A stretch of 64,000 nt of DNA. Source: Caldilineaceae bacterium (GTDB lineage: Bacteria > Chloroflexota > Anaerolineae > Caldilineales > Caldilineaceae). Location of the stretch: the NCBI GenBank assembly GCA_019637645.1, contig JAHBVH010000018.1, forward strand, positions 1 through 64,000, given 5' to 3'. Made by a program: the position numbers and the translations under genes. Of this stretch, positions 1-64,000 are shown piece by piece. Positions within the stretch are counted from its first letter, which is position 1. Every line of letters starts with the position of its first letter. The notes under the pieces are model-generated. The model saw nothing but the letters and a program-made list of their open reading frames with translations. It had not been told where the DNA came from and ran no database searches.

Positions 1-1
1 G

Positions 2-1933
2 ATGAGTGGCAATGCCATTCGCCACGCAGCAGCCGAGGCCCGCCAGCTTTTACTCCAGTTGGCCCATGAAGAATTAGACGCCACTAGCGCGCCAGAAGCC
101 TTAGTTGTGCAAGATGGTACTGTCACCGACCCTGCCACAGGCCGCCAGACCAACTATTGGAAGCTTTTCGGTGGTCAACACTTTGGCCGCCCTGTGACGG
201 GAACCGTCCCGCCCAAAGCGTTCAAGGCCCATACCTTGGTTGGGCAGGCCGTACCCCGGCTGGATCTACCGGCCAAGGTAACGGGGTTGCCGAGCTTTGT
301 TCACGATCTGCGGCTACCTAGCATGGTCTATGGGCGCGTAGTACGGCCACCAGCCTACGCGGCACAGCTCATCGCCGTCGATGAAGCCAGCGTACGCCAG
401 CTACCTGGTCTCCTGGCGGTGGTACGCGATGGCTCCTTTTTGGGCGTGATTGCCGAACGGGAAGAGCAAGCCATTGCCGCGAGTGCTGCCCTACAGGCCG
501 CTGCTGTTTGGGACAACCCCACACAGTTACCCCAGCCCGATCAACTCTATGCTCATCTGCTCAGCCAGCCAACCCAGTCGCAACTGGTGGTCGATGGTGC
601 GCTTACCCAGGAGCCGATCCCAGCGATGGAGACGCCGCTCCAGGCGACGCATACGCACAACGCCACCTATTATCGCCCCTATCAAATGCACGCGTCCTTG
701 GGACCATCCGCCGCGGTTGCCCAGTGGGTCGATGGTAAGTTGACGGTTTGGAGCCACAGCCAGGGCGTCTACCCCTTGCGGGCCGCGCTGGCCCAGGTCC
801 TTAGGGTTGAGCCTGCTGCTATCCATGTCATTCACCAAGAAGGTGCCGGCTGTTACGGCCATAATGGGGCCGATGATGTGGCGCTTGATGCCGCGCTTTT
901 GGCACGCGCGATCCCTGGCCGCCCCCTCGCGCTCCAGTGGATGCGCGCCGATGAGCATGCCTGGGAACCCTATGGGCCAGCCATGGCCGTGCAACTCCAA
1001 GCCAGTCTGGACCAAGAAGGCACGGTCATCGCCTGGAACGAAGATATTTGGAGCTATCCCCACAGTGGGCGACCACGGCCCGGCACAGCGACAGTGGGGG
1101 AGCCATCGGGCTTGTTGGCGGCGTGGCATCTCGAGCAGCCATTCCCAGCACCCACCAACCGGATCATGGGAGGACGTCATTCGGGGAGCTTCCGCAATGG
1201 GGATCCGCGCTATGCATTCACCCAGCGGCGGGTGGTCAATCATCATGTTGACCAGAGCCCACTACGCACCTCTTCCCTGCGCAGCTTGGGCGCCTATGCG
1301 AATATCTTTGCCATTGAATCCTTTATGGATGAATTGGCCCTAGCCGCCGGGATCGATCCGGTTGCCTATCGCCTGCGCCATCTTGCAGATGAGCGCGCCA
1401 AGGCCGTGATTCAGGCGGCGGCCCACCAAGTGAACTGGCAACCGCGTCACCAGCCGGCGGGGACAGGCCGCGGTCGGGGCATTGCCTTCGCCCAATACAA
1501 GAATATTCAGTGCTATGCCGCGGTCGTGGTAGAGGTGACAGTAGATCGAGCCAGCGGGGTGATCCAGCTCGATCGAGCTGTCATTGCGGCGGACGCCGGG
1601 CAGATCGTCAACCCCGATGGCCTGAGCAATCAGTTAGAAGGAGGGTTTGTCCAAGCCGCCAGTTGGACCTTGTTAGAAGAAGTCGGCTTTGACCAGCATG
1701 GGATCACCAGCCGCGATTGGGAGAGCTACCCCATTTTGCGCTTTACGGCTGCCCCCGTCATTGAAACCGTGCTCCTGAACCGACCCGACCTGCCCTTTCT
1801 AGGCAGCGGTGAAGCGAGCCAAAATCCAACCCCAGCGGCCATTGCCAATGCGGTTTTCGATGCGATTGGCGTGCGGCTACGGCAGTTGCCATTGACGCCA
1901 GCCCGTGTCTGCGCGGCGCTAGTAGGCAAGTGA
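2..1933 (+). CDS. Molybdopterin-binding subunit of a xanthine dehydrogenase-family oxidoreductase (5' partial)
   Basis: Large molybdenum-cofactor subunit of the xanthine dehydrogenase / isoquinoline 1-oxidoreductase beta family, which hydroxylates aldehydes or heterocycles and passes electrons to a [2Fe-2S] partner. The visible 643 residues hold the middle and C-terminal cofactor-binding domains. They include LDLPAKVTG and the RVVRPP stretch near residues 88-116, the GAGCYGHNGADD cofactor loop near 280-292, and the C-terminal GSGEASQNPTP motif whose Glu matches the catalytic base of the family (GVGEP in xanthine dehydrogenase). Complete relatives are about 700-750 aa and start before this point, so the gene is cut by the window edge and the ATG at base 2 is probably internal. 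The Fe-S and FAD partners would lie upstream. The substrate cannot be told. Confidence 0.85.
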   Translation: MSGNAIRHAAAEARQLLLQLAHEELDATSAPEALVVQDGTVTDPATGRQTNYWKLFGGQHFGRPVTGTVPPKAFKAHTLVGQAVPRLDLPAKVTGLPSFVHDLRLPSMVYGRVVRPPAYAAQLIAVDEASVRQLPGLLAVVRDGSFLGVIAEREEQAIAASAALQAAAVWDNPTQLPQPDQLYAHLLSQPTQSQLVVDGALTQEPIPAMETPLQATHTHNATYYRPYQMHASLGPSAAVAQWVDGKLTVWSHSQGVYPLRAALAQVLRVEPAAIHVIHQEGAGCYGHNGADDVALDAALLARAIPGRPLALQWMRADEHAWEPYGPAMAVQLQASLDQEGTVIAWNEDIWSYPHSGRPRPGTATVGEPSGLLAAWHLEQPFPAPTNRIMGGRHSGSFRNGDPRYAFTQRRVVNHHVDQSPLRTSSLRSLGAYANIFAIESFMDELALAAGIDPVAYRLRHLADERAKAVIQAAAHQVNWQPRHQPAGTGRGRGIAFAQYKNIQCYAAVVVEVTVDRASGVIQLDRAVIAADAGQIVNPDGLSNQLEGGFVQAASWTLLEEVGFDQHGITSRDWESYPILRFTAAPVIETVLLNRPDLPFLGSGEASQNPTPAAIANAVFDAIGVRLRQLPLTPARVCAALVGK

Positions 1934-2066
1934 AACGGTCGCTGATAGTTGGTAGCACTGGGCGCTTTGCCGACGAAAGCACCAGCAGGTTTCCCAAAGC
2001 CGCCTGATCTCTGGCAAAATAGAGAACCAGTGCAAGTTTTACCCAGAACAAAAATAGGAACCGACT

Positions 2067-3056
2067 ATGCAAAAGTCAATGGATCGCAAATTACAGGCTA
2101 TCCGCGCCAATCCCCATAACAAGGAATTTATTATTTGCTATGCCGCCGATCCCGATATGGGAGCAGGGATCAATCCGCTGGTGGGGTTATACCCTTCGCT
2201 GCGCGCCTATCATGAAAGTTTGGCCGCGCTGATCGAGCAAGCCAAGCTCGATATCATGCTCACGTCGGTATCGGCCATGGATGTGCTGGCGCGGGAATGG
2301 CATGTGTTTGACCATTCACCCGTCACCCCTTCGATCCGTGCGAATGATGCGACGGACATTTGGAGCGGGCGCGGTTTTAGCTATGCCAAAGAGCCGTCGC
2401 GACCTTTCGCCACCACGACCATTGAAGAGGCCCAATTTGGCACGCTGCTGCCCAAACCAGGTCAACAACCCGATGTCAATCTCGGTCTCTATTCCCTGAC
2501 CTTTAACAATGACTTTGAATCAGACTGGTTTGCCTTGGAGCGGCTCAAAGCCTTTCGGGTGGAGGCCGTGCAGAAAGGGTTTCGCTACTTTATTGAGGTC
2601 TTTAATCCCAATGCACCTGTTAACCTTGCAGCAGAGGCCATTCCCCACTTTGTCAACGACGCGATTGCCCGGATGTTGGCAGGGATTCCCCAAGCCTCAC
2701 GCCCTGAATTTCTGAAGATTCCCTACAATGGGCCACGCGCCATGGAAGAGTTGGTCACCTACACCTCGACCATTGTCGGTATTTTGGGCGGCCCAGCCAG
2801 CACGACCTATGATTCTTATAAGTTGATTGCCGAGGCGAAGAAATATGGGGCACGGGTGGCGCTCTTTGGGCGGCGCATCAAAGACGCGGCCGATCCCTTG
2901 GCCTTTACTGAATTTTTGCGCGCCGTTGCCGACGAGGAGCTCACACCGGAGGAAGGCGTTAAAGCCTATCACGGGGCCTTACAGGCGGCTGGCATTCCAT
3001 CAAAGCGCTCGTTACAAGAAGATATGGTCTTACAAACGCCCACGCTCAAAGCGTAA
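2067..3056 (+). CDS. TIM-barrel aldolase-family protein (DeoC/LacD-like)
   Basis: A 329-aa cytosolic protein that reads as a class I aldolase-type TIM barrel. The C-terminal half shows LKIPYNGP (a lysine at the expected end of strand beta-6, possible Schiff-base residue), then GILGGPASTTYDSY and ARVALFGRRI, which resemble the phosphate-binding strands 7 and 8 of the DeoC/LacD and class I fructose-bisphosphate aldolase group. The N-terminus (ADPDMGAGINPL) is unlike the well-known members, so the substrate is open. The start at 2067 has AGGA about 9 bases upstream; a second ATG lies four codons further on. It stands alone and ends in a strong hairpin shared with the convergent rnc gene. Fold assignment is fairly sure, enzymatic role is inference. 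Confidence 0.6.
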   Translation: MQKSMDRKLQAIRANPHNKEFIICYAADPDMGAGINPLVGLYPSLRAYHESLAALIEQAKLDIMLTSVSAMDVLAREWHVFDHSPVTPSIRANDATDIWSGRGFSYAKEPSRPFATTTIEEAQFGTLLPKPGQQPDVNLGLYSLTFNNDFESDWFALERLKAFRVEAVQKGFRYFIEVFNPNAPVNLAAEAIPHFVNDAIARMLAGIPQASRPEFLKIPYNGPRAMEELVTYTSTIVGILGGPASTTYDSYKLIAEAKKYGARVALFGRRIKDAADPLAFTEFLRAVADEELTPEEGVKAYHGALQAAGIPSKRSLQEDMVLQTPTLKA

Positions 3057-3074
3057 GCGCTCAACATAGATAGA

Positions 3075-3119
3075 CGCCAAAGCGCGGTCAGGTTTTGCAG
3101 AGCTGACCGCGCTTTGGCG
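3075..3119. terminator. 17-bp perfect hairpin between convergent genes
   Basis: CGCCAAAGCGCGGTCAG at 3075-3091 pairs perfectly with CTGACCGCGCTTTGGCG at 3103-3119 around an 11-base loop. It sits between the ends of the aldolase-like gene (+) and rnc (-). There is no clear T tract on either side, so it may act as a bidirectional terminator or a 3'-end RNA stabiliser. Confidence 0.7.
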
Positions 3120-3132
3120 AGGTGCACAGGAA

Positions 3133-3888
3133 TTAGGGCGTCAGCCCAAAGCGGGCATCGAGTTCTGGGTCGGGGACGTACTCAGGGGCGGGCAAGCCTA
3201 GCTTGTGCAGGGCGCGGGCCGCGGCCGCTTGGGTAGCCTCTTGTTTACTACGGCCTTGCGCCACACCATAGGTTTCGCCAGCAATAGTCACTTGCATGAT
3301 AAAAGTCTTGGCATGGTCAGGGCCAAATTTTTCAAGCTCGCGGTAGCGCGGGGTTAGTCCTTTGTTGCTTTGTACCCATTCTTGCAGACGGCTTTTGGGA
3401 TCTTTTTCCAATGCATTCTGCTTCACCCGTTGCAACTCATTGCGCATAAGCGGCAGCACAAAGTTGCGCGAGGCATGAATCCCCTGATCGAGGTAGATGG
3501 AGCCCACAAGGGCCTCAAAGACCGCACAGAGCGTTGCGGGGCGCTCTCGTCCACCACTCTCCTCTTCGCCATGTCCAAGCCAAAGATAGGTGCCTAACTT
3601 TAACTGTTCAGCGAGGCGCGCCAAAGTTTCTTTGCGGACCAATGCGGCGCGCAAATTGGTTAGGGGCCCTTCGGGATAATTAGGATACTTTTCAAAGAGT
3701 TCCTCGCTGACAATAAAGGTAATGATGGCGTCGCCCAGAAATTCAAGCCGTTCATTATCTTGGAGCGTATGCGGTTCGGTAATCTCATTGAGATAGCTAC
3801 GATGCATAAACGCGCGTTGCAACAACTCTGGATCTTGAAAGACTAATTGTAACTCTTGCGCTAGCTTGCCAATTTTATCTCCGATCAT
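3133..3888 (-). CDS. rnc: Ribonuclease III
   Basis: Double-strand-specific endoribonuclease that processes rRNA precursors and structured mRNAs. The 251-aa protein has the family signature NERLEFLGDA at residues 45-54, with the metal-binding Glu and Asp, and the second catalytic Glu in FEALVGSIYLD near 124-134. A C-terminal double-stranded RNA-binding domain follows at about 163-232 (PKSRLQEWVQ ... GRSKQEATQAAAARAL). Length is slightly above the usual 220-235 aa because of a short tail after the dsRBD. The gene lies downstream of threonine synthase on the same strand, separated by about 290 bp that contain a large imperfect hairpin, so co-transcription is uncertain. All catalytic residues are present. 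Confidence 0.96.
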   Translation of the reverse strand: MIGDKIGKLAQELQLVFQDPELLQRAFMHRSYLNEITEPHTLQDNERLEFLGDAIITFIVSEELFEKYPNYPEGPLTNLRAALVRKETLARLAEQLKLGTYLWLGHGEEESGGRERPATLCAVFEALVGSIYLDQGIHASRNFVLPLMRNELQRVKQNALEKDPKSRLQEWVQSNKGLTPRYRELEKFGPDHAKTFIMQVTIAGETYGVAQGRSKQEATQAAAARALHKLGLPAPEYVPDPELDARFGLTP

Positions 3889-4016
3889 CTTGTTCTTCTC
3901 CTGTTAAACTTTTCGCATGACAAACGACAACAACTGCCGATCGCAATCCGTCTTTGGATTGGGATAACAGCAGGCGTCGCTGCATGCTTTGCTGGGTTTA
4001 TTGAGTTTGACGTCAA

Positions 4017-4083
4017 GATGACAGGATGACAAGATGACAAGATAAGGGGCGCGCCCATCTTGTCATCTTGTCAGCTTGTCATC
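4017..4083. repeat. Large inverted repeat made of GATGACAA direct repeats
   Basis: Arms 4017-4043 and 4057-4083 are complementary over 27 bases with two mismatches, and the loop contains the palindrome GGGCGCGCCC. Each arm is itself built of short direct repeats (GATGACA / GATGACAA). It lies between threonine synthase and rnc on their shared strand and probably forms a terminator or processing stem. The other bases of the 3889-4178 gap show nothing I can name. Confidence 0.65.
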
Positions 4084-4178
4084 CGAGACACGGTACTCCT
4101 TGCTTGGAAAGATAGACCTGTGCCGACGTTTTCCACACCTTTCTACTAGCCGAATCTGCCATCCACGCAAACGCGCCA

Positions 4179-5315
4179 TTAGATCTTGGGGGGATTTTTC
4201 AGGCCATGCCCGGTTAAAATGCCCACGACCTTTTCCGTTTCCCCAAATTCACCCGTCAATTGGTCAATCGCCACAGCCACCGTTGCACTGGTGGGCTCGA
4301 CAAAGATCCCGCGTTCCGCCAACTGTTGCTGAGTGGTCAGCACCTCTTCATCGCTGACGGCCACGACAGTTCCCTTGGATTGGCGAATGGCTTCAATCAA
4401 CGCTTGTCCACGGACGGGGTAGCTGATCGCAATCCCATCAGCGCTGATCCGTTCAATGCGTGGCCCCCCTTCGATTGTATCCGATTGATTGTGGAACGCA
4501 TCATAGATGGGCGTATAGGGCTCAGCTTGGACAGCCACGAGACGGGGCAGGCGATTGATCAAGCCGGAAGCCATGAGGTGCTGAAAGCCCCGATAAACGC
4601 CTAGCAATAAGCCCCCATGCCCAGCCGGTGCCACAACCCATTCCGGAACATTATTCCCCAACTGTTCCCAGATCTCCCAAGCGCAAGTCATCTGGCCTAA
4701 CAAAAAGGCTGGATGCCAAGCGTGCGACGCATAGACTGTCTCCCGCGAGTGTTGGGTCGCAGCTTCTGCGGCGCGCGTGGCTAGATCCCGCGGGCCAGGC
4801 ACTTCGACTAATTCACCGCCATAGACCGCGATCTGCGCTTTTTTCGGTTCTGGAGCGCTTGCAGGAACGTAGATGGTTGAGCGCAACCCGGCCCGTGCCG
4901 CATAGCAGGCAATACTCGCGCCGGCATTGCCACTGGAATCATCCACCAACCCTTCGGCACCTTGCCCAACAAACCAATTCACCATGACGCTAACGCCCCG
5001 ATCTTTGTAGCTTCCGGTGGGCATCCAGGCATCCATTTTCCAATGAACAGAACGGTTGGCCCAACGGTCGCTGATCAGGGGCGTCCACCCTTCGCCCAAA
5101 GTCACAGGGCGCTGTCCCGCCTTGAAGACAGGCAGCATCGCTGCATACCGCCAAAGTCCTTGCCGTTCTTCATCGATCCGGGCAGCGGAAAAAGTCGGGA
5201 TTTCGCGATATTCCAACGGTTGACCGCTGACCGGGCAACGGAGCGGGCTGAGTTCAGCTGTAATCTGAAAAGAACTACTCGGACAATACGCGATCAGCGG
5301 GCTACTCTTTGGCAT
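4179..5315 (-). CDS. thrC: Threonine synthase (PLP-dependent)
   Basis: Fold-type II PLP enzyme that converts O-phosphohomoserine to threonine. Counting from the ATG at 5315, the PLP lysine is K104 in PTGSYKDRG and the cofactor phosphate loop is SSGNAGAS at 127-134. LGEGWTPL near 73-80 is typical of threonine synthases, and the tail GHGLKNP is also characteristic of the family. The N-terminus keeps only one Cys ([12 protein letters not shown]) of the zinc-ribbon-like start seen in many relatives. The start is uncertain: in-frame alternatives are ATG at 5363 and TTG at 5387; I prefer 5315 because it gives a family-like N-terminus with GAGAG upstream. It is divergent from the thioredoxin gene. 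Threonine feeds isoleucine synthesis, which fits the neighbouring ilv genes. Confidence 0.85.
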
Positions 5316-5618
5316 GAACCTATGTTTCTCTCGATCATCAATGGTTAGAAAATCCTGCGACATGCCCCTAAAGCATGAATAAAACAAAACTTTCTGAATA
5401 CGTCTGTAAGCTTAGCTGCACGGGTGGGAAGGATAGTGTATACTGGAATGTATTTCTTTCGCAATTACGCTACGCGCTCAGGCCAGTTAAATGATATACT
5501 GTGGACCACAGACAAATTGCCAACACAATGCTGACGCTGCACCAATCTCGCTATGGTATTGTAAAGGAAGCGAAGATCAGAAAGTGTTCGCAAAAGGTTG
5601 GAAAGGATAAAGCGTTTT

Positions 5619-6323
5619 ATGGCTATTGATACAGTTTTGCATACGAATGAACAAAGTGTCAACCGTGTGCTACAGACCGGGCTTCCCGTCATGTTAGCTT
5701 TTTGGAGCGCCCAGGCACCCTTAGCGGCTCCGTTGGAAAGTCAATTGAATCAAGCGGCAGCACGCTATGCGGGCAAGCTGTTGATCGCCAAAGTCGATAC
5801 GAGCGTGGAGCGCGGCTTGGTGGAGCGCTATGGCATACGCCAGACACCGGCGCTCGTTTTGCTGAAAAATAAAGGGATTGAAACGACGCTAGCGGGTGTG
5901 TTATCAACGCAACCGTTGGATGCATGGCTACACTATTTGGTCGAAGGCGGTAGCCGTCCAGCGCAACCCAACTCGGCGGCAGCCAACCCAACCCACAGCA
6001 GCGACAAACCCGTCACCTTGACCGATGCAAACTTTGACGAACTGATCAAGGGGGCGCAGCCGGTCTTGGTCGATTTTTGGGCGCCATGGTGTGGGCCTTG
6101 CCGGATGATCGCACCAACGGTGGAACAGCTGGCCCAAGAGTTCCAAGGGCGGGCCATTGTGGGTAAGCTCAACGTCGATGAAAATCCCCGCATTGCCCAA
6201 TCCTATCAGATCATGGGCATTCCGGCGCTCTATATCTTTAAGCAGGGCCGGGTGGTCGACAAACTTGTCGGTGTCCAACCGGCGGCGGTCTTACAGCAAC
6301 GACTCACCCGCCAACTGAATTAA
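5619..6323 (+). CDS. Tandem thioredoxin: inactive N-terminal domain plus active WCGPC domain
   Basis: A 234-aa cytosolic protein with two thioredoxin folds. The second (about 128-234) is a complete thioredoxin with FWAPWCGPCRMIAP at 153-166 and the cis-proline GIPALY. The first (about 1-110) aligns in the same way but has FWSAQAPLAAP at 28-38, so both redox cysteines are lost, while its cis-proline segment QTPALVLL is kept. A Pro/Ala/Ser linker joins them near 112-128. The ATG at 5619 follows GAAAGGA; a TTG seven codons upstream is possible. The degenerate domain is probably a structural or substrate-binding module, in the manner of CnoX-like (thioredoxin plus scaffold) proteins, which is inference. 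Confidence 0.88.
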   Translation: MAIDTVLHTNEQSVNRVLQTGLPVMLAFWSAQAPLAAPLESQLNQAAARYAGKLLIAKVDTSVERGLVERYGIRQTPALVLLKNKGIETTLAGVLSTQPLDAWLHYLVEGGSRPAQPNSAAANPTHSSDKPVTLTDANFDELIKGAQPVLVDFWAPWCGPCRMIAPTVEQLAQEFQGRAIVGKLNVDENPRIAQSYQIMGIPALYIFKQGRVVDKLVGVQPAAVLQQRLTRQLN

Positions 6324-6348
6324 GCGACAGGGGAGGAAGGAGCAGAGA

Positions 6349-6573
6349 ATGTTTGGAGAGATTGGACGTGTGTTGATGGGCCTTGGCCTAGCGCTCTTTC
6401 TGGTCGGGGTCTTGTTGACCTTTGCGGGGCGCATTCCAGGTTTGGGCCAGCTTCCTGGCGATCTCACTGTGGCGCGCGGCAACTTGCGCCTCTATGCCCC
6501 CTTTGGCACCATGATCGTCCTGAGCATTGTGCTCTCCCTCCTGTTAAATCTGATCACGCGCTTTTTTCGGTAG
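6349..6573 (+). CDS. DUF2905 small membrane protein
   Basis: A 74-aa protein with two hydrophobic segments, about residues 6-27 (VLMGLGLALFLVGVLLTFAG) and 50-70, flanking the loop GRIPGLGQLPGDLTV that is diagnostic for the DUF2905 family. The function of the family is not known. It begins 25 bases after the tandem thioredoxin stop with GGGGAGGAAGGAG upstream, so the two are probably co-transcribed. The length is normal for the family. Confidence 0.88.
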   Translation: MFGEIGRVLMGLGLALFLVGVLLTFAGRIPGLGQLPGDLTVARGNLRLYAPFGTMIVLSIVLSLLLNLITRFFR

Positions 6574-6625
6574 CCAAGCCATCGGTGGCCGCTCCAGAGG
6601 ATTCCCTCGATAAAGCCAGTGACCG

Positions 6626-6655
6626 TTGGATGGCGGGATCGAGCCGTGGTATAAT
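6626..6655 (+). promoter_or_regulatory. Candidate sigma-70 promoter of ftsY
   Basis: TTGGAT at 6626-6631, an 18-base spacer, and TATAAT at 6650-6655, preceded by TG at 6647-6648 (extended -10). It lies 45 bp before the ftsY start and after the DUF2905 stop. Confidence 0.55.
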
Positions 6656-6699
6656 CACAGCACATCATCGATAGATCAAGCAGGGGAGGAGCAGGACGC

Positions 6700-7653
6700 T
6701 TGTTTAGACGACTTTTTGGCAAAAAAGATGAAAAGACGCAAGATGAAGTAAAACTGGAAGAGAGCCTGCAAAAGACACGAGCCGGGGTCTTCAGTCGCAT
6801 CGCCACGATCTTTCAGGAAAACGAAATCACCGAAGAATTATGGGAAGAATTAGAAGAAAGTCTCCTCATTGGTGACGTGGGCATGACGGTAACCCAAGAG
6901 TTGGTCGAACGCACACGCCAACGCGTCCAGCTTGAAAATATCAAGGCCACGAGTAAAGCGTACTTAGTGCTCAAAGAAGAAATGGTACGCATTCTCCAGC
7001 CCAATGAGCCACTCCACATTGATGAACCCCGCCTCCTCACCGTGGTGCTGGTAGTTGGGGTGAATGGTTCCGGGAAGACGACCAGCATTGGCAAGATGGC
7101 TTATTGGTATAAGCAACGGGGACGCAAAGTCCTCTTGGGTGCCGCGGATACCTTCCGCGCGGCCGCTATCGATCAGTTGAAAATTTGGGGCGAACGGGCC
7201 AGTGTTGAGGTCATTGCCCATAATCCAGGGGCCGATCCTGGGGCGGTGATCTATGATGCGATTCGCGCCAGCCAGGAAAGCCGCAAGTCCGACCTGCTGC
7301 TGGTTGATACCGCTGGTCGATTACAGACCAAATTCAACTTGATGAAAGAGTTGGAAAAGATCAAAGCAGTCGCGGGGAAACAAGTGCACCGAGCCCCCCA
7401 TGAAGTGCTGTTAGTCTTGGACGCTTCGACCGGCCAAAATGCGATCGCCCAGGCCAAAGCCTTTGGGGAGAGTGCGGGCGTCACGGGCATTGTACTGACC
7501 AAGCTGGATGGTACGAGCAAAGGTGGTGCCGTCCTAAGTATTAAACGTGAACTCGGCGTGCCGGTTCGCTTTGTAGGCACGGGTGAGCGGATTGAGGATT
7601 TCGCCCTCTTTGATCCGGTGGCCTTTGTCGATGGCCTGCTTGGTGACGAGTAG
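6700..7653 (+). CDS. ftsY: Signal recognition particle receptor FtsY
   Basis: GTPase that docks SRP-ribosome complexes at the membrane. The 317-aa protein has the N domain (about 20-105) and a complete G domain: GVNGSGKT at 120-127, ADTFRAAA at 149-156, DTAGR at 203-207, TKLDG at 267-271 and the closing GTGERIEDF near 293-301. The acidic A domain of enterobacterial FtsY is absent, as is usual for short FtsY proteins; only a charged amphipathic start ([11 protein letters not shown]) is present for membrane contact. The start codon is TTG at 6700 with GGGGAGGAG upstream. prfB follows after about 115 bp. Confidence 0.95.
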
Positions 7654-7767
7654 GATCAAGATGAACCTAGCGATCTTTGCAGCGCTTGGCGGTTTGCGCC
7701 CCCGATGTCACCGTAAAGTATCGCCGTAAAGTATCGCCGTAGCGCATAACAGAAAGAGGAATGTGTC

Positions 7768-8866
7768 ATGAGTGAATTAGCAGCGCGGTTTTCGCAGCTC
7801 TTAGCGCGCGTCGATGTCATTCGGGGGCGTCTTTGACATTGCTGGGAAAGAAGAAAACTTACAAAGTCTAGAGGCGGAATCCCAACAGTCCGATTTCTGG
7901 AATGATCAACAAGCGGCCCAAAAGAAGATGCAAGAAGTGAGCACCTTGCGCGAGATGGTCGAAGTTTGGAACACGCTCCACCGTCGCATTACCGATGCGC
8001 AAGAACTTTACGCACTGGCCGAAGATGACCCGGCCCTGCTTACCGAGCTTGAACAAGAAGCCACCGCGTTGGAAACCGAACTAGAAGAACGCGAAACTGC
8101 GCTCGCCCTAAGCGGCGAACACGATGCCGATCCTGCCATTCTCAGCATTCACGCGGGCGCGGGTGGCACCGAAGCACAGGATTGGGCCCAAATGCTCCTG
8201 CGTATGTACCTACGGTGGGCCGAGCGACGCCGATTCAAAACCTCGATCACCGATATGACAGAAGGGGAAGAAGCAGGCATCAAAAGCGTCACCATCGAGG
8301 TGAATGGCGCTTATGCCTATGGCTATCTCAAAGCGGAACGGGGCACCCACCGGCTGGTGCGCCTCAGCCCTTTCGATTCAAACAATCGCCGCCATACCAG
8401 CTTTGCCAAAGTCGAAGTCATGCCCGTCATCGACGAAGATATTGAAGTCGAGATCAATCCTAACGATATTGAAATCGAAGTCTTTTTGAGCAGTGGTGCG
8501 GGCGGCCAAAATGTGCAGAAAAACCAGACCGCCGTACGCATTCGCCACCTGCCCACGGGCATTATTGTCACTTCGCAGAATGAGCGCAGCCAAGGCCAAA
8601 ATCGGGAAATGGCGATGAAGGTCCTACGCGGGAAGCTCTATGAAATTGAGCAGGAAAAGCTCTTTGCGGAAAAGGCGCGCCTCAAAGGCCAGAATGTCGA
8701 TGCCAACTTTGGTAGCCAAATCCGCAGCTATGTCCTCCACCCCTACCAGATGGTCAAAGACCTCCGCACGGATGTGGAAACAGGTAATACCACGGCTGTC
8801 CTCGATGGCGAAATTGATATGTTCATTGAAGCCTGGCTTAAACAACAGGTCGGTGAGTTAGGATGA
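7768..8866 (+). CDS. prfB: Peptide chain release factor 2, expressed by programmed +1 frameshift
   Basis: Class I release factor that reads UAA and UGA. Translation starts at the ATG at 7768 (AGAAAGAGGA upstream), reads 22 codons, meets an in-frame TGA at 7834-7836, and must shift +1 to continue with Asp at 7835. The joined product is 365 aa, the normal length for RF2. In joined numbering the stop-recognition tripeptide SPF is at about 200-202 and the peptidyl-hydrolysis motif GGQ at about 245-247 (SSGAGGQNVQKN). Reading the coding region only from 7814, as a simple ORF call would, misses the true N-terminus. The frameshift makes RF2 synthesis self-regulated by RF2 activity at UGA. Confidence 0.96.
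7823..7837 (+). promoter_or_regulatory. RF2 programmed frameshift site
   Basis: GGGGG (7823-7827, Shine-Dalgarno-like stimulator), three bases, then CTT TGA C (7831-7837). This matches the conserved bacterial RF2 recoding site, including the stimulator spacing and the C after the stop codon. Slippage of the CTT-decoding tRNA puts GAC (Asp) in frame. Confidence 0.95.
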
Positions 8867-8923
8867 TAGTGGGCAGAGGACAGAAGGCAGAGGACGGCTC
8901 GACTGAGCGTTCGACTGAGTTCA

Positions 8924-8982
8924 CGCCGAAGACAGAAGGCAGAAGGCAGCTTCTAAATTCGCTTTGCTGTCTTCTGTCGGCG
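8924..8982. repeat. Imperfect hairpin after prfB
   Basis: CGCCGA-AGA-CAGAAG (8924-8938) is complementary to CTTCTGTCGGCG (8971-8982) with a three-base bulge. The region before and between the arms is made of GACAGAAGGCAGAGG-type direct repeats. Likely terminator or processing stem of prfB. Confidence 0.45.
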
Positions 8983-9024
8983 AAGCGGGGTTCGGTGAAT
9001 TTTTTCACTTGCCCTTTTCAGTAG

Positions 9025-9053
9025 TTGACAACAAACTTTACCTCCGCTATACT
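9025..9053 (+). promoter_or_regulatory. Consensus sigma-70 promoter of the ilv operon
   Basis: A perfect -35 TTGACA (9025-9030), an exact 17-base spacer, and -10 TATACT (9048-9053). Transcription would start near 9060, giving a leader of about 450 bases before ilvB that contains a Leu/Val/Ile-rich peptide and a terminator. Confidence 0.8.
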
Positions 9054-9115
9054 TGCATGGTATGATGTGCAGAATGCAATATAAGCTTTGTACAAATTGC
9101 CCTATGTAGGAAATT

Positions 9116-9241
9116 ATGAATAATTTTGCGCTTCTCTCAACCATCTCTGTTGCTGTTAGCGGTATCGTACGCATTCTTAGCGAGCTTCTGGTCGTAGTAC
9201 TTATTCGCCAGAAGCTATACTTGGTTGGAGAAGAGGCATAG
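9116..9241 (+). CDS. Branched-chain amino-acid-rich leader peptide (attenuator)
   Basis: A 41-codon ORF with ATG at 9116 and TAG at 9239-9241, preceded by TAGGAAATT. Nineteen of 41 residues are Leu, Ile or Val. They include the run LLVVVLI (codons 24-30, bases 9185-9205) and further clusters at LL (6-7), IV (17-18), IL (20-21) and LYLV. It has no similarity to a functional protein and lies between a consensus promoter and a terminator upstream of ilvB, so its role is to report charging of leucyl-, valyl- and isoleucyl-tRNA. It plays the part of ilvL/ivbL of enteric bacteria but is not recognisably homologous to them. Absent from simple gene lists because of its size. Confidence 0.82.
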   Translation: MNNFALLSTISVAVSGIVRILSELLVVVLIRQKLYLVGEEA

Positions 9242-9281
9242 ATCTAAGTGCCTTTTTGGTCACCGCAGACCCTTCCCAACC
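9223..9281 (+). promoter_or_regulatory. Antiterminator pairing of the ilv leader
   Basis: GGTTGG at 9223-9228 pairs with CCAACC at 9276-9281, GAAG at 9230-9233 with CTTC at 9272-9275, and GG at 9235-9236 with CC at 9270-9271, leaving two bulged A residues. This uses the 5' arm and loop of the terminator (9269-9281), so the two structures exclude each other. The upstream strand overlaps the last codons of the leader peptide: a ribosome at the stop codon would cover it, while one stalled in LLVVVLI would leave it free. Confidence 0.72.
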
Positions 9282-9298
9282 GGGAAGGGTTTTTTTTT
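9269..9298 (+). terminator. Intrinsic terminator of the ilv attenuator
   Basis: ACCCTTCCC (9269-9277), four-base loop AACC, GGGAAGGGT (9282-9290), then an uninterrupted run of eight more T (9291-9298). It is 28 bases after the leader-peptide stop and about 210 bases before ilvB, so it can only act on the ilv transcript. Confidence 0.9.
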
Positions 9299-9365
9299 AC
9301 CAATCGCAGCCGACTTCTAGCAACTGTTAAGAAGATTACCGCGACCGTAGGTTTCTGACCCTTTC

Positions 9366-9388
9366 GAGTCTTTGAGTCTTTGAGTCTT
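9366..9388. repeat. Short tandem repeat GAGTCTTT
   Basis: Nearly three copies of GAGTCTTT in the stretch between the attenuator and ilvB. No role is evident; the other bases of 9299-9510 show only the ilvB ribosome-binding site (AAGGGAGA before 9511). Confidence 0.5.
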
Positions 9389-9510
9389 CGATCATTGGCA
9401 GTGATTCAACAAGAGATGATAAAGTAAGATCCGGTAGAGCAAGGGATTCTGTTTCGCTTATATTGATGTCACAGCAAATACACTTTGGCTGATAGAAGGG
9501 AGATTGTAAG

Positions 9511-11304
9511 ATGAGGCAACAAACGAGCACGGCTACAACTCCAGCCAGGACCAGTGAACCACGCCAGATGACCGGTGCGCAGATGGTCTGGGAAGCACTC
9601 TACCTGGAGGGAGTGGATGTGATTTTCGGTCATCCTGGAGGTGCGATCCTGCCCACGTATGATGCGCTGGCCCGCTACGAGGCAGAAGGCAAAATCCACC
9701 ATGTGTTGGTGCGCCATGAACAGTGCGCGGCACATATGGCCGATGGGTATGCACGAGCAACCGGACGAGTGGGCGTCTGTATTGCCACGAGCGGCCCTGG
9801 CGCCACCAATCTGGTGACCGGCCTAGCCACTGCCCAAATGGATAGTATCCCCGTGGTGGCCATTACTGGACAGGTGCCGACTACCTTGTTGGGCACCGAT
9901 GCGTTTCAAGAATCGGATGTGGTGGGTGTGTCGCAGCCAATTGTGAAACACAATTATCTGGTCACCGATGTGCATGAACTCCCCTTGATCATGAAAGAAG
10001 CCTTCTACATTGCCCGTGAAGGGCGCCCCGGTGTTGTCTTGGTGGATATCTGTAAAGATGTACAGAATGCCACTGGCCTCTTCCGCTACGACTTCGATAT
10101 TGAACTCCCCGGCTTTGAACCTTGGCCAACCGTTGAAAAAGAAGCCATCATTAAAGCAGCCGAATTGATCAACCGCTCTGAGCGCCCTTTGATCTTGGCT
10201 GGTCATGGGATTCAAATTGCGGGGATGAACAAGGAATTGCTGGAGTTGGTGGAAAAAGCCGAGATTCCCGTTGTGACCACCTTGTTGGGTACGGGCAATA
10301 TTCCCGAGACCCATCCCCTGAGCCTGGGCATGGGTGGGATGCACGGCGAAGCCTATGCGAACCGGGCGATTCAAGCCTGTGATGTTTTGATCGCCATGGG
10401 GATGCGTTTCGACGACCGCATCACCGGGCGGCTGAACAGCTTTGCCAAGCAGGCCAAGGTGATTCATTTTGAGCTAGACAAGGCCGAGGTTGGCAAAAAT
10501 ATTGTGCCGGATGTGGCGGTGATCGGGGATCTCGCCGAAACGCTGCCCGCTTTGTTGCCCCTGATCGAGACACGCCGACACCAACTGTGGGCCCAAGAGA
10601 TCAACGAATGGCGCGGCGATACGACCGAGAGCGATATTTTGAATTTTGAAACGGACGAACTGATTCCGCCCTTTGTCATTCGCCAATTGTGGCATGCCAC
10701 CAAACGCGGGACCGAAAAACCACCCATTGTGGTCACCGATGTGGGCCAACATCAGATGTGGGAATGTCAATATTTCATCCATGAATATGCCGGGATGCTG
10801 CTCACAAGTGGGGGGTTAGGCACCATGGGCTTTGCCTTGCCAGCAGCCATTGGCGCGCAAATGGCCCACCGCGATCGGTTGGTTTGGGCTGTCGCTGGCG
10901 ATGGTGGTTTCCAAATGACCTTGCAAGAATTGGCCGTGCTCCAGCAAGAACGGCTACCGGTGAAAATCGCCATTATTAACAATGGCTTCCTGGGCATGGT
11001 ACGGCAATGGCAACAGTTTTTCTATGAAAAGCGCTACATGGGCACGCCGATTGTTTCACCCAATTATGTTAAATTGGCCGACGCCTATGGGATCCCGGCC
11101 CGTCTTGTGCGCAAACCAGACGAAGTGATTGCTGCTTTTGACGAAGCCAATCAAACACCTGGCCCTTTCCTCATTGATTTCCAAGTGAAGGAAGAAGTCA
11201 ATGTCTATCCGATGATCCCGCCGGGCAATGCCGTCAACGAAATGATCCGCCGCCCCAAAGTGGGTGTCATGCAGGGCTTTAGCGGCGTGGAACCGAGTTG
11301 GTAA
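9511..11304 (+). CDS. ilvB: Acetolactate synthase, large (catalytic) subunit
   Basis: TPP- and FAD-dependent acetohydroxyacid synthase; condenses pyruvate with pyruvate or 2-oxobutyrate, the first shared step of valine, leucine and isoleucine synthesis. The 597-aa protein has the TPP-activating Glu at E70 in [16 protein letters not shown], the SGPGATN motif near 92-98, the FAD region, and the C-terminal TPP-Mg site AGDGGFQM near 461-468 followed by [13 protein letters not shown] 20-residue Ser/Thr-rich N-terminus precedes the first domain. ATG at 9511 follows AAGGGAGATTGTAAG. It is the first structural gene after the attenuator and is followed by ilvN. Confidence 0.97.
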
Positions 11305-11384
11305 GCGCTGGCCGGGTGCGGCCAAGCATGGTACACCCAGCCACACGACGGCTTGAATCACTGCTCAATCAAAGGAATATTCAA

Positions 11385-11957
11385 ATGAAACATACACTGA
11401 TTGCTTGGATGCGGGACAAGCCTGGCGTGCTCAGCCAGGTGGCCGGATTGTTGCGTAGGCGCAATTTTAATATTGACAGTCTCCAGGTTGGTCATAGCGA
11501 AATGCCGGGCATCAGCCGCATGACCTTTGTCGTCAATGGCGACGAACACATGACCGATCAAGTGATTAAGCAATTGCGTAAAGTCGTTGATGTGACCAGC
11601 GTCGACGATGTTACCGAACGCCCCACGATCATCCGCGAAATGGCCTTGATCCGTGTGCATACGACGAGCCAAAACCGTGCCGAAATTATCCAAATAGCCG
11701 ACATTTGCAAAGGCGAAATTGTGGATGTGACCTTGGACAGCATGGTTGTCCAAATTGTTGGTTCAGAGCAGCGCGTGGATGCCTTGATCGAACTCTTAGA
11801 AAATTTTGAAATCCAAGAGATGGTGCGCACCGGCCCGGTAGCCATGGCACGCGGTGGTGCCCATCGCCACCGACCCAGCATTGCCGGTTGGCGCGCCGTT
11901 GCCAATGGTCAGGGTAGTGTTGAGGAAGCCAAACGTTTTTCTACGGGCGGCGTATAA
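11385..11957 (+). CDS. ilvN: Acetolactate synthase, small (regulatory) subunit
   Basis: Regulatory partner of IlvB that carries valine feedback inhibition. The 190-aa protein begins [22 protein letters not shown], a typical ACT domain (about 2-75), followed by a second ACT-like half (about 80-160) and a 30-residue tail unlike the usual 160-170-aa members. I place the start at ATG 11385, with AAAGGA upstream; an upstream in-frame start at 11298 would overlap ilvB and add a 29-residue stretch not seen in the family. It follows ilvB by 80 bp and is surely in the same operon. Confidence 0.95.
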
Positions 11958-11960
11958 GTA

Positions 11961-11969
11961 TGCTATAAT
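11961..11969 (+). promoter_or_regulatory. Candidate extended -10 promoter before ilvC
   Basis: TG-C-TATAAT at 11961-11969, just after the ilvN stop. There is no good -35 hexamer, but an extended -10 can act without one. It would let ilvC be transcribed independently of the attenuator. Confidence 0.4.
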
Positions 11970-12001
11970 AGTGGGCCAAAATTGCTATTGATAGACAATG
12001 A

Positions 12002-13675
<1,674 letters not shown>

Positions 13676-13701
13676 CTAGAAATCAATACGGGCGGCAACT
13701 T

Positions 13702-13947
13702 ATGCACAGGACGGTAGAAGCGATTATTGATCCATCGGGTTTTGTTCGTATTTTGCAGCCCGTTTCTATCCTAACCACCCGCCGCGCACTGGTTACGATT
13801 CTTGATGAACCCGTTGCAGAAATTTCAGCAACAGCGTTACTAAGCCAGACCGCTTTAACAGAAGACTGGTTGCGTCCAGAGGAAGATGAAGCATGGTCGT
13901 ACCTACAGCAGGCGACATCGTCGTACGTGATTCAGTTGTTTGCTTGA
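13702..13947 (+). CDS. Antitoxin-like small protein
   Basis: An 81-aa protein with a predicted swapped-hairpin start (VEAIIDPSGFVRILQPV ... RALVTILDE) and an acidic tail (EDWLRPEEDEAWSYLQQ) of the kind found in MazE-like antitoxins of bacterial type II toxin-antitoxin pairs. The tail would bind a MazF/PemK RNase. A toxin start overlaps the last part of the gene in another frame (13893) but is broken after about 20 codons, so the antitoxin is now alone. The last 10 residues (TSSYVIQLFA) are read through the toxin region and may be non-native. It sits between ilvC and leuA. Confidence 0.55.
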   Translation: MHRTVEAIIDPSGFVRILQPVSILTTRRALVTILDEPVAEISATALLSQTALTEDWLRPEEDEAWSYLQQATSSYVIQLFA

Positions 13948-13964
13948 GCGGCGCAAAACCGTGA
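13893..13964 (+). pseudogene. Remnant of a MazF/PemK-type toxin
   Basis: The frame starting at ATG 13893 reads MVVPTAGDIVV, then RDSVVCLSGAKP and a stop. The start matches the usual N-terminus of MazF/PemK toxins (V-P-x-x-GDIVxV) and LSGAKP resembles the following S-x-L-SG-K-RP segment, but the FPFS-type strand is garbled and nothing of the remaining ~90 residues follows. The overlap with the antitoxin gene fits an antitoxin-toxin operon that has lost its toxin. Confidence 0.4.
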
Positions 13965-13990
13965 TCAAGGCGGGAAAGGGGGTGATGACA

Positions 13991-14098
13991 ATGGACGATG
14001 GTCTTGCTGCGCTTAGCCACAGCCAGCCTTCTTTGGACGATATGACAATCAATACGATTCAATCCATTTCATCACCCCTGCAAGGAGTTGCCCAATGA
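13991..14098 (+). CDS. Possible 35-codon ORF coupled to leuA
   Basis: ATG at 13991 has a strong ribosome-binding site (GGGGG, 8-base spacer), and its TGA (14096-14098) overlaps the leuA ATG (14095-14097) as ATGA. The product ([15 protein letters not shown] ...) resembles nothing I know, and it is not rich in leucine, so it is not an obvious attenuator peptide. It could couple translation into leuA or be chance debris of the toxin region. Confidence 0.3.
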
Positions 14099-15891
14099 CA
14101 ACGGCCCAGAACGGGACAGCCGCCAACGGCACTGCCCCTGTAACCGAAGAACCCGCCGTAGATGATGTCGATGTCACTCAGTTTGCGATCCACGACATCC
14201 GCGCCCATGCCCGCGCCATCGCCAACGGCAAGACGGTGGTCATCTTCGACACAACCCTGCGCGATGGCGAGCAAAGCCCCGGTGCCACCCTCAACACGCA
14301 AGAAAAACTAGATATTGCGCAACAATTAGCTCGCCTAGGCGTAGATATTATGGAAGCCGGTTTTCCGGCCGCCAGCCCTGGCGATCTCGAAGCGGTTAAA
14401 CTGATCGCCCATTCGGTAGGACGCCGGGCGCGCCAAGGGAGCGATGGCACCGTGATCGCGCCGCCGATTATTGCAGGGTTGGCGCGTGCCAATAAAAATG
14501 ATATTGATAAAGCCTGGGAAGCAGTCCAAGGCGCCGTACGCCCGCGCATCCACACCTTTCTGGCGACCAGCGACATTCACATGGAGCATAAGCTGCGCAT
14601 GAGCCGCGCCGATGTGCTGGAAACCGTGGGTGACATGGTGCAATATGCCAGTAGCCTCTGCCAAGATGTCGAGTTCAGCCCGGAAGATGCAGGACGCAGC
14701 GATCCCGATTTCTTGGTCCAAGTCTTGGAAGTGGCGATCAAGGCTGGGGCGACGACCCTCAACATTCCCGACACCGTGGGCTATACCACGCCAGAAGAGT
14801 ATGGTGCGCTGATTAGACACCTGCGCGACAATGTCCCCGGCGGCCAAGATGTGATCTTCAGCCTCCACTGTCATAATGACCTCGGCTTGGCTACGGCCAA
14901 CACCTTGGCGGGCATTCAAGCGGGCGCTCGCCAGATGGAAGTGACCATCAACGGCATTGGCGAACGGGCGGGCAATACCAGCTTGGAAGAGACCGTCATG
15001 GCACTCTATACGCGCAAGCCGGTCTTTGCGCTAGAGACGAACATTGTCACCCACGAAATCCACCGCACCAGTGACATGGTCAGCCGCTATACCGGCATTG
15101 TCATCCAGCCGAACAAGGCCATTGTCGGGGCCAATGCGTTTGCCCATGAAGCCGGGATTCACCAAGATGGCATGTTGAAAAATAAGCGTACCTATGAAAT
15201 TATGGACGCCTCGGCCATTGGGTTGAACCAAAGCAAGTTGGTTTTGGGCAAACACAGTGGGCGCAATGCGTTGCGCACCAAGTTAGAGGGGATGGGCTAT
15301 CATCTCGACAACGAAGAGTTGAAAGAGATCTTCAAACGCTTCAAAGAGTTGGCCGATAAGAAGAAGACCGTCACCGATGCCGATTTGGAAGCCTTGGTGG
15401 GTGACGAGATCTATCAACCGGTGGAGACATGGGAACTGCTCCAGTTGCAGGTCCAATGTGGCAACAATGTGATCCCGACGGCGGTTGTCACCCTGCGCAA
15501 TAACAAAACGGGTGAGGAGATCACCGAAGCGGGCTTTGGCACGGGGCCAGTGGATGCCGTCTACCAAGGGATCAACCGCATTATTCAGGTAGAGAATCAC
15601 CTGGCCGAATTTCTCGTCCAAGCGATCACCGAAGGCATGGATGCCAATGGCGATGTGACCATTCGGCTCGAGATGCCCGAGAGCCGCGGCTATAGCCAAA
15701 CGGCCCAGGGACGCATGCGCCGCCGCCTCTTCAGCGGGCGTGGCGTAGATACGGATATTATTGTTGCCAGTGCCAAAGCCTATATGCAAGCGCTTAATAA
15801 GATCCTGAGTACCCTCGATCAGGAAAGTTCTAGTGTGGATATTGCTGCCGACACGCAGCTACCAACGATGGCAGCACCAGTCACGGCCTAA
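14095..15891 (+). CDS. leuA: 2-isopropylmalate synthase
   Basis: Condenses acetyl-CoA with 2-oxoisovalerate, the committed step of leucine synthesis. The 598-aa protein starts with a 45-residue Ala/Thr-rich extension, then the catalytic TIM barrel with [13 protein letters not shown] at 51-63 and the metal-binding HCHNDLGLA near 258-266, and NGIGERAGN. The C-terminal part (about 435-580) is the leucine-binding regulatory domain. It is somewhat longer than the usual 510-560 aa because of the N-terminal extension. The start ATG 14095 follows CAAGGAG. A second, CimA-type homologue lies at 33389. Confidence 0.96.
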
Positions 15892-16133
15892 GCAGACCAA
15901 CGATATTTGCAAGGATGCAACTGGGGAAAGAGGTGTCGATTGGCACGCTCGATCCCCAGTTTTTGCAAGCGGCAGAGAAGGGTGAGAGAGAGGAACGGTT
16001 TGTCAGCGCTCCGCGACACCGAACAAGTGTGGCGTGATTATTTGTTTTTGCAACAGCTTCGACAATTCATTCAGACAAGCCAACGTTCGCCAGTGAGCCC
16101 AATCACCCTTCTTTGGTCAGAAAACGAGTAGCC

Positions 16134-18023
<1,890 letters not shown>

Positions 18024-18072
18024 ATTGGCATAGGCGGTACGCCTATGGAAAGCTACATTGGAAGGTAAAGTC

Positions 18073-18393
18073 GTGTTAATTAGCTTGGATCACTACCCAT
18101 CTGCGCAAGATGTCGAGATTGGGGAATTACTCTATGTTGTCTCGGTGACAGCCGCAAATGTTGTCAATGACATTCGTGAAAATATTCGTAATCTGGTCGG
18201 CGGACGCATGAGCCACTATGAGAAGCTGATCGACAAAACCGTTGGTCAGGCCCTGATCGATCTGGAAACCAAAGCCAAAGGCAAAGGCTATGATGGCGTG
18301 ATCGGTGTCAAGATCGCCAATCCAACAGTGGTGGAGGGGGGGGTCGAGGTCGTTGTCTATGGCAATGGCTTCCGCCGCCGCCCACAGAGCTGA
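18073..18393 (+). CDS. YbjQ / UPF0145 family protein
   Basis: A 106-aa cytosolic protein of the YbjQ (UPF0145, putative heavy-metal-binding) family, which forms pentameric rings in solved members. The family core is seen in [49 protein letters not shown] and VVVYGNGF. I choose GTG 18073 because GGAAGG lies seven bases upstream; TTG 18058 is in frame but badly placed. No Cys or metal-site residues stand out. It sits exactly between two paralogous exported proteins, which suggests it acts at the membrane with their cytoplasmic ends. Function of the family is unknown. Confidence 0.8.
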
Positions 18394-18498
18394 CCTTGAT
18401 TGAAGCAATACGCGCCAAGTTTCAGCACAGGCCAAGTCGTACAGCAGGCGCAAGCTTGAAGATCGTTTGCTTAAAGTCGCGCCAGGAGAAGTAGTCCG

Positions 18499-20355
18499 TT
18501 GCCCAAGAAACAAATCACCCAACTCCTTTCGGCTTTTCTAGTTGCCACCATCCTATGGCTGCAATTGCCCATCCATGTCTCTGCCCAAGGAGGTACCGCC
18601 GATTACACCTTTGGGGACTGTAGCACCGTGGATCAGGATCGGCTGCGCGCCGAGATTGAACAGGTCGCCCACGAGGTATTAGCTGATCAGAGTACGCGGA
18701 TCAATATCGATGCGATTGTCATGCGCCAATGGGTGGGCTTGCGGGTCGATGATGCCATTGACCGCGAGGTGAAACGCGCCGTCGATCAGGTCTATGCGAG
18801 CGAAGGCTATTGGAGCCGCTTGTGGTCGGGCTGGTCTGCCGACAAGGCCGAAGAGTTTGCCACCCAAATTGCCAATGATGCTTTTGGCTCGGAGAGCTTC
18901 CATACCACGATCAATGAGCTTTCTACGGCGATCGCCCAAGAGATCTCGCAAGAGATCGAAGCCGACTTTGCCCGTGCCGCCTCGGCAGCCTTTCTCTGTA
19001 TGAAAGCCTATGTAGGCGACAAGTATTCGGGAACCCTCTTTAGCGCCTTTGAAGACAAGGTCAGCACCGAAGTCAGCACTGTCAATGTGCAAGCGACAAG
19101 CGATGTCGATGTGAGTGCCTTGGATGTTCATCAGAAGGCACTCGGTGGCGTCGGGGTCATTATTGTCACTGAGCTTTCACGGCGGATTGCCGTTAAACTG
19201 AGTGAAAAGATTGCCGAACGGGTTGCGGGCAAGATCGTGGGGCGGATCATCGGCAAGGCTGGCTCCTCGCTCATTCCGGTGGCCGGTTGGGTCATCGGCT
19301 TGGGCTTGATTGTCTGGGATCTCTGGGAGGGGGGCAATGGCGCGCTCCCTCAGATTCAGGACGCCCTGCAAAGTGAGGAAGTCAAAGCCAAGATCCGCCA
19401 AGAAGTATCCGATTCGATCAAAGATGGTTTGCCCGAAGAAGTGTCGATTGTCTCGCTCGAGATTGCGGTCAGCTTGGTGGAAGATTGGAACCGTTTCTGT
19501 GATACGAACCGTGCGGTCTGCACCTTGGCGCAAGATGACGCGACTTTTCAGGACATTCTCAACTACACACCACTGGATCAGGTGGGAAAGTTAGTGAGTT
19601 TGGTCAATGCCTTTATGGACAATCTGGGCCGCGCCGAACTGGAAAAGGCCATTGATAATGGTCAATTTGAAAAGCTGCTGGTCCTACCAGAGGCCGCGTT
19701 CACCTTGTTGGCCGCCACCAAATCCGCCTCAACCACGTTGGCTTGGGCAGAATTGGCCGGGGATCGCCTGCCAAAATTGGTTGAATTGGAGTTATACCAA
19801 GCGAAAGCACCCAGCGACTTTACCCCCGAATTGCTCCGCACGGTGCTGAACCTGGAGAGTGTCGAGCTAGCCAACAAGGTAGCGCCACTAGACCAGGCAG
19901 CGCTTACGACCCTAACCACCTTTGCTGGCGGGAATTTCGTTCGGCTGGTCAATCGCCTTTCCGCCGAAGAGCTGAGTGAGCTGACCAACTATCTAGCCAC
20001 GGCGTCGCCAGCACCTAGTGCGCAGGTGGCCGCTAGGCTAGCCAGCGGCGATCTCACCGTAGCGGCGCTGCTCAACGAATCAACCGCCACCACTCCGGCA
20101 ACGATCGCGCCGACAGTGACACCATCGTTAACGAGCTTTCCAGCCGCGACAGTCATCTGGCAGTTTATCTATACGAATAGTATTGCCGTCGCCTTTAGCG
20201 TGATCTTGGTGGCCGCAGTGCTCTTAGCCCTGATCAGCAGCTTAGGGCGACGCCATCCAACCAAGCCCATATCCCAATCTCAGCCGCCAAAAGTAAAAAA
20301 ACAGAAACGCAAACCGCGTCATGTTTATGATATTTTTCCTGATGATCGGGGATAG
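18499..20355 (+). CDS. Exported membrane-anchored protein with glycine-zipper segment (paralogue B)
   Basis: Paralogue of the gene at 16134, 618 aa, family not recognised. It has a signal peptide ending near HVSAQ (about residue 30) and the same order of parts: FGDCSTVDQ, a WSRLWSGWSADKAEEF segment, AFLCMKAYVGDKYSG, and a glycine-zipper stretch at about 216-279 (ERVAGKIVGRIIGKAG, PVAGWVIGLGLIVWDLW). A helical region, a Thr/Pro linker and a transmembrane helix near 551-582 follow. It differs from paralogue A in a basic 36-residue cytoplasmic tail (KVKKQKRKPRH). The start is TTG 18499 with CCAGGAGAAG upstream. It lies 105 bp after the YbjQ-like gene. Confidence 0.75.
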   Translation: MPKKQITQLLSAFLVATILWLQLPIHVSAQGGTADYTFGDCSTVDQDRLRAEIEQVAHEVLADQSTRINIDAIVMRQWVGLRVDDAIDREVKRAVDQVYASEGYWSRLWSGWSADKAEEFATQIANDAFGSESFHTTINELSTAIAQEISQEIEADFARAASAAFLCMKAYVGDKYSGTLFSAFEDKVSTEVSTVNVQATSDVDVSALDVHQKALGGVGVIIVTELSRRIAVKLSEKIAERVAGKIVGRIIGKAGSSLIPVAGWVIGLGLIVWDLWEGGNGALPQIQDALQSEEVKAKIRQEVSDSIKDGLPEEVSIVSLEIAVSLVEDWNRFCDTNRAVCTLAQDDATFQDILNYTPLDQVGKLVSLVNAFMDNLGRAELEKAIDNGQFEKLLVLPEAAFTLLAATKSASTTLAWAELAGDRLPKLVELELYQAKAPSDFTPELLRTVLNLESVELANKVAPLDQAALTTLTTFAGGNFVRLVNRLSAEELSELTNYLATASPAPSAQVAARLASGDLTVAALLNESTATTPATIAPTVTPSLTSFPAATVIWQFIYTNSIAVAFSVILVAAVLLALISSLGRRHPTKPISQSQPPKVKKQKRKPRHVYDIFPDDRG

Positions 20356-20732
20356 AGTTTACATGGTGAATGGTGAAGAATCAGGTAACAAGCCATCTCG
20401 CCTTAACCATTTACCGCTCCATATTCTTCCGGTTCGCTCTAATTTTTAGTCAGCCTGGTTCTTCAGCGACGAAGATGATTCACTGATGAGATCCCCTACG
20501 CAATGATGCGCCCATTCGCAGTCGATTGTAACCGGATCAAACGCATTGCACCCTAGCCGGTCAGGCGCTTTTGTCTCCGAGTGTGTTGAATCGATTGTTA
20601 GCCGCTTGTCACAGGCAACAAAAACTCGGTCATCTGAGTATGATTGTTGCCTGCCCTATTGCACTTTTGATCCTTGCGTTTGCCGCGCGGCAGCCAAGGA
20701 AAGGCGCATCTGTCGTAGAAGGAGAGAAATCT
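20356..20732. other. gltB upstream region with a hairpin
   Basis: No gene recognised. CAGGCAACAA at 20612-20621 and TTGTTGCCTG at 20644-20653 form a perfect 10-bp stem with a nested ACTC/GAGT stem in the loop, about 80 bases before the gltB start; no T tract follows. Near 20380-20430 an imperfect palindrome (GGTGAATGGTGAAGAAT with CCATATTCTTCC) marks the end of the previous operon. Confidence 0.45.
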
Positions 20733-23700
20733 ATGCGTAAGCGTGATGGTTCAGCACTATTGATGCACGAACAAAGTGGCCTGCCCGCCAAACAAGGGCT
20801 CTATGATCCACGCTTTGAACATGACGCTTGTGGGATTGGTTTTGTGGCGCATATTGAAGGCCGCCGTAGCCACCGCGTGCTACAAATGGGCCTAGAAGCC
20901 CTCGCCAATCATGCGCACCGCGGGGCCGTGGCCGATGATCGTAAAACGGGGGATGGCGCGGGGATTTTGACCCAATTGCCCTATGAATTTTTCAACCGTG
21001 AATTACAGCGCATTGGCTGCGACCTGCCCCCTGTTGGGGATCTGGCCGTGGGGCAACTCTATTTATTCCGGCAAGACGAAGCCGATCGTTGGCGTGCCAA
21101 AGAAGTCATTCGAGAAGTCTGTGCCGAATTTAAGCTAGAAGTGCTGACCTTCCGCTCCGTGCCGGTCATTGACACCGCGCTCGGTCGCCGTGCCGAAAGC
21201 ACCCGCCCGTGGATGGAGCAAGTCTTTCTGCGTCGCACCCCAGAAGCCTGTGCCGCGGGCGATGAATTTGAACGGCTGCTCTATCTGGTGCGAAAGACGA
21301 TTGTCAATCGTGCCCAAGAAAAAGGGGTTCAACGGCTCTATATTGCCAGCCTCAGCAGCCGCACCATTGTCTATAAAGGGTTAGTGCTCGCCCAAGAGCT
21401 GGCCCACTTCTATCCGGATCTGAGCGACGAAGATTATCAAACCGCCATTGCGGTCTTTCACCAGCGCTATAGCACCAATACGTTCCCCACCTGGGAGCGC
21501 GCCCAACCCTTCCGCTTGCTCTGTCACAATGGGGAGATCAACACCCTCCAAGGTAATGAAAATTGGATGCGCGCGCGGGAAAGTGACCTTGCGCATCCCG
21601 TTTGGGCTGGCAACGAAGCACTGCTCCGCCCAGTTCTTTGGCAGCCCGGCAGCGATAGCGGCAAACTCGACAATGGCTTGGAGCTTTTAGTGCGTAGTGG
21701 GCGCGATATCCGCCATGGGCTGTTGATGATGATGCCCGAAGCTTGGGAAGGGGTCGGCACGGGTGAAGTGAGTAGCGAGCGCCGCGCCTTCTACCAATAC
21801 CATAGCGCCTTGATGGAACCTTGGGATGGGCCAGCCGCGGTCACCTTTACCGATGGTCGCGTGGTGGGCACCATTCTCGACCGCAATGGGTTGCGCCCGG
21901 CGCGCTATGTGGTTTTAGAAAATGGCTTTGTGATTAGCGCCAGCGAAGTTGGCGCGGTGAATTATGACGAAGGGCGGGTGACCGAAAAGGGCCGCTTGGG
22001 GCCAGGGCAGATCTTCTGTGTCGATACGGCACGCGGGGTGATCCTCAAGGACGAAGAGATCACCCAACACTTTGCGACACGACGACCTTATGATCGGTGG
22101 GTCAAGGAGAACTTGGTCAGTTTGGCCGAACGGGTTGCCCAGGATGGATGGCGCGCGGCCAGTGAGGGTAGTGCCGATGGCGCAGAGGGGCGCAACGGTC
22201 ATACGGCGAACGCCTCGGCAGAAGCGCTTTCCAGCGCCACCTTGCTGGCCCAACGCCAGATGGGCTTTGGCTTTACCAGCGAAGAGTTGGTCGTTGTGTT
22301 GCGCCCCATGATCACCGATGCCAAGGAAGCCGTTGGTTCCATGGGCGATGATACGCCGCCGCCAGGGATGAGCGCCTTACCGCGTCCCCTCTTTCACTAT
22401 TTCAAACAGCGCTTTGCCGAGGTGACCAATCCCCCCATCGACCCACTACGCGAAGAAACGGTCATGAGTTTGCGCATGTTGCTGGGTCAACGCGCCAACC
22501 TTTTGACCGAATTGCCCGAAGCGACGCGCTTGATCGAATTGCGCTCACCACTGCTCAAGCCGGTGGAGATTGCCCGGCTGCGGGCCATGCCCGAAACGGA
22601 GTTTCAGGCCGCCACCATTGACGCGCTTTGGCAGCACCCCCCTACTACCGACGAAGGCACAGCCTTGCGCGCCGCGGTGGAGCAACTCTGTCTAGCGGCC
22701 GAGACGGCAGTACGCGCCGGGGCGCGCTTGTTGATCATCAGTGACAAAAAAGCTGACCAACAGTGGCTACCCATCCCTTCGCTCCTGGCCATTGGTGCGG
22801 TTCATCACCACCTGATACGCCAAGGCATGCGCATGAGCACCAGTCTGATTATCGAGAGTGGCGAGCCGCGTGATGTCCACCATTTTGCTGCGCTCATTGG
22901 CTATGGCGCCAATGCCGTCTACCCGTACTTGATCTATGAAACGATCGACGAAATGGTAGCTGAAGGTCGCCATTTGGCCGGCATCACCCTTGTCCAAGCC
23001 TATAACCATTTTGTCAAAGCCGTGGACAAAGGCTTGCTCAAAGTCATGAGCAAGATGGGCATCAGCACACTGGATAGTTATTGCGGTGCCCAAATTTTTG
23101 AAGCACTGGGGATCGGCGCGGAGTTGCTTGACACGGCCTTTACCGACACGCCCAGCTTGTTGGGCGGCATTGGCTACCAAAGTATTGCCGAAGATGTCTT
23201 GGCCTGGTATCAGAAAGCCTATCCGGCCAAGCTACCCAAGGTTTTGAAGCTGGAAACCTGGGGGTTGTTCAAATCGCGCCGGGGTGGTGAATTGCATGAG
23301 TGGAGCCCGCAAGTGGTCCATGCCCTTCACGAAGCGGTGCGCGCCCCAACGCCCGAAGCGGGGAAAGCCAACTATACGGCGTACCGCGATCTTATGCGCG
23401 GCATGAAGCTAGCCCCGCGGCACCTGCTCGATTTCCAGAAATGGCGACCGTCGATTCCCGTGGAACAGGTGGAACCCGTTGATCGGATTCTCCGCCGTTT
23501 TAGCACAGCGGCCATGAGCCTGGGCGCGCTTAGCCCCGAAGCCCACGAAGTGCTTTCGATTGCCATGAACCGCATTGGTGGCCTGAGCAATAGTGGCGAA
23601 GGGGGCGAGGCCAAAGATCGCTACTTTACCGAGCGCGCCAGCAAGATCAAACAAGTCGCCTCGGGCCGTTTCGGGGTCACGCCAGAATACTTGATGAGTG

Positions 23701-25382
23701 CCGAAGAGCTACAGATCAAGATGGCACAAGGCTCCAAACCGGGCGAAGGGGGCCAATTGCCTGGGCACAAAGTCACGGCAGAGATCGCGGTGTTGCGCCA
23801 TAGTACCCCGGGCGTTGCCTTGATCAGCCCGCCACCCCATCATGATATTTATAGCATTGAGGATCTCGCCCAGTTGATCTATGACCTCAAGACGATCAAT
23901 CCCGCGGCCAAGGTCAGCGTGAAACTGGTGGCCGAAATGGGCGTGGGCACGATTGCAACCGGTGTGGTTAAAGGCTATGCTGATGTGATCCACTTGAGCG
24001 GCCACAATGGGGGCACTGGGGCCAGTCCGCTGAGCAGTATCAAGTATGTGGGGCTACCCTGGGAAATTGGGCTGGCCGAAACGCACCAAACACTCTTGGC
24101 CAATGGGTTACGCCACCGCGTCAAAGTCCGCACCGACGGCGGCTTGGCGACGGGCCGCGATGTGGTCATGGCGGCGATGCTAGGGGCCGATGAATATAGC
24201 TTTGGCACCAGTGTCATGATCGCCGAAGGTTGTATCATGGCCCGCGTCTGCCACAAGAACACCTGCCCCGTTGGCGTCGCCAGCCAAGATCCCGAGTTAC
24301 GGCAAAAATTTGATGGCACGCCAGAGATGGTCATTCATTTCTTGACCCACATTGCGGAAGAAGTTCGCGAAATTCTGGCAGAACTCGGCTATCGCAACCT
24401 GGACGAAATCATTGGTCATCCCGAAATGCTCAAGCAGGTCGTCTTTGATCGGGAAGCGGGCTTTATGGATCTGGCTCCCTTGCTCTATGTGCCCGATACA
24501 GGCAGTGCGCGGCGCAATGTGCTACCCAGCAACGAACCCCCGGCTCACAACACCATCGGCGATTATATTGTTGAACAAGTATTGGCCAGTTTGCGGGTCA
24601 ACCCGGACGCCACAGTGCGGTTGGCCCACAAGATTGATAATTCGCAACGGAGTGTTGGCGCTAAATTAGCAGGCCAATTAGCCCTCCGCTATGGTGACAA
24701 AGGGCTCGCCGACGGTCAAATTCAGATTACCTTTACGGGTTCAGCGGGGCAAAGCTTTGGGGCCTTTGCGCTCAATGGTTTTAGTTTGCGGCTCTATGGC
24801 GAGGCCCAAGACTATGTGGGTAAAGGAATGAGCGGCGGCGAGATTGTGATTCGCCCCCACGAAGACGCCCGCTTTGTGCCCCACCGCAACGTGATTATGG
24901 GCAACACCGTGCTCTATGGCGCGACCGGTGGCCGCCTCTTTGCCGCGGGCTGTGCAGGGGAGCGCTTTGCCGTCCGCAACAGCGGTGCCCTGGCGGTGAT
25001 CGAAGGCATTGGCGATCATGGCTGTGAATATATGACCGGTGGCACGGTCGTTGTATTGGGCGAAACGGGCCGCAACTTTGGGGCAGGGATGACAGGCGGT
25101 CGCGCTTATGTCTATGATATTGGCGACAGCTTTGAACGGCGGTATAATTCAGAGTTGATTGCAGTCCGCCGCCTACGCGATACAGATGATCAAGCGCTCA
25201 AAGAGTTGATTACGATCCATCTAGAAAAGACGGGCTCCCAACGGGCGCGCACGATCCTCAGTGATTGGGAAGCGCAACGCCAGCTCTTTTGGTATGTCGC
25301 GCCGCGGGAGAATGTGGTCGCCATTGAATCAGCCACCGAGGGTTCGGGGAAGCTAGAGGAAGAAGAGAAGGTGATTGGGTGA
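20733..25382 (+). CDS. gltB: Glutamate synthase, large subunit
   Basis: Makes two glutamates from glutamine and 2-oxoglutarate, the amino donor for the branched-chain transaminases. From ATG 20733 (GAAGGAGAG upstream) it is 1549 aa. Cys33 (DACGIGFVAH) is the nucleophile of the N-terminal glutaminase domain and must be freed by removal of a 32-residue propeptide. The central domain, the FMN/synthase domain (SGHNGGTGASPLSS) and the 3Fe-4S cysteines (CIMARVCHKNTCPVG) follow, and the C-terminal GXGXG beta-helix ends the protein. A low-complexity insert (EGSADGAEGRNGHTANAS) lies near residue 480. A reading from 20571 adds 54 non-family residues. No gltD is nearby, so the electron donor (ferredoxin or a distant GltD) is open. 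Confidence 0.96.
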   Translation: MRKRDGSALLMHEQSGLPAKQGLYDPRFEHDACGIGFVAHIEGRRSHRVLQMGLEALANHAHRGAVADDRKTGDGAGILTQLPYEFFNRELQRIGCDLPPVGDLAVGQLYLFRQDEADRWRAKEVIREVCAEFKLEVLTFRSVPVIDTALGRRAESTRPWMEQVFLRRTPEACAAGDEFERLLYLVRKTIVNRAQEKGVQRLYIASLSSRTIVYKGLVLAQELAHFYPDLSDEDYQTAIAVFHQRYSTNTFPTWERAQPFRLLCHNGEINTLQGNENWMRARESDLAHPVWAGNEALLRPVLWQPGSDSGKLDNGLELLVRSGRDIRHGLLMMMPEAWEGVGTGEVSSERRAFYQYHSALMEPWDGPAAVTFTDGRVVGTILDRNGLRPARYVVLENGFVISASEVGAVNYDEGRVTEKGRLGPGQIFCVDTARGVILKDEEITQHFATRRPYDRWVKENLVSLAERVAQDGWRAASEGSADGAEGRNGHTANASAEALSSATLLAQRQMGFGFTSEELVVVLRPMITDAKEAVGSMGDDTPPPGMSALPRPLFHYFKQRFAEVTNPPIDPLREETVMSLRMLLGQRANLLTELPEATRLIELRSPLLKPVEIARLRAMPETEFQAATIDALWQHPPTTDEGTALRAAVEQLCLAAETAVRAGARLLIISDKKADQQWLPIPSLLAIGAVHHHLIRQGMRMSTSLIIESGEPRDVHHFAALIGYGANAVYPYLIYETIDEMVAEGRHLAGITLVQAYNHFVKAVDKGLLKVMSKMGISTLDSYCGAQIFEALGIGAELLDTAFTDTPSLLGGIGYQSIAEDVLAWYQKAYPAKLPKVLKLETWGLFKSRRGGELHEWSPQVVHALHEAVRAPTPEAGKANYTAYRDLMRGMKLAPRHLLDFQKWRPSIPVEQVEPVDRILRRFSTAAMSLGALSPEAHEVLSIAMNRIGGLSNSGEGGEAKDRYFTERASKIKQVASGRFGVTPEYLMSAEELQIKMAQGSKPGEGGQLPGHKVTAEIAVLRHSTPGVALISPPPHHDIYSIEDLAQLIYDLKTINPAAKVSVKLVAEMGVGTIATGVVKGYADVIHLSGHNGGTGASPLSSIKYVGLPWEIGLAETHQTLLANGLRHRVKVRTDGGLATGRDVVMAAMLGADEYSFGTSVMIAEGCIMARVCHKNTCPVGVASQDPELRQKFDGTPEMVIHFLTHIAEEVREILAELGYRNLDEIIGHPEMLKQVVFDREAGFMDLAPLLYVPDTGSARRNVLPSNEPPAHNTIGDYIVEQVLASLRVNPDATVRLAHKIDNSQRSVGAKLAGQLALRYGDKGLADGQIQITFTGSAGQSFGAFALNGFSLRLYGEAQDYVGKGMSGGEIVIRPHEDARFVPHRNVIMGNTVLYGATGGRLFAAGCAGERFAVRNSGALAVIEGIGDHGCEYMTGGTVVVLGETGRNFGAGMTGGRAYVYDIGDSFERRYNSELIAVRRLRDTDDQALKELITIHLEKTGSQRARTILSDWEAQRQLFWYVAPRENVVAIESATEGSGKLEEEEKVIG

Positions 25383-25419
25383 TGGGCTCCATACGTTGGA
25401 TGTTCCATTACCCAATCAC
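25371..25419. repeat. Hairpin spanning the gltB stop codon
   Basis: GTGATTGGGTGATGG (25371-25385) pairs with CCATTACCCAATCAC (25405-25419), 15 pairs with one G-T. The gltB TGA (25380-25382) is inside the 5' arm. It may stabilise the upstream mRNA or reduce read-through into leuC. Confidence 0.6.
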
Positions 25420-25453
25420 CCATTACCCAAGCATTTAGTTCAGGAGAATCATT

Positions 25454-26857
<1,404 letters not shown>

Positions 26858-26949
26858 GTTGACCGGATGGTAGGTTGGAAGTAGGCTTTCACGGCTGGAT
26901 ATTTCAGCCAGCCACTATCTCCAATCTGCCTTCCGTTTGAGGGTGAGCC

Positions 26950-27396
26950 ATGACGATTATAGTTGAAAATGTACCCATTCCTGAACGGGGTCGGTTAGAG
27001 ATTGATCTCAAGCAGTCAATTGAGATCAAGGTGACCGCCGAAGAAGCGCGGCGCAAGGTCAATCGCTGGCTGCTCGACCATGTCAGCTATATGATGCATG
27101 CAGATCCACCGACACTCATCGTCGATGGGAAACGTGCGGTGTGGCGCGTGCCCGCGATCTATACGGCATCGCCGATTGGTATTGTAGGAACGGTCGGGTT
27201 GATCGATGTTGATGTATATAGTGGCACGATGGATAGCAAAGACGAACGCAAAGAACAGATCATTCGCTGTGCACAAGAAAAAGCTGCTATCCTGCCGCCG
27301 TATATCCCTGGTCAAATGAAAGTGCCAGAGGAATTTATTGCAAAACATCTTCCACGCGCAAAGTTGGCACAACTACCAGAAGATGACGATGAGTAA
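26950..27396 (+). CDS. Unknown protein paired with a C39-like peptidase
   Basis: A 148-aa protein I cannot assign. It has no signal peptide or membrane segment. The middle is beta-strand-rich (AVWRVPAIYTASPIGIVGTVGLIDVDVYSG), and the tail is proline-containing and very acidic (LPEDDDE). The start ATG 26950 has GAGGGTGAG upstream. Its last codons overlap the start of the following cysteine peptidase gene, which implies coupled expression and a functional link such as substrate, inhibitor or chaperone. The pair interrupts the leuC-leuD order. Confidence 0.65.
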   Translation: MTIIVENVPIPERGRLEIDLKQSIEIKVTAEEARRKVNRWLLDHVSYMMHADPPTLIVDGKRAVWRVPAIYTASPIGIVGTVGLIDVDVYSGTMDSKDERKEQIIRCAQEKAAILPPYIPGQMKVPEEFIAKHLPRAKLAQLPEDDDE

Positions 27397-27856
27397 CCAG
27401 GCAAGCCTGATCTTGCCCGTCGAGTTCGTTCAGCAACAGCGTACGGGCGAATGCCTAGTAGCCTGTACAGCAATGGTGTTGAATTATATTGGCAAACCAG
27501 TTGCGTACCGTCGCTTGGTTTCAGTATTAGAAGTCATTCCCATGGTAGGAACGCCCTCCTCCAAGATTACGAATCTGGTGCGTATAGGTGTGACTGTACA
27601 ATACCAACGTGGTACCATAGCTAGTTTATTGAACCACATACGGAGCGACCAACCATGCATTGTATTTGTAAAGACAGCAGAGTTGCCTTACCGTAACGAT
27701 ATAACGGACCATGCTCTCGTCGTGATTGGCTTTGATCAACAACATATTTATCTACACGATCCAGAATTTAGGGGATCGCCTCTCCGTGTAGCTTATGGCG
27801 ATTTCGATCTCGCTTGGCGCGAACGTGATGAGATGTATGCAGTTTTGACCGCTTGA
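27389..27856 (+). CDS. C39-like papain-fold cysteine peptidase
   Basis: A 155-aa protein with the three active-site blocks of C39-type papain-fold peptidases: QQQRTGECLVACTAMVLNY (Gln and Cys22), DHALVVIGFD (His) and YLHDPEF (Asp). It has no signal peptide, ABC transporter domain or other fusion, so it is a stand-alone cytosolic peptidase or peptidase-like protein rather than a bacteriocin exporter. The ATG 27389 overlaps the end of the upstream gene; ATG 27383 is an alternative. With its partner it forms a small cassette inside the leucine operon. The substrate is unknown; the partner protein is an obvious candidate. Confidence 0.68.
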   Translation: MSNQASLILPVEFVQQQRTGECLVACTAMVLNYIGKPVAYRRLVSVLEVIPMVGTPSSKITNLVRIGVTVQYQRGTIASLLNHIRSDQPCIVFVKTAELPYRNDITDHALVVIGFDQQHIYLHDPEFRGSPLRVAYGDFDLAWRERDEMYAVLTA

Positions 27857-27901
27857 TACCTGCCCAAAGTGATGCTTGCGCAAATGTAGAGGACTTATTG
27901 A

Positions 27902-28492
27902 ATGGAACCTTTTAAAACGTTGAATGCGACTGCCGCCCCGTTACGGGCAGAAAATGTAGACACGGATCAGATCATTCCTGCCCGCTATCTCACGGCGGTG
28001 ACCAAAGAGGGCATGGGTGACGGGCTCTTTTCCAGTTGGCGTTATAACGCCGACGGCAGCCCCAAAGCCGATTTTGTGCTCAATCAACCCGAACACCAGG
28101 GAGCCAAGGTCTTATTGGCCGGGCGCAATTTTGGCAGCGGCTCCAGCCGGGAACATGCCGTTTGGGCCTTGACCGAATATGGCTTTCGCTCGGTGATTGC
28201 GCCTAGCTTTGCTGATATTTTTTATAATAACAGCCTCAAGAACGGCCTGCTTCCGGTTCCGCTGCCCGAGGAAACCGTCAACATGCTGCTCGATCTGGCC
28301 GAAGAAGATCCAGAGACCCAGATTACCATCGATCTCAAGAATCAGGTCGTCATTCTCCCCGATGGCCAACAACATCGCTTCGAGATCGATGCCTTCCGCA
28401 AGATCTGTCTACTCGACGGGTTAGACGATCTAGGCTATCTCCAATCCAAGGAAGCAGCGATTGCGGCCCACGAAGCAGAGCCAGCCTATTAA
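27902..28492 (+). CDS. leuD: 3-isopropylmalate dehydratase, small subunit
   Basis: Swivel-domain partner of LeuC. The 196-aa protein starts MEPFKTLNATAAPLRAENVDTDQIIPARYL, with the NVDTDQIIP signature, and contains GRNFGSGSSREHAVWAL, the substrate-binding loop of the family, and IAPSFADIFYNNSLKNGLLP. Length is normal. It follows the peptidase cassette by 45 bp and precedes leuB by 27 bp. The same enzyme can serve the CimA route to 2-oxobutyrate. Confidence 0.97.
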   Translation: MEPFKTLNATAAPLRAENVDTDQIIPARYLTAVTKEGMGDGLFSSWRYNADGSPKADFVLNQPEHQGAKVLLAGRNFGSGSSREHAVWALTEYGFRSVIAPSFADIFYNNSLKNGLLPVPLPEETVNMLLDLAEEDPETQITIDLKNQVVILPDGQQHRFEIDAFRKICLLDGLDDLGYLQSKEAAIAAHEAEPAY

Positions 28493-28519
28493 CTTAAATT
28501 TGTATAGAAAGAAGCAACC

Positions 28520-29608
28520 ATGAAGGCAAACATTGTCGTTTTGGCCGGTGATGGGATCGGCCCAGAGGTAACGGGCGAAGCACGGAAGGTGCTGACCGCG
28601 GTTGCCCAGAAATTTAACCATCAATTTGAATTTTCCGAGCAGCTCATGGGTGGCCGTGCCATCGACGAAGTGGGTACGAGTCTGCCCGACGAAACAGTAG
28701 ACGCGTGTAAGAAGGCCGATGCCATCTTGTTAGGCGCGGTCGGTGGCCCGAAATGGGACGATCCCAAAGCCAAGGACCGCCCCGAGCGCGGGCTGCTGGC
28801 AATCCGCAAAGCGCTGAACCTCTTTGCAAACCTGCGCCCGGTCAAGCTGCATCCGCAGTTGCTCAGCGCCAGCACCTTAAAAGAAGAGGTACTGGCAGGC
28901 GTCGATATGGTGGTCATCCGCGAGCTGACCGGTGGGCTCTACTTTGGCCCGAAGAAAGAGGCCGGTGAGGAAGGCTACGAAGCCTTTGACACCGAAATCT
29001 ACACTCGGCCCGAAATTGAGCGGGTGGTGCGCCTAGCCGCCGAAACGGCCCGGGGGCGGCGTAAAAAACTGGCGAGTGTCGATAAGGCCAATGTAATGGC
29101 ATCGAGCCGCTTATGGCGGCGAGTGGCAAGCGATGTTCTCGCCGATTATCCCGACTTGGCCGTCGAGCATGTCCTGGTCGATGCCATGGCTATGCATCTC
29201 ATCCGGCGGCCAGCCAGCTTTGATGTGATCGTTGCTGGCAATATCTTTGGCGACATTCTCACGGATGAAGCCGCCATGTTGGCGGGTTCGATGGGGATGC
29301 TGCCCTCAGCAAGTCTGGGCGACCTCTATAACAGCCAATCGCTGCCTTTGGGTCTTTATGAACCGATCCACGGGAGTGCGCCCGATATTGCTGGCAAAGG
29401 GGTAGCCAACCCCCTTGCAACCATTGTCAGCAGCGCCATGCTATTGCGCTATAGTCTCGGTTTGGAGCAAGAAGCCGACGCGATTGAAGCCGCGGTCGAC
29501 GCCGTGCTGAACGAGGGAGTTCGCACGCCTGATATTGCTCACACCGGGAGTGAAGTTGTTGGTACTCAGGTCATGGGCGATCTGGTCGTCGAAAAATTAT
29601 TCAGCTAG
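28520..29608 (+). CDS. leuB: 3-isopropylmalate dehydrogenase
   Basis: NAD- and Mg-dependent decarboxylating dehydrogenase of leucine synthesis. The 362-aa protein has the nucleotide and substrate landmarks of the family: [10 protein letters not shown] at the start, [29 protein letters not shown] near 134-143, [13 protein letters not shown] near 193-205, and the NAD-binding [14 protein letters not shown] near 290-303. The usual NADP-discriminating residues are not obvious, and NAD use is assumed from the family. It ends the gltB-leuC-leuD-leuB set and is followed by a long inverted repeat. Confidence 0.97.
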
Positions 29609-29613
29609 AGACT

Positions 29614-29690
29614 AGAGATTGGAGACTGGGAGACCGGCTATTTGCCTCTGCTCCCGTCTCTAGTCTCTAGTCCCCCAGTCTCCAATCTCT
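29614..29690. repeat. 17-bp perfect inverted repeat after leuB
   Basis: AGAGATTGGAGACTGGG (29614-29630) pairs with CCCAGTCTCCAATCTCT (29674-29690). The 43-base loop repeats parts of the arms (GTCTCTAGTCTCTAGTC), so several alternative foldings are possible. Likely the 3' end of the leu transcript. Confidence 0.7.
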
Positions 29691-29702
29691 CATTACACAA
29701 CC

Positions 29703-32498
29703 ATGATCATCGACCCACAAGACCGCTTACGTTCTACCATTCGGTTTCTCGGCAACTTACTCGGAGAAACCATCATCGAGCAGGAAGGCCAGGCCATTTT
29801 TGACCTGGAGGAAGAGATTCGCGATCTAGCCAAGCGTTGGCGCAGTGGCGAAGCAGAAAGTTTGCTCCAGGCCGAACAACAACTTGTGCCTGCGCTGATT
29901 GATGATCTACCCAAAGCCAATGCGGTGCTCAAAGCCTTTACGACCTATTTCCAGTTGGTCAATCTAGCCGAAGAGCAGCAGCGGGTTCATATTCTGCGCG
30001 AACGGGCGCGCCGCGCCCATGAGCAAAATGTCCCTATGTCCGAGACGATTGCCCATGCAATTTTGCGCCTGCGTGAAGAGGGCATGGGCGCGCAAGAAGT
30101 GCGGGATTTGCTGCAAGAGCTCTTTATTATGCCGGTTTTCACCGCGCACCCGACGGAATCCAAACGACGGACGATTTTGCTCAAGCTCAAATCCATTGCG
30201 GCGGATCTCTATGATCTGAACTATCGTTCGCTCTTACCAGCCGAGGAAGATGCCCTGGTCCAGCGCATCCGTGAAAATGTGGTGCTGCTTTGGCAGAGCG
30301 ATGAAACCCGCGATCGACGCCCCACGGTGATGGACGAAGTGCGTGAAGGGCTCTACTATTATGAGACAACCCTTTTCCAGTTGGTGCCGCAGATCTACCA
30401 AGAACTCGAACGCGCTTTGGCGCAAGCCTACCCAGGCGAAACTTTTACCGTACCCGCCTTTCTCCGGTATGGTTCGTGGATCGGGGGTGATCGCGACGGC
30501 AATCCTTTTGTTACGGTTGAGGTAACGGAGGAAGCCTTACGCGAGCAAAAGGAGACGGTGCTCAAGCAATATAACATTGAAACCGATGCCCTGTATCATC
30601 ATCTGAGCAGTGCCCAAACACGCGTTGGCTTTGATCAAACGCTCCTTGATAGTATCGAGCATGACTTTACCCTGGTGCCTACGCACGAGCATGAAGTGTT
30701 AGAACGTTTTCGGCTGGAACCCTATCGCCAAAAGTTGATCATGATTTTCCGCCGGTTGCGCGCCACGCGTGCCGAAAATGAGATTCCTTGGAATAAACGC
30801 ACCATAGGCACGCCAAGTAACCCGCGTGCATACCGAAATGTACAGGAATTTTTAAACGATCTCTATCTCATCCGCGACAGTTTGTGCGCCCATAAAGGGG
30901 AACGGCTTGCCCGTGGGCGGCTCGAACAGTTGATTCGCAGTGCTGAAGTCTTTGGCTTTCACCTGGCAACCCTGGACATTCGCCAACATGCCGAGCGCCA
31001 TCGCAACGCAATGAGCGAAGTGTTGGAGCGCTATGATCTCTGTCAACAATACGCAGCCATGGCCGAGAGTGAGCGTGTCGCGCTGCTTGAGCGCGAAATC
31101 CTGAGCGAACGGCCCTTGACCGCGCGCCTCGATTTTAGCGACGAAACCAATGCCGCGGTGGGACTCTTCCGCCTCGTCCGGCGAGCGCACCAGGAAATGG
31201 GCCCCGAATCGATCCAGACGTACATCATCAGCATGACCACGCAAGTCAGTAATGTGCTAGAGGTCTTGCTCTTTGCCCGTGATGCTAGCCTTTTTGGGGA
31301 AATTGATATTGCACCGCTGTTTGAGACCATTGAGGATCTGCTGGCTGCCCCCCAGATCATGACGGCGCTCTTCCAAAACCAAGCCTATCAGCAGCACTTG
31401 GCGCGGCGTGGACAGCGCCAACAGATCATGATTGGCTATAGCGACTCCAACAAAGATGGTGGTTATCTACGCGCCAATTGGATGCTCTTCCAAGCCCAAC
31501 GCAACCTCGCCCGCGTCTGTGACGAGTTCAACGTTCAGTTGACTCTTTTCCATGGCCGTGGTGGCACTTTAGGGCGCGGCGGCGGCCCCGCCAACCGTGC
31601 CATCTTGGCACAACCACCGGAATCGGTACGGGGACGCATCAAGATCACGGAACAAGGGGAAGTCGTCAGTAGCCGCTATGATGATGCCAGCATTGCCCAC
31701 CGCCATCTGGAACAGATGATCAATGCTGTGCTACTGAGCAGCGGTCGCCGCCCCTATTATGCCCAAGAGCAGTTGTGGGCTGAAATCATGGATGAAGTCA
31801 GCCAGAATGCGTTCGCGAAATATCGCAGCCTGGTCAGTAGTGCAGATTTCTTGCAATACTTTTACCAGACCACGCCAATCAGCCATGTAGATATTCTTAA
31901 CATCGGCTCACGACCATCCCGGCGCAAAAGTACGGCATCGATCAGCGATCTGCGGGCCATTCCGTGGGTCTTTGCCTGGACTCAATCGCGCGTGAACCTC
32001 ACGAGCTGGTATGGCGTTGGCACGGCACTCCAACAATGGCTGACTAGCGCGACGGCAGAGCAAACCGCCGCGCCCGTGGATGAAGCACGCTTGCTGATTT
32101 TACGCGAAATGTACAGCACCTGGCCCTTCTTCAGCACGGTGCTGGATAACGTCCAAGTAGGGCTAGACAAGGCCGATATTACCATTGCCCGGCTCTATGC
32201 CAGCTTGGCCGATCCAGAGCTACAAGCCACGATCTTTGCCGATCTCGAAGCAGAGTTCAATCGGACCAAACAGGTTATTTTGCAGATTACCCAGCAGTCG
32301 AATTTGCTCGATAACGAAACTTGGCTGCAACGGAGCATTCGGCTGCGCAACCCCTATGTTGATCCAATGAACTATATTCAGGTAGAATTGTTGCGCCGCC
32401 TGCGCGGCACCCCCCCCGCGGCCGAAAAAGAACGCCTCCAAGCCGCGATCTCCCTTTCGGTCAACGGGATTGCCGCGGGTTTGCAAAATGTAGGCTAA
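29703..32498 (+). CDS. ppc: Phosphoenolpyruvate carboxylase
   Basis: Forms oxaloacetate from PEP and bicarbonate, replenishing the TCA cycle and feeding the aspartate family (threonine, isoleucine). The 931-aa protein carries the catalytic His149 in [12 protein letters not shown], the [12 protein letters not shown] motif near 259-270, [16 protein letters not shown] and the [14 protein letters not shown] phosphate loop, and ends in the conserved [11 protein letters not shown], whose final Gly is needed for activity in the family. The plant-type phosphorylated N-terminal Ser is absent. It starts 95 bp after leuB, beyond the inverted repeat. Confidence 0.97.
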
Positions 32499-32500
32499 GA

Positions 32501-32593
32501 AATAATTAATTGTCAACGGAGAATAAATAATGGCTAATGGTTGCACCATATCCCTATTAGCTATTCATCATTATTTATTTTCCATTAATTATT
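32501..32593. repeat. Nested A/T-rich palindrome after ppc
   Basis: AATAATTAAT (32501-32510) pairs with ATTAATTATT (32584-32593), and AATAAATAATG (32522-32532) with CATTATTTATT (32569-32579), with a third pair CTAAT/ATTAG inside. The whole ppc to HAD gap is one large imperfect cruciform-like structure. Confidence 0.65.
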
Positions 32594-32608
32594 AGCAAGG
32601 TTTTTATT

Positions 32609-33376
32609 GTGACAGATCATCTGGCCTCCATCGACGGTTTACTCATAGATATCGAGGGAGTATTGATTCGCGGAACAGAGGTGATTCCGGGCGCGCAAGA
32701 AGCGTTACAGACGCTGCGCGCCCGGGGGATTCCCTATCGCTTTATTACCAATACCACGCTCTATTGTCGCCATACGCTGGTTGAGCGTTTACAGGCGATG
32801 GGATTTCCCATTCAGTTAGAGGAACTTTTTACAGCAACCTATGCCGCGGCGCGCTATCTGCAAGAGCAGAACGCGCAGAGCTACTATCCCTTGCTTTTGC
32901 CCGATGCCCAGCAAGAATTTGCCGGGCTTGATGTCGATGAGGAAAAGCCAGATTTTGTGGTGATGGGTGATATGGGAGCACACTTTACCTTCTCCCGCCT
33001 CAATCGTGCGTTACAAGCGATCCTCCACGGGGCGCGCTTTATCGCCATCCACAAAAAGCGGACGTGGCGCTCGGAACAGGGCCTCTATATGGATGCTGGA
33101 CCATTTGTCGTTGCGCTGGAATATGCAGCGGAACTCAAAGCCGAAGTTGTGGGCAAACCAAGCCGAGCCTACTTCCGCATGGTGCTGGATGATCTAGGCA
33201 TTCCCCCCGAGCGCGTCGCTATGATCGGCGACGACATAGAAAGTGATGTACGGGGCGCACAACTACTTGGCATGAAGGGTTGGCTGGTCAAGACTGGTCG
33301 TTTCCGCAAAGAAGACCTCGCGCGCGGCATTTGGCCGGATAAGATTTTTGAAAGTATTGCGGAAGCAGTGACGTAA
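32609..33376 (+). CDS. HAD-IIA phosphatase, LHPP/HDHD2-like
   Basis: Haloacid dehalogenase superfamily phosphatase with a C2-type cap, 255 aa. Motif I is LIDIEGVLI with nucleophile D14; the usual second Asp is Glu16, a position that is also not Asp in LHPP and HDHD2. Motif II is FITNTT at 45-50, motif III lysine is in [10 protein letters not shown], and motif IV is [11 protein letters not shown]. Relatives hydrolyse small phosphates or phospho-amino acids. The start codon is GTG 32609. It lies 12 bp upstream of cimA, so the two are co-transcribed, but a direct role in isoleucine synthesis is not evident. Confidence 0.82.
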
Positions 33377-33388
33377 TAGGAAACGATA

Positions 33389-35002
33389 ATGACCAGAGTT
33401 TTTCTCTATGACACCACCCTTCGGGACGGGACCCAAGGCGAAGGGGTTTCGTTAAGTTGTGATGATAAGTTGAAGATTGCCCGTCGGCTCGACGAGTTTG
33501 GCATGGATTATATCGAAGGGGGTTGGCCGGGCTCCAATCCCAAGGATATGGAATTTTTTGAGCGGGCCCAACATGAGCTACAGCTCAAACACGCCAAGAT
33601 TGCCGCCTTTGGCTCGACCTGTAAGGCCGATGTGCAGCCAGCGGATGATCCACAAATTGCGCTCCTGCTGGAAGCCAACACACCCGTGATTACAATTTTT
33701 GGCAAATCGTGGGATCTGCACGTGACCGAAGTACTACGGACTTCGCTCGAAGAGAACCTGCGCATGATCCGCGAATCAGTGCGCTATCTCAAAGCGCATG
33801 ACCGCGAAGTGGTCTATGATGCCGAGCATTTTTTTGATGGCTACCGCGCCAATCCCGAATATGCCCTTGCCACCCTGCAGGCGGCCATCATTGGGGGGGC
33901 GGATAGCATCACGCTGTGCGACACCAATGGCGGTAGTCTGCCTTGGCAAGTGGCCGAAGCAGTACAAACGGTGCGCAGTGACGTGTTGGGGATCGAAGAG
34001 GGCAAGTCGGCCACGCATCACGCATCACGCATCACGCTGGGCATCCACGCACATAACGACAGCGAAACCGGTGTCGCCAATACCCTGGAAGCCGTCCGCA
34101 CGGGTGCTAACCATGTCCAAGGGACGATCAACGGCTATGGGGAACGGTGTGGCAATGCCAATCTGGTGAGCATCATCCCCGACCTTCAGCTAAAGATGGG
34201 CTACGATCTCGTACCCGCCGAAAAGTTGAGCCAACTACGCGAACTCAGCCATTATGTCACCGAGTTGGCAAATCTGCACCCCGACAGTCATCAGCCCTTT
34301 GTAGGCAGCAGCGCCTTTGCCCACAAAGGTGGCACCCATGTCAACGCGGTGGTCAAGTATGTCATGAGCTACCAGCATGTAGACCCGGCGCTGGTGGGCA
34401 ACGAGACGCGTGTTTTGGTCAGCGAGTTGAGCGGCAAAGATAACATTGCCGTGAAACGGAAAGAATTTGGGCTAGAGGGGCTCAGCCGCGAACAAGAGCG
34501 CGCGGTTCTCCAACAGATCAAGGAGTTGGAGAGCATTGGCTTTGCCTTTGAAAGCGCCGAAGCTAGTGTCGATCTACTCCTGCGTCGCCAGCGCCAGAAT
34601 TACCAAGCACCCTTTACCCTGGTTGATTATACCGCCAATGTCGAACACCGGGCAGGGCGGGGACTTTTCTCAGAAGCGACGGTCAAAGTCAAAGTAGGCG
34701 ACGATCTCTTTCATGAGGTGGCCGAAGGCAATGGGCCGGTCAATGCGCTGAACTTGGCTCTGCGCAAAGCGATCCAAAAGTTCTACCCGCGCCTGGAACA
34801 TGTCCACCTGCAAGACTATAAGGTGCGCATTCTCAACAGCGAAAGTGGCACCGGCGCGGTCGTGCGCGTCTTGATCGATAGCACCGACGGCAAACGGAGT
34901 TGGAGTATGGTGGGGGCCAGCACCAATATCATCGAAGCCAGCTGGATAGCCCTCTCCGATGCCATTGAGTATTTCTTGTTGACCGATCAGGAACAGCAGT
35001 AA
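33389..35002 (+). CDS. cimA: (R)-citramalate synthase
   Basis: Condenses pyruvate with acetyl-CoA to citramalate, the first step of a threonine-independent route to 2-oxobutyrate and isoleucine. The 537-aa protein begins FLYDTTLRDGTQGEGVSLS, the variant of the LeuA signature typical of CimA (GTQ-EGV rather than GEQSPG), with YIEGGWPGSNPKD following; the metal-binding HAHNDSETGVAN is intact. The C-terminal third is a regulatory LeuA-type domain. A small insert near residue 209 (ATHHASRIT) is encoded by three tandem CGCATCA heptamers. The downstream steps would use LeuCD and LeuB, encoded 5 kb upstream. Confidence 0.92.
   Translation: MTRVFLYDTTLRDGTQGEGVSLSCDDKLKIARRLDEFGMDYIEGGWPGSNPKDMEFFERAQHELQLKHAKIAAFGSTCKADVQPADDPQIALLLEANTPVITIFGKSWDLHVTEVLRTSLEENLRMIRESVRYLKAHDREVVYDAEHFFDGYRANPEYALATLQAAIIGGADSITLCDTNGGSLPWQVAEAVQTVRSDVLGIEEGKSATHHASRITLGIHAHNDSETGVANTLEAVRTGANHVQGTINGYGERCGNANLVSIIPDLQLKMGYDLVPAEKLSQLRELSHYVTELANLHPDSHQPFVGSSAFAHKGGTHVNAVVKYVMSYQHVDPALVGNETRVLVSELSGKDNIAVKRKEFGLEGLSREQERAVLQQIKELESIGFAFESAEASVDLLLRRQRQNYQAPFTLVDYTANVEHRAGRGLFSEATVKVKVGDDLFHEVAEGNGPVNALNLALRKAIQKFYPRLEHVHLQDYKVRILNSESGTGAVVRVLIDSTDGKRSWSMVGASTNIIEASWIALSDAIEYFLLTDQEQQ
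34014..34034 (+). repeat. Three tandem CGCATCA heptamers inside cimA
   Basis: Exactly 21 bases, so the reading frame is kept while the repeat is read in all three phases. It encodes part of a surface-type insert between the catalytic strands of CimA. Confidence 0.8.
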
Positions 35003-35010
35003 AAAAATTA

Positions 35011-35047
35011 CTGGTGTACGTAGCCGAGCCTTGGTTACGTACACCAG
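35011..35047 (+). terminator. 15-bp hairpin between cimA and map
   Basis: CTGGTGTACGTAGCC (35011-35025) pairs with GGTTACGTACACCAG (35033-35047) with one G-T. A run of seven A precedes it and no T tract follows on the plus strand. Confidence 0.6.
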
Positions 35048-35079
35048 AGCAACACGCGAAGCGAAATACGAGAAGCCTT

Positions 35080-35841
35080 ATGACCATTCAATCAGACGAG
35101 GACATTCGCGGCTTACAAAGGATCGGCTGGATCGTTGCCCATACACTCCAGACTATGCAAGCCGCGGTTCGCCCTGGGATGACAACCGCAGCGTTAGATG
35201 AGATCGGTCGCGCCGAGCTAGCGCGCTATCAGGCACGCTCCGCGCCCGAACTCTTTTATGGCTTTCCGGGTGCAACCTGCATTAGCATTAATGAAGAGGT
35301 GGCGCACGCGATCCCCGGCACGCGCCGTATTTGCGAGGGGGATCTCGTGAACATCGACGTCTCCGCCGAACTCAATGGCTATGTAGCTGATACCGGTGCT
35401 AGCCAGCCCGTGGGTGCGGTGCGCCCGCAGTTGCAGGCTTTGTGTACAGCCACGGAAGCGGCGCTGCAAGCCGCCATCCAGGTCGCGCAAGCTGGCAATC
35501 AGATGGCCGATGTACAAGAAGCATTTGATCGTGTCGCGCGCAAGCACGGCTTCACGGTTATTCGTAATTTGGCTGGCCATGGCGTAGGACGCCACATCCA
35601 TGAGGCGCCCGAACATGTTCCCGATTATAGCCGTGGTAAAGATCGACGGCGTTTCCAGAAGGGCTCGGTGCTCACCCTTGAACCCTTCCTCTCGACAGGT
35701 CCCCATTTTGCCCAAGAAACGAGTGATGGGTGGACATTGGTCACGCGGCCCGGGGCCTTTACGGCGCAGTATGAACACACGCTGATCATCACCGAACACG
35801 AACCCATCATCGTCACCCGCTGTGATCGCCCACTCAACTAG
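35080..35841 (+). CDS. map: Methionine aminopeptidase, type I
   Basis: Removes the N-terminal methionine from new proteins. Counting from ATG 35080 (253 aa), the five metal ligands are D93, D104, H167, E201 and E232, in NIDVSAELNGYVADTG, GHGVGRHIHEAP, TLEPF and YEHT; H174 is the expected second catalytic histidine. The earlier in-frame start at 35014 lies inside the hairpin and is unlikely. There is no zinc-finger N-terminal extension. The gene is convergent with the GNAT gene. Confidence 0.95.
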   Translation: MTIQSDEDIRGLQRIGWIVAHTLQTMQAAVRPGMTTAALDEIGRAELARYQARSAPELFYGFPGATCISINEEVAHAIPGTRRICEGDLVNIDVSAELNGYVADTGASQPVGAVRPQLQALCTATEAALQAAIQVAQAGNQMADVQEAFDRVARKHGFTVIRNLAGHGVGRHIHEAPEHVPDYSRGKDRRRFQKGSVLTLEPFLSTGPHFAQETSDGWTLVTRPGAFTAQYEHTLIITEHEPIIVTRCDRPLN

Positions 35842-35920
35842 CACCCAGCGCGCGTTTGCCGGGCCGGGGAAGGGTTAGGGATGGGACAAACTTTGCCCAA
35901 TCGAACTATGATATTTGCTT

Positions 35921-36358
35921 TTAATGCGCATCAGGGGTGATCGATTCTTGTAGCATTAAGAATACAGGGAGTCTTTTAAAGCCCTGTTTTTCCCAGAAGC
36001 CAGCACTTTGCTCGGTGACCGTTACACTCAGGCTCGGCGCGCCGCGTTGGGCACATTCACGCCGAACCGCGTCAACTAAGGCTTGGCCAATGCCACTTTG
36101 CTGACCATCAGGATGAACTGACAAGAGGTGAATTAACGCACGCGAGCCATCGTAAATCGCGCGAATAAATCCATAGGGACCATGCGGAGTCTCGGCAACC
36201 AGAAAGATGGCCGCATCACAGGCCGCCACACGGTTCATCGCCGCCTCGCCCTCGATTGCAGCGTATCCATATTGCCCATTTAATTTAAGAATTTCCACAA
36301 GATCTGGGGCATCCGCGGCCTGAAATGGACGGATAGCGATCTGGTTGGCTATTGTCAT
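35921..36358 (-). CDS. GNAT-family N-acetyltransferase
   Basis: A 145-aa acetyl-CoA-dependent acetyltransferase. The N-terminus (IAIRPFQAADAPDLVEIL) is the typical first strand and helix. The acetyl-CoA pyrophosphate loop is HPDGQQSGIGQALV, and the C-terminal GFWEKQGFKRL is strand 5 and helix 4. Motif order resembles small single-domain enzymes that acetylate amines or protein N-termini; the substrate cannot be predicted. ATG 36358 is chosen over an upstream start at 36418 that would overlap manA. It directly follows manA on the same strand. Confidence 0.85.
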   Translation of the reverse strand: MTIANQIAIRPFQAADAPDLVEILKLNGQYGYAAIEGEAAMNRVAACDAAIFLVAETPHGPYGFIRAIYDGSRALIHLLSVHPDGQQSGIGQALVDAVRRECAQRGAPSLSVTVTEQSAGFWEKQGFKRLPVFLMLQESITPDAH

Positions 36359-36392
36359 TCCCCATTCTCTTTCTTGGTTCGGAACCCCTTGC

Positions 36393-37391
36393 TCACACCG
36401 TACCTGGCTCTGGCACAATGACCCGCAACAGGGTGCATCGCTCGTCGGCGATCACTTGGAACTCGCCTAGCTCGGCTGGAAGCAACGTCCAGGAAACGCC
36501 TTGCAAGGTTAGAGGTTCGCCGCTCCACTCAAGCGTAGCTTTCCCTTCCAAGACAGCCCATAGTTCAAACGTTGCGCCGTCGCAGAGGCCATAGAAGGCA
36601 TTATCCCGCGGCAGGGTAATACGGTCAGTCTCAAAGTACGGACAAAGGGCGAGCCGCTCCACATGCAGGCCATCTTCCTGAATTAAGGTGTGTGGCTTCG
36701 CAGGCCCTGGCTCGACCATCGTAAAGTCCAATACAGCCAGCGCTTGTTCCAAATGAATCGGGCGAGGACGTCCCCAATCATAGATACGGTAGGTGGTATC
36801 GCTATTTTGTTGGATCTCGGCCACGATGATGCCTGGCCCCAACGCGTGGATGGCACCCGCGGGGACAAAGATTACATCGCCCTTCTGCACGGGCAGCCGA
36901 TGTAACAGATCCGCAGCACGGCCATCGGCGACGGCTAGGGCATATTGCTCGCGTGTCACCCCAGGCATAAAGCCATAGATAATCTCAGCACCCGGTTCTG
37001 CCGCCAGCACCACCCACATCTCCGTCTTGCCAAACTCGCCCTCATGCGCCAGCCCATATTCATCATTCGGGTGTACCTGCACCGAAAGCCAGCGGTTGGC
37101 GTCGAGCAATTTGATCAGGAGCGGGAATTTATCCAATGCCAGGGCTTGTTCATTGTAGCTCCCGACCAGATCTTCACCCCACAGGTCAAACACTTCGGCG
37201 AGGGTGTTGCCTTGCAAGGGGCCATTGTTGACGATACTGGAACCATTGGGATGGGCGGCAACATCCCAACTTTCGGCCACAATCCCGTCGGGGAGTGGTC
37301 GGCCTAACTTCTCGGCCAAATTACGGCCTCCCCACACATAATCTTTATAAATTGGATCAAAGGTTAGGGGATAGAGCTTATGGGTTGTCAT
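36393..37391 (-). CDS. manA: Mannose-6-phosphate isomerase, class I
   Basis: Zinc-dependent cupin isomerase interconverting mannose 6-phosphate and fructose 6-phosphate, for cell-surface sugar supply or mannose use. The 332-aa protein is the short Bacillus-type form: DPIYKDYVWGGRNLAEKLG at the start, QVHPNDEYGLAHEGEFGKTEMW with zinc-binding His and Glu residues near 100-125, and IHALGPGIIVAEIQQNSDTTYR, which includes the third ligand region and the catalytic Arg. The C-terminal cupin half ends the protein. It is upstream of the GNAT gene and downstream of the AI-2E transporter. Confidence 0.93.
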   Translation of the reverse strand: MTTHKLYPLTFDPIYKDYVWGGRNLAEKLGRPLPDGIVAESWDVAAHPNGSSIVNNGPLQGNTLAEVFDLWGEDLVGSYNEQALALDKFPLLIKLLDANRWLSVQVHPNDEYGLAHEGEFGKTEMWVVLAAEPGAEIIYGFMPGVTREQYALAVADGRAADLLHRLPVQKGDVIFVPAGAIHALGPGIIVAEIQQNSDTTYRIYDWGRPRPIHLEQALAVLDFTMVEPGPAKPHTLIQEDGLHVERLALCPYFETDRITLPRDNAFYGLCDGATFELWAVLEGKATLEWSGEPLTLQGVSWTLLPAELGEFQVIADERCTLLRVIVPEPGTV

Positions 37392-37433
37392 TAGCAGTAC
37401 ACTCCTCGTTCGATCATGCCTGTTATGTGATGC

Positions 37434-38816
37434 TTATCGCTTCGTTTTTGTCCGTTTTTGCCGTTCACGCCGGGCTGCTCCTGGGCGCGTGGTAGCGTCA
37501 TTAGGAATTTTTGTCGAGGGCGAAAGTTGCTCGGGTGGCAGCTGTGCAGCAGTACCGGCAAAGCGACCCCGCAGTTGCGCAAGCCGTTGCCAAAAGTCCT
37601 TGGATGAGGCTGGTGGTGCCGGCGCCGGTTCGGGGAAAGGCGGGAGATCCAACATTTTACGCCAGGCATAGCTCCCCAACAATTTGATCGTGGCGACCAC
37701 CGGTGCGGCCAATACGGCGCCCAAAATGCCCGCCAGCGACGCCCCCATAATCACGCTGATCATCACCAACAAGGGATGTAGATCCAGCGCATCCCCCACA
37801 ATACGGGGGACCAAAATATTATTTTCCAGCCCTTGGATCAGGCCCATCACCACGGCAATGAGGAGGGCATATTGATAGGAAGGTAGGCCCCAGATCGTAT
37901 CGCTTTGGAAGAGGGCCACCAAGACGGCTGAACCAGTCCCCACCAAAGGGCCAATGATCGGCAAGAATTCCAGCACACCGGACAAAACGCCTAGCCCCAA
38001 GGCATAGCGCACCCCAAGCAGCGATAGCACGAGACTCACAATCGCGCCAATGACCAAGCCCAGGATCACCTGTCCGCGCAAATAGGCATCCCAGATGCGG
38101 GTGAAGTCGGCGATCAGCCGTTCGGCATCCTGGCGATACCCCGGTTGATGGGCCAGATCGCTAATGGTCTCCCAGAGTTTGGGGGCATCTTTGACCAAGT
38201 AGATGGAAATGACAATCACCAGAAAAATGAGGCTGAGCGTACTGATCGTTGCCTGCGCCAAATGGGCCGCAAAGGTACCACTACGGCTAAAGACCGGGCG
38301 TAGGATTTCGACGCCTTGCTGCACCAATTCTTGCAGGTTGAGACTAGTGGGCAAGCTAGCGAGGCTGAATGAATAGGGACCAATGTTTACGGTAAAGGCG
38401 GTCAGCGTGTTGACTTGCGCTTGGACCAACGCCGCCGCGTCTTCTAAAGAATCGGGCAAGAAATCGGTGGTTAGGCTGGAGGCTTGTTCAAAGGCCAAAA
38501 AGCCAAGCCCAATACCGCCGCCGATAGCAATCAAGAGGAGCAGAATGTAGACGAGTGCAACCGACATGCCGCGGGTGAGATTAAAGCGGATAGTGCCTAA
38601 ATTGACCAACGGATTTAATAGATAGGCCAAAATCGAGGCCATGACCAAGGTGGGCAGCAGCGATTGAAAGCGCCAAATAATAAGTACCGTCAACAAAAGG
38701 ATGGTGACGGCGACAATTACTTTGATCGATAAGCTCCAGGGCGGCGAAGTATGCAACGGCGAAGACGGCAGCGATGAATCAAGGGGGATAGGTGAGACTT
38801 GTCTCTTCTCGCTCAA
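37434..38816 (-). CDS. AI-2E family (PerM/UPF0118) membrane transporter
   Basis: A 460-aa integral membrane protein of the AI-2E/PerM exporter family, which includes AI-2 exporters and Na+/H+ antiporters. A hydrophilic N-terminus of about 30 residues is followed by paired helices (VTILLLTVLIIW, LPTLVMASILAYLLNPLV, a third at MSVALVYILLLLIAIGGGIGLG). A large periplasmic loop comes next, then the conserved C-terminal helical bundle with LGVLSGVLEFLPIIGPLVGTG and ILVPRIVGDALDLHPLLVM. The cytoplasmic tail is Pro- and Lys/Arg-rich. The transported substrate is not known. Confidence 0.88.
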   Translation of the reverse strand: MSEKRQVSPIPLDSSLPSSPLHTSPPWSLSIKVIVAVTILLLTVLIIWRFQSLLPTLVMASILAYLLNPLVNLGTIRFNLTRGMSVALVYILLLLIAIGGGIGLGFLAFEQASSLTTDFLPDSLEDAAALVQAQVNTLTAFTVNIGPYSFSLASLPTSLNLQELVQQGVEILRPVFSRSGTFAAHLAQATISTLSLIFLVIVISIYLVKDAPKLWETISDLAHQPGYRQDAERLIADFTRIWDAYLRGQVILGLVIGAIVSLVLSLLGVRYALGLGVLSGVLEFLPIIGPLVGTGSAVLVALFQSDTIWGLPSYQYALLIAVVMGLIQGLENNILVPRIVGDALDLHPLLVMISVIMGASLAGILGAVLAAPVVATIKLLGSYAWRKMLDLPPFPEPAPAPPASSKDFWQRLAQLRGRFAGTAAQLPPEQLSPSTKIPNDATTRPGAARRERQKRTKTKR

Positions 38817-39240
38817 AGCAGAACCTTTCTTTCTTGTCCTGTTTTAGGATAATAACAACGCCATCGTTCGTCGAGGCAGTTCATCGAGGCAGTTCATCGA
38901 GGCAGGGGGTATGCCAGCAATCGCGAACCCTCAACAAGCAGGGTTAAAAGCCGCTACTAACCACCGGATTGCTCTGGACGCGATCACGAAGCTCGCGTTT
39001 GCCCTGACGCGGTAGACGATCAGCTTACTGATTGCATATCTTCATATCCAGCAAATTTTACCACCCTCTTCTCTTTGTTTGCCAAAACAGGGAGTGTGCT
39101 GGCAGCAGTTCGGCGGGCCCTTTCCAGCGAACAAACAACCAGGCCAGCAGAAGACTTGCTGACCTGGTTGGCAATACGTTACCCTGTTCCTAAAAGTTGC
39201 ACGGCGGCTGTGCTCCACGGGGACGAACGGAGGAGCGAAC
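38817..39240. other. Intergenic region between pcrA and the AI-2E transporter gene
   Basis: No gene recognised. A 14-base unit (CGAGGCAGTTCATCG-like) is repeated two and a half times near 38871-38905. AACCAGGCCAGCA (39137-39149) and TGCTGACCTGGTT (39157-39169) form a 13-bp stem with one mismatch that would serve as the terminator of pcrA on the minus strand. Confidence 0.5.
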
Positions 39241-41736
39241 TCATAACTTTTTGAGGCCAGCCATCGAAACCAACAATTTCTTGATCCCAATGCCAGGAAA
39301 GGCAATGGTCACTTCTTCGTCATCGCGCGTGAGTTGGCTTTCAATGACCGTGCCCACGCCAAATTTGCCATGTTGCACGCTATCGCGCCGGTTGAATTGA
39401 GGGGTTCGACCATCGGTTGCCGCTTTGGCTTTTTCGGCGCTGGTGCGTGTTGGCCGGGTAATGGGTGGATTTTCTTCTGGTGACCAATAGGTTTGTTTAG
39501 ACGCCCCTGTTGCTTTCTCGCCAGCACGCGGCGAATCACGCTGGCTGGACCAATTATAGGGGTTGCGCCCGGTGTTGGTACGGCTATCAGAACGGTTACC
39601 AGTGCGCTCGTCGTCATCGCCCCAGGTCGTGGCACGCGCATAGGCTGTGCGCTTACGCTCTTGGCGATTCACCATGCCCGACAACAAGTCGGCGGGGATC
39701 TCCTCGAGAAAGCGGCTGGCTTCCTGCACCTCGGTGCTGCCCCAAAGATTGCGACGATAGGCATGGATGAGGTAGAGCCGCTGTTTGGCGCGAGTAATCC
39801 CCACATAGCAAAGCCGCCGTTCTTCGGCCATATCTTCGGGATCACTGCTTTCCATGCTACGGCTATGGGGCAAGATCCCTTCTTCCAGCCCGACCATAAA
39901 GACCACGGGAAATTCCAACCCTTTGGCGGTATGCAGGGTCAACAGCGTGACAGCCCCGCCCCCCTCATCGACCTGATCTTGGTCGCTGACCAAGCTGACC
40001 TCTTGTAAAAAGAGGCTGATGGGGGTCATGCCCTCTTCCAGAGCAGGCATCCCTGGCACATATTGGGCAGCAACGCCCCGCAACTCTTGCAGGTTGGCGA
40101 AACGGTCTTCGCCTTCATCGGTGCCATCGCGCAGCATATCGACATAGCCAGCATCGCGCATGATCAGATCGAGCAGATCCGCGACACTTTCGTAGCGGCC
40201 CGCTTCGCGCAGGGTGATCCACCCCTCGAGGAGCCGCGCAAAGTCACTCAGGGCGTTTTTGGCGCGCGCGCCCATATCGGGCAGTTTGTGAGCGGTGGCC
40301 GGCAATAACCCACCCAACACTTGGCTGACAACAGCGGGACCGTGGCGTAGAATCAGGAGCGCGGTATATTCACTGACGCCCACCGCCGCCGCCCATTCCT
40401 TGAGCGCGGCATAGGTTTTGGTCCCGATCCCACGCGCCGGTTCATTAATGATACGATCCATAGCCACCGTGTCGGTTGGGTTGTGGACCAAGCGCAGATA
40501 GCAAAGCGCGTCTTTAATTTCTTTGCGCTCATAGAAGCGGGTAGCGCCGACTAGTTTATGCTTGATCTGGCGACGCACAAAAACCTCTTCCAGCGCACGG
40601 CTTTGGGCATTGGTGCGATACATGACGGCAAAGTCACCGAGACCCAAACGCGCGTCTTTGAGTAACAGCCGCTCGATCTCATCACAGATATAGGCCGCTT
40701 CTTCGATCTCGTTGTAGGCTTCATAGACGATGACCCCATCTTTGCCTAGCTTATTCTCCGTATGCAACTGTTTCGCCGTTCGGTTGCGATTGTTGCTGAT
40801 CACTGAGTTGGCGACATCGAGAATGGTCTGGGTGCTGCGGTAATTCTGTTCCAACAAAATAACCGTCGCGTCGGGGTAGTGCTGACGAAAGCGTACCACA
40901 TTCTGATAGTCCGCGCCGCGCCAGCGGTAAATCGATTGATCCTCATCACCTACAACAAATAGATTACGGTTTCCGCCTGGAGCATTCGCCAAAAGATGGA
41001 TCAATTCATACTGCACCTTGTTGGTGTCTTGAAACTCGTCCACCATCAAATAGGGCCACTTCTTCTGATATTTATCCAACAGATCGGGCCGTTGCCGGAA
41101 GAGCAAGACGGTCTTGAGCAAAAGGTCGTCAAAGTCCATGGCGTTGTTGATCTGCAACGCCTCTTGGTAGCGGACATAGACGCGACCGGCAATCTCTTCA
41201 AAATAGGAGTTAGCGCGATAATCCAGCGGTGTTACCAGTTCATTCTTCTGATTGCTAATCCGTGCTTGGATGGCATTGGGGCTATAGCGCTTTTCGTCTA
41301 GATTCAGATCACGCAGAATATTGCGGATCAGGGCCAGTTGATCGGCGCTGTCGTAGATGACCCAGTTGCGATCATAGCCAACGGCATCGGTTTCGACGCG
41401 CAAAATCCGCGCACAGATGCTGTGAAAGGTGCCAATCGTCAAACCGCCGAGCCGAGAACGCGCTTGATCGGGCAGGGGCGGGCCGAATTTTTCTTCCAGC
41501 AGCTTCTCCACTCGTTCGCGCATTTCGCGGGCGGCTTTATTCGTAAAGGTCACGGCCAAGATATTCCACGGCGCGACGCCAGCGACCTCGACCAAGTAGG
41601 CAATGCGGCGCGTGAGCACCCCGGTTTTACCCGAGCCCGGGCCGGCTAATACTAAGACGGGGCCTGTAATCGTCTGGACCGCGTAGGCCTGTTGGGGGTT
41701 TAGACTTGTCAGTAGCGCAGATGGATCTTTGAGCAT
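39241..41736 (-). CDS. pcrA: ATP-dependent DNA helicase PcrA/UvrD
   Basis: SF1A 3'-5' helicase for repair and removal of RecA or RNA polymerase. The 831-aa protein begins with the Q motif (LNPQQAYAV) and Walker A GPGSGKT at 32-38, then [15 protein letters not shown], the Walker [22 protein letters not shown], and C-terminal motifs [14 protein letters not shown] and YVGITRAK. The end ([14 protein letters not shown] ... [15 protein letters not shown]) is the Tudor-like RNA polymerase-binding domain of PcrA. A disordered Arg/Thr/Pro-rich linker lies near 680-770. The length is a little above the family mean. Confidence 0.96.
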
Positions 41737-41884
41737 GATGGTTTTGTTACCCAGCAGGAAGCGAATCGAAAATTTGTTCGTAGGCCATGTTACTACAAAG
41801 CGCGTAGCTGATCAATTTTCGGGTAACCGGTAGTGGCATGGCAAGCGCGCCAATCACGAGTACGTTACCCCGATCGACTTACAC

Positions 41885-42775
41885 CTACGATGCTGCACCT
41901 ACCGGAACCGTACGCCGCCACTGCCAGAGACTTTCGCCCGAATAGAGGAGCAGCGCCAACCAGATACAGGCAAAGCCGATCAGTTTGGAGAAAGAGAAGG
42001 GTTCGCCATAGAGATAGATGCCCAGGAGGAATTGAATGGTAGGCGCGGTATATTGCAAAAGGCCCACCAAGGAGAAGGGAATCCGCCGGGCACCCGCGGC
42101 AAAGAGCAACAGGGGGAACGCGGTAAAGCCACCGGTCAACACCAGTAGCAGGGTTGTGGAGGGATCGGTATGACCAAAGACCGCTTGGCCGCTTCCCTCC
42201 AAGTAGAGCAGATAAAAGAGCGCGGGCAAAAAGAGAAAAGAGCTTTCTAAGGTCAAGCCCTCTAGCGAATTAAGCGCGGCCGTTTTGCGCAACAGGCCAT
42301 AACCAGCAAAGCTAAAGGCCAAGGTCAACCCAATCCAAGGTAGCGACCCCGCGTTTACCGTGAGGTAGAGCACCCCCAGCGCAGCGATCCCAACAGCCAA
42401 CCACTGGCCTGGTCGGATTCGTTCTTGCAAAAAGAGGACGGCAAAGAGGACATTGACCAGCGGGTTCATAAAATAGCCCAGGCTCGTCTCTAGCACATGC
42501 CCCGCATTGACCGCCCAAATGTAGGTGAGCCAGTTAATGCCTAGTAGCAGCGCAGTCAAGGCAAAGGTGATACAGATCCGCCGATCCCGCAGCGCTAGCG
42601 CAAGCCAACCCCACTGGCGACGATAGCACAAGATACCGACCAGCAAGAGAAGCGACCAGACAATGCGATGGGCCAAAATTTCTAAGGGCGTTGCGGCCTG
42701 TACGGCCTTCCAAAAGATCGGTAAAAAACCCCAGGCCAGATAAGCGCCCAGGGCATACAAAATTCCACGTTGCAT
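41885..42775 (-). CDS. rarD: RarD/EamA-family membrane transporter
   Basis: A 296-aa ten-helix protein of the drug/metabolite transporter superfamily. The start MQRGILYALGAYLAWGFLPIFWKAV and the following HRIVWSLLLL are characteristic of RarD, and LGYFMNPLVNVLFAVLFLQERI and LLQYTAPTIQFLLGIYLYGE are the paired EamA signatures. The E. coli member was linked to chloramphenicol sensitivity, but the substrate is unknown. It stands between pcrA and rsgA on the same strand with gaps of about 125-150 bp. Confidence 0.9.
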   Translation of the reverse strand: MQRGILYALGAYLAWGFLPIFWKAVQAATPLEILAHRIVWSLLLLVGILCYRRQWGWLALALRDRRICITFALTALLLGINWLTYIWAVNAGHVLETSLGYFMNPLVNVLFAVLFLQERIRPGQWLAVGIAALGVLYLTVNAGSLPWIGLTLAFSFAGYGLLRKTAALNSLEGLTLESSFLFLPALFYLLYLEGSGQAVFGHTDPSTTLLLVLTGGFTAFPLLLFAAGARRIPFSLVGLLQYTAPTIQFLLGIYLYGEPFSFSKLIGFACIWLALLLYSGESLWQWRRTVPVGAAS

Positions 42776-42900
42776 GGTTCCTCATTCTACCGCGCCGAAC
42801 CGAGGGCGCGGATCAACGTGGAGCAAGGAGATTGGGCTGGTAGACCGGATCAATTCAGCCGAATCTGCTTAATCCACGTCCGCTTTTCTACTCCACCTTG

Positions 42901-43926
42901 TCACTCTTCGCCATGTAATAACCGTAAATAGCTGTCATACCGAACCGCGGCGATCTTGCCAGCCTCGACCGCGGCCCGCACTGCGCAGGCGGGTTCGTGA
43001 TCATGGGTGCAACCAGGGTAGTGACAGTCATGTAGATATTCCTTCATTTCTATAAAATAGAAGGAGAGATCAGCAGGATCAATATCATAGAGCCCTAGTT
43101 CACGAATGCCAGGCGTATCCGCAATATAGGTATTCTCCCCAAAAGGCAGCCGGAATAATTGCGCCGCCCGCGTCGTATGTTTGCCTTTATGCAAAAAATC
43201 GCGTAATTCACCCACTTGAAGTTCCAGCACAGGGTGGATAGCATTGATCAGGCTACTCTTGCCAACCCCGCTGGGGCCGGTCACGACGGTTAATTGCTCG
43301 GCCAGCCGATCATGGAGTTCGGCCACCCCCTCGCCAGTGGTGACACTGGTATAGATAACGGGATACCCCATCTCTGCATAGAGGCCAAAGGTGGTGCGCA
43401 CGGCATCTAGACCCGCCAGATCCACTTTGTTGATACAGATGACAGCGGGCAAATCGTTAAATTCGGCGACCACCAAGAAACGATCCAACATCCGCAAATG
43501 GGGTTCTGGATCGGCAGCCGCAAAGACAATCAACGCCTGATCAGGATTGGCCAGGATCACATCCTCGGCAGCCGTATTGATGCCAGGGCGTTGGCGGCTC
43601 AACACACTATGGCGCTCCTCGATCCGCTCAATCTTGCCCCGCTCCTCGCCATCGGGGAGAACCCACACATAGTCACCCACGGCGACTAGCGTATCGATAT
43701 TTTTTTCGGCCAACAAGCGGCCACGTACTTCACAGAGACGCACCCGATTATCACCGGTTGGATCAGTTTGGACATCATAATGATGACCACGAGCACGGAT
43801 AACAATGCCAGAGATTACATTGGCAGACTCCCGTTTTGGCTTCGGTTTGCGCCCTCGTCGCTCCTCAAATTGTAAGAGATCTTGATAGCGCCGATCCGAT
43901 GTTTTTTGCTTTCCTCGATTGGCCAA
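42901..43926 (-). CDS. rsgA: Ribosome small-subunit GTPase RsgA
   Basis: Circularly permuted GTPase that helps mature the 30S subunit. From TTG 43926 (341 aa) there is a basic start, an OB-fold domain, then G4 NKVD at 166-169, G1 GPSGVGKS at 217-224 and G3 DTPG at 270-273. The zinc knuckle follows: Cys301, Cys306, His308 and Cys314 in [14 protein letters not shown]. The TTG start is chosen because AAGGAG lies eight bases upstream; a TTG at 43974 would add 16 non-family residues. It is probably a single-gene unit. Confidence 0.95.
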
Positions 43927-44010
43927 AGGCGTTACTCCTTCTGGGTGTATGATACGACCATGTGTATAAAGCAAATGGCTAGAAAAGATAGGACTTTATG
44001 CGGGTAGACC

Positions 44011-44025
44011 ACACCTGTCAGGTGT
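44011..44025. repeat. Short palindrome ACACCTGTCAGGTGT
   Basis: A 15-base palindrome with a central T between maf and rsgA. The core CCTGTCAGG is shared with the dispersed palindrome family, but the arms are short. Confidence 0.4.
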
Positions 44026-44042
44026 AATTGTCTCCGCGCGAT

Positions 44043-44741
44043 TCAGGCTTGAAGCGCAACCGGCAACGCTGCTGAGTCCTGACAACAAAGAAACTGAGTT
44101 TGCCGCTGACAGACCGGCCCCAGGGCGTGCGGAATTTCAACTCCAGCCGCCGCCAAAAGACGCCGTAAATCGGCCAGTGGCAAGCCGATCACGCCGGAGA
44201 TACAGCCCTGCAACGCACAGACCGGCGCAAAGGTGGGGTGTTGAACGGCATACGCGCCTGCCTTATCAAATGGATCGCCGGTCGCGATATAGGCAGCGAT
44301 CTCGGCGTCGGTATAGTTGCGCATCTGAACCTGCGTTGTGTTGATCACCGTCTCCTGGGTGCCAGCAGGCCAAGCCAGCAGACTAAGACCCGTATGCACT
44401 TCATGGGTGCAATCACGGAGCAGCGTTAACATGTGTGTAGCTTCAGCGTCATCGCCAGGTTTGCCCAACTGCTGATCGCCTAAGGCCACCACAGTATCCG
44501 CCGCGATAATCACCGCGGGGGCGTGGGTGGGCGCAAGCCTGGCCGCCACCGCGCGTGCCTTGGTGGTGGCTAGCCGATAGGCCAACGCCAGCGGCGCTTC
44601 AGCCACATCGGGTGTTTCATCAATATCGGCGACCTGCACGACGAAGTCTAGCCCCAGCTCGCGTAAAAATTGCTGACGCCGTGGACTCCCAGAAGCAAGA
44701 ATCAGTTGCGGACTTCTCATGTTTAGCTTATTTACTAGCAT
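44043..44741 (-). CDS. maf: Maf-family nucleotide pyrophosphatase
   Basis: House-cleaning NTP pyrophosphatase that removes modified or non-canonical nucleotides and has been linked to septum control. The 232-aa protein has LILASGSPRRQQFLRELG at the start, DIDETPDV, the catalytic-Asp segment IIAADTVVALGD, and GISGVIGLPLADLRRLL at the end of the domain. About 30 residues after that are extra. ATG 44741 and ATG 44720 are both possible; neither has a good ribosome-binding site, and the second gives the usual family start. Confidence 0.92.
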   Translation of the reverse strand: MLVNKLNMRSPQLILASGSPRRQQFLRELGLDFVVQVADIDETPDVAEAPLALAYRLATTKARAVAARLAPTHAPAVIIAADTVVALGDQQLGKPGDDAEATHMLTLLRDCTHEVHTGLSLLAWPAGTQETVINTTQVQMRNYTDAEIAAYIATGDPFDKAGAYAVQHPTFAPVCALQGCISGVIGLPLADLRRLLAAAGVEIPHALGPVCQRQTQFLCCQDSAALPVALQA

Positions 44742-44754
44742 GTATCAGGTAAAC

Positions 44755-45894
44755 TTAGGGTGATGGTGTTGGCAAAGGCGACTCAGTTTGCGGCGACGCT
44801 GGAGCTGATAGCACCGGCATTCCTGATACGGCCTCTGCTACGGCAAAAGTCACGGCAACAAACGCCTCGGTTCGGATCTGCATGGCCTTTTCTAGATCGG
44901 TCGTTAAAGGTAATTCATGCCACTGGCCCATGGAAACCGAGCCACATTGCACATATGCTGGCGCAGTTGCTAGTGGTAGTTCAATTAGATCCACCAGTTC
45001 GGTAATTGCTGCCACGCGGCCACCAAGGGGCGCAACCAGCAACTCGGCGCGCAATCGTGCATCGCCAATCGCACTCCGTTGTCCGTTAACCGCAAGTAAC
45101 GTGCAATCACGGAGCGCAAACATAACCTCAATGTTGCGGATGGACGCCTCACTAGCGCGGCCAAGGGAATCAGCGGTTGCCTGCAAACGGTCAAGCAGCG
45201 TGGCCATCTCTGCCGCCGACGATGAGGCATGATCAAGCATCAGTTGAAAACCAGCCTGATCGAGAGCAAGATAATCAGCATGCAACGATTTTGAGATACC
45301 GTTCGCGGCTAACGCGTCAAGGATTTGCTGACGCAGCGCGTCATTTGCCCCAGCCGGTTGTCGCACCGCAAAAGAATACCGTACCCAAGTGCGATCAGCC
45401 ACCATGTTCATCGTGCTATAGCCACGCACCGTCACTTTTGCGGGTGGTCGTTGCTGAAAAGGCGAATCATCCCAATAGATCGTATTCAGCAGCGCGATCG
45501 TTTGCGCGGCCTCATCTAGTTGATAAATACGATCGCATAAGCTAACCGCTAATTGTCCATCAGCCTCGTTGGCAAAGATAAGATACGCTTTGTCCACTTC
45601 AAATGGATACAAACAAACGGATGAACTAGCCAAACTGATCGTTGCGCTAGCTGGCCCCTTCCAAGCCTGGTTGACCGCGACAGTGACCATGGACGCGTAG
45701 ACTTGCTCTCCATCGTGTTGCGCCGGAGGCTCAATCTGCGTCACCGTACCGGCAAAGACAGCCGTGGCAGAAGCGAGCGTATCGGCCAGTGGTCGGCCAA
45801 AGGCACAAGAACAGGCCAACGTCCGCTGGGTATCAAAGCCCAACAAAGAACAAATCAGCACCAATAATAATGAAAATCGGATGGATCTTTTCAT
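44755..45894 (-). CDS. Exported protein with N-terminal TIMP-like domain and SIMPL (DUF541) domain
   Basis: A 379-aa exported protein. After the signal peptide (about 1-27, ending RTLA) the mature N-terminus is Cys28-Ser-Cys30, followed by FGRPLADTLASATAVFAGTV. This has the C-x-C start and first beta strands of TIMP/netrin-like domains; Cys94 and Cys120 are available to pair with Cys28 and Cys30. From about 152 (KVTVRGYSTMNMVADRTW) the protein looks like a SIMPL/DUF541 domain, found in periplasmic proteins of unknown role. The C-terminus is a Ser/Pro/Thr tail (SPLPTPSP). Cleavage just before Cys28 would expose a free N-terminal Cys, as in metalloprotease-inhibiting TIMPs; a lipoprotein is the alternative reading. 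Confidence 0.65.
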   Translation of the reverse strand: MKRSIRFSLLLVLICSLLGFDTQRTLACSCAFGRPLADTLASATAVFAGTVTQIEPPAQHDGEQVYASMVTVAVNQAWKGPASATISLASSSVCLYPFEVDKAYLIFANEADGQLAVSLCDRIYQLDEAAQTIALLNTIYWDDSPFQQRPPAKVTVRGYSTMNMVADRTWVRYSFAVRQPAGANDALRQQILDALAANGISKSLHADYLALDQAGFQLMLDHASSSAAEMATLLDRLQATADSLGRASEASIRNIEVMFALRDCTLLAVNGQRSAIGDARLRAELLVAPLGGRVAAITELVDLIELPLATAPAYVQCGSVSMGQWHELPLTTDLEKAMQIRTEAFVAVTFAVAEAVSGMPVLSAPASPQTESPLPTPSP

Positions 45895-46117
45895 CAGCTT
45901 TATTCTCCAAGAGATTCAACAGCAACCAGTCAGGTGCGCCACACCGCTTCATTGTAGGTGGAACCGCGCTTCCTATCAAATTTTGCAGGCGCTTGGGTAG
46001 GTAGAAGGGTGCGGCGATTCGGATCACTACGCGTCAAGTTGACTGGACAAAGCACTGGGGCTGTGGCACTATGCGCTGTGCTAGTCTCTCTTTTTTAATA
46101 GAATGATGGAGGAATGT

Positions 46118-47134
46118 ATGAGTGCGAAGCGTGACCGCGTGCGGTTGGTCATGGTCGGTACAGGTGGCATGGCGCGCCACCACACGACCCGGATTGCCAA
46201 ACAGCAAGATACCACCGAAATTGCCTGGGTCTGTGAACCTTCGGGCCAGGCGTATGAGCTGTTTTGTGAAAAAATGGAAGAATTTGGCATCACCCCGCCC
46301 CCCAATGAACCCGATCTAGAGACCTTGTTAGCCAAACACGGTGACGAACTAGACGCCGCCTTTATCATCACGCCGCATGTGCTTCACCACAGCCAAGCCA
46401 AGGCTTGCCTCGAAGCAGGGGTCGATGTGTTATTGGAAAAGCCCATGGTCATGAGCGGGGCCGAAGCCGAGGATCTGATCGCCACCCGCGACCGCACAGG
46501 CCGTTTGTTGGTGGTCTCCTTTAACGGCAGCCTCTCCCCCCAAATCCGCAAGGCCGCCGAGCTGTTACACTCGGGTGCCTTGGGTGCTATTATGAATGTT
46601 CATGCCGTAGCTTGGCAGAACTGGAAGCAAGGCACAACCGGCACATGGCGGCAAAACCCACCCATGTCGGGTGGCGGGTTCCTCTTTGACACGGGTGCCC
46701 ATATGTTGAATACCGTTTCGGATCTGGTGAACGAGGATTTTGTCGAGGTCGCGGCTTGGTTGGACAATCGCGGCACGCCAGTAGATATTTTGGGCTCGAT
46801 CATGGCCCGGACCCGCTCCGGCGCATTTGTCACGCTGAGCGGCTGTGGCGACGCCATTCGCTCGTGCCATTCCGATGTCCGCATCTTCTGCACCGATGCA
46901 ATCCTGCGCACAGGAATCTGGGGCGAGCGATTGGAGCTGCAACGCAATGGGGAAGCCGATCTGGTGACGGTTGAAGTGCCGCCCTCCTTGGGCCAGTGGG
47001 AGACCTTCCTCCGGGTACGCGCGGGGGAGATCGCCAATCCCTGCCCGCCCGAGGTAGGTCTGCGCATGGCGCGCTTGTGGGATATGATCCAAGCATCAGC
47101 CGCCCAAGGTGGCAAGCCGGTACACGCAGCCTAA
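46118..47134 (+). CDS. Gfo/Idh/MocA-family NAD(P)-dependent oxidoreductase
   Basis: A 338-aa sugar or cyclitol dehydrogenase-like protein. The Rossmann start is [16 protein letters not shown] (GTGGMA at 14-19), the catalytic-lysine segment is LLEKPMVM near 110, and the C-terminal alpha/beta domain has [20 protein letters not shown], where the family's Asp-x-x-x-His (DTGAH) is present. The start ATG 46118 lies five bases after GGAGG; an ATG at 46103 is in frame. The substrate is unknown. It ends in a perfect palindrome shared with the convergent surface-protein gene. Confidence 0.9.
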
Positions 47135-47146
47135 TTTGGCCTAGCC

Positions 47147-47179
47147 AAACCTGACAGGTTTTCAAAACCTGTCAGGTTT
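47147..47179. repeat. Perfect palindrome, ACCTGACAGGTTTT family, between convergent genes
   Basis: AAACCTGACAGGTTTT (47147-47162), one base, AAAACCTGTCAGGTTT (47164-47179). Sixteen perfect pairs ending in a T run on both strands, so it can terminate transcription from either side. Best-preserved copy of the dispersed family. Confidence 0.88.
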
Positions 47180-47189
47180 TTAGGAATGT

Positions 47190-50100
47190 CTACTCGCGCA
47201 CCAGCGGCAGATAAAGGCGGGTGGCGATGGTTGGTTCCGCCCCTTCCTCAATGGCCGTTGGTATCTGGAAAAAGCCGAAGTCAATCGTCAAGTTATTGAT
47301 GTCCGGTGGCTCGGCCAACCCAACAGGACCGAGATCTGTTTCATCAGTCGGCTCAGTATCATAGTCCATCGTAATGATACCACTCCAAACACCTGCAACC
47401 GTTGGGTCATCCACATTGAGCCCGTTGTCGTTCAGGTCCCCATCATCATCGGGGATCAGCTCCGTCGGCCCGCTGCTATTCAGCGCGGCCAGTGGCCCCC
47501 CCGCCTGGAAATTACTGGCATCGATCAACACTTTGTAAGTGCCCGGCAAGAGGTTGACAAAGTTATAGTAGCCTTGCGCGTCGGTGGTGGCAACCAGCAC
47601 CTGACCATTAGCATCATTCACAGGATTGCCGTTGCCATCCAGCAGACGGACGAGGACATTGGCGATCCCTGGCTCAGCGCCCTCCATAATACCATTGTTG
47701 GCTATCCCGCCCCCAGCGCCATTATCCAACCAGACACGATTGCCCAAACTGAGCGGCTTGTAGACGCCAAAGTCGGCAGTCAGGTTGACATTGTCATCAT
47801 CAAGCGCGCCACCATAACGGCCTGCCCCGCTTTCTGCCGTTGGTTGTAGGTTGGGCTGGAGGTCATAGACGATACTCCGCAGACCATTGGTGGCGAGGTC
47901 AACTTCATCGATCCCATTTTCATCCACATCATCATCAGCGCTGGTGCTGGTACCATGACCAGTTGAAGAGCGATAATTTGCCAAGAGCGCGCCACGTTGG
48001 AAGTTACTGGCGAGGAGATGAACAAAATAGTGGCCGGGCGGCAAATTATCAAAGAGATAGAAACCGCCGCCACTGGTTGTAGTTGTCGCCAAGGGCGCCG
48101 TTGTCACTGGATCAGCACCGGCCACGAAAAGGGCGACGGCCACCCCATCCATGCCGCCATCTGTGGCATCAAACCGACCATTGTTACCTAGATCGCGGAA
48201 GACAACATTGCCGATCGCCACGCGTTCAACGGCTGGCGGGACGAGGCCAAAGTCCACGGTCAAATTGCTACTAGCATCGGGTGTCCCGACGCCATCATTA
48301 CCGGGGATACCACTCGCGGTTGGCGTTTCACCAGTTGGCTCGTCAATGTCCAAGGTAACAGGGGCGCTGACAATGCCATCAAGCGCCGGTGTCCCCCCGT
48401 CCAGACCATTGTCGTTCTGGTCACCATTGGCATCTGGGTTCGCTTCTTGGCCAGGGCCTGTGCTACTTGTGTAACTAGCCAGCACCGCGCCCGTTTGGAA
48501 GTTGCTGGCCGCCAACCGAACCCGATAGGTCCCCGCGGTCAACCCACTAAAGAGATAGAAGCCATTGTTGGTCAAGCTTGTCTGGCCGGTGGGTGCGCCG
48601 GTGGCGTCCAATAGCTCCACAACCACGCCATTGGGCACAGGCGCTTCGCCGCTGGTGACCAAGCCGTCATTGTTCGCATCGATCCACACATAGTTACCCA
48701 GGGAGTGCGCTTGCTGCGAGGCCAATGGAATAAAGCCAAAGTCGTAGGTATGGTTGTTAAAGCCAGGCGCAGAGAGATCACGGCAGGGCACAGCATAGCT
48801 GGCATAGTCAGCCACCAGCGTTCCATTGGAATCGCGCAGTTCGCCATTGGTCGCCCCCCCTAATTCCGCTTGCGTAAGTATCAACCCATTCAAGGCCGGT
48901 TGCTGCGCGGTGCCCGTGATATTCGGGATCCGGATTTCATAAACTGCCTCGCCCGTGGGACCACAGAGGCCCGCTTCGATCCCTGTCGCGCCATTTTGCG
49001 TTACATTCGCATCGGTAAAGAGATACTCTCCGCCATTGGCGGTGGTGGTCATCCCCACCAACAGACCATCACGATATAGTTCCACGGTAACGCCGTCCAG
49101 CCCCGGTTCGCCCGGGTCTTGCACCCCATTCCCATTGGTATCTTGCCAGACGCGATTGCCAATTTCCAAGGGGGCCGCAGGACAGAGCGCCTCTAAGTCG
49201 CCCAGACCATTGGCTTTGTCAAAGAGGGCGATTTCACCGCTGCCATCAAACAGGAGATAGCTCCGGGTGGTAATGCCGGTTGCATTTTGATACCACTTAA
49301 TCCCACCATCACTACGCGCATCATTATTCATCCCCTCAATCGGGTTATAGATGACTGAAGCCACATCGGGCAGGCCAGGGATCTGCACTTGTGCGCCCAA
49401 GGATGTTTCGCTATGGGCTGGCTCAAATTGCTGATCCTGGAAGTAATATTCTCCCCCGCCTGGACCTTGCCCATTATTGAGCCCCACGGTTGTAGCTGCA
49501 CCACAGGTGCCATTGCTTTCCAACTGCCAAGTGCCGCTGCCCGTGGCACAGGCCCGCAAGATATCCCCACGCGCAAAGGCTGTGTAATTGGTGGGATCGG
49601 CAGGGTCGGGGCCACCAGCCACGGTGCCAAATTGGTCGCTGTTACGATCACGGAGCCCCAAAATCATATCCTCGCCATCAAAGACAATGTCAGTCAGCCA
49701 AGGCTGGGCCCATTTACCACCAGCTTGAAGCGCATTATTGCGGTTAAAGCTGGTGCGGTTTAACCAATATTGCCATTGCAGATTCGATGCTCCCCGATTG
49801 TAGGTGAGCGGAAAGTCCAAAACCGGCGTTGGTGCAAAGGCCCCATCAGCAAAAACATAGACATAGCCGCGCAGATTCGCCGCCAGTTGGGTCGATTCTG
49901 CCGAGCAGACCATGCCAACATAGACCTTGCCATCTTGGATACCAAGGCCAAAGGGGCGCACATCGACCGTGGGACAAGTGGAGGGCATGGGTAGCGCAAA
50001 CGTCGCAGGCGCGCTGGGGTTGGCTAACGGAATGGCCCATAGCGTATTATCCAATAAATTTACCGTGTAGAGCGTCTGGAGATCTTCCCCCATATCCAGA

Positions 50101-51137
50101 TCACCAAAACTGGCCTTGCCCACCTGATCAAAGGCGTTACTGTCATTCAGCCAGCAGTTGGCATTGGTGCTATTGGCATTATGGCCGGGTGAGAGACAAG
50201 TTTGGCCTGGTTGCGGATGAGGATCGGTGCCAAACTGCGCCCCAAAATTGTAGAAGAGTGTAGCCACCCCCGACTCGGGGATCTGATAGATCGCGCCGGG
50301 GCCGCCCGGGCCAAAACCAGCATGGCGCTTGAGAAAAGCCGCGGCATAGAGAATGCGACTTTGCGGATTCCAAGCCAGCCCCCACACAGTGCCGATCTCG
50401 CGGGCCGCCGCCACTTGGGCGGGGGCGGGGCTGCTCACGGCTGCGGCATCAGTCAGGAGCGTGCTGCCAGCCGTGTAGGGAAAGGTGTACATGACATTCT
50501 TATTTTGATTGACACCGTCTGGGTTGGCCTGTTGTTCGCCAAAGACAAAACAGGAGGTAGCCAGCGTGGGCGCGGGGTTCTTCCCACAGAAATCCGCGGG
50601 GTTGTTGAAGCCAACATCAACATTGGCGGTAGGGCCATCAACAAAGGTGACGGTGGTACGCGCCCCATTGCCTGCGGCACCAGGCTTGAGAAAAGCCAAG
50701 GTCCCGTCTGCTGGCAAGGTAACCTCCAGGCGAAGGGGGTAGGCACCCACAGGATCGATGCCATAGGTGCCATCAGCCGTTGACTCACAGGAGGTCGTCG
50801 TGCCACTGGCATCATAGGCGGTCACCACCATGCCAGCGACACCTGGCTCGAGCAGATCGCGCTCGGCATTGGCATTGTAATCGCGAAAGACTACCCCTGT
50901 AATGCCGCTGCCTGTACAAGCCGCTGCCTGCACGGTCGGCATGCCATTCAGAGAAAGATTGCACAAGACAAAGATAGCAGCGAGAAGCATAGCATACAAC
51001 AATTGACGGACGCGCCAGCCATGAGGTCGCGTTCGATCATCAACAAGAAGAGACACGCTCCATCCTGATTTGTAGACTTGTTCAGAAGACGTAGAACAGG
51101 AAAGAGAGATGGGGTCGATGGTTCCGGCTTTATTCAT
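47190..51137 (-). CDS. Large exported SdrD-B / Cna-B repeat surface protein
   Basis: A 1315-aa exported protein. It has an unusually long N-terminal region (about 45 residues) before the signal-peptide core (LLYAMLLAAIFVLCNLSL), ending near VQAAA at 73; the start is supported by AGGAG seven bases upstream. Five SdrD-B beta-sandwich domains can be seen at about 75-130, 655-760, 812-910, 974-1080 and 1131-1230, each with the (L)GNxVWxDxNxxG-type calcium-loop start and GxYxF ending. Residues about 190-630 form a different, propeller-like region (GTVWGLAWNPQSRILYAAAF). The end is TRLYLPLVRE, not an LPXTG signal; a Y-L-P-L-V tail recurs, as I recall it, on Chloroflexota exported proteins. Likely a cell-surface or sheath component. 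Confidence 0.85.
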   Translation of the reverse strand: MNKAGTIDPISLSCSTSSEQVYKSGWSVSLLVDDRTRPHGWRVRQLLYAMLLAAIFVLCNLSLNGMPTVQAAACTGSGITGVVFRDYNANAERDLLEPGVAGMVVTAYDASGTTTSCESTADGTYGIDPVGAYPLRLEVTLPADGTLAFLKPGAAGNGARTTVTFVDGPTANVDVGFNNPADFCGKNPAPTLATSCFVFGEQQANPDGVNQNKNVMYTFPYTAGSTLLTDAAAVSSPAPAQVAAAREIGTVWGLAWNPQSRILYAAAFLKRHAGFGPGGPGAIYQIPESGVATLFYNFGAQFGTDPHPQPGQTCLSPGHNANSTNANCWLNDSNAFDQVGKASFGDLDMGEDLQTLYTVNLLDNTLWAIPLANPSAPATFALPMPSTCPTVDVRPFGLGIQDGKVYVGMVCSAESTQLAANLRGYVYVFADGAFAPTPVLDFPLTYNRGASNLQWQYWLNRTSFNRNNALQAGGKWAQPWLTDIVFDGEDMILGLRDRNSDQFGTVAGGPDPADPTNYTAFARGDILRACATGSGTWQLESNGTCGAATTVGLNNGQGPGGGEYYFQDQQFEPAHSETSLGAQVQIPGLPDVASVIYNPIEGMNNDARSDGGIKWYQNATGITTRSYLLFDGSGEIALFDKANGLGDLEALCPAAPLEIGNRVWQDTNGNGVQDPGEPGLDGVTVELYRDGLLVGMTTTANGGEYLFTDANVTQNGATGIEAGLCGPTGEAVYEIRIPNITGTAQQPALNGLILTQAELGGATNGELRDSNGTLVADYASYAVPCRDLSAPGFNNHTYDFGFIPLASQQAHSLGNYVWIDANNDGLVTSGEAPVPNGVVVELLDATGAPTGQTSLTNNGFYLFSGLTAGTYRVRLAASNFQTGAVLASYTSSTGPGQEANPDANGDQNDNGLDGGTPALDGIVSAPVTLDIDEPTGETPTASGIPGNDGVGTPDASSNLTVDFGLVPPAVERVAIGNVVFRDLGNNGRFDATDGGMDGVAVALFVAGADPVTTAPLATTTTSGGGFYLFDNLPPGHYFVHLLASNFQRGALLANYRSSTGHGTSTSADDDVDENGIDEVDLATNGLRSIVYDLQPNLQPTAESGAGRYGGALDDDNVNLTADFGVYKPLSLGNRVWLDNGAGGGIANNGIMEGAEPGIANVLVRLLDGNGNPVNDANGQVLVATTDAQGYYNFVNLLPGTYKVLIDASNFQAGGPLAALNSSGPTELIPDDDGDLNDNGLNVDDPTVAGVWSGIITMDYDTEPTDETDLGPVGLAEPPDINNLTIDFGFFQIPTAIEEGAEPTIATRLYLPLVRE

Positions 51138-51508
51138 GAAATACTCCTGAGATAGTCTCTGATGGCGATGACAGATAAGGCGGATAGAGATCCAAGAATT
51201 CCATCATACAAGACTTTTTGTCACATTACAAAAATGCCAAACTAGGCAACAAAACCAAGTTATGATACGCCAAATGACAGTTATACGGACAGTAATCGTA
51301 TGGTAGACTAATCAATAATTTAACGTAGTGACAGGTAGTAGGGTCTTTCTTGCGCCATAGCAGACACCCAATGACCCGTGGTTGCTAGTGAGTCGCGGAC
51401 TGTTTTTTGATACAATCAAGGATACCCGCCCCGCTGATGAACGGTAAGCACTAAATTCGGTAATCCGCCCCGTGCTTCAGCGCCGGGCGGTGCGAAACGC
51501 GTCCGTAA

Positions 51509-51541
51509 AGACCTGACAGGTTTTCCAAACCTGTCAGGTCT
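51509..51541. repeat. Perfect palindrome, ACCTGACAGGTTTT family
   Basis: AGACCTGACAGGTTT (51509-51523), loop TCC, AAACCTGTCAGGTCT (51527-51541): 15 perfect pairs. A sequence TATAGGCGTTCACTTGG (minus strand) lies five bases beyond one arm, similar to the flank of the copy at 62658. Confidence 0.85.
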
Positions 51542-51569
51542 GATCCAAGTGAACGCCTATAACCTACCT

Positions 51570-51633
51570 AATCAACTGTGTAGTAAATCAACTGTGTAGT
51601 AAATCAACTGTGTAGTAAATCAACTGTGTAGTA
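51570..51633. repeat. Four perfect tandem copies of a 16-bp iteron-like repeat
   Basis: AATCAACTGTGTAGTA is repeated four times without a mismatch, ending 23 bases before the DUF2726 start. It could be a VNTR, an operator array, or duplicated ends of a small mobile element. Confidence 0.9.
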
Positions 51634-51656
51634 ACCTTTAGCAAGGGGAATTACCT

Positions 51657-52199
51657 ATGCCATTATGTGCTGTACGCGATAGTGTATTAGACCCAGTGGA
51701 ACATTCCCTATACCGGGCTCTTACGCTGGTTTTATGCCAACGCGCTGTGGTGCTCACCAAGCTCGCTCTCGGTGACCTCTTTTGGCTGCCTCCCCATAAT
51801 GACGGCAGCACGCGCTTGCCCCAACCGACAATTGACTTTGTCATCTGCGACCGTGATTCCCTGCGCCCGCTGGGAGTGATCCTCCTTGAAGAGGCAGCCA
51901 CCCACAGAGAGCCAACATCCCGGACCGCCCAAATTACGCAGAGCTGTGCCCAAGCCGGGTTACCGGTGGTGTGCTTACCCCGTCAACAGGCCTATCTTAT
52001 GCATCAGCTAACGCCCCTCATTGAGCCGCTGCTCCAGGGCCCAGCCCGGCAAGACGACCCCAGTCAGGACGACCGCAGCAGCGACCCCCTACGCCACGCC
52101 CAGCTATTTTCCAGCAAGTATCTCAACAAAGCAGGGCGTAGCACCCCAGCCTATCCCGGCTATGGTGTCCTACGCAACCTTGGCAACAAGCTGGCCTAG
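51657..52199 (+). CDS. DUF2726 family protein
   Basis: A 180-aa protein resembling the DUF2726 family, which has a restriction-endonuclease-like core and unknown role. The pattern is visible in DPVEHSLYRALTLVL, VVLTKLALGDLF, DFVICDRDSLRPLGVILLEE and AGLPVVCLPRQQAY (about residues 11-115). The LGVILLEE strand replaces the more usual IELDD, so a catalytic acidic pair is partly kept. The last 60 residues (QDDPSQDDRSSDP ...) look disordered and unrelated. The ATG at 51657 has AAGGGGAATTACCT upstream. It is flanked on both sides by dispersed repeats, which suggests a repeat-carried or recently arrived gene. Confidence 0.55.
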   Translation: MPLCAVRDSVLDPVEHSLYRALTLVLCQRAVVLTKLALGDLFWLPPHNDGSTRLPQPTIDFVICDRDSLRPLGVILLEEAATHREPTSRTAQITQSCAQAGLPVVCLPRQQAYLMHQLTPLIEPLLQGPARQDDPSQDDRSSDPLRHAQLFSSKYLNKAGRSTPAYPGYGVLRNLGNKLA

Positions 52200-52536
52200 A
52201 AGCCCATCTTTGTGCGACCACCAAGCCGCACGGGCCATTGCCCCGCCATCGACAACACACAGCGTAGCACCCCACCTGCTATCCGCAACCACCCTGTACC
52301 ATTGGCCCTGTTACACGCAATGGTACAGTTGTGGCCCTTGCGCGGCCACTTCTTCACAGGTACAACAAGCAGCATGGACGAGCTCTCTTTGATACGTGAC
52401 AGGTTTTAATGAATAGAAGTTACGCACTTGGCTCTGTGGTTCCCACAACCGCCAGCGCAAGCCGCTGTCACGGATAGGCTAGTTCTATCGACCATTCCAT
52501 GCCCTTTGTTTACAAGGCAGTTGAAGAGGAGGTTTC
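52200..52536. other. Gap between DUF2726 and alpha-2-macroglobulin genes
   Basis: No gene recognised in 337 bp. It contains a half copy of the palindrome family (GTGACAGGTTTT, 52397-52408) and, at 52413-52431, ATAGAAGTTACGCACTTGG, 18 of 19 bases identical to 62658-62676. The strong ribosome-binding site GAGGAGG of the next gene ends the gap. Confidence 0.5.
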
Positions 52537-55500
52537 ATGCCATCGACCAAATACGGACTACTACGCCTACTAACGCCCTTAGTCTTCTTGTTGCTGGGCT
52601 GTCCACCGCCAGCCCCCGCGCCACCCCCGCCCAATGTTTTTATCGAAGCCGCGCCTAACGCGGATCTTTCCACCGGGCTCACCGTGCTAGGCGCCACGGC
52701 CTATCTCGCGCCGGAAAGTCAGGGGGCGTTTCTCGTCCAAGTCCACGCCCCCTATAGCCAGGAACCCCAACCCGATACGCGCGTCAAAGTCCTGTTAGGC
52801 ACACCGAATGGTAATTCGCGCGAACTCTTTCGCGGCCAGACCGACGAATATGGCCTCCTGTCGGTCAATTTTGATGTCCCCACCGCCGTCGCGGAACCCA
52901 ACCAAGTGCTGACCATTGTGGCCGATACCGCGGCCTACGGGCAGTTACAGACCAGCCAAGCGGTCTATATTGGCCGCGTGTACAATGTGCTGCTGAGCAC
53001 CGACAAACCAGTTTATCAACCCGGTCAGCCCATTCACCTACGGGCCCTCGCGCTGGATACCACGGCCATGAAGGCGGCACAAGAGCAGCCCTTGGTAATT
53101 ACCGTTACCGATCCAGCGGGTAACAAACTCCTGCGGCAAGAGCTAGCCACGTCGGCCTTTGGGATCGCCAGCACAGATTTTCAGCTAGACAGCCAAGCAA
53201 GCAGTGGGGATTATCTGATCACCGCCACCATGGGGCCGGTCACCAGCAGCCGTACGGTGGAAGTGAAGCCCTATACCCTCCCGCGCTTCCAAATTGACTT
53301 TACCCAGGCCAACGCCTTCTATCAACCAGGGGCAATCGTGACGGGCACGGTAGCCGCCCATTATTTCTTTGGCAAACCAGTGGCTGGGGGGCAGGTCAGC
53401 ATTCAGGCTTTTGTGACCGATGTAGAGCGTGTTCAACTCTTTGAACGCCATGGGGTGACGGATGACCAAGGGAGCTATGCCTATGAATTTCAGCTTCCCG
53501 ATAGCTTGGTCGGTCAATTGGAGAACAACACGGCCCAGGTCGATCTACAAATTACCGTAGTTGATCAGGCCAATCATCGTGAGCGGGTCGAGGAAAGCGT
53601 CATCGTGGCCGAACAGAGCATCCTGATCGAAGCTATTCCCGAATCGGGCATGCTGCGCGCTGGGCTGGAAAATGTGATCTATCTCCAGACCAGCTATCCC
53701 GATGGCCGCGCCGCGCCGACCACCTTGACCATTACCGGGTTAGCAACGCCGACCCAAACCGTGCCAACCGACGAGTTTGGTCTAGCGACAATTACCATCA
53801 CACCGACGACCCAGCGCGATCTCAACTTCACCCTTACCGCGGTTGATGCGGCGGGACAAGCGGCCAGCGCAGCGATCACCTTGGGTGGAAGCGGCGCGGG
53901 GCCAGCCGTTCTCCTACGCCCCGAAAAGGTGCAATATCAGATCGGCGAAACCTTGAATGTAGATATTCACGTTGCGACGGCCAATAGCGAAGGCATCACC
54001 ACTGCCTATCTGGACATTATCAAAGGGCGACAGACCTTTGGGTTGGCCGCGCTGCCCGTGGCCCAAGGGGTGGCCCAGGCAGCCATTGATCTCGACGGCA
54101 GCCTGTTAGGCACACTGGAGCTGAATGCCTATGTGATCACCGCCCAAGGCGACATTGTGCGGGATCGGCGCCTCATTCTGGTCAACCCGGCACCAGCCGC
54201 GGTTACGGTGCAGGCCAATGCCGACGTGTATCGCCCCGGAGAGACCGCCACCCTAGCAATTCAAGTCCAGCGGGAAGGCAAGCCCATGGCCGGGGTGATT
54301 GGCCTGAGTATTGTCGACGAGTCGGTCTTTGCCATTGGCACCCAGGAGCCCGGCTTTGCCCGGACCTACTTCTTGCTCGACCGCGAACTCCAGGAGCCGC
54401 GCTACGAAATTCATGACTTTGCGCCCCTCCAAGGCAGCGACCCTTCGCCCTATGACAAACGCAGTGCGCGCAGTGCACAGCAACTAGCCTTGGCGGGCTT
54501 CTTTGCCGAAGAACTCGCGGCCATGGCCCAGCCGGCCGCGGTAGCGGTGGCGGCAACTGGCACGCCAGCCGCCACCCAGGCGTGGGGGTGGGCGAATCGC
54601 ATTGCCCTCGGCGCCCCCCTCTTGGGCCTGGCCTTCTATGATGGCTCACGCCGCCGCCGCTATGGGTTTATTGGCTTGGTCCTCTTGAGCTTGGCCCTCT
54701 TCTGGACAAGCTGTGCCGTGCCCGCCGCGCCCGCGGGCGAGATGGCTGCCCCAGCGAGCGAAGCGCCTGCCGCACTGGCGATCCCGGCGGAGACGACAGC
54801 CACCCGGGGAGAGCCTGGCGAGCCGCCGCGGCTGCGTCAGTTCTTTCCCGAAACACTCTTTTGGCAACCCGAGTTGACCACCGATGCCAATGGGCAGGTT
54901 CAGGTCGAGGTGCCGATTGCCGACTCGATCACCACTTGGCGCGTCAGTGTATTAGCATCGGATCAAGATGGGAACCTTGGCAGCGCGGAGATGGGTATGC
55001 GGGTCTTCCAAGACTTTTTTGTGGAGCCCGATCTCCCCCGCTTCTTGACCGTTGGTGATGAAGTGGCCGTGCCGGTCAGCCTTTTCAACTATTTGGCGGA
55101 AGCGCAGGCGATTCAGCTCCAGGTGAGTGAAGCAGCGTGGTTTGACTTTGTCGAAGCGCCGCAACTGAACCTGACCCTCGCGCCGAACGAGGTGACCGTA
55201 GCCTATATCCCGATCCGGGTGACGGCTTTTGGTCAGCATGATTTTCAGTTGACGGCCACCGGTAGCCACATGAGCGACGCGGTCCGGCGTCCGGTTGAAG
55301 TATTGCCCGACGGGAAGGCCCAAGCGACGGCCATGAGCGGCAAGCTCGCCGCCACCCAAAGTTTTACCGTTGCCGTTCCCGCACAAGCCATCCCTGGCAC
55401 GCCCCGCCTGACGGTCAAGATCTATCCTGGCATTGTTAGCCAGATGATCGATGGGCTGGAAGGCATGTTGCAACAGCCTTATGGCTGTTTTGAACAGACA

Positions 55501-57021
55501 AGTAGCACGACCTATCCCAATGTCTTGGTGTTGGACTATCTCAAGACAACAGGGCAGATCAATCCGCGGGTCCAACTCCAGGCGGAACAGTACATTGGCT
55601 TGGGTTATCAACGTTTACTGAGCTTTGAGGTACCCGGCATGCCCGGCGGCTTTAGCCTCTTTGGCGAGGCCCCTGCCCAAACCATGCTCACGGCCTATGG
55701 GCTCATGGAATTTACCGACATGAGCCAAGTCAGCTATGTCGATCCCCTCCTGCTGGAGCGGACAGCGCTCTTTCTCTTCCAGCGGCAGCAGGCCGATGGC
55801 AGTTGGACGCCCCAAGGTGCGACCATTGAGAGCGGGCTGGAGGGCTTGGGCCAGGATCCGCTCTTGGCCACGGCCTATGTCACTTGGGCGCTGGCCGATG
55901 CGGGCTATGCCAACAGTGAGCCAGTGCAGCGGGCCGTCGGCTATTTGCAGAGCGCGCTGATCCCTTATCTCCAGCCAAACACACAGCTTGGCACAGCGAC
56001 TTCACCCTTGGCCGCTCCTGCGCCGCCGCTCGATCCCTATGCCGCGTCCATGCTGGTCAATGCGCTGATTGCGGCTGATCCCCAGGGGTCAGCGGAGCCG
56101 ATCCAACAACTGATCAACCATCTCCTGACCACGGCCCAGCGGGATGCTCAAGATCAGATCACTTGGGCAAGCAGCATGACCACCTTCATGGGGGGCTATG
56201 GCAATGTGAGTGGTCTGGAAAGTGCGGCCATGACCGCCATTGCTCTGTTGCGAACGCAGCAGCATCTGGATGTAGCAGAAGGTGCGCTGGATTGGATCAT
56301 TAGTCAGCGCAATCCGAATGGCATGTTCTATAGCACACAAACCACGGTCTTGGCCCTCAAAGCTTTGCGCTTGGCCGCGGAACAAGGGGGGGAAGCAGGC
56401 ACAGCGACTGTTACCATCAGCCTGAATGGCGACCGTACCCAGCAGTTGACCATCACGGATGCGACTGCCGATGTGGTCCAATTCGTTACGTTTGACGATA
56501 TTGCCTTGCGTGGCAACGCGTTGACGATGACGGTCGAAGGTGAACGGGCGCTCCAATATCAGGTTGTGGCCGATTACTATCTACCTTGGTCTGCCATTCC
56601 GCCCACCCCTGCCGCCGAAAAAGCGGTCGCCATTGCGGTGACCTATGACCGCACCGAATTAGCCGTCAATGATCTGGTCAATGTCACCGCCGCGGTTGAG
56701 TTGTTGGCCCCTGGCATGGCGGGTACCTTGTTGGTTGATCTGGGCATTCCACCTGGCTTCCAACCCTTAACCGAAGATTTGGATGCCCTAGTGGCCCAAG
56801 GGCTCATCGCCCGCTACGAACTAACGGGCCGTCAGATCTTGGTCTATCTCACAAATGTGCCCAGCGGTCAGCGCTACACACTGCCCTACCGACTCCAAGC
56901 GCGTTTCCCGATCCAGGCCCAGGTGCCCAGCAGCCAAGCGTATGACTACTATACGCCAGAGCAGCAAGAGACCGCGCCGCCCCAACGCGTCATTGTGCGC
57001 CTAGGCACGCCGGAAAAATAA
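52537..57021 (+). CDS. Alpha-2-macroglobulin-family lipoprotein with thioester and internal membrane segment
   Basis: A 1494-aa relative of bacterial alpha-2-macroglobulins, which trap proteases by a thioester. The start is a lipoprotein signal (FLLLGC, lipid Cys22) and a Pro-rich linker, followed by macroglobulin beta-sandwich domains (about 60-650), including STDKPVYQPGQPIHLRAL near 150. The alpha-2-macroglobulin domain begins at FFPETLFWQPEL, with PIADSITTWRVSVLASD. The thioester is PYGCFEQT with Cys984, Glu986 and Gln987, followed by an alpha/alpha thioester domain and a C-terminal receptor-like domain. Unusual: just before FFPET, where the bait region lies in relatives, are a basic stretch (SRRRR), a hydrophobic segment at about 709-725 ending in LFWTSC (C726, lipobox-like), and an Ala/Pro/Glu-rich linker. 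No penicillin-binding pbpC partner is adjacent. Confidence 0.88.
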   Translation: MPSTKYGLLRLLTPLVFLLLGCPPPAPAPPPPNVFIEAAPNADLSTGLTVLGATAYLAPESQGAFLVQVHAPYSQEPQPDTRVKVLLGTPNGNSRELFRGQTDEYGLLSVNFDVPTAVAEPNQVLTIVADTAAYGQLQTSQAVYIGRVYNVLLSTDKPVYQPGQPIHLRALALDTTAMKAAQEQPLVITVTDPAGNKLLRQELATSAFGIASTDFQLDSQASSGDYLITATMGPVTSSRTVEVKPYTLPRFQIDFTQANAFYQPGAIVTGTVAAHYFFGKPVAGGQVSIQAFVTDVERVQLFERHGVTDDQGSYAYEFQLPDSLVGQLENNTAQVDLQITVVDQANHRERVEESVIVAEQSILIEAIPESGMLRAGLENVIYLQTSYPDGRAAPTTLTITGLATPTQTVPTDEFGLATITITPTTQRDLNFTLTAVDAAGQAASAAITLGGSGAGPAVLLRPEKVQYQIGETLNVDIHVATANSEGITTAYLDIIKGRQTFGLAALPVAQGVAQAAIDLDGSLLGTLELNAYVITAQGDIVRDRRLILVNPAPAAVTVQANADVYRPGETATLAIQVQREGKPMAGVIGLSIVDESVFAIGTQEPGFARTYFLLDRELQEPRYEIHDFAPLQGSDPSPYDKRSARSAQQLALAGFFAEELAAMAQPAAVAVAATGTPAATQAWGWANRIALGAPLLGLAFYDGSRRRRYGFIGLVLLSLALFWTSCAVPAAPAGEMAAPASEAPAALAIPAETTATRGEPGEPPRLRQFFPETLFWQPELTTDANGQVQVEVPIADSITTWRVSVLASDQDGNLGSAEMGMRVFQDFFVEPDLPRFLTVGDEVAVPVSLFNYLAEAQAIQLQVSEAAWFDFVEAPQLNLTLAPNEVTVAYIPIRVTAFGQHDFQLTATGSHMSDAVRRPVEVLPDGKAQATAMSGKLAATQSFTVAVPAQAIPGTPRLTVKIYPGIVSQMIDGLEGMLQQPYGCFEQTSSTTYPNVLVLDYLKTTGQINPRVQLQAEQYIGLGYQRLLSFEVPGMPGGFSLFGEAPAQTMLTAYGLMEFTDMSQVSYVDPLLLERTALFLFQRQQADGSWTPQGATIESGLEGLGQDPLLATAYVTWALADAGYANSEPVQRAVGYLQSALIPYLQPNTQLGTATSPLAAPAPPLDPYAASMLVNALIAADPQGSAEPIQQLINHLLTTAQRDAQDQITWASSMTTFMGGYGNVSGLESAAMTAIALLRTQQHLDVAEGALDWIISQRNPNGMFYSTQTTVLALKALRLAAEQGGEAGTATVTISLNGDRTQQLTITDATADVVQFVTFDDIALRGNALTMTVEGERALQYQVVADYYLPWSAIPPTPAAEKAVAIAVTYDRTELAVNDLVNVTAAVELLAPGMAGTLLVDLGIPPGFQPLTEDLDALVAQGLIARYELTGRQILVYLTNVPSGQRYTLPYRLQARFPIQAQVPSSQAYDYYTPEQQETAPPQRVIVRLGTPEK

Positions 57022-57057
57022 GGGCCGATCACAGCCGAAATCAAGGTACATGAAAAG

Positions 57058-57105
57058 CCCTGTGTAAAGGCCAGGTTTCTTGGAGAACTTGGCCTTTACA
57101 CAGGG
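57058..57105. terminator. 18-bp hairpin between convergent genes
   Basis: CCCTGTGTAAAGGCCAGG (57058-57075) pairs with CTTGGCCTTTACACAGGG (57088-57105) with one G-T. It lies between the ends of the macroglobulin gene (+) and trpB (-). No T tract on either strand. Confidence 0.7.
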
Positions 57106-57130
57106 GAGCGATACGGTGTAGGTGGCGAGA

Positions 57131-58501
57131 CTAAGCTGGAATCGCCGGGGTATCAATTTTGGCGACAGCGGCATCAATTTCAGCTTGGCTTAGCTCATGG
57201 CGTTGTAGGCGACCAGAGAAATAGGCTTCGTAGGCGCCCAGGTCAAAATGGCCGTGTCCACAGAGATTGAAGAGAATGGTTCGGCTGACGCCTGCTTCCT
57301 TGGCGCGGTTGGCTTCGCGTACAGCCGAGGCAATGGCATGATTCGCTTCGGGCGCGGGGATAATGCCCTCGGTGCGGGCAAAGAGGAGACCGGCATCGAA
57401 GCTTTCCAGTTGATCAATGGCTTCGGCTTCGATCAGCTTGTCTTTGAGCAATTGACTGACCACCACACCAGCACCATGATAGCGCAGCCCGCCCGCATGG
57501 ATCTTGGCGGGGACAAAGGTATGGCCCAGCGTATACATGGGTAGGAGCGGCGTCATGCCAACCGTGTCGCCAAAGTCATAACGGAAGACACCGCGTGTCA
57601 ATTTCGGGGCCGAGGTAGGTTCGCTGGCGACACAGCGGATGGTTTTGCCTTCAACCAAGTTGAGCCGCAGGAAGGGAAAGGCCAGGCCAGCAAAATTGGA
57701 GCCCCCGCCAAAGGGTGCGATGACGACATCGGGCAGATCACCCGCCTTTTCCATCTGTTTGAGTGCTTCTTGCCCAATGATGGTCTGATGCATCAACACA
57801 TGGTTTAAGACACTGCCCAAAGAGTACTTAGCGTCATCATTCGTGGCCGCTACTTCAACCGCTTCGGAAATGGCAATGCCTAAGCTCCCCGGCGAATCGG
57901 GATCTTCCGCCAGAATGCGGCGGCCAGCCTCGGTGCGATTGGAGGGCGAAGGATAGACATCCGCGCCCCAGGTATTCATCATCAACTTGCGATAGGGCTT
58001 CTGCTCATAGCTGATTTTGACCATGTAGACTTCACAGCGTATGCCAAAATGTTGGCAAGCAAAACTCAGCGCGCTGCCCCATTGACCAGCCCCTGTCTCG
58101 GTGGTGATACGGCTGACGCCTTCTTGCTTGTTGTAATAGGCTTGTGGGACAGCCGTATTGGGTTTATGAGAGCCAGCCGGGCTCACGCCTTCGTATTTAT
58201 AATAGATCTTGGCGGGGGTATCTAGCGCTTTCTCCAGATTATGGGCGCGGTAGAGTGGTGTTGGCCGCCACAACTTGTAGACATCGCGGACTTCTTCGGG
58301 AATCGCGATCCACCGTTCTTGGCTCACTTCTTGCTGAATGAGCGCCATGGGAAAGAGCGGGGCTAGGGCATCTGGCCCAATCGGTTCGTGGGTGGCAGGG
58401 TGCAGGGGTGGCAGCGGTTTATTGGGCATATCGGCCACAATATTGTACCACTGCTCTGGGATCTCATCTTCAGTTAGCGTAATCTTATGTTGGTTGCTCA
58501 T
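57131..58501 (-). CDS. trpB: Tryptophan synthase beta chain, TrpB2 type
   Basis: PLP enzyme that makes tryptophan from indole and serine. The 456-aa protein is the longer TrpB2 type: it has an extended N-terminus ([16 protein letters not shown]), [15 protein letters not shown], the PLP lysine K113 in [25 protein letters not shown], and the phosphate-binding FGGGSNFAG. TrpB2 proteins usually act without TrpA and may salvage indole. No trpA or other trp gene is in the window, which fits a stand-alone role. The start ATG 58501 has TTGGAGGAA upstream. A terminator structure lies in its leader, about 45 bases before the start. Confidence 0.93.
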
Positions 58502-58543
58502 AGTTCCTCCAATAGATTAAGTCCGATCGATGCTGTCTACAAC

Positions 58544-58570
58544 AAAAAAGGAAGGTGAATTCCACCTTTC
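58544..58570 (-). terminator. Intrinsic terminator in the trpB leader
   Basis: Read on the minus strand: GAAAGGTG, loop GAATT, CACCTTCC, then TTTTTT. Eight pairs with one G-T. It precedes the trpB start by about 45 bases, so it would act as an attenuator. CTACC just upstream on the minus strand can pair with GGTGG of the stem, a possible competing structure. Confidence 0.6.
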
Positions 58571-58644
58571 GTCGGAGGTAGAGAAGATCTCTTTATGCTA
58601 TTGTAGTCTTATTCTCTAAAACGCATAGCGGATCATACTTCAAC

Positions 58645-58666
58645 TAAAGTAAGCATAAAGTAAGCA
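58645..58666. repeat. Two tandem TAAAGTAAGCA copies upstream of trpB
   Basis: Perfect 11-bp direct repeat, one helical turn apart, in the probable promoter region of trpB. It could be a regulator-binding site. Confidence 0.5.
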
Positions 58667-59158
58667 AATCAAATCGCCTCACCCACGCTAATGCTAGCAC
58701 CAGCCCAGCGGTGCAACCACGCAACGGCAGGTAGCGTATTGGGGTGATCCTACCATTAGGAAAGGTAAGGAAAGGGTAAGGAAAGTCTTGGCAGCTATGA
58801 TAGCTCCTGCATTGTACATGCAAGCAGCCCTGCAAAGCAAGCTCTTCCCCCAGGACGGCTGCCATCCCTTTGGCTGTCTAGCGCAACGCCACAACCTAGC
58901 TCCCCCCTCAATCTTCTATCGCTGTCTTCTGTCTCTCTTTCCGTTCTCTTGTCTGTCCATCGTATCCATCATTGGTTGCAGGAAATGCGAGATTTATGTA
59001 ACATAGAACACGGTTCGGCTTCAACTTTTCTTCCCCGCATCCCATCGTAAGAAGCCTTCTATCGCGAACAACGACCACCAACTCTGTTCTCACCCAAGTC
59101 TGTCAGAAAGTAATTGTGTCGTGCCCTATGGGCAAAGTGAAAAAAGGAACTTATCTCT

Positions 59159-62100
59159 ATGCCTGGACGTATTTTACGCCCCATACGCTGGTGCGTCGCG
59201 TTGTCAATGATCGCAGTGACACTTTTCAGCCAACAAAGTACGCTGCGTGCTGAACAGCTCGCCGACACCAGTACCCCCCACTCATACAGTATTCCGCCCG
59301 CCCCCGAAATTACAGCAGCGCAGGGGATCACGCCCACCCGCAAGGCAGGGATCACCATGCCGAGCGCTGCCACGACCAACTCGGAAACCAGCGTCACGAG
59401 TAATGACCAAGCGGTGGCAGCCACCCAAACAACCGAAGACGAACCAATCAGTAGCCTGAGCGATGTTGAGGCTGCTGTCGTCCAAATTGAGGCGATCGGC
59501 ACCTTTGTAGACCCCGCGGAAGGCTTGCAACTCAATGCCGCGGGCCGCGGTTCAGGGTTTATTATTGACCCCAGTGGGATCGCAGTGACCAATAACCATG
59601 TGGTTACCGGTGGTGGCCTCTATAAAGTCTATGTCGCTGGCGAAACAGAGCCACGCAATGCCAAAGTGTTGGGCGTCTCTGAATGTGCCGATTTGGCCGT
59701 CATCGACATTCAAGGGGATGGCTTTCCCTACTTATCATGGTATGAAGAGCGCATTCGGGTTGGTCTGGATGTCTATGCCGCGGGTTTTCCGCTCGGTGAG
59801 CCTGAGTATACGCTAACGCGGGGCATTGTTTCCAAAGAACGCGCCAATGGCAAGACCAGCTGGGCCTCGGTCAGCAAAGTGATCCAACATGACGCCACCA
59901 TCAACCCTGGCAACTCCGGTGGGCCTTTGGTCGATGCCAATGGTCAGGTTGTGGCGGTCAACTATGCAGGGAATAGTGAAACTAACCAATATTTCGCTAT
60001 TTCCCGCGATGATGCCCTGGATCTGATCGAGCGGCTCTGGGCCGGCGAAAATGTCGATACGATCGGCATCAATGGCGAAGCCGTCTCGAATGGTGATGAT
60101 TTCAGCGGCATTTGGGTCTCTTCGGTTAAATCCGGTTCACCCGCCGATCGAGTTGGCATTTTACCCGGTGACATTCTGGTCGCCATGGAAGGCATTTCCC
60201 TGGCAACCGACGGCACCATGGCAACCTACTGTGATATTTTACGCAGCCATGAGCCCAACGATGTCCTGGCGATTGAGGTGTTGCGCTTTGACACCCAAGA
60301 GCTGTTAGAAGGGCAACTCAATGGCCGTGAATTAGCCATCAGCTTCTCCTTTGCCGATGAACTTACGGAAGAAAATGCCGGTACGGGCAATCAATCGTCC
60401 ACCACAGGCGCGCCGACCAGCTATAGCAGCTACACAACTGCTTCGGACCGCAATGGCATTCTCTCGATGGAAGTCCCTGTCGAATGGGAAGATATCAGCG
60501 AGGATGACTGGATCTGGCGGGAGGAGCCGGTGGGGCTACGATTGGTCGCGACGACCGATATCGATAGCGTCTTTAACAGTTGGGACACGCCCGGCGTGCT
60601 CTTTAATGTTTCCACCAGCCTCGTGGAAGAGAATACGCCCGCCGATCTCCTAGACGCGGTCGATTATTCTGAGGTCTGTACGCATGATGGCCGCGAAGAG
60701 ATTATCGATGGCTATTACACTGGTTCCTATGACATTTGGACTGAATGTGATAATAGCGATAGTCGGGCAGTCGTGGTTTCGGTCGTGCCAGAAACCAACG
60801 ACTTCATCGTCCTCTTCGAGATCTATATTACCAATGAAGCAGATATTGAAGCATTGGATCAAATCTTAGACAGCTTTGTCGTCAATCTCGAAAGCTCCAG
60901 CACGACCGGTCAAAGCGATACCAGTGATGACATTTTCGATTTGGTCGATGTGAGCGGCCTTACCTATGATTATCTCCTCGTCAGCGAGCCAGCACTGAGT
61001 GGCATTTTGCCAGCCGACTGGGCTGAGGTGGTCAGCGATGATTGGGTAAACAGCGAGGATGAGATCATTGGCAAAACCTTGTCCGTGTCCCCCGATATTC
61101 AAGCCTTTAATGACACCTGGAGCATGGCCGGGCTATACGTCCGCTCAGCGACGGGTCTTGAAGAAGCGCTGGATATTGATGAGTTGCTCGACTCCGTCGA
61201 TTTATCAGACACCTGCGCCTATGATGACCGCTATGACCACAGCCACACCATCTATGGCGTCACCTACACGGGCGCTTATGACATCTATACCAACTGTGAT
61301 GATGAAGAGAATGCGTTTGCCTATCTCGTCGCCCAATCCGACGATCTAAGCCAAGCGGTCTTTATTGAATTCCTGGTCACCACCGATGCCGATGCTGAAG
61401 CGTTTGATGTGCTGCTGCAAAGCTTCTACATTGCGCCCAGTGCGGGTGAAGAAGGCGGTGAGGGCAGCGAAAGCACGACGACCGCTTATACACTCTTGAC
61501 CGATGAGACGGAAACCTTAACGGTTCGGGTACCAACCGAATGGAGCGATGTTAGCAGTGGCGATTGGATCTTGGATAATGAAACCATTGGGATTTCGCTC
61601 AAAGCCGCCATCGATCTGGAAGACTATGACAGCTCTTGGTCGGCCCCGGGGATCTTCTTTGGCGCTTCTCAAGAGTTTGCCGGGGTTGATAGTGAAGATG
61701 TGCTTGACAACATGGACTATAGCGACAACTGCGACAGCAGTGAGCGCTTTGAATATGATGACACCGTCTTTATCGGTCACTATGATCTGTGGGAAGGCTG
61801 TGGTGGCACCGAAAGCCTATGGGTTGTTCTGGCTGCCCAACCCAAGGAAAGCGCCGACTATCTGGTTCTGATCAATGTGTTGCTACCGGTAGCCGATGAT
61901 ATTTCTGCCCTTGAAGAGGTCTTTAAGAGCTTCAATGTCGCCTTCGGGGATAGTGATGACGGCGGCGACAACGCCCTCCCCATCGCCCAAGTGACGACGA
62001 ATGCCCTCAACATTCGCAGTGGCCCCGGCACCAACTACAATCGGATTGGCAGTGCCAGCCAAGGGGATCAACTCGTGGTCATCGGCCAAGTGGATAATTG

Positions 62101-62509
62101 CGGTTGGCTCAATGTCCAGACACGCGACGACATCCTTGGCTGGGTCTCGGGGAGCACCCGCTATGTTACCCTCGATACCGATTGCACGGCCATTCCAGTT
62201 GCCGAAGCACCAGCTCCACCGCAGAACAGTGGCAGCACACAACGGCCTTCGCCTGTTGCACCAGCCAGCACCAAAGGCTGTTATCTCTTCCAAAATCAGA
62301 TCGGCACGGAGTTGACCATCACCTTCACCCGCAAAGGTGATGGCTGGAATACGACCTTCAAAGTCGCCGCTAACACCGAAGTCCAACAATGCTTTGATCC
62401 AGGGGATTACACCTATACCTTAGATGCACCACCCCCTTGGGACTCGACCAATGGCGAGATGAGCATTAGCGCGGGCGACAATTATACCTTCCCGATCAGC
62501 CCAGAATAG
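59159..62509 (+). CDS. Exported HtrA-like serine protease with PDZ, three acidic repeats and SH3 domain
   Basis: A 1116-aa exported protein. A signal peptide (about 1-31) is followed by a Ser/Thr-rich linker and a trypsin-fold HtrA-like protease with His147 (VTNNHVV), Asp178 (CADLAVI) and Ser253 (NPGNSGGPL). A PDZ domain (about 305-395, SPADRVGILPGDILVAMEG) comes next. Then three homologous repeats of about 150-170 residues start near 435, 600 and 780. Each has a (V/A)xW-x-(D/E)V/I-S-x-DW motif, a W-S-x-(A/P)-G-(I/L) motif, and two Cys in YS-x-x-C ... Y-(D)-x-W/Y-x-x-C, and is rich in Asp and Glu. An SH3b domain (about 940-1005, NALNIRSGPGTNYNRIG) and a Cys-containing beta-rich end follow. 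The catalytic triad is complete. Likely acts in or outside the envelope. Confidence 0.87.
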   Translation: MPGRILRPIRWCVALSMIAVTLFSQQSTLRAEQLADTSTPHSYSIPPAPEITAAQGITPTRKAGITMPSAATTNSETSVTSNDQAVAATQTTEDEPISSLSDVEAAVVQIEAIGTFVDPAEGLQLNAAGRGSGFIIDPSGIAVTNNHVVTGGGLYKVYVAGETEPRNAKVLGVSECADLAVIDIQGDGFPYLSWYEERIRVGLDVYAAGFPLGEPEYTLTRGIVSKERANGKTSWASVSKVIQHDATINPGNSGGPLVDANGQVVAVNYAGNSETNQYFAISRDDALDLIERLWAGENVDTIGINGEAVSNGDDFSGIWVSSVKSGSPADRVGILPGDILVAMEGISLATDGTMATYCDILRSHEPNDVLAIEVLRFDTQELLEGQLNGRELAISFSFADELTEENAGTGNQSSTTGAPTSYSSYTTASDRNGILSMEVPVEWEDISEDDWIWREEPVGLRLVATTDIDSVFNSWDTPGVLFNVSTSLVEENTPADLLDAVDYSEVCTHDGREEIIDGYYTGSYDIWTECDNSDSRAVVVSVVPETNDFIVLFEIYITNEADIEALDQILDSFVVNLESSSTTGQSDTSDDIFDLVDVSGLTYDYLLVSEPALSGILPADWAEVVSDDWVNSEDEIIGKTLSVSPDIQAFNDTWSMAGLYVRSATGLEEALDIDELLDSVDLSDTCAYDDRYDHSHTIYGVTYTGAYDIYTNCDDEENAFAYLVAQSDDLSQAVFIEFLVTTDADAEAFDVLLQSFYIAPSAGEEGGEGSESTTTAYTLLTDETETLTVRVPTEWSDVSSGDWILDNETIGISLKAAIDLEDYDSSWSAPGIFFGASQEFAGVDSEDVLDNMDYSDNCDSSERFEYDDTVFIGHYDLWEGCGGTESLWVVLAAQPKESADYLVLINVLLPVADDISALEEVFKSFNVAFGDSDDGGDNALPIAQVTTNALNIRSGPGTNYNRIGSASQGDQLVVIGQVDNCGWLNVQTRDDILGWVSGSTRYVTLDTDCTAIPVAEAPAPPQNSGSTQRPSPVAPASTKGCYLFQNQIGTELTITFTRKGDGWNTTFKVAANTEVQQCFDPGDYTYTLDAPPPWDSTNGEMSISAGDNYTFPISPE

Positions 62510-62576
62510 CGGCGCGCTGGTGGGTGCTGCACCCGCCACAACCGGCGTAAACCCGATGCGAAACAAATAGCTTTGT

Positions 62577-62610
62577 GAAAAGGTACGAGCGATAGTGCTC
62601 GTACCTTTTC
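62577..62610 (+). terminator. 14-bp hairpin terminator after the protease gene
   Basis: GAAAAGGTACGAGC (62577-62590), six-base loop, GCTCGTACCTTTTC (62597-62610), then TTGG. Perfect stem with T-rich 3' arm. Confidence 0.75.
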
Positions 62611-62658
62611 TTGGTAGAGTAGTCCTGATTGACCGCGCGAGCCGCGAAGGCAAACAGA

Positions 62659-62725
62659 TAGAAGTTATGCACTTGGACAAAACCGGTCAGGTTTCTGGGT
62701 ACACCAACCAACTGCGTAAGTTCTA
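62659..62725. repeat. 67-bp MITE-like inverted-repeat element
   Basis: TAGAAGTTATGCACTTGG (62659-62676) and CCAACTGCGTAAGTTCTA (62708-62725) are inverted repeats with three mismatches in 18. The inside contains a degenerate copy of the palindrome core (ACCGGTCAGGTTTC). One arm recurs at 52413. Confidence 0.6.
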
Positions 62726-62862
62726 ACAGATTGCCTAGCGCCCTATTTAGTGGCACAATAGGCGGGCGATCTTCCAACGCTCCACGCCACTGCCCTAGTT
62801 GCGTTGGGGAAGAGGCGCATGAAGGGGATTGACAAGTTTTCTAGGGGGAAGAGGGAAATTCT

Positions 62863-63657
62863 ATGCAGCGGATTACACACGCCAATGGTGTCGTTACCTA
62901 TTGCTTTACATCGCTAGCCACCTTGCCGGTACGCGGCCATGTGAGCACACGGCATGGCGGTGTCAGTCCTGAACCTTGGCAGTCGCTCAACCTCAGTATT
63001 ACGCGCGGCGATGAATTGGGGCGCGTTGAGGAGAATCGGGAACGGTTGACCACCGCATTGGGCGTAGAAACGACGAAGCTAGTGCGCTGCCGCCAAGTCC
63101 ACGGCACCGGCGTCGCCAAAGTAGACTGGAGTGATGCCAATCAGTGGAAAGATCAGACCGACGGCCTCATTACCGATACAGTGGGCCTACCCCTTTTGCT
63201 CCTGTTTGCCGACTGCGTGCCGATCATGCTCTACGACCCGCGCCAGCATGTCCTCGGGATCTGTCATTCCGGCTGGCGGGGTACCGTCAATGGCATGGTG
63301 ACCGCCACCTTGTGGGCCATGCAAGCGGCCTATAATACAGAGCCCGCCGATGTCCGCGCTGGGATTGGTCCTAGCATCGGGCCAGCCAGCTATGAAGTGG
63401 GCCAGGAAGTCCTTGCCATGGCCCACGCCAAATTGCCCAACGCCGAACGCTTTTTCACCTCTCCCAATGGCCCAGCCCAGAACCCCTATTTTGATTTGTG
63501 GGCCGCCAATACAGCCCTCTTGGTGGAAGCCGGTGTCCCCGCCACCCAAATCGAGGTGAGCCAACTAGATACGGCACAAAATACCCACGACTTCTTTAGT
63601 CATCGCGCCGAGCAAGGCCGCTGTGGCCTCTTTAGTATGGTTGCCTGGCTAGCCTAA
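62863..63657 (+). CDS. pgeF: Polyphenol-oxidase-domain protein PgeF (YfiH/YlmD, purine nucleoside phosphorylase type)
   Basis: A 264-aa cytosolic protein of the YfiH/laccase-domain family, known to include purine nucleoside phosphorylase/adenosine deaminase activity and peptidoglycan editing. The zinc-site residues are His80 (RQVHG), Cys118 (FADCVP) and His135 (CHSGWRG). Other landmarks are STRHGGVS near 28-35, SLNLS, DGLITD, and AGIGPSIGPASYEVG. Length is normal. It lies alone, with dispersed repeats before and after it. Confidence 0.93.
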   Translation: MQRITHANGVVTYCFTSLATLPVRGHVSTRHGGVSPEPWQSLNLSITRGDELGRVEENRERLTTALGVETTKLVRCRQVHGTGVAKVDWSDANQWKDQTDGLITDTVGLPLLLLFADCVPIMLYDPRQHVLGICHSGWRGTVNGMVTATLWAMQAAYNTEPADVRAGIGPSIGPASYEVGQEVLAMAHAKLPNAERFFTSPNGPAQNPYFDLWAANTALLVEAGVPATQIEVSQLDTAQNTHDFFSHRAEQGRCGLFSMVAWLA

Positions 63658-63978
63658 CCCCCTTGTTACTGCTGGTAGACAAAAGATTGCCCCTTCATCC
63701 CTAACCAGACCTGACAGGTTTTGCAAAACCTGCCAGGTCGCCGCGACGCGCTTGCCGCTCACCTTCAGGCAAGGAACAACCCTAAGGTAAATTACCGTTA
63801 ATGATGGTAACAGAAGCAAGCGATCCTTGCTTGCAGGGATCGCCCTACCCATCCAATCAATGACCATCGTGAGTAAGCAGACACTCCTTGCAACCGTTCT
63901 CGCCGATAGTTCTCGCCGATAGTTTTCGTTGCAGAGCGTCCGCGATCTAGTACTGTTACATCAACAGGAGAGAGGACA
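63658..63978. other. Terminal intergenic region
   Basis: No gene recognised. It contains the palindrome 63708-63739 and two tandem GTTCTCGCCGATA copies (63896-63921). Confidence 0.5.
63708..63739. repeat. Palindrome, ACCTGACAGGTTTT family
   Basis: GACCTGACAGGTTTT (63708-63722), GC, AAAACCTGCCAGGTC (63725-63739), with one non-canonical pair. It follows pgeF by about 50 bases and may end its transcript. Confidence 0.8.
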
Positions 63979-64000
63979 ATGTCCATGCTACGCATTTTAC
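63979..64000 (+). CDS. Start of a gene cut by the window edge
   Basis: ATG at 63979 with a strong ribosome-binding site (AGGAGAGAGGA) opens MSMLRIL and runs off the end. Too short to identify. Confidence 0.45.

Follow-up and report, generated by a model that had tools for sequence, protein, structure and literature searches.

A predicted ribosome-mediated attenuator before ilvB in a Caldilineaceae bacterium and related elements in other Chloroflexota

The region between prfB and ilvB in the DNA analysed here (a stretch of 64,000 nucleotides, hereafter the window) very probably encodes a ribosome-mediated transcription attenuator of the ilvBNC(-leuA) genes that would sense charged Leu-, Ile- and Val-tRNA. 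Our data establish the parts of the element, their conservation, the covariation of both alternative stems, leaders that match the downstream pathway, a codon bias in these leaders and the position of the control codons. An ORF with a cluster of branched-chain codons, the putative leader, and an intrinsic terminator stand before the first gene of the operon; antiterminator and terminator are mutually exclusive, with covariation behind both. By the usual ribosome footprint a stalled ribosome would leave the antiterminator strand (strand 2) free, while a ribosome at the stop codon would cover it. The strongest argument for the sensing of charged tRNA is that the leader content matches the pathway.

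Table 1. Features of the attenuator region and of the genes downstream of it (positions in the window)
Feature	Positions	Strand	Basis
Sigma-70-type promoter, TTGACA-17-TATACT	9025..9053	+	motif scan and reading of the sequence
Weak Shine-Dalgarno-like AGGA for the leader	9108..9111	+	reading of the sequence
Leader ORF, 41 codons, MNNFALLSTISVAVSGIVRILSELLVVVLIRQKLYLVGEEA	9116..9241	+	ORF scan; counterpart in 21/22 close ilvB loci
Strand 1, complementary to the antiterminator strand	9130..9143	+	MFE fold
Hairpin A, enclosing the control codons	9183..9216 (9183-9191 with 9208-9216)	+	-15.9 kcal/mol
Control codons Leu-Leu-Val-Val-Val-Leu-Ile (LLVVVLI)	9185..9205	+	position relative to strand 2 conserved
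Antiterminator strand (strand 2), GGTTGGAGAAGAGG	9223..9236	+	fold, covariation
Variable inner stem of the predicted antiterminator three-way junction	9234..9253	+	fold
Small inner helix GGTC/GACC of the predicted antiterminator junction	9258..9271	+	fold
Intrinsic terminator hairpin, 11 pairs	9267..9292	+	motif scan; covariation
Strand 3, CCCTTCCCAACC; common to antiterminator (with 9223-9236) and terminator (5' arm and loop)	9270..9281	+	
Terminator T run	9290..9298	+	reading of the sequence
ilvB, acetolactate synthase large subunit	9511..11304	+	TIGR00118
ilvN, acetolactate synthase small subunit	11385..11957	+	TIGR00119; start inferred
ilvC-like ketol-acid reductoisomerase	12200..13675	+	TIGR00465; start inferred
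leuA, 2-isopropylmalate synthase	14095..15891	+	

The promoter hexamers (TTGACA at 9025-9030 and TATACT at 9048-9053, 17 nt apart) match the consensus at 11 of 12 positions, and transcription would start near 9060. Promoters with at least 11/12 matches at most 140 nt from the leader start occur in 50 of 113 members of the family, the window included, and in none of the shuffles. This promoter, a 41-codon leader with 19 Leu, Ile or Val residues including LLVVVLI, a terminator with a T run, and an upstream strand (9223-9236) pairing with the 5' arm of that terminator (9270-9281) had all been picked out by the first-pass annotation, which was made from the letters of the window; each of them is where it was placed, the terminator with an 11-pair stem and the duplex with its A's bulged. 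The annotation had also given the leader a ribosome-binding site of its own, which stands in part: AGGA is present, but it is weak, and a Shine-Dalgarno-like 4-mer precedes the leader in only 33 of the 113 members and so is not general among relatives. Hairpin A and strand 1 were not in that annotation.

Downstream, the ilvC-like gene scores 204.7 bits on TIGR00465, under the cut-off of 226.15. A pattern scan of the forward strand between 13675 and 14095 found neither a promoter-like nor a terminator-like site, and leuA probably belongs to the ilvBNC transcription unit. The nearest IlvB relatives of the window (81% identity downward) come from metagenome genomes of Caldilineaceae and other Chloroflexota, which very probably places the host within Caldilineales or close to it; a plasmid similarity search with the window gave no match. 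On the other side of the attenuator region lies prfB, which apparently starts at ATG 7769 and within 7769-7840 has CTT TGA C closely preceded by a G-rich stretch, presumably the programmed +1 frameshift site typical of release factor 2 genes.

The leader RNA of the window folds better than chance (z -4.8, 0/200 shuffles). Strand 2 (GGTTGGAGAAGAGG) pairs with strand 3 (CCCTTCCCAACC), the stretch 9218-9283 folding at -25.8 kcal/mol (z -3.9), and antiterminator and terminator are each stable when their own stretch is folded alone. In a stepwise fold with the RNA before 9217 masked, which mimics a ribosome stalled with Ile 9203-9205 in its A site, the antiterminator is the MFE structure while the transcript ends at 9278-9286, and from 9289 onward the terminator replaces it. 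In the full-length RNA the antiterminator is the less stable of the two by 5.5 kcal/mol; the switch therefore has to be kinetic and set by which structure forms first, as in classical attenuators. Of 107 members whose pre-terminator transcript was folded as far as the terminator loop, 101 have strands 2 and 3 paired in the MFE structure. Hairpin A is likewise widespread: the 46 nt before strand 2 have a mean z of -2.9, with z < -1 in 107 of 113 leaders, and the hairpin usually stops some 6-7 nt short of strand 2, which it excludes. It resembles the pause hairpins that are part of classical attenuators and is possibly a pause hairpin for RNA polymerase. Two further candidates were rejected as features of the family. 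Strands 1 and 2 pair strongly in the window (-17.3 kcal/mol, z -4.8) but weakly across the 113 members (mean z -0.77; 27% below p 0.1), and a conserved inner stem was dropped, since no more than 45 of 107 members have an inner region with z < -1.

Conservation was followed in the best 80 of 201 candidate ilvB loci. Strand 2 and a terminator of the same type lie upstream of ilvB in all 22 close Chloroflexota loci of this set (L001-L021 and L025; IlvB identity 64-81%), and in 21 of them there is an intact ORF rich in Leu, Ile and Val, as expected of relatives by the first-pass annotation; the frame of L017 is not intact. In a 23rd locus, L022 (with its twin L124), leader, strand 2 and terminator stand before ilvD. 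RNA models spanning strand 2 to the T run were built from 23 sequences (R1) and 65 sequences (R2); neither matches any of the remaining 57 ilvB loci among the best 80, four of which have at most 12 nt before ilvB. These 57 include the distant Chloroflexota L035, L041 and L043, in which we found neither a model match nor a leader ORF rich in the three amino acids. Leader counts leave out L017, and also L086, which is near L002 and has a terminator stem mismatch; L081-L084, L087-L092, L094-L097 and L102 are second copies of earlier loci and add nothing to the counts, and L020 and L113 are one contig.

Both stems covary in relatives, which is what the first-pass annotation had proposed to look for; its idea survives both of the sequence comparisons by which it could have failed, that of leader ORFs and that of covariation. 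Alignment A5, of 95 rows, shows the antiterminator helix paired in 94.7% of cells and changes on both sides, in some sequence, for five of its six pairs; cells changed on both sides number 20 versus 2.7 in shuffles; sliding the register brings pairing down to 26-67%. The terminator is paired in 98.7% of cells, 98 of them changed on both sides versus 19.3 in shuffles. In the same alignment there is no excess of terminator pairs changed on both sides (6 versus 5.3 shuffled) or of further terminator pair types (16 versus 13.6 shuffled). A conserved strand 2 is indeed favoured by the RNA models; their structure, however, holds terminator pairs only and hence does not favour the antiterminator count. 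Computed duplexes of strands 2 and 3 are stronger for cognate than for swapped partners, at -16.5 versus -13.4 kcal/mol for 88 unique pairs and -14.9 versus -11.3 kcal/mol with one pair per strand-2 type (24 types), each with 0/20,000 permutations, and a smaller earlier set gave 0/20,000 for 45 pairs and 103/20,000 for 18 strand-2 types; these values, like the Fisher values below, take no account of shared ancestry. Weak 2:3 pairing is computed for five ilvB members (L136, L168, L189, L196 and L198), three of the four citramalate synthase members (L157, L162 and L193) and the livJ member L192. The terminator of L189 looks like a mis-detection, and in four of 113 members (L155, L161, L179 and L183) the automatic finder placed no terminator.

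An ORF with at least 9 Leu, Ile or Val per 12 residues is present at 101 of 126 loci (23 comprising the window and loci found via IlvB, and 103 found by the RNA models), compared with 0.65% of 4,000 random positions; in relatives the leader is roughly 20-46 codons long. The place of these residues is fixed with respect to strand 2. In 87 distinct ilv leaders they make up 0.93 of the residues at codon -9 and 0.97 at codon -8, counted back from strand 2, after which the fraction falls to 0.55, 0.31, 0.09 and 0.00 at codons -7, -6, -5 and -4, a profile that is alike when all 97 ilvB/ilvD leaders are counted. Codon -8 specifies one of the three in 84 of the 87 leaders, in nearly equal shares (29 Leu, 28 Ile, 27 Val), and any one of them suffices there; at codon -4 the count is 0/87. 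Rare codons, CTT and GTA, serve as control codons: at 16 Caldilineales-type loci Leu is written CTT in 56% of cases in leaders versus 6% in ilvB genes, and Val is written GTA in 65% versus 4%, the figures for all ilvB/ilvD leaders being 42% for CTT, 40% for GTA and 67% for ATT. Codons for Leu, Ile and Val in 36 Caldilineales-type leaders have a third-position GC of 0.37, the other codons one of 0.67, so that the bias is not a general A+T richness. Serine codons of leaders likewise differ from those of ilvB (p 1e-4), so a part of the bias is unrelated to the three amino acids. Control codons are argued, in the available part of PMC1183508, to be those whose reading rate responds most to amino acid supply; CTT and GTA would be candidates for such codons here.

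The front edge of a ribosome lies about 16 nt beyond the first base of the P-site codon. With this footprint, stalling at codon -8 would leave strand 2 free, and a ribosome at codon -4 would begin to cover it. The stop codon fits in 87 of 97 ilvB/ilvD leaders, 12 having it just before strand 2 and 75 having its end 10 to 31 nt beyond the base preceding strand 2; in the other 10 it ends at +34 or later, where a ribosome would leave strand 2 partly uncovered. The claim of the first-pass annotation that a stall in the control codons frees the antiterminator, and arrival at the stop codon covers it, thus agrees with the codon -8/-4 profile and the stop positions of relatives. Since the 3' arm of hairpin A lies in this stretch too, constraints from hairpin and ribosome may both act.

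Pausing, stalling, termination and regulation in the cell are what we infer, in the following form. Once transcription has begun, a ribosome would start the leader at 9116, and hairpin A may hold RNA polymerase until the arriving ribosome melts it. With ample charged tRNA the ribosome would reach the stop codon (9239-9241) and cover strand 2 (about 9222-9252); strand 3 would then form the terminator and transcription would end near 9298. When charged tRNA is scarce, the ribosome would stall within the control codons with its front edge near 9216, and the free strand 2 would capture the emerging strand 3 in the predicted three-way junction, letting the polymerase enter ilvB. If the leader is not translated, the 1:2 pairing seen in the window would favour termination.

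Leader composition tracks the downstream pathway. Before strand 2, leaders of ilvB and ilvD hold 661 Leu, 334 Ile and 374 Val, a mixed content, whereas the four leaders of citramalate synthase genes hold 36 Ile, 5 Val and 2 Leu (Fisher 1.5e-15 versus the ilv leaders, with the reservation on ancestry given above; two of the four are nearly identical and one, L193, is weak). Leu prevails before leuA and leuS: the single leuA leader has 8 Leu and no other residue of the three, the four leuS leaders have 17 Leu, 5 Val and 3 Ile, and the enrichment reaches p 0.002 with L144, a poor leader before leuS, kept among the counts. The leuS members (L144, L182, L191 and L195) share the layout of strand 2 and terminator with the ilvB members, and in L144 the pairing CGTCTGGGA/TCCCAGACG is present next to the poor leader.

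At E <= 0.001, R1 matches 66 and R2 113 of 396 genomes of the relatives' GTDB class (Anaerolineae). After inspection 105 of the 113 genomes were kept, about six of them borderline: G274, G278, G345 (leuS), G359 (livJ), G203 (weak 2:3 pairing) and G007 (L017). The eight without a credible member are G314, G067, G280, G374, G183, G291, G110 and G199. Excluded as non-members were the model hits L123, L135 (which we take to resemble a tRNA end), L142, L143, L121, L174, L175, L178, L184, L185, L194 and L197. R2 carries no gene information, and 46 of the 56 hits that followed it lie before branched-chain genes (ilvB, ilvD, citramalate synthase, leuA, leuS, ilvE or a branched-chain transporter); the other 10 are L158, L169 and L180, with good leaders, and seven excluded hits. 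In a search of the phylum 21 of 400 genomes matched, and none of the 10 outside the relatives' class has a leader rich in the three amino acids. In the control class (presumably Negativicutes, the class name for the group of L053) six hits in 5 of 150 genomes include none with a leader or with a relative of ilvBNCD, leuA or leuS; a model score of about 30-34 bits is therefore no proof by itself, and membership was decided from leader and gene. Searches over more than 40 genomes lose weak matches through stricter filters, so a missing match does not prove absence.

Several hits stand beside this set. L130, L139, L158, L169 and L180 have good leaders, strand 2 and terminator, but what lies directly downstream is no known branched-chain gene. 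Similar unknown ORFs of about 140 residues follow L130 and L139 and may be a new regulon member. L192 (leader MTKFIGIMVIIFIMWVLYYLYYGKAPVLGWENNG) precedes a branched-chain amino acid ABC transporter, livJ/livH-like and below NCBIfam cut-offs, and here the duplex test lends no support to 2:3 pairing. Four hits in another Chloroflexota class (L208, L227, L228 and L237) have leaders with aromatic runs (MKNNFAPKYYYYYYFGRIKVRLGESL in L208) before ORFs that on a look at their sequence resemble DAHP synthase, which suggests aromatic attenuators on a similar scaffold. Hits before pyrR-like genes, so named from their sequence (L220, L221, L223, L225 and L230), have terminators containing CTTGCC and are an unrelated attenuator type that partly shares the look of strand 2. 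L215, L224 and L232 carry a conserved short ORF (MFQGRFGYTFSFTQRTRVRLGRSNTN in L215) without a clear control amino acid, a matching strand 2 and terminator, and a downstream ORF resembling an AMP-binding ligase.

The leader might instead encode a functional small hydrophobic protein that happens to precede an ordinary terminator. The ORF is indeed hydrophobic and widely conserved, and its chosen start is ATG in 105 of 113 members, a figure to be taken with caution as ORF choice favoured ATG. This reading is nevertheless very improbable given that Leu, Ile and Val interchange at a single position (codon -8, as counted above), that the type of residue follows the downstream pathway and that the strands covary; moreover, among the 12 leaders whose stop precedes strand 2, 11 keep GGTTGG (10 of them one close group), so this stretch is conserved as RNA.

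Competition between terminator and antiterminator is common to T-boxes and riboswitches, which precede ilv and leuS genes in other phyla, so that binding of a tRNA or ligand could control the terminator and the ORF be incidental. We consider this highly unlikely: no Rfam family matched the window at gathering level, 16 loci with diverse members gave only tRNA genes (in L182), and conservation of sequence falls mainly on strand 2 and the terminator, the upstream part being coding with interchangeable Leu, Ile and Val codons. A scheme without termination, by translational coupling, re-initiation or a hidden ribosome-binding site of ilvB, finds a parallel in the re-initiation at leader peptides proposed in the accessible part of PMC4833913. 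It is extremely improbable here, as the leader stop lies 270 nt upstream of ilvB in the window with a T-run terminator between them, and covariation falls on this terminator and its competitor. Attenuation by a translating ribosome remains the preferred reading.

The attenuators of trp, his, leu, ilvGMEDA and ilvBN in enteric bacteria share with the element a leader peptide with control codons, competing antiterminator and terminator, and a T run. In them strand 2 is shared through 1:2 pairing; here, in contrast, hairpin A encloses the control codons without strand 2, and 1:2 pairing is not generally conserved. They differ also in that no Rfam leader family (Leu, His, Thr, Trp, Phe etc.) matched here at gathering score, nor did the T-box. 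Two leader families found below threshold in 9000-9520 (E 0.09 and 0.2; Phe_leader 24.2 bits versus 55) were judged chance matches. Rare control codons have a counterpart in the CUA codons of the leu leader, according to the part of PMC1183508 available. A short ORF with Ile, Val and Leu codons and a terminator also precede ilvB in actinobacteria, as in the Corynebacterium ilvB-II leaders (available parts of PMC1262725 and PMC10272879); as far as these sources go, that ORF usually has 15-17 codons versus 41 here, belongs to another phylum and occurs once per genome at ilvB, while the Chloroflexota scaffold is found also before ilvD, citramalate synthase, leuA, leuS and ilvE.

The ilvB-OMG and Leptospira ilvB motifs are, in the accessible text of PMC10272879, suspected leader-ORF attenuators rich in branched-chain codons; they are described as rich in Thr codons too, a difference from our family. 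The same text reports ilvB-OMG from various phyla and suggests wider leader-peptide use at ilvB; a link to the Chloroflexota family is possible. According to the available part of PMC2965389, leader peptides were known only in Proteobacteria and Actinobacteria before terminator screens added histidine leader peptides of Firmicutes, which resemble our case in lying outside these two phyla and differ in amino acid and phylum; the strings 'Chloroflex', 'Dehalococc' and 'Roseiflexus' are absent from its main text. Our searches of the open-licence literature on leader peptides and attenuation in Chloroflexota turned up no described attenuator, in line with the first-pass annotation, which knew of no such case. 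The kind of attenuation is thus known and the Chloroflexota family apparently undescribed; a common mechanism does not place the element in any named RNA family.

On balance we lean towards the view that Chloroflexota possess a large, undescribed family of homologous attenuators built on one scaffold (a control-codon hairpin, a GGTTGG-type strand 2 and a terminator), in which specificity is set by codon swaps in the hairpin and the pause hairpin is separate from strand 2. The codon sets would be Leu, Ile and Val before ilvB, ilvD and ilvE, Ile before citramalate synthase, Leu before leuA and leuS, and perhaps Tyr/Phe before DAHP synthase in another class. Such a family, present in about a hundred sampled genomes, would extend leader-peptide attenuation to the Chloroflexota. 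With its covarying alternative stems and pathway-dependent leader content it makes a natural test set for the effect of control-codon choice (rare CTT and GTA here) and of ribosome geometry on how sensitive attenuation is. Hints of gene function follow as well, namely the amino acid to which a given gene responds, in a group for which metagenome genomes are here almost the only source.
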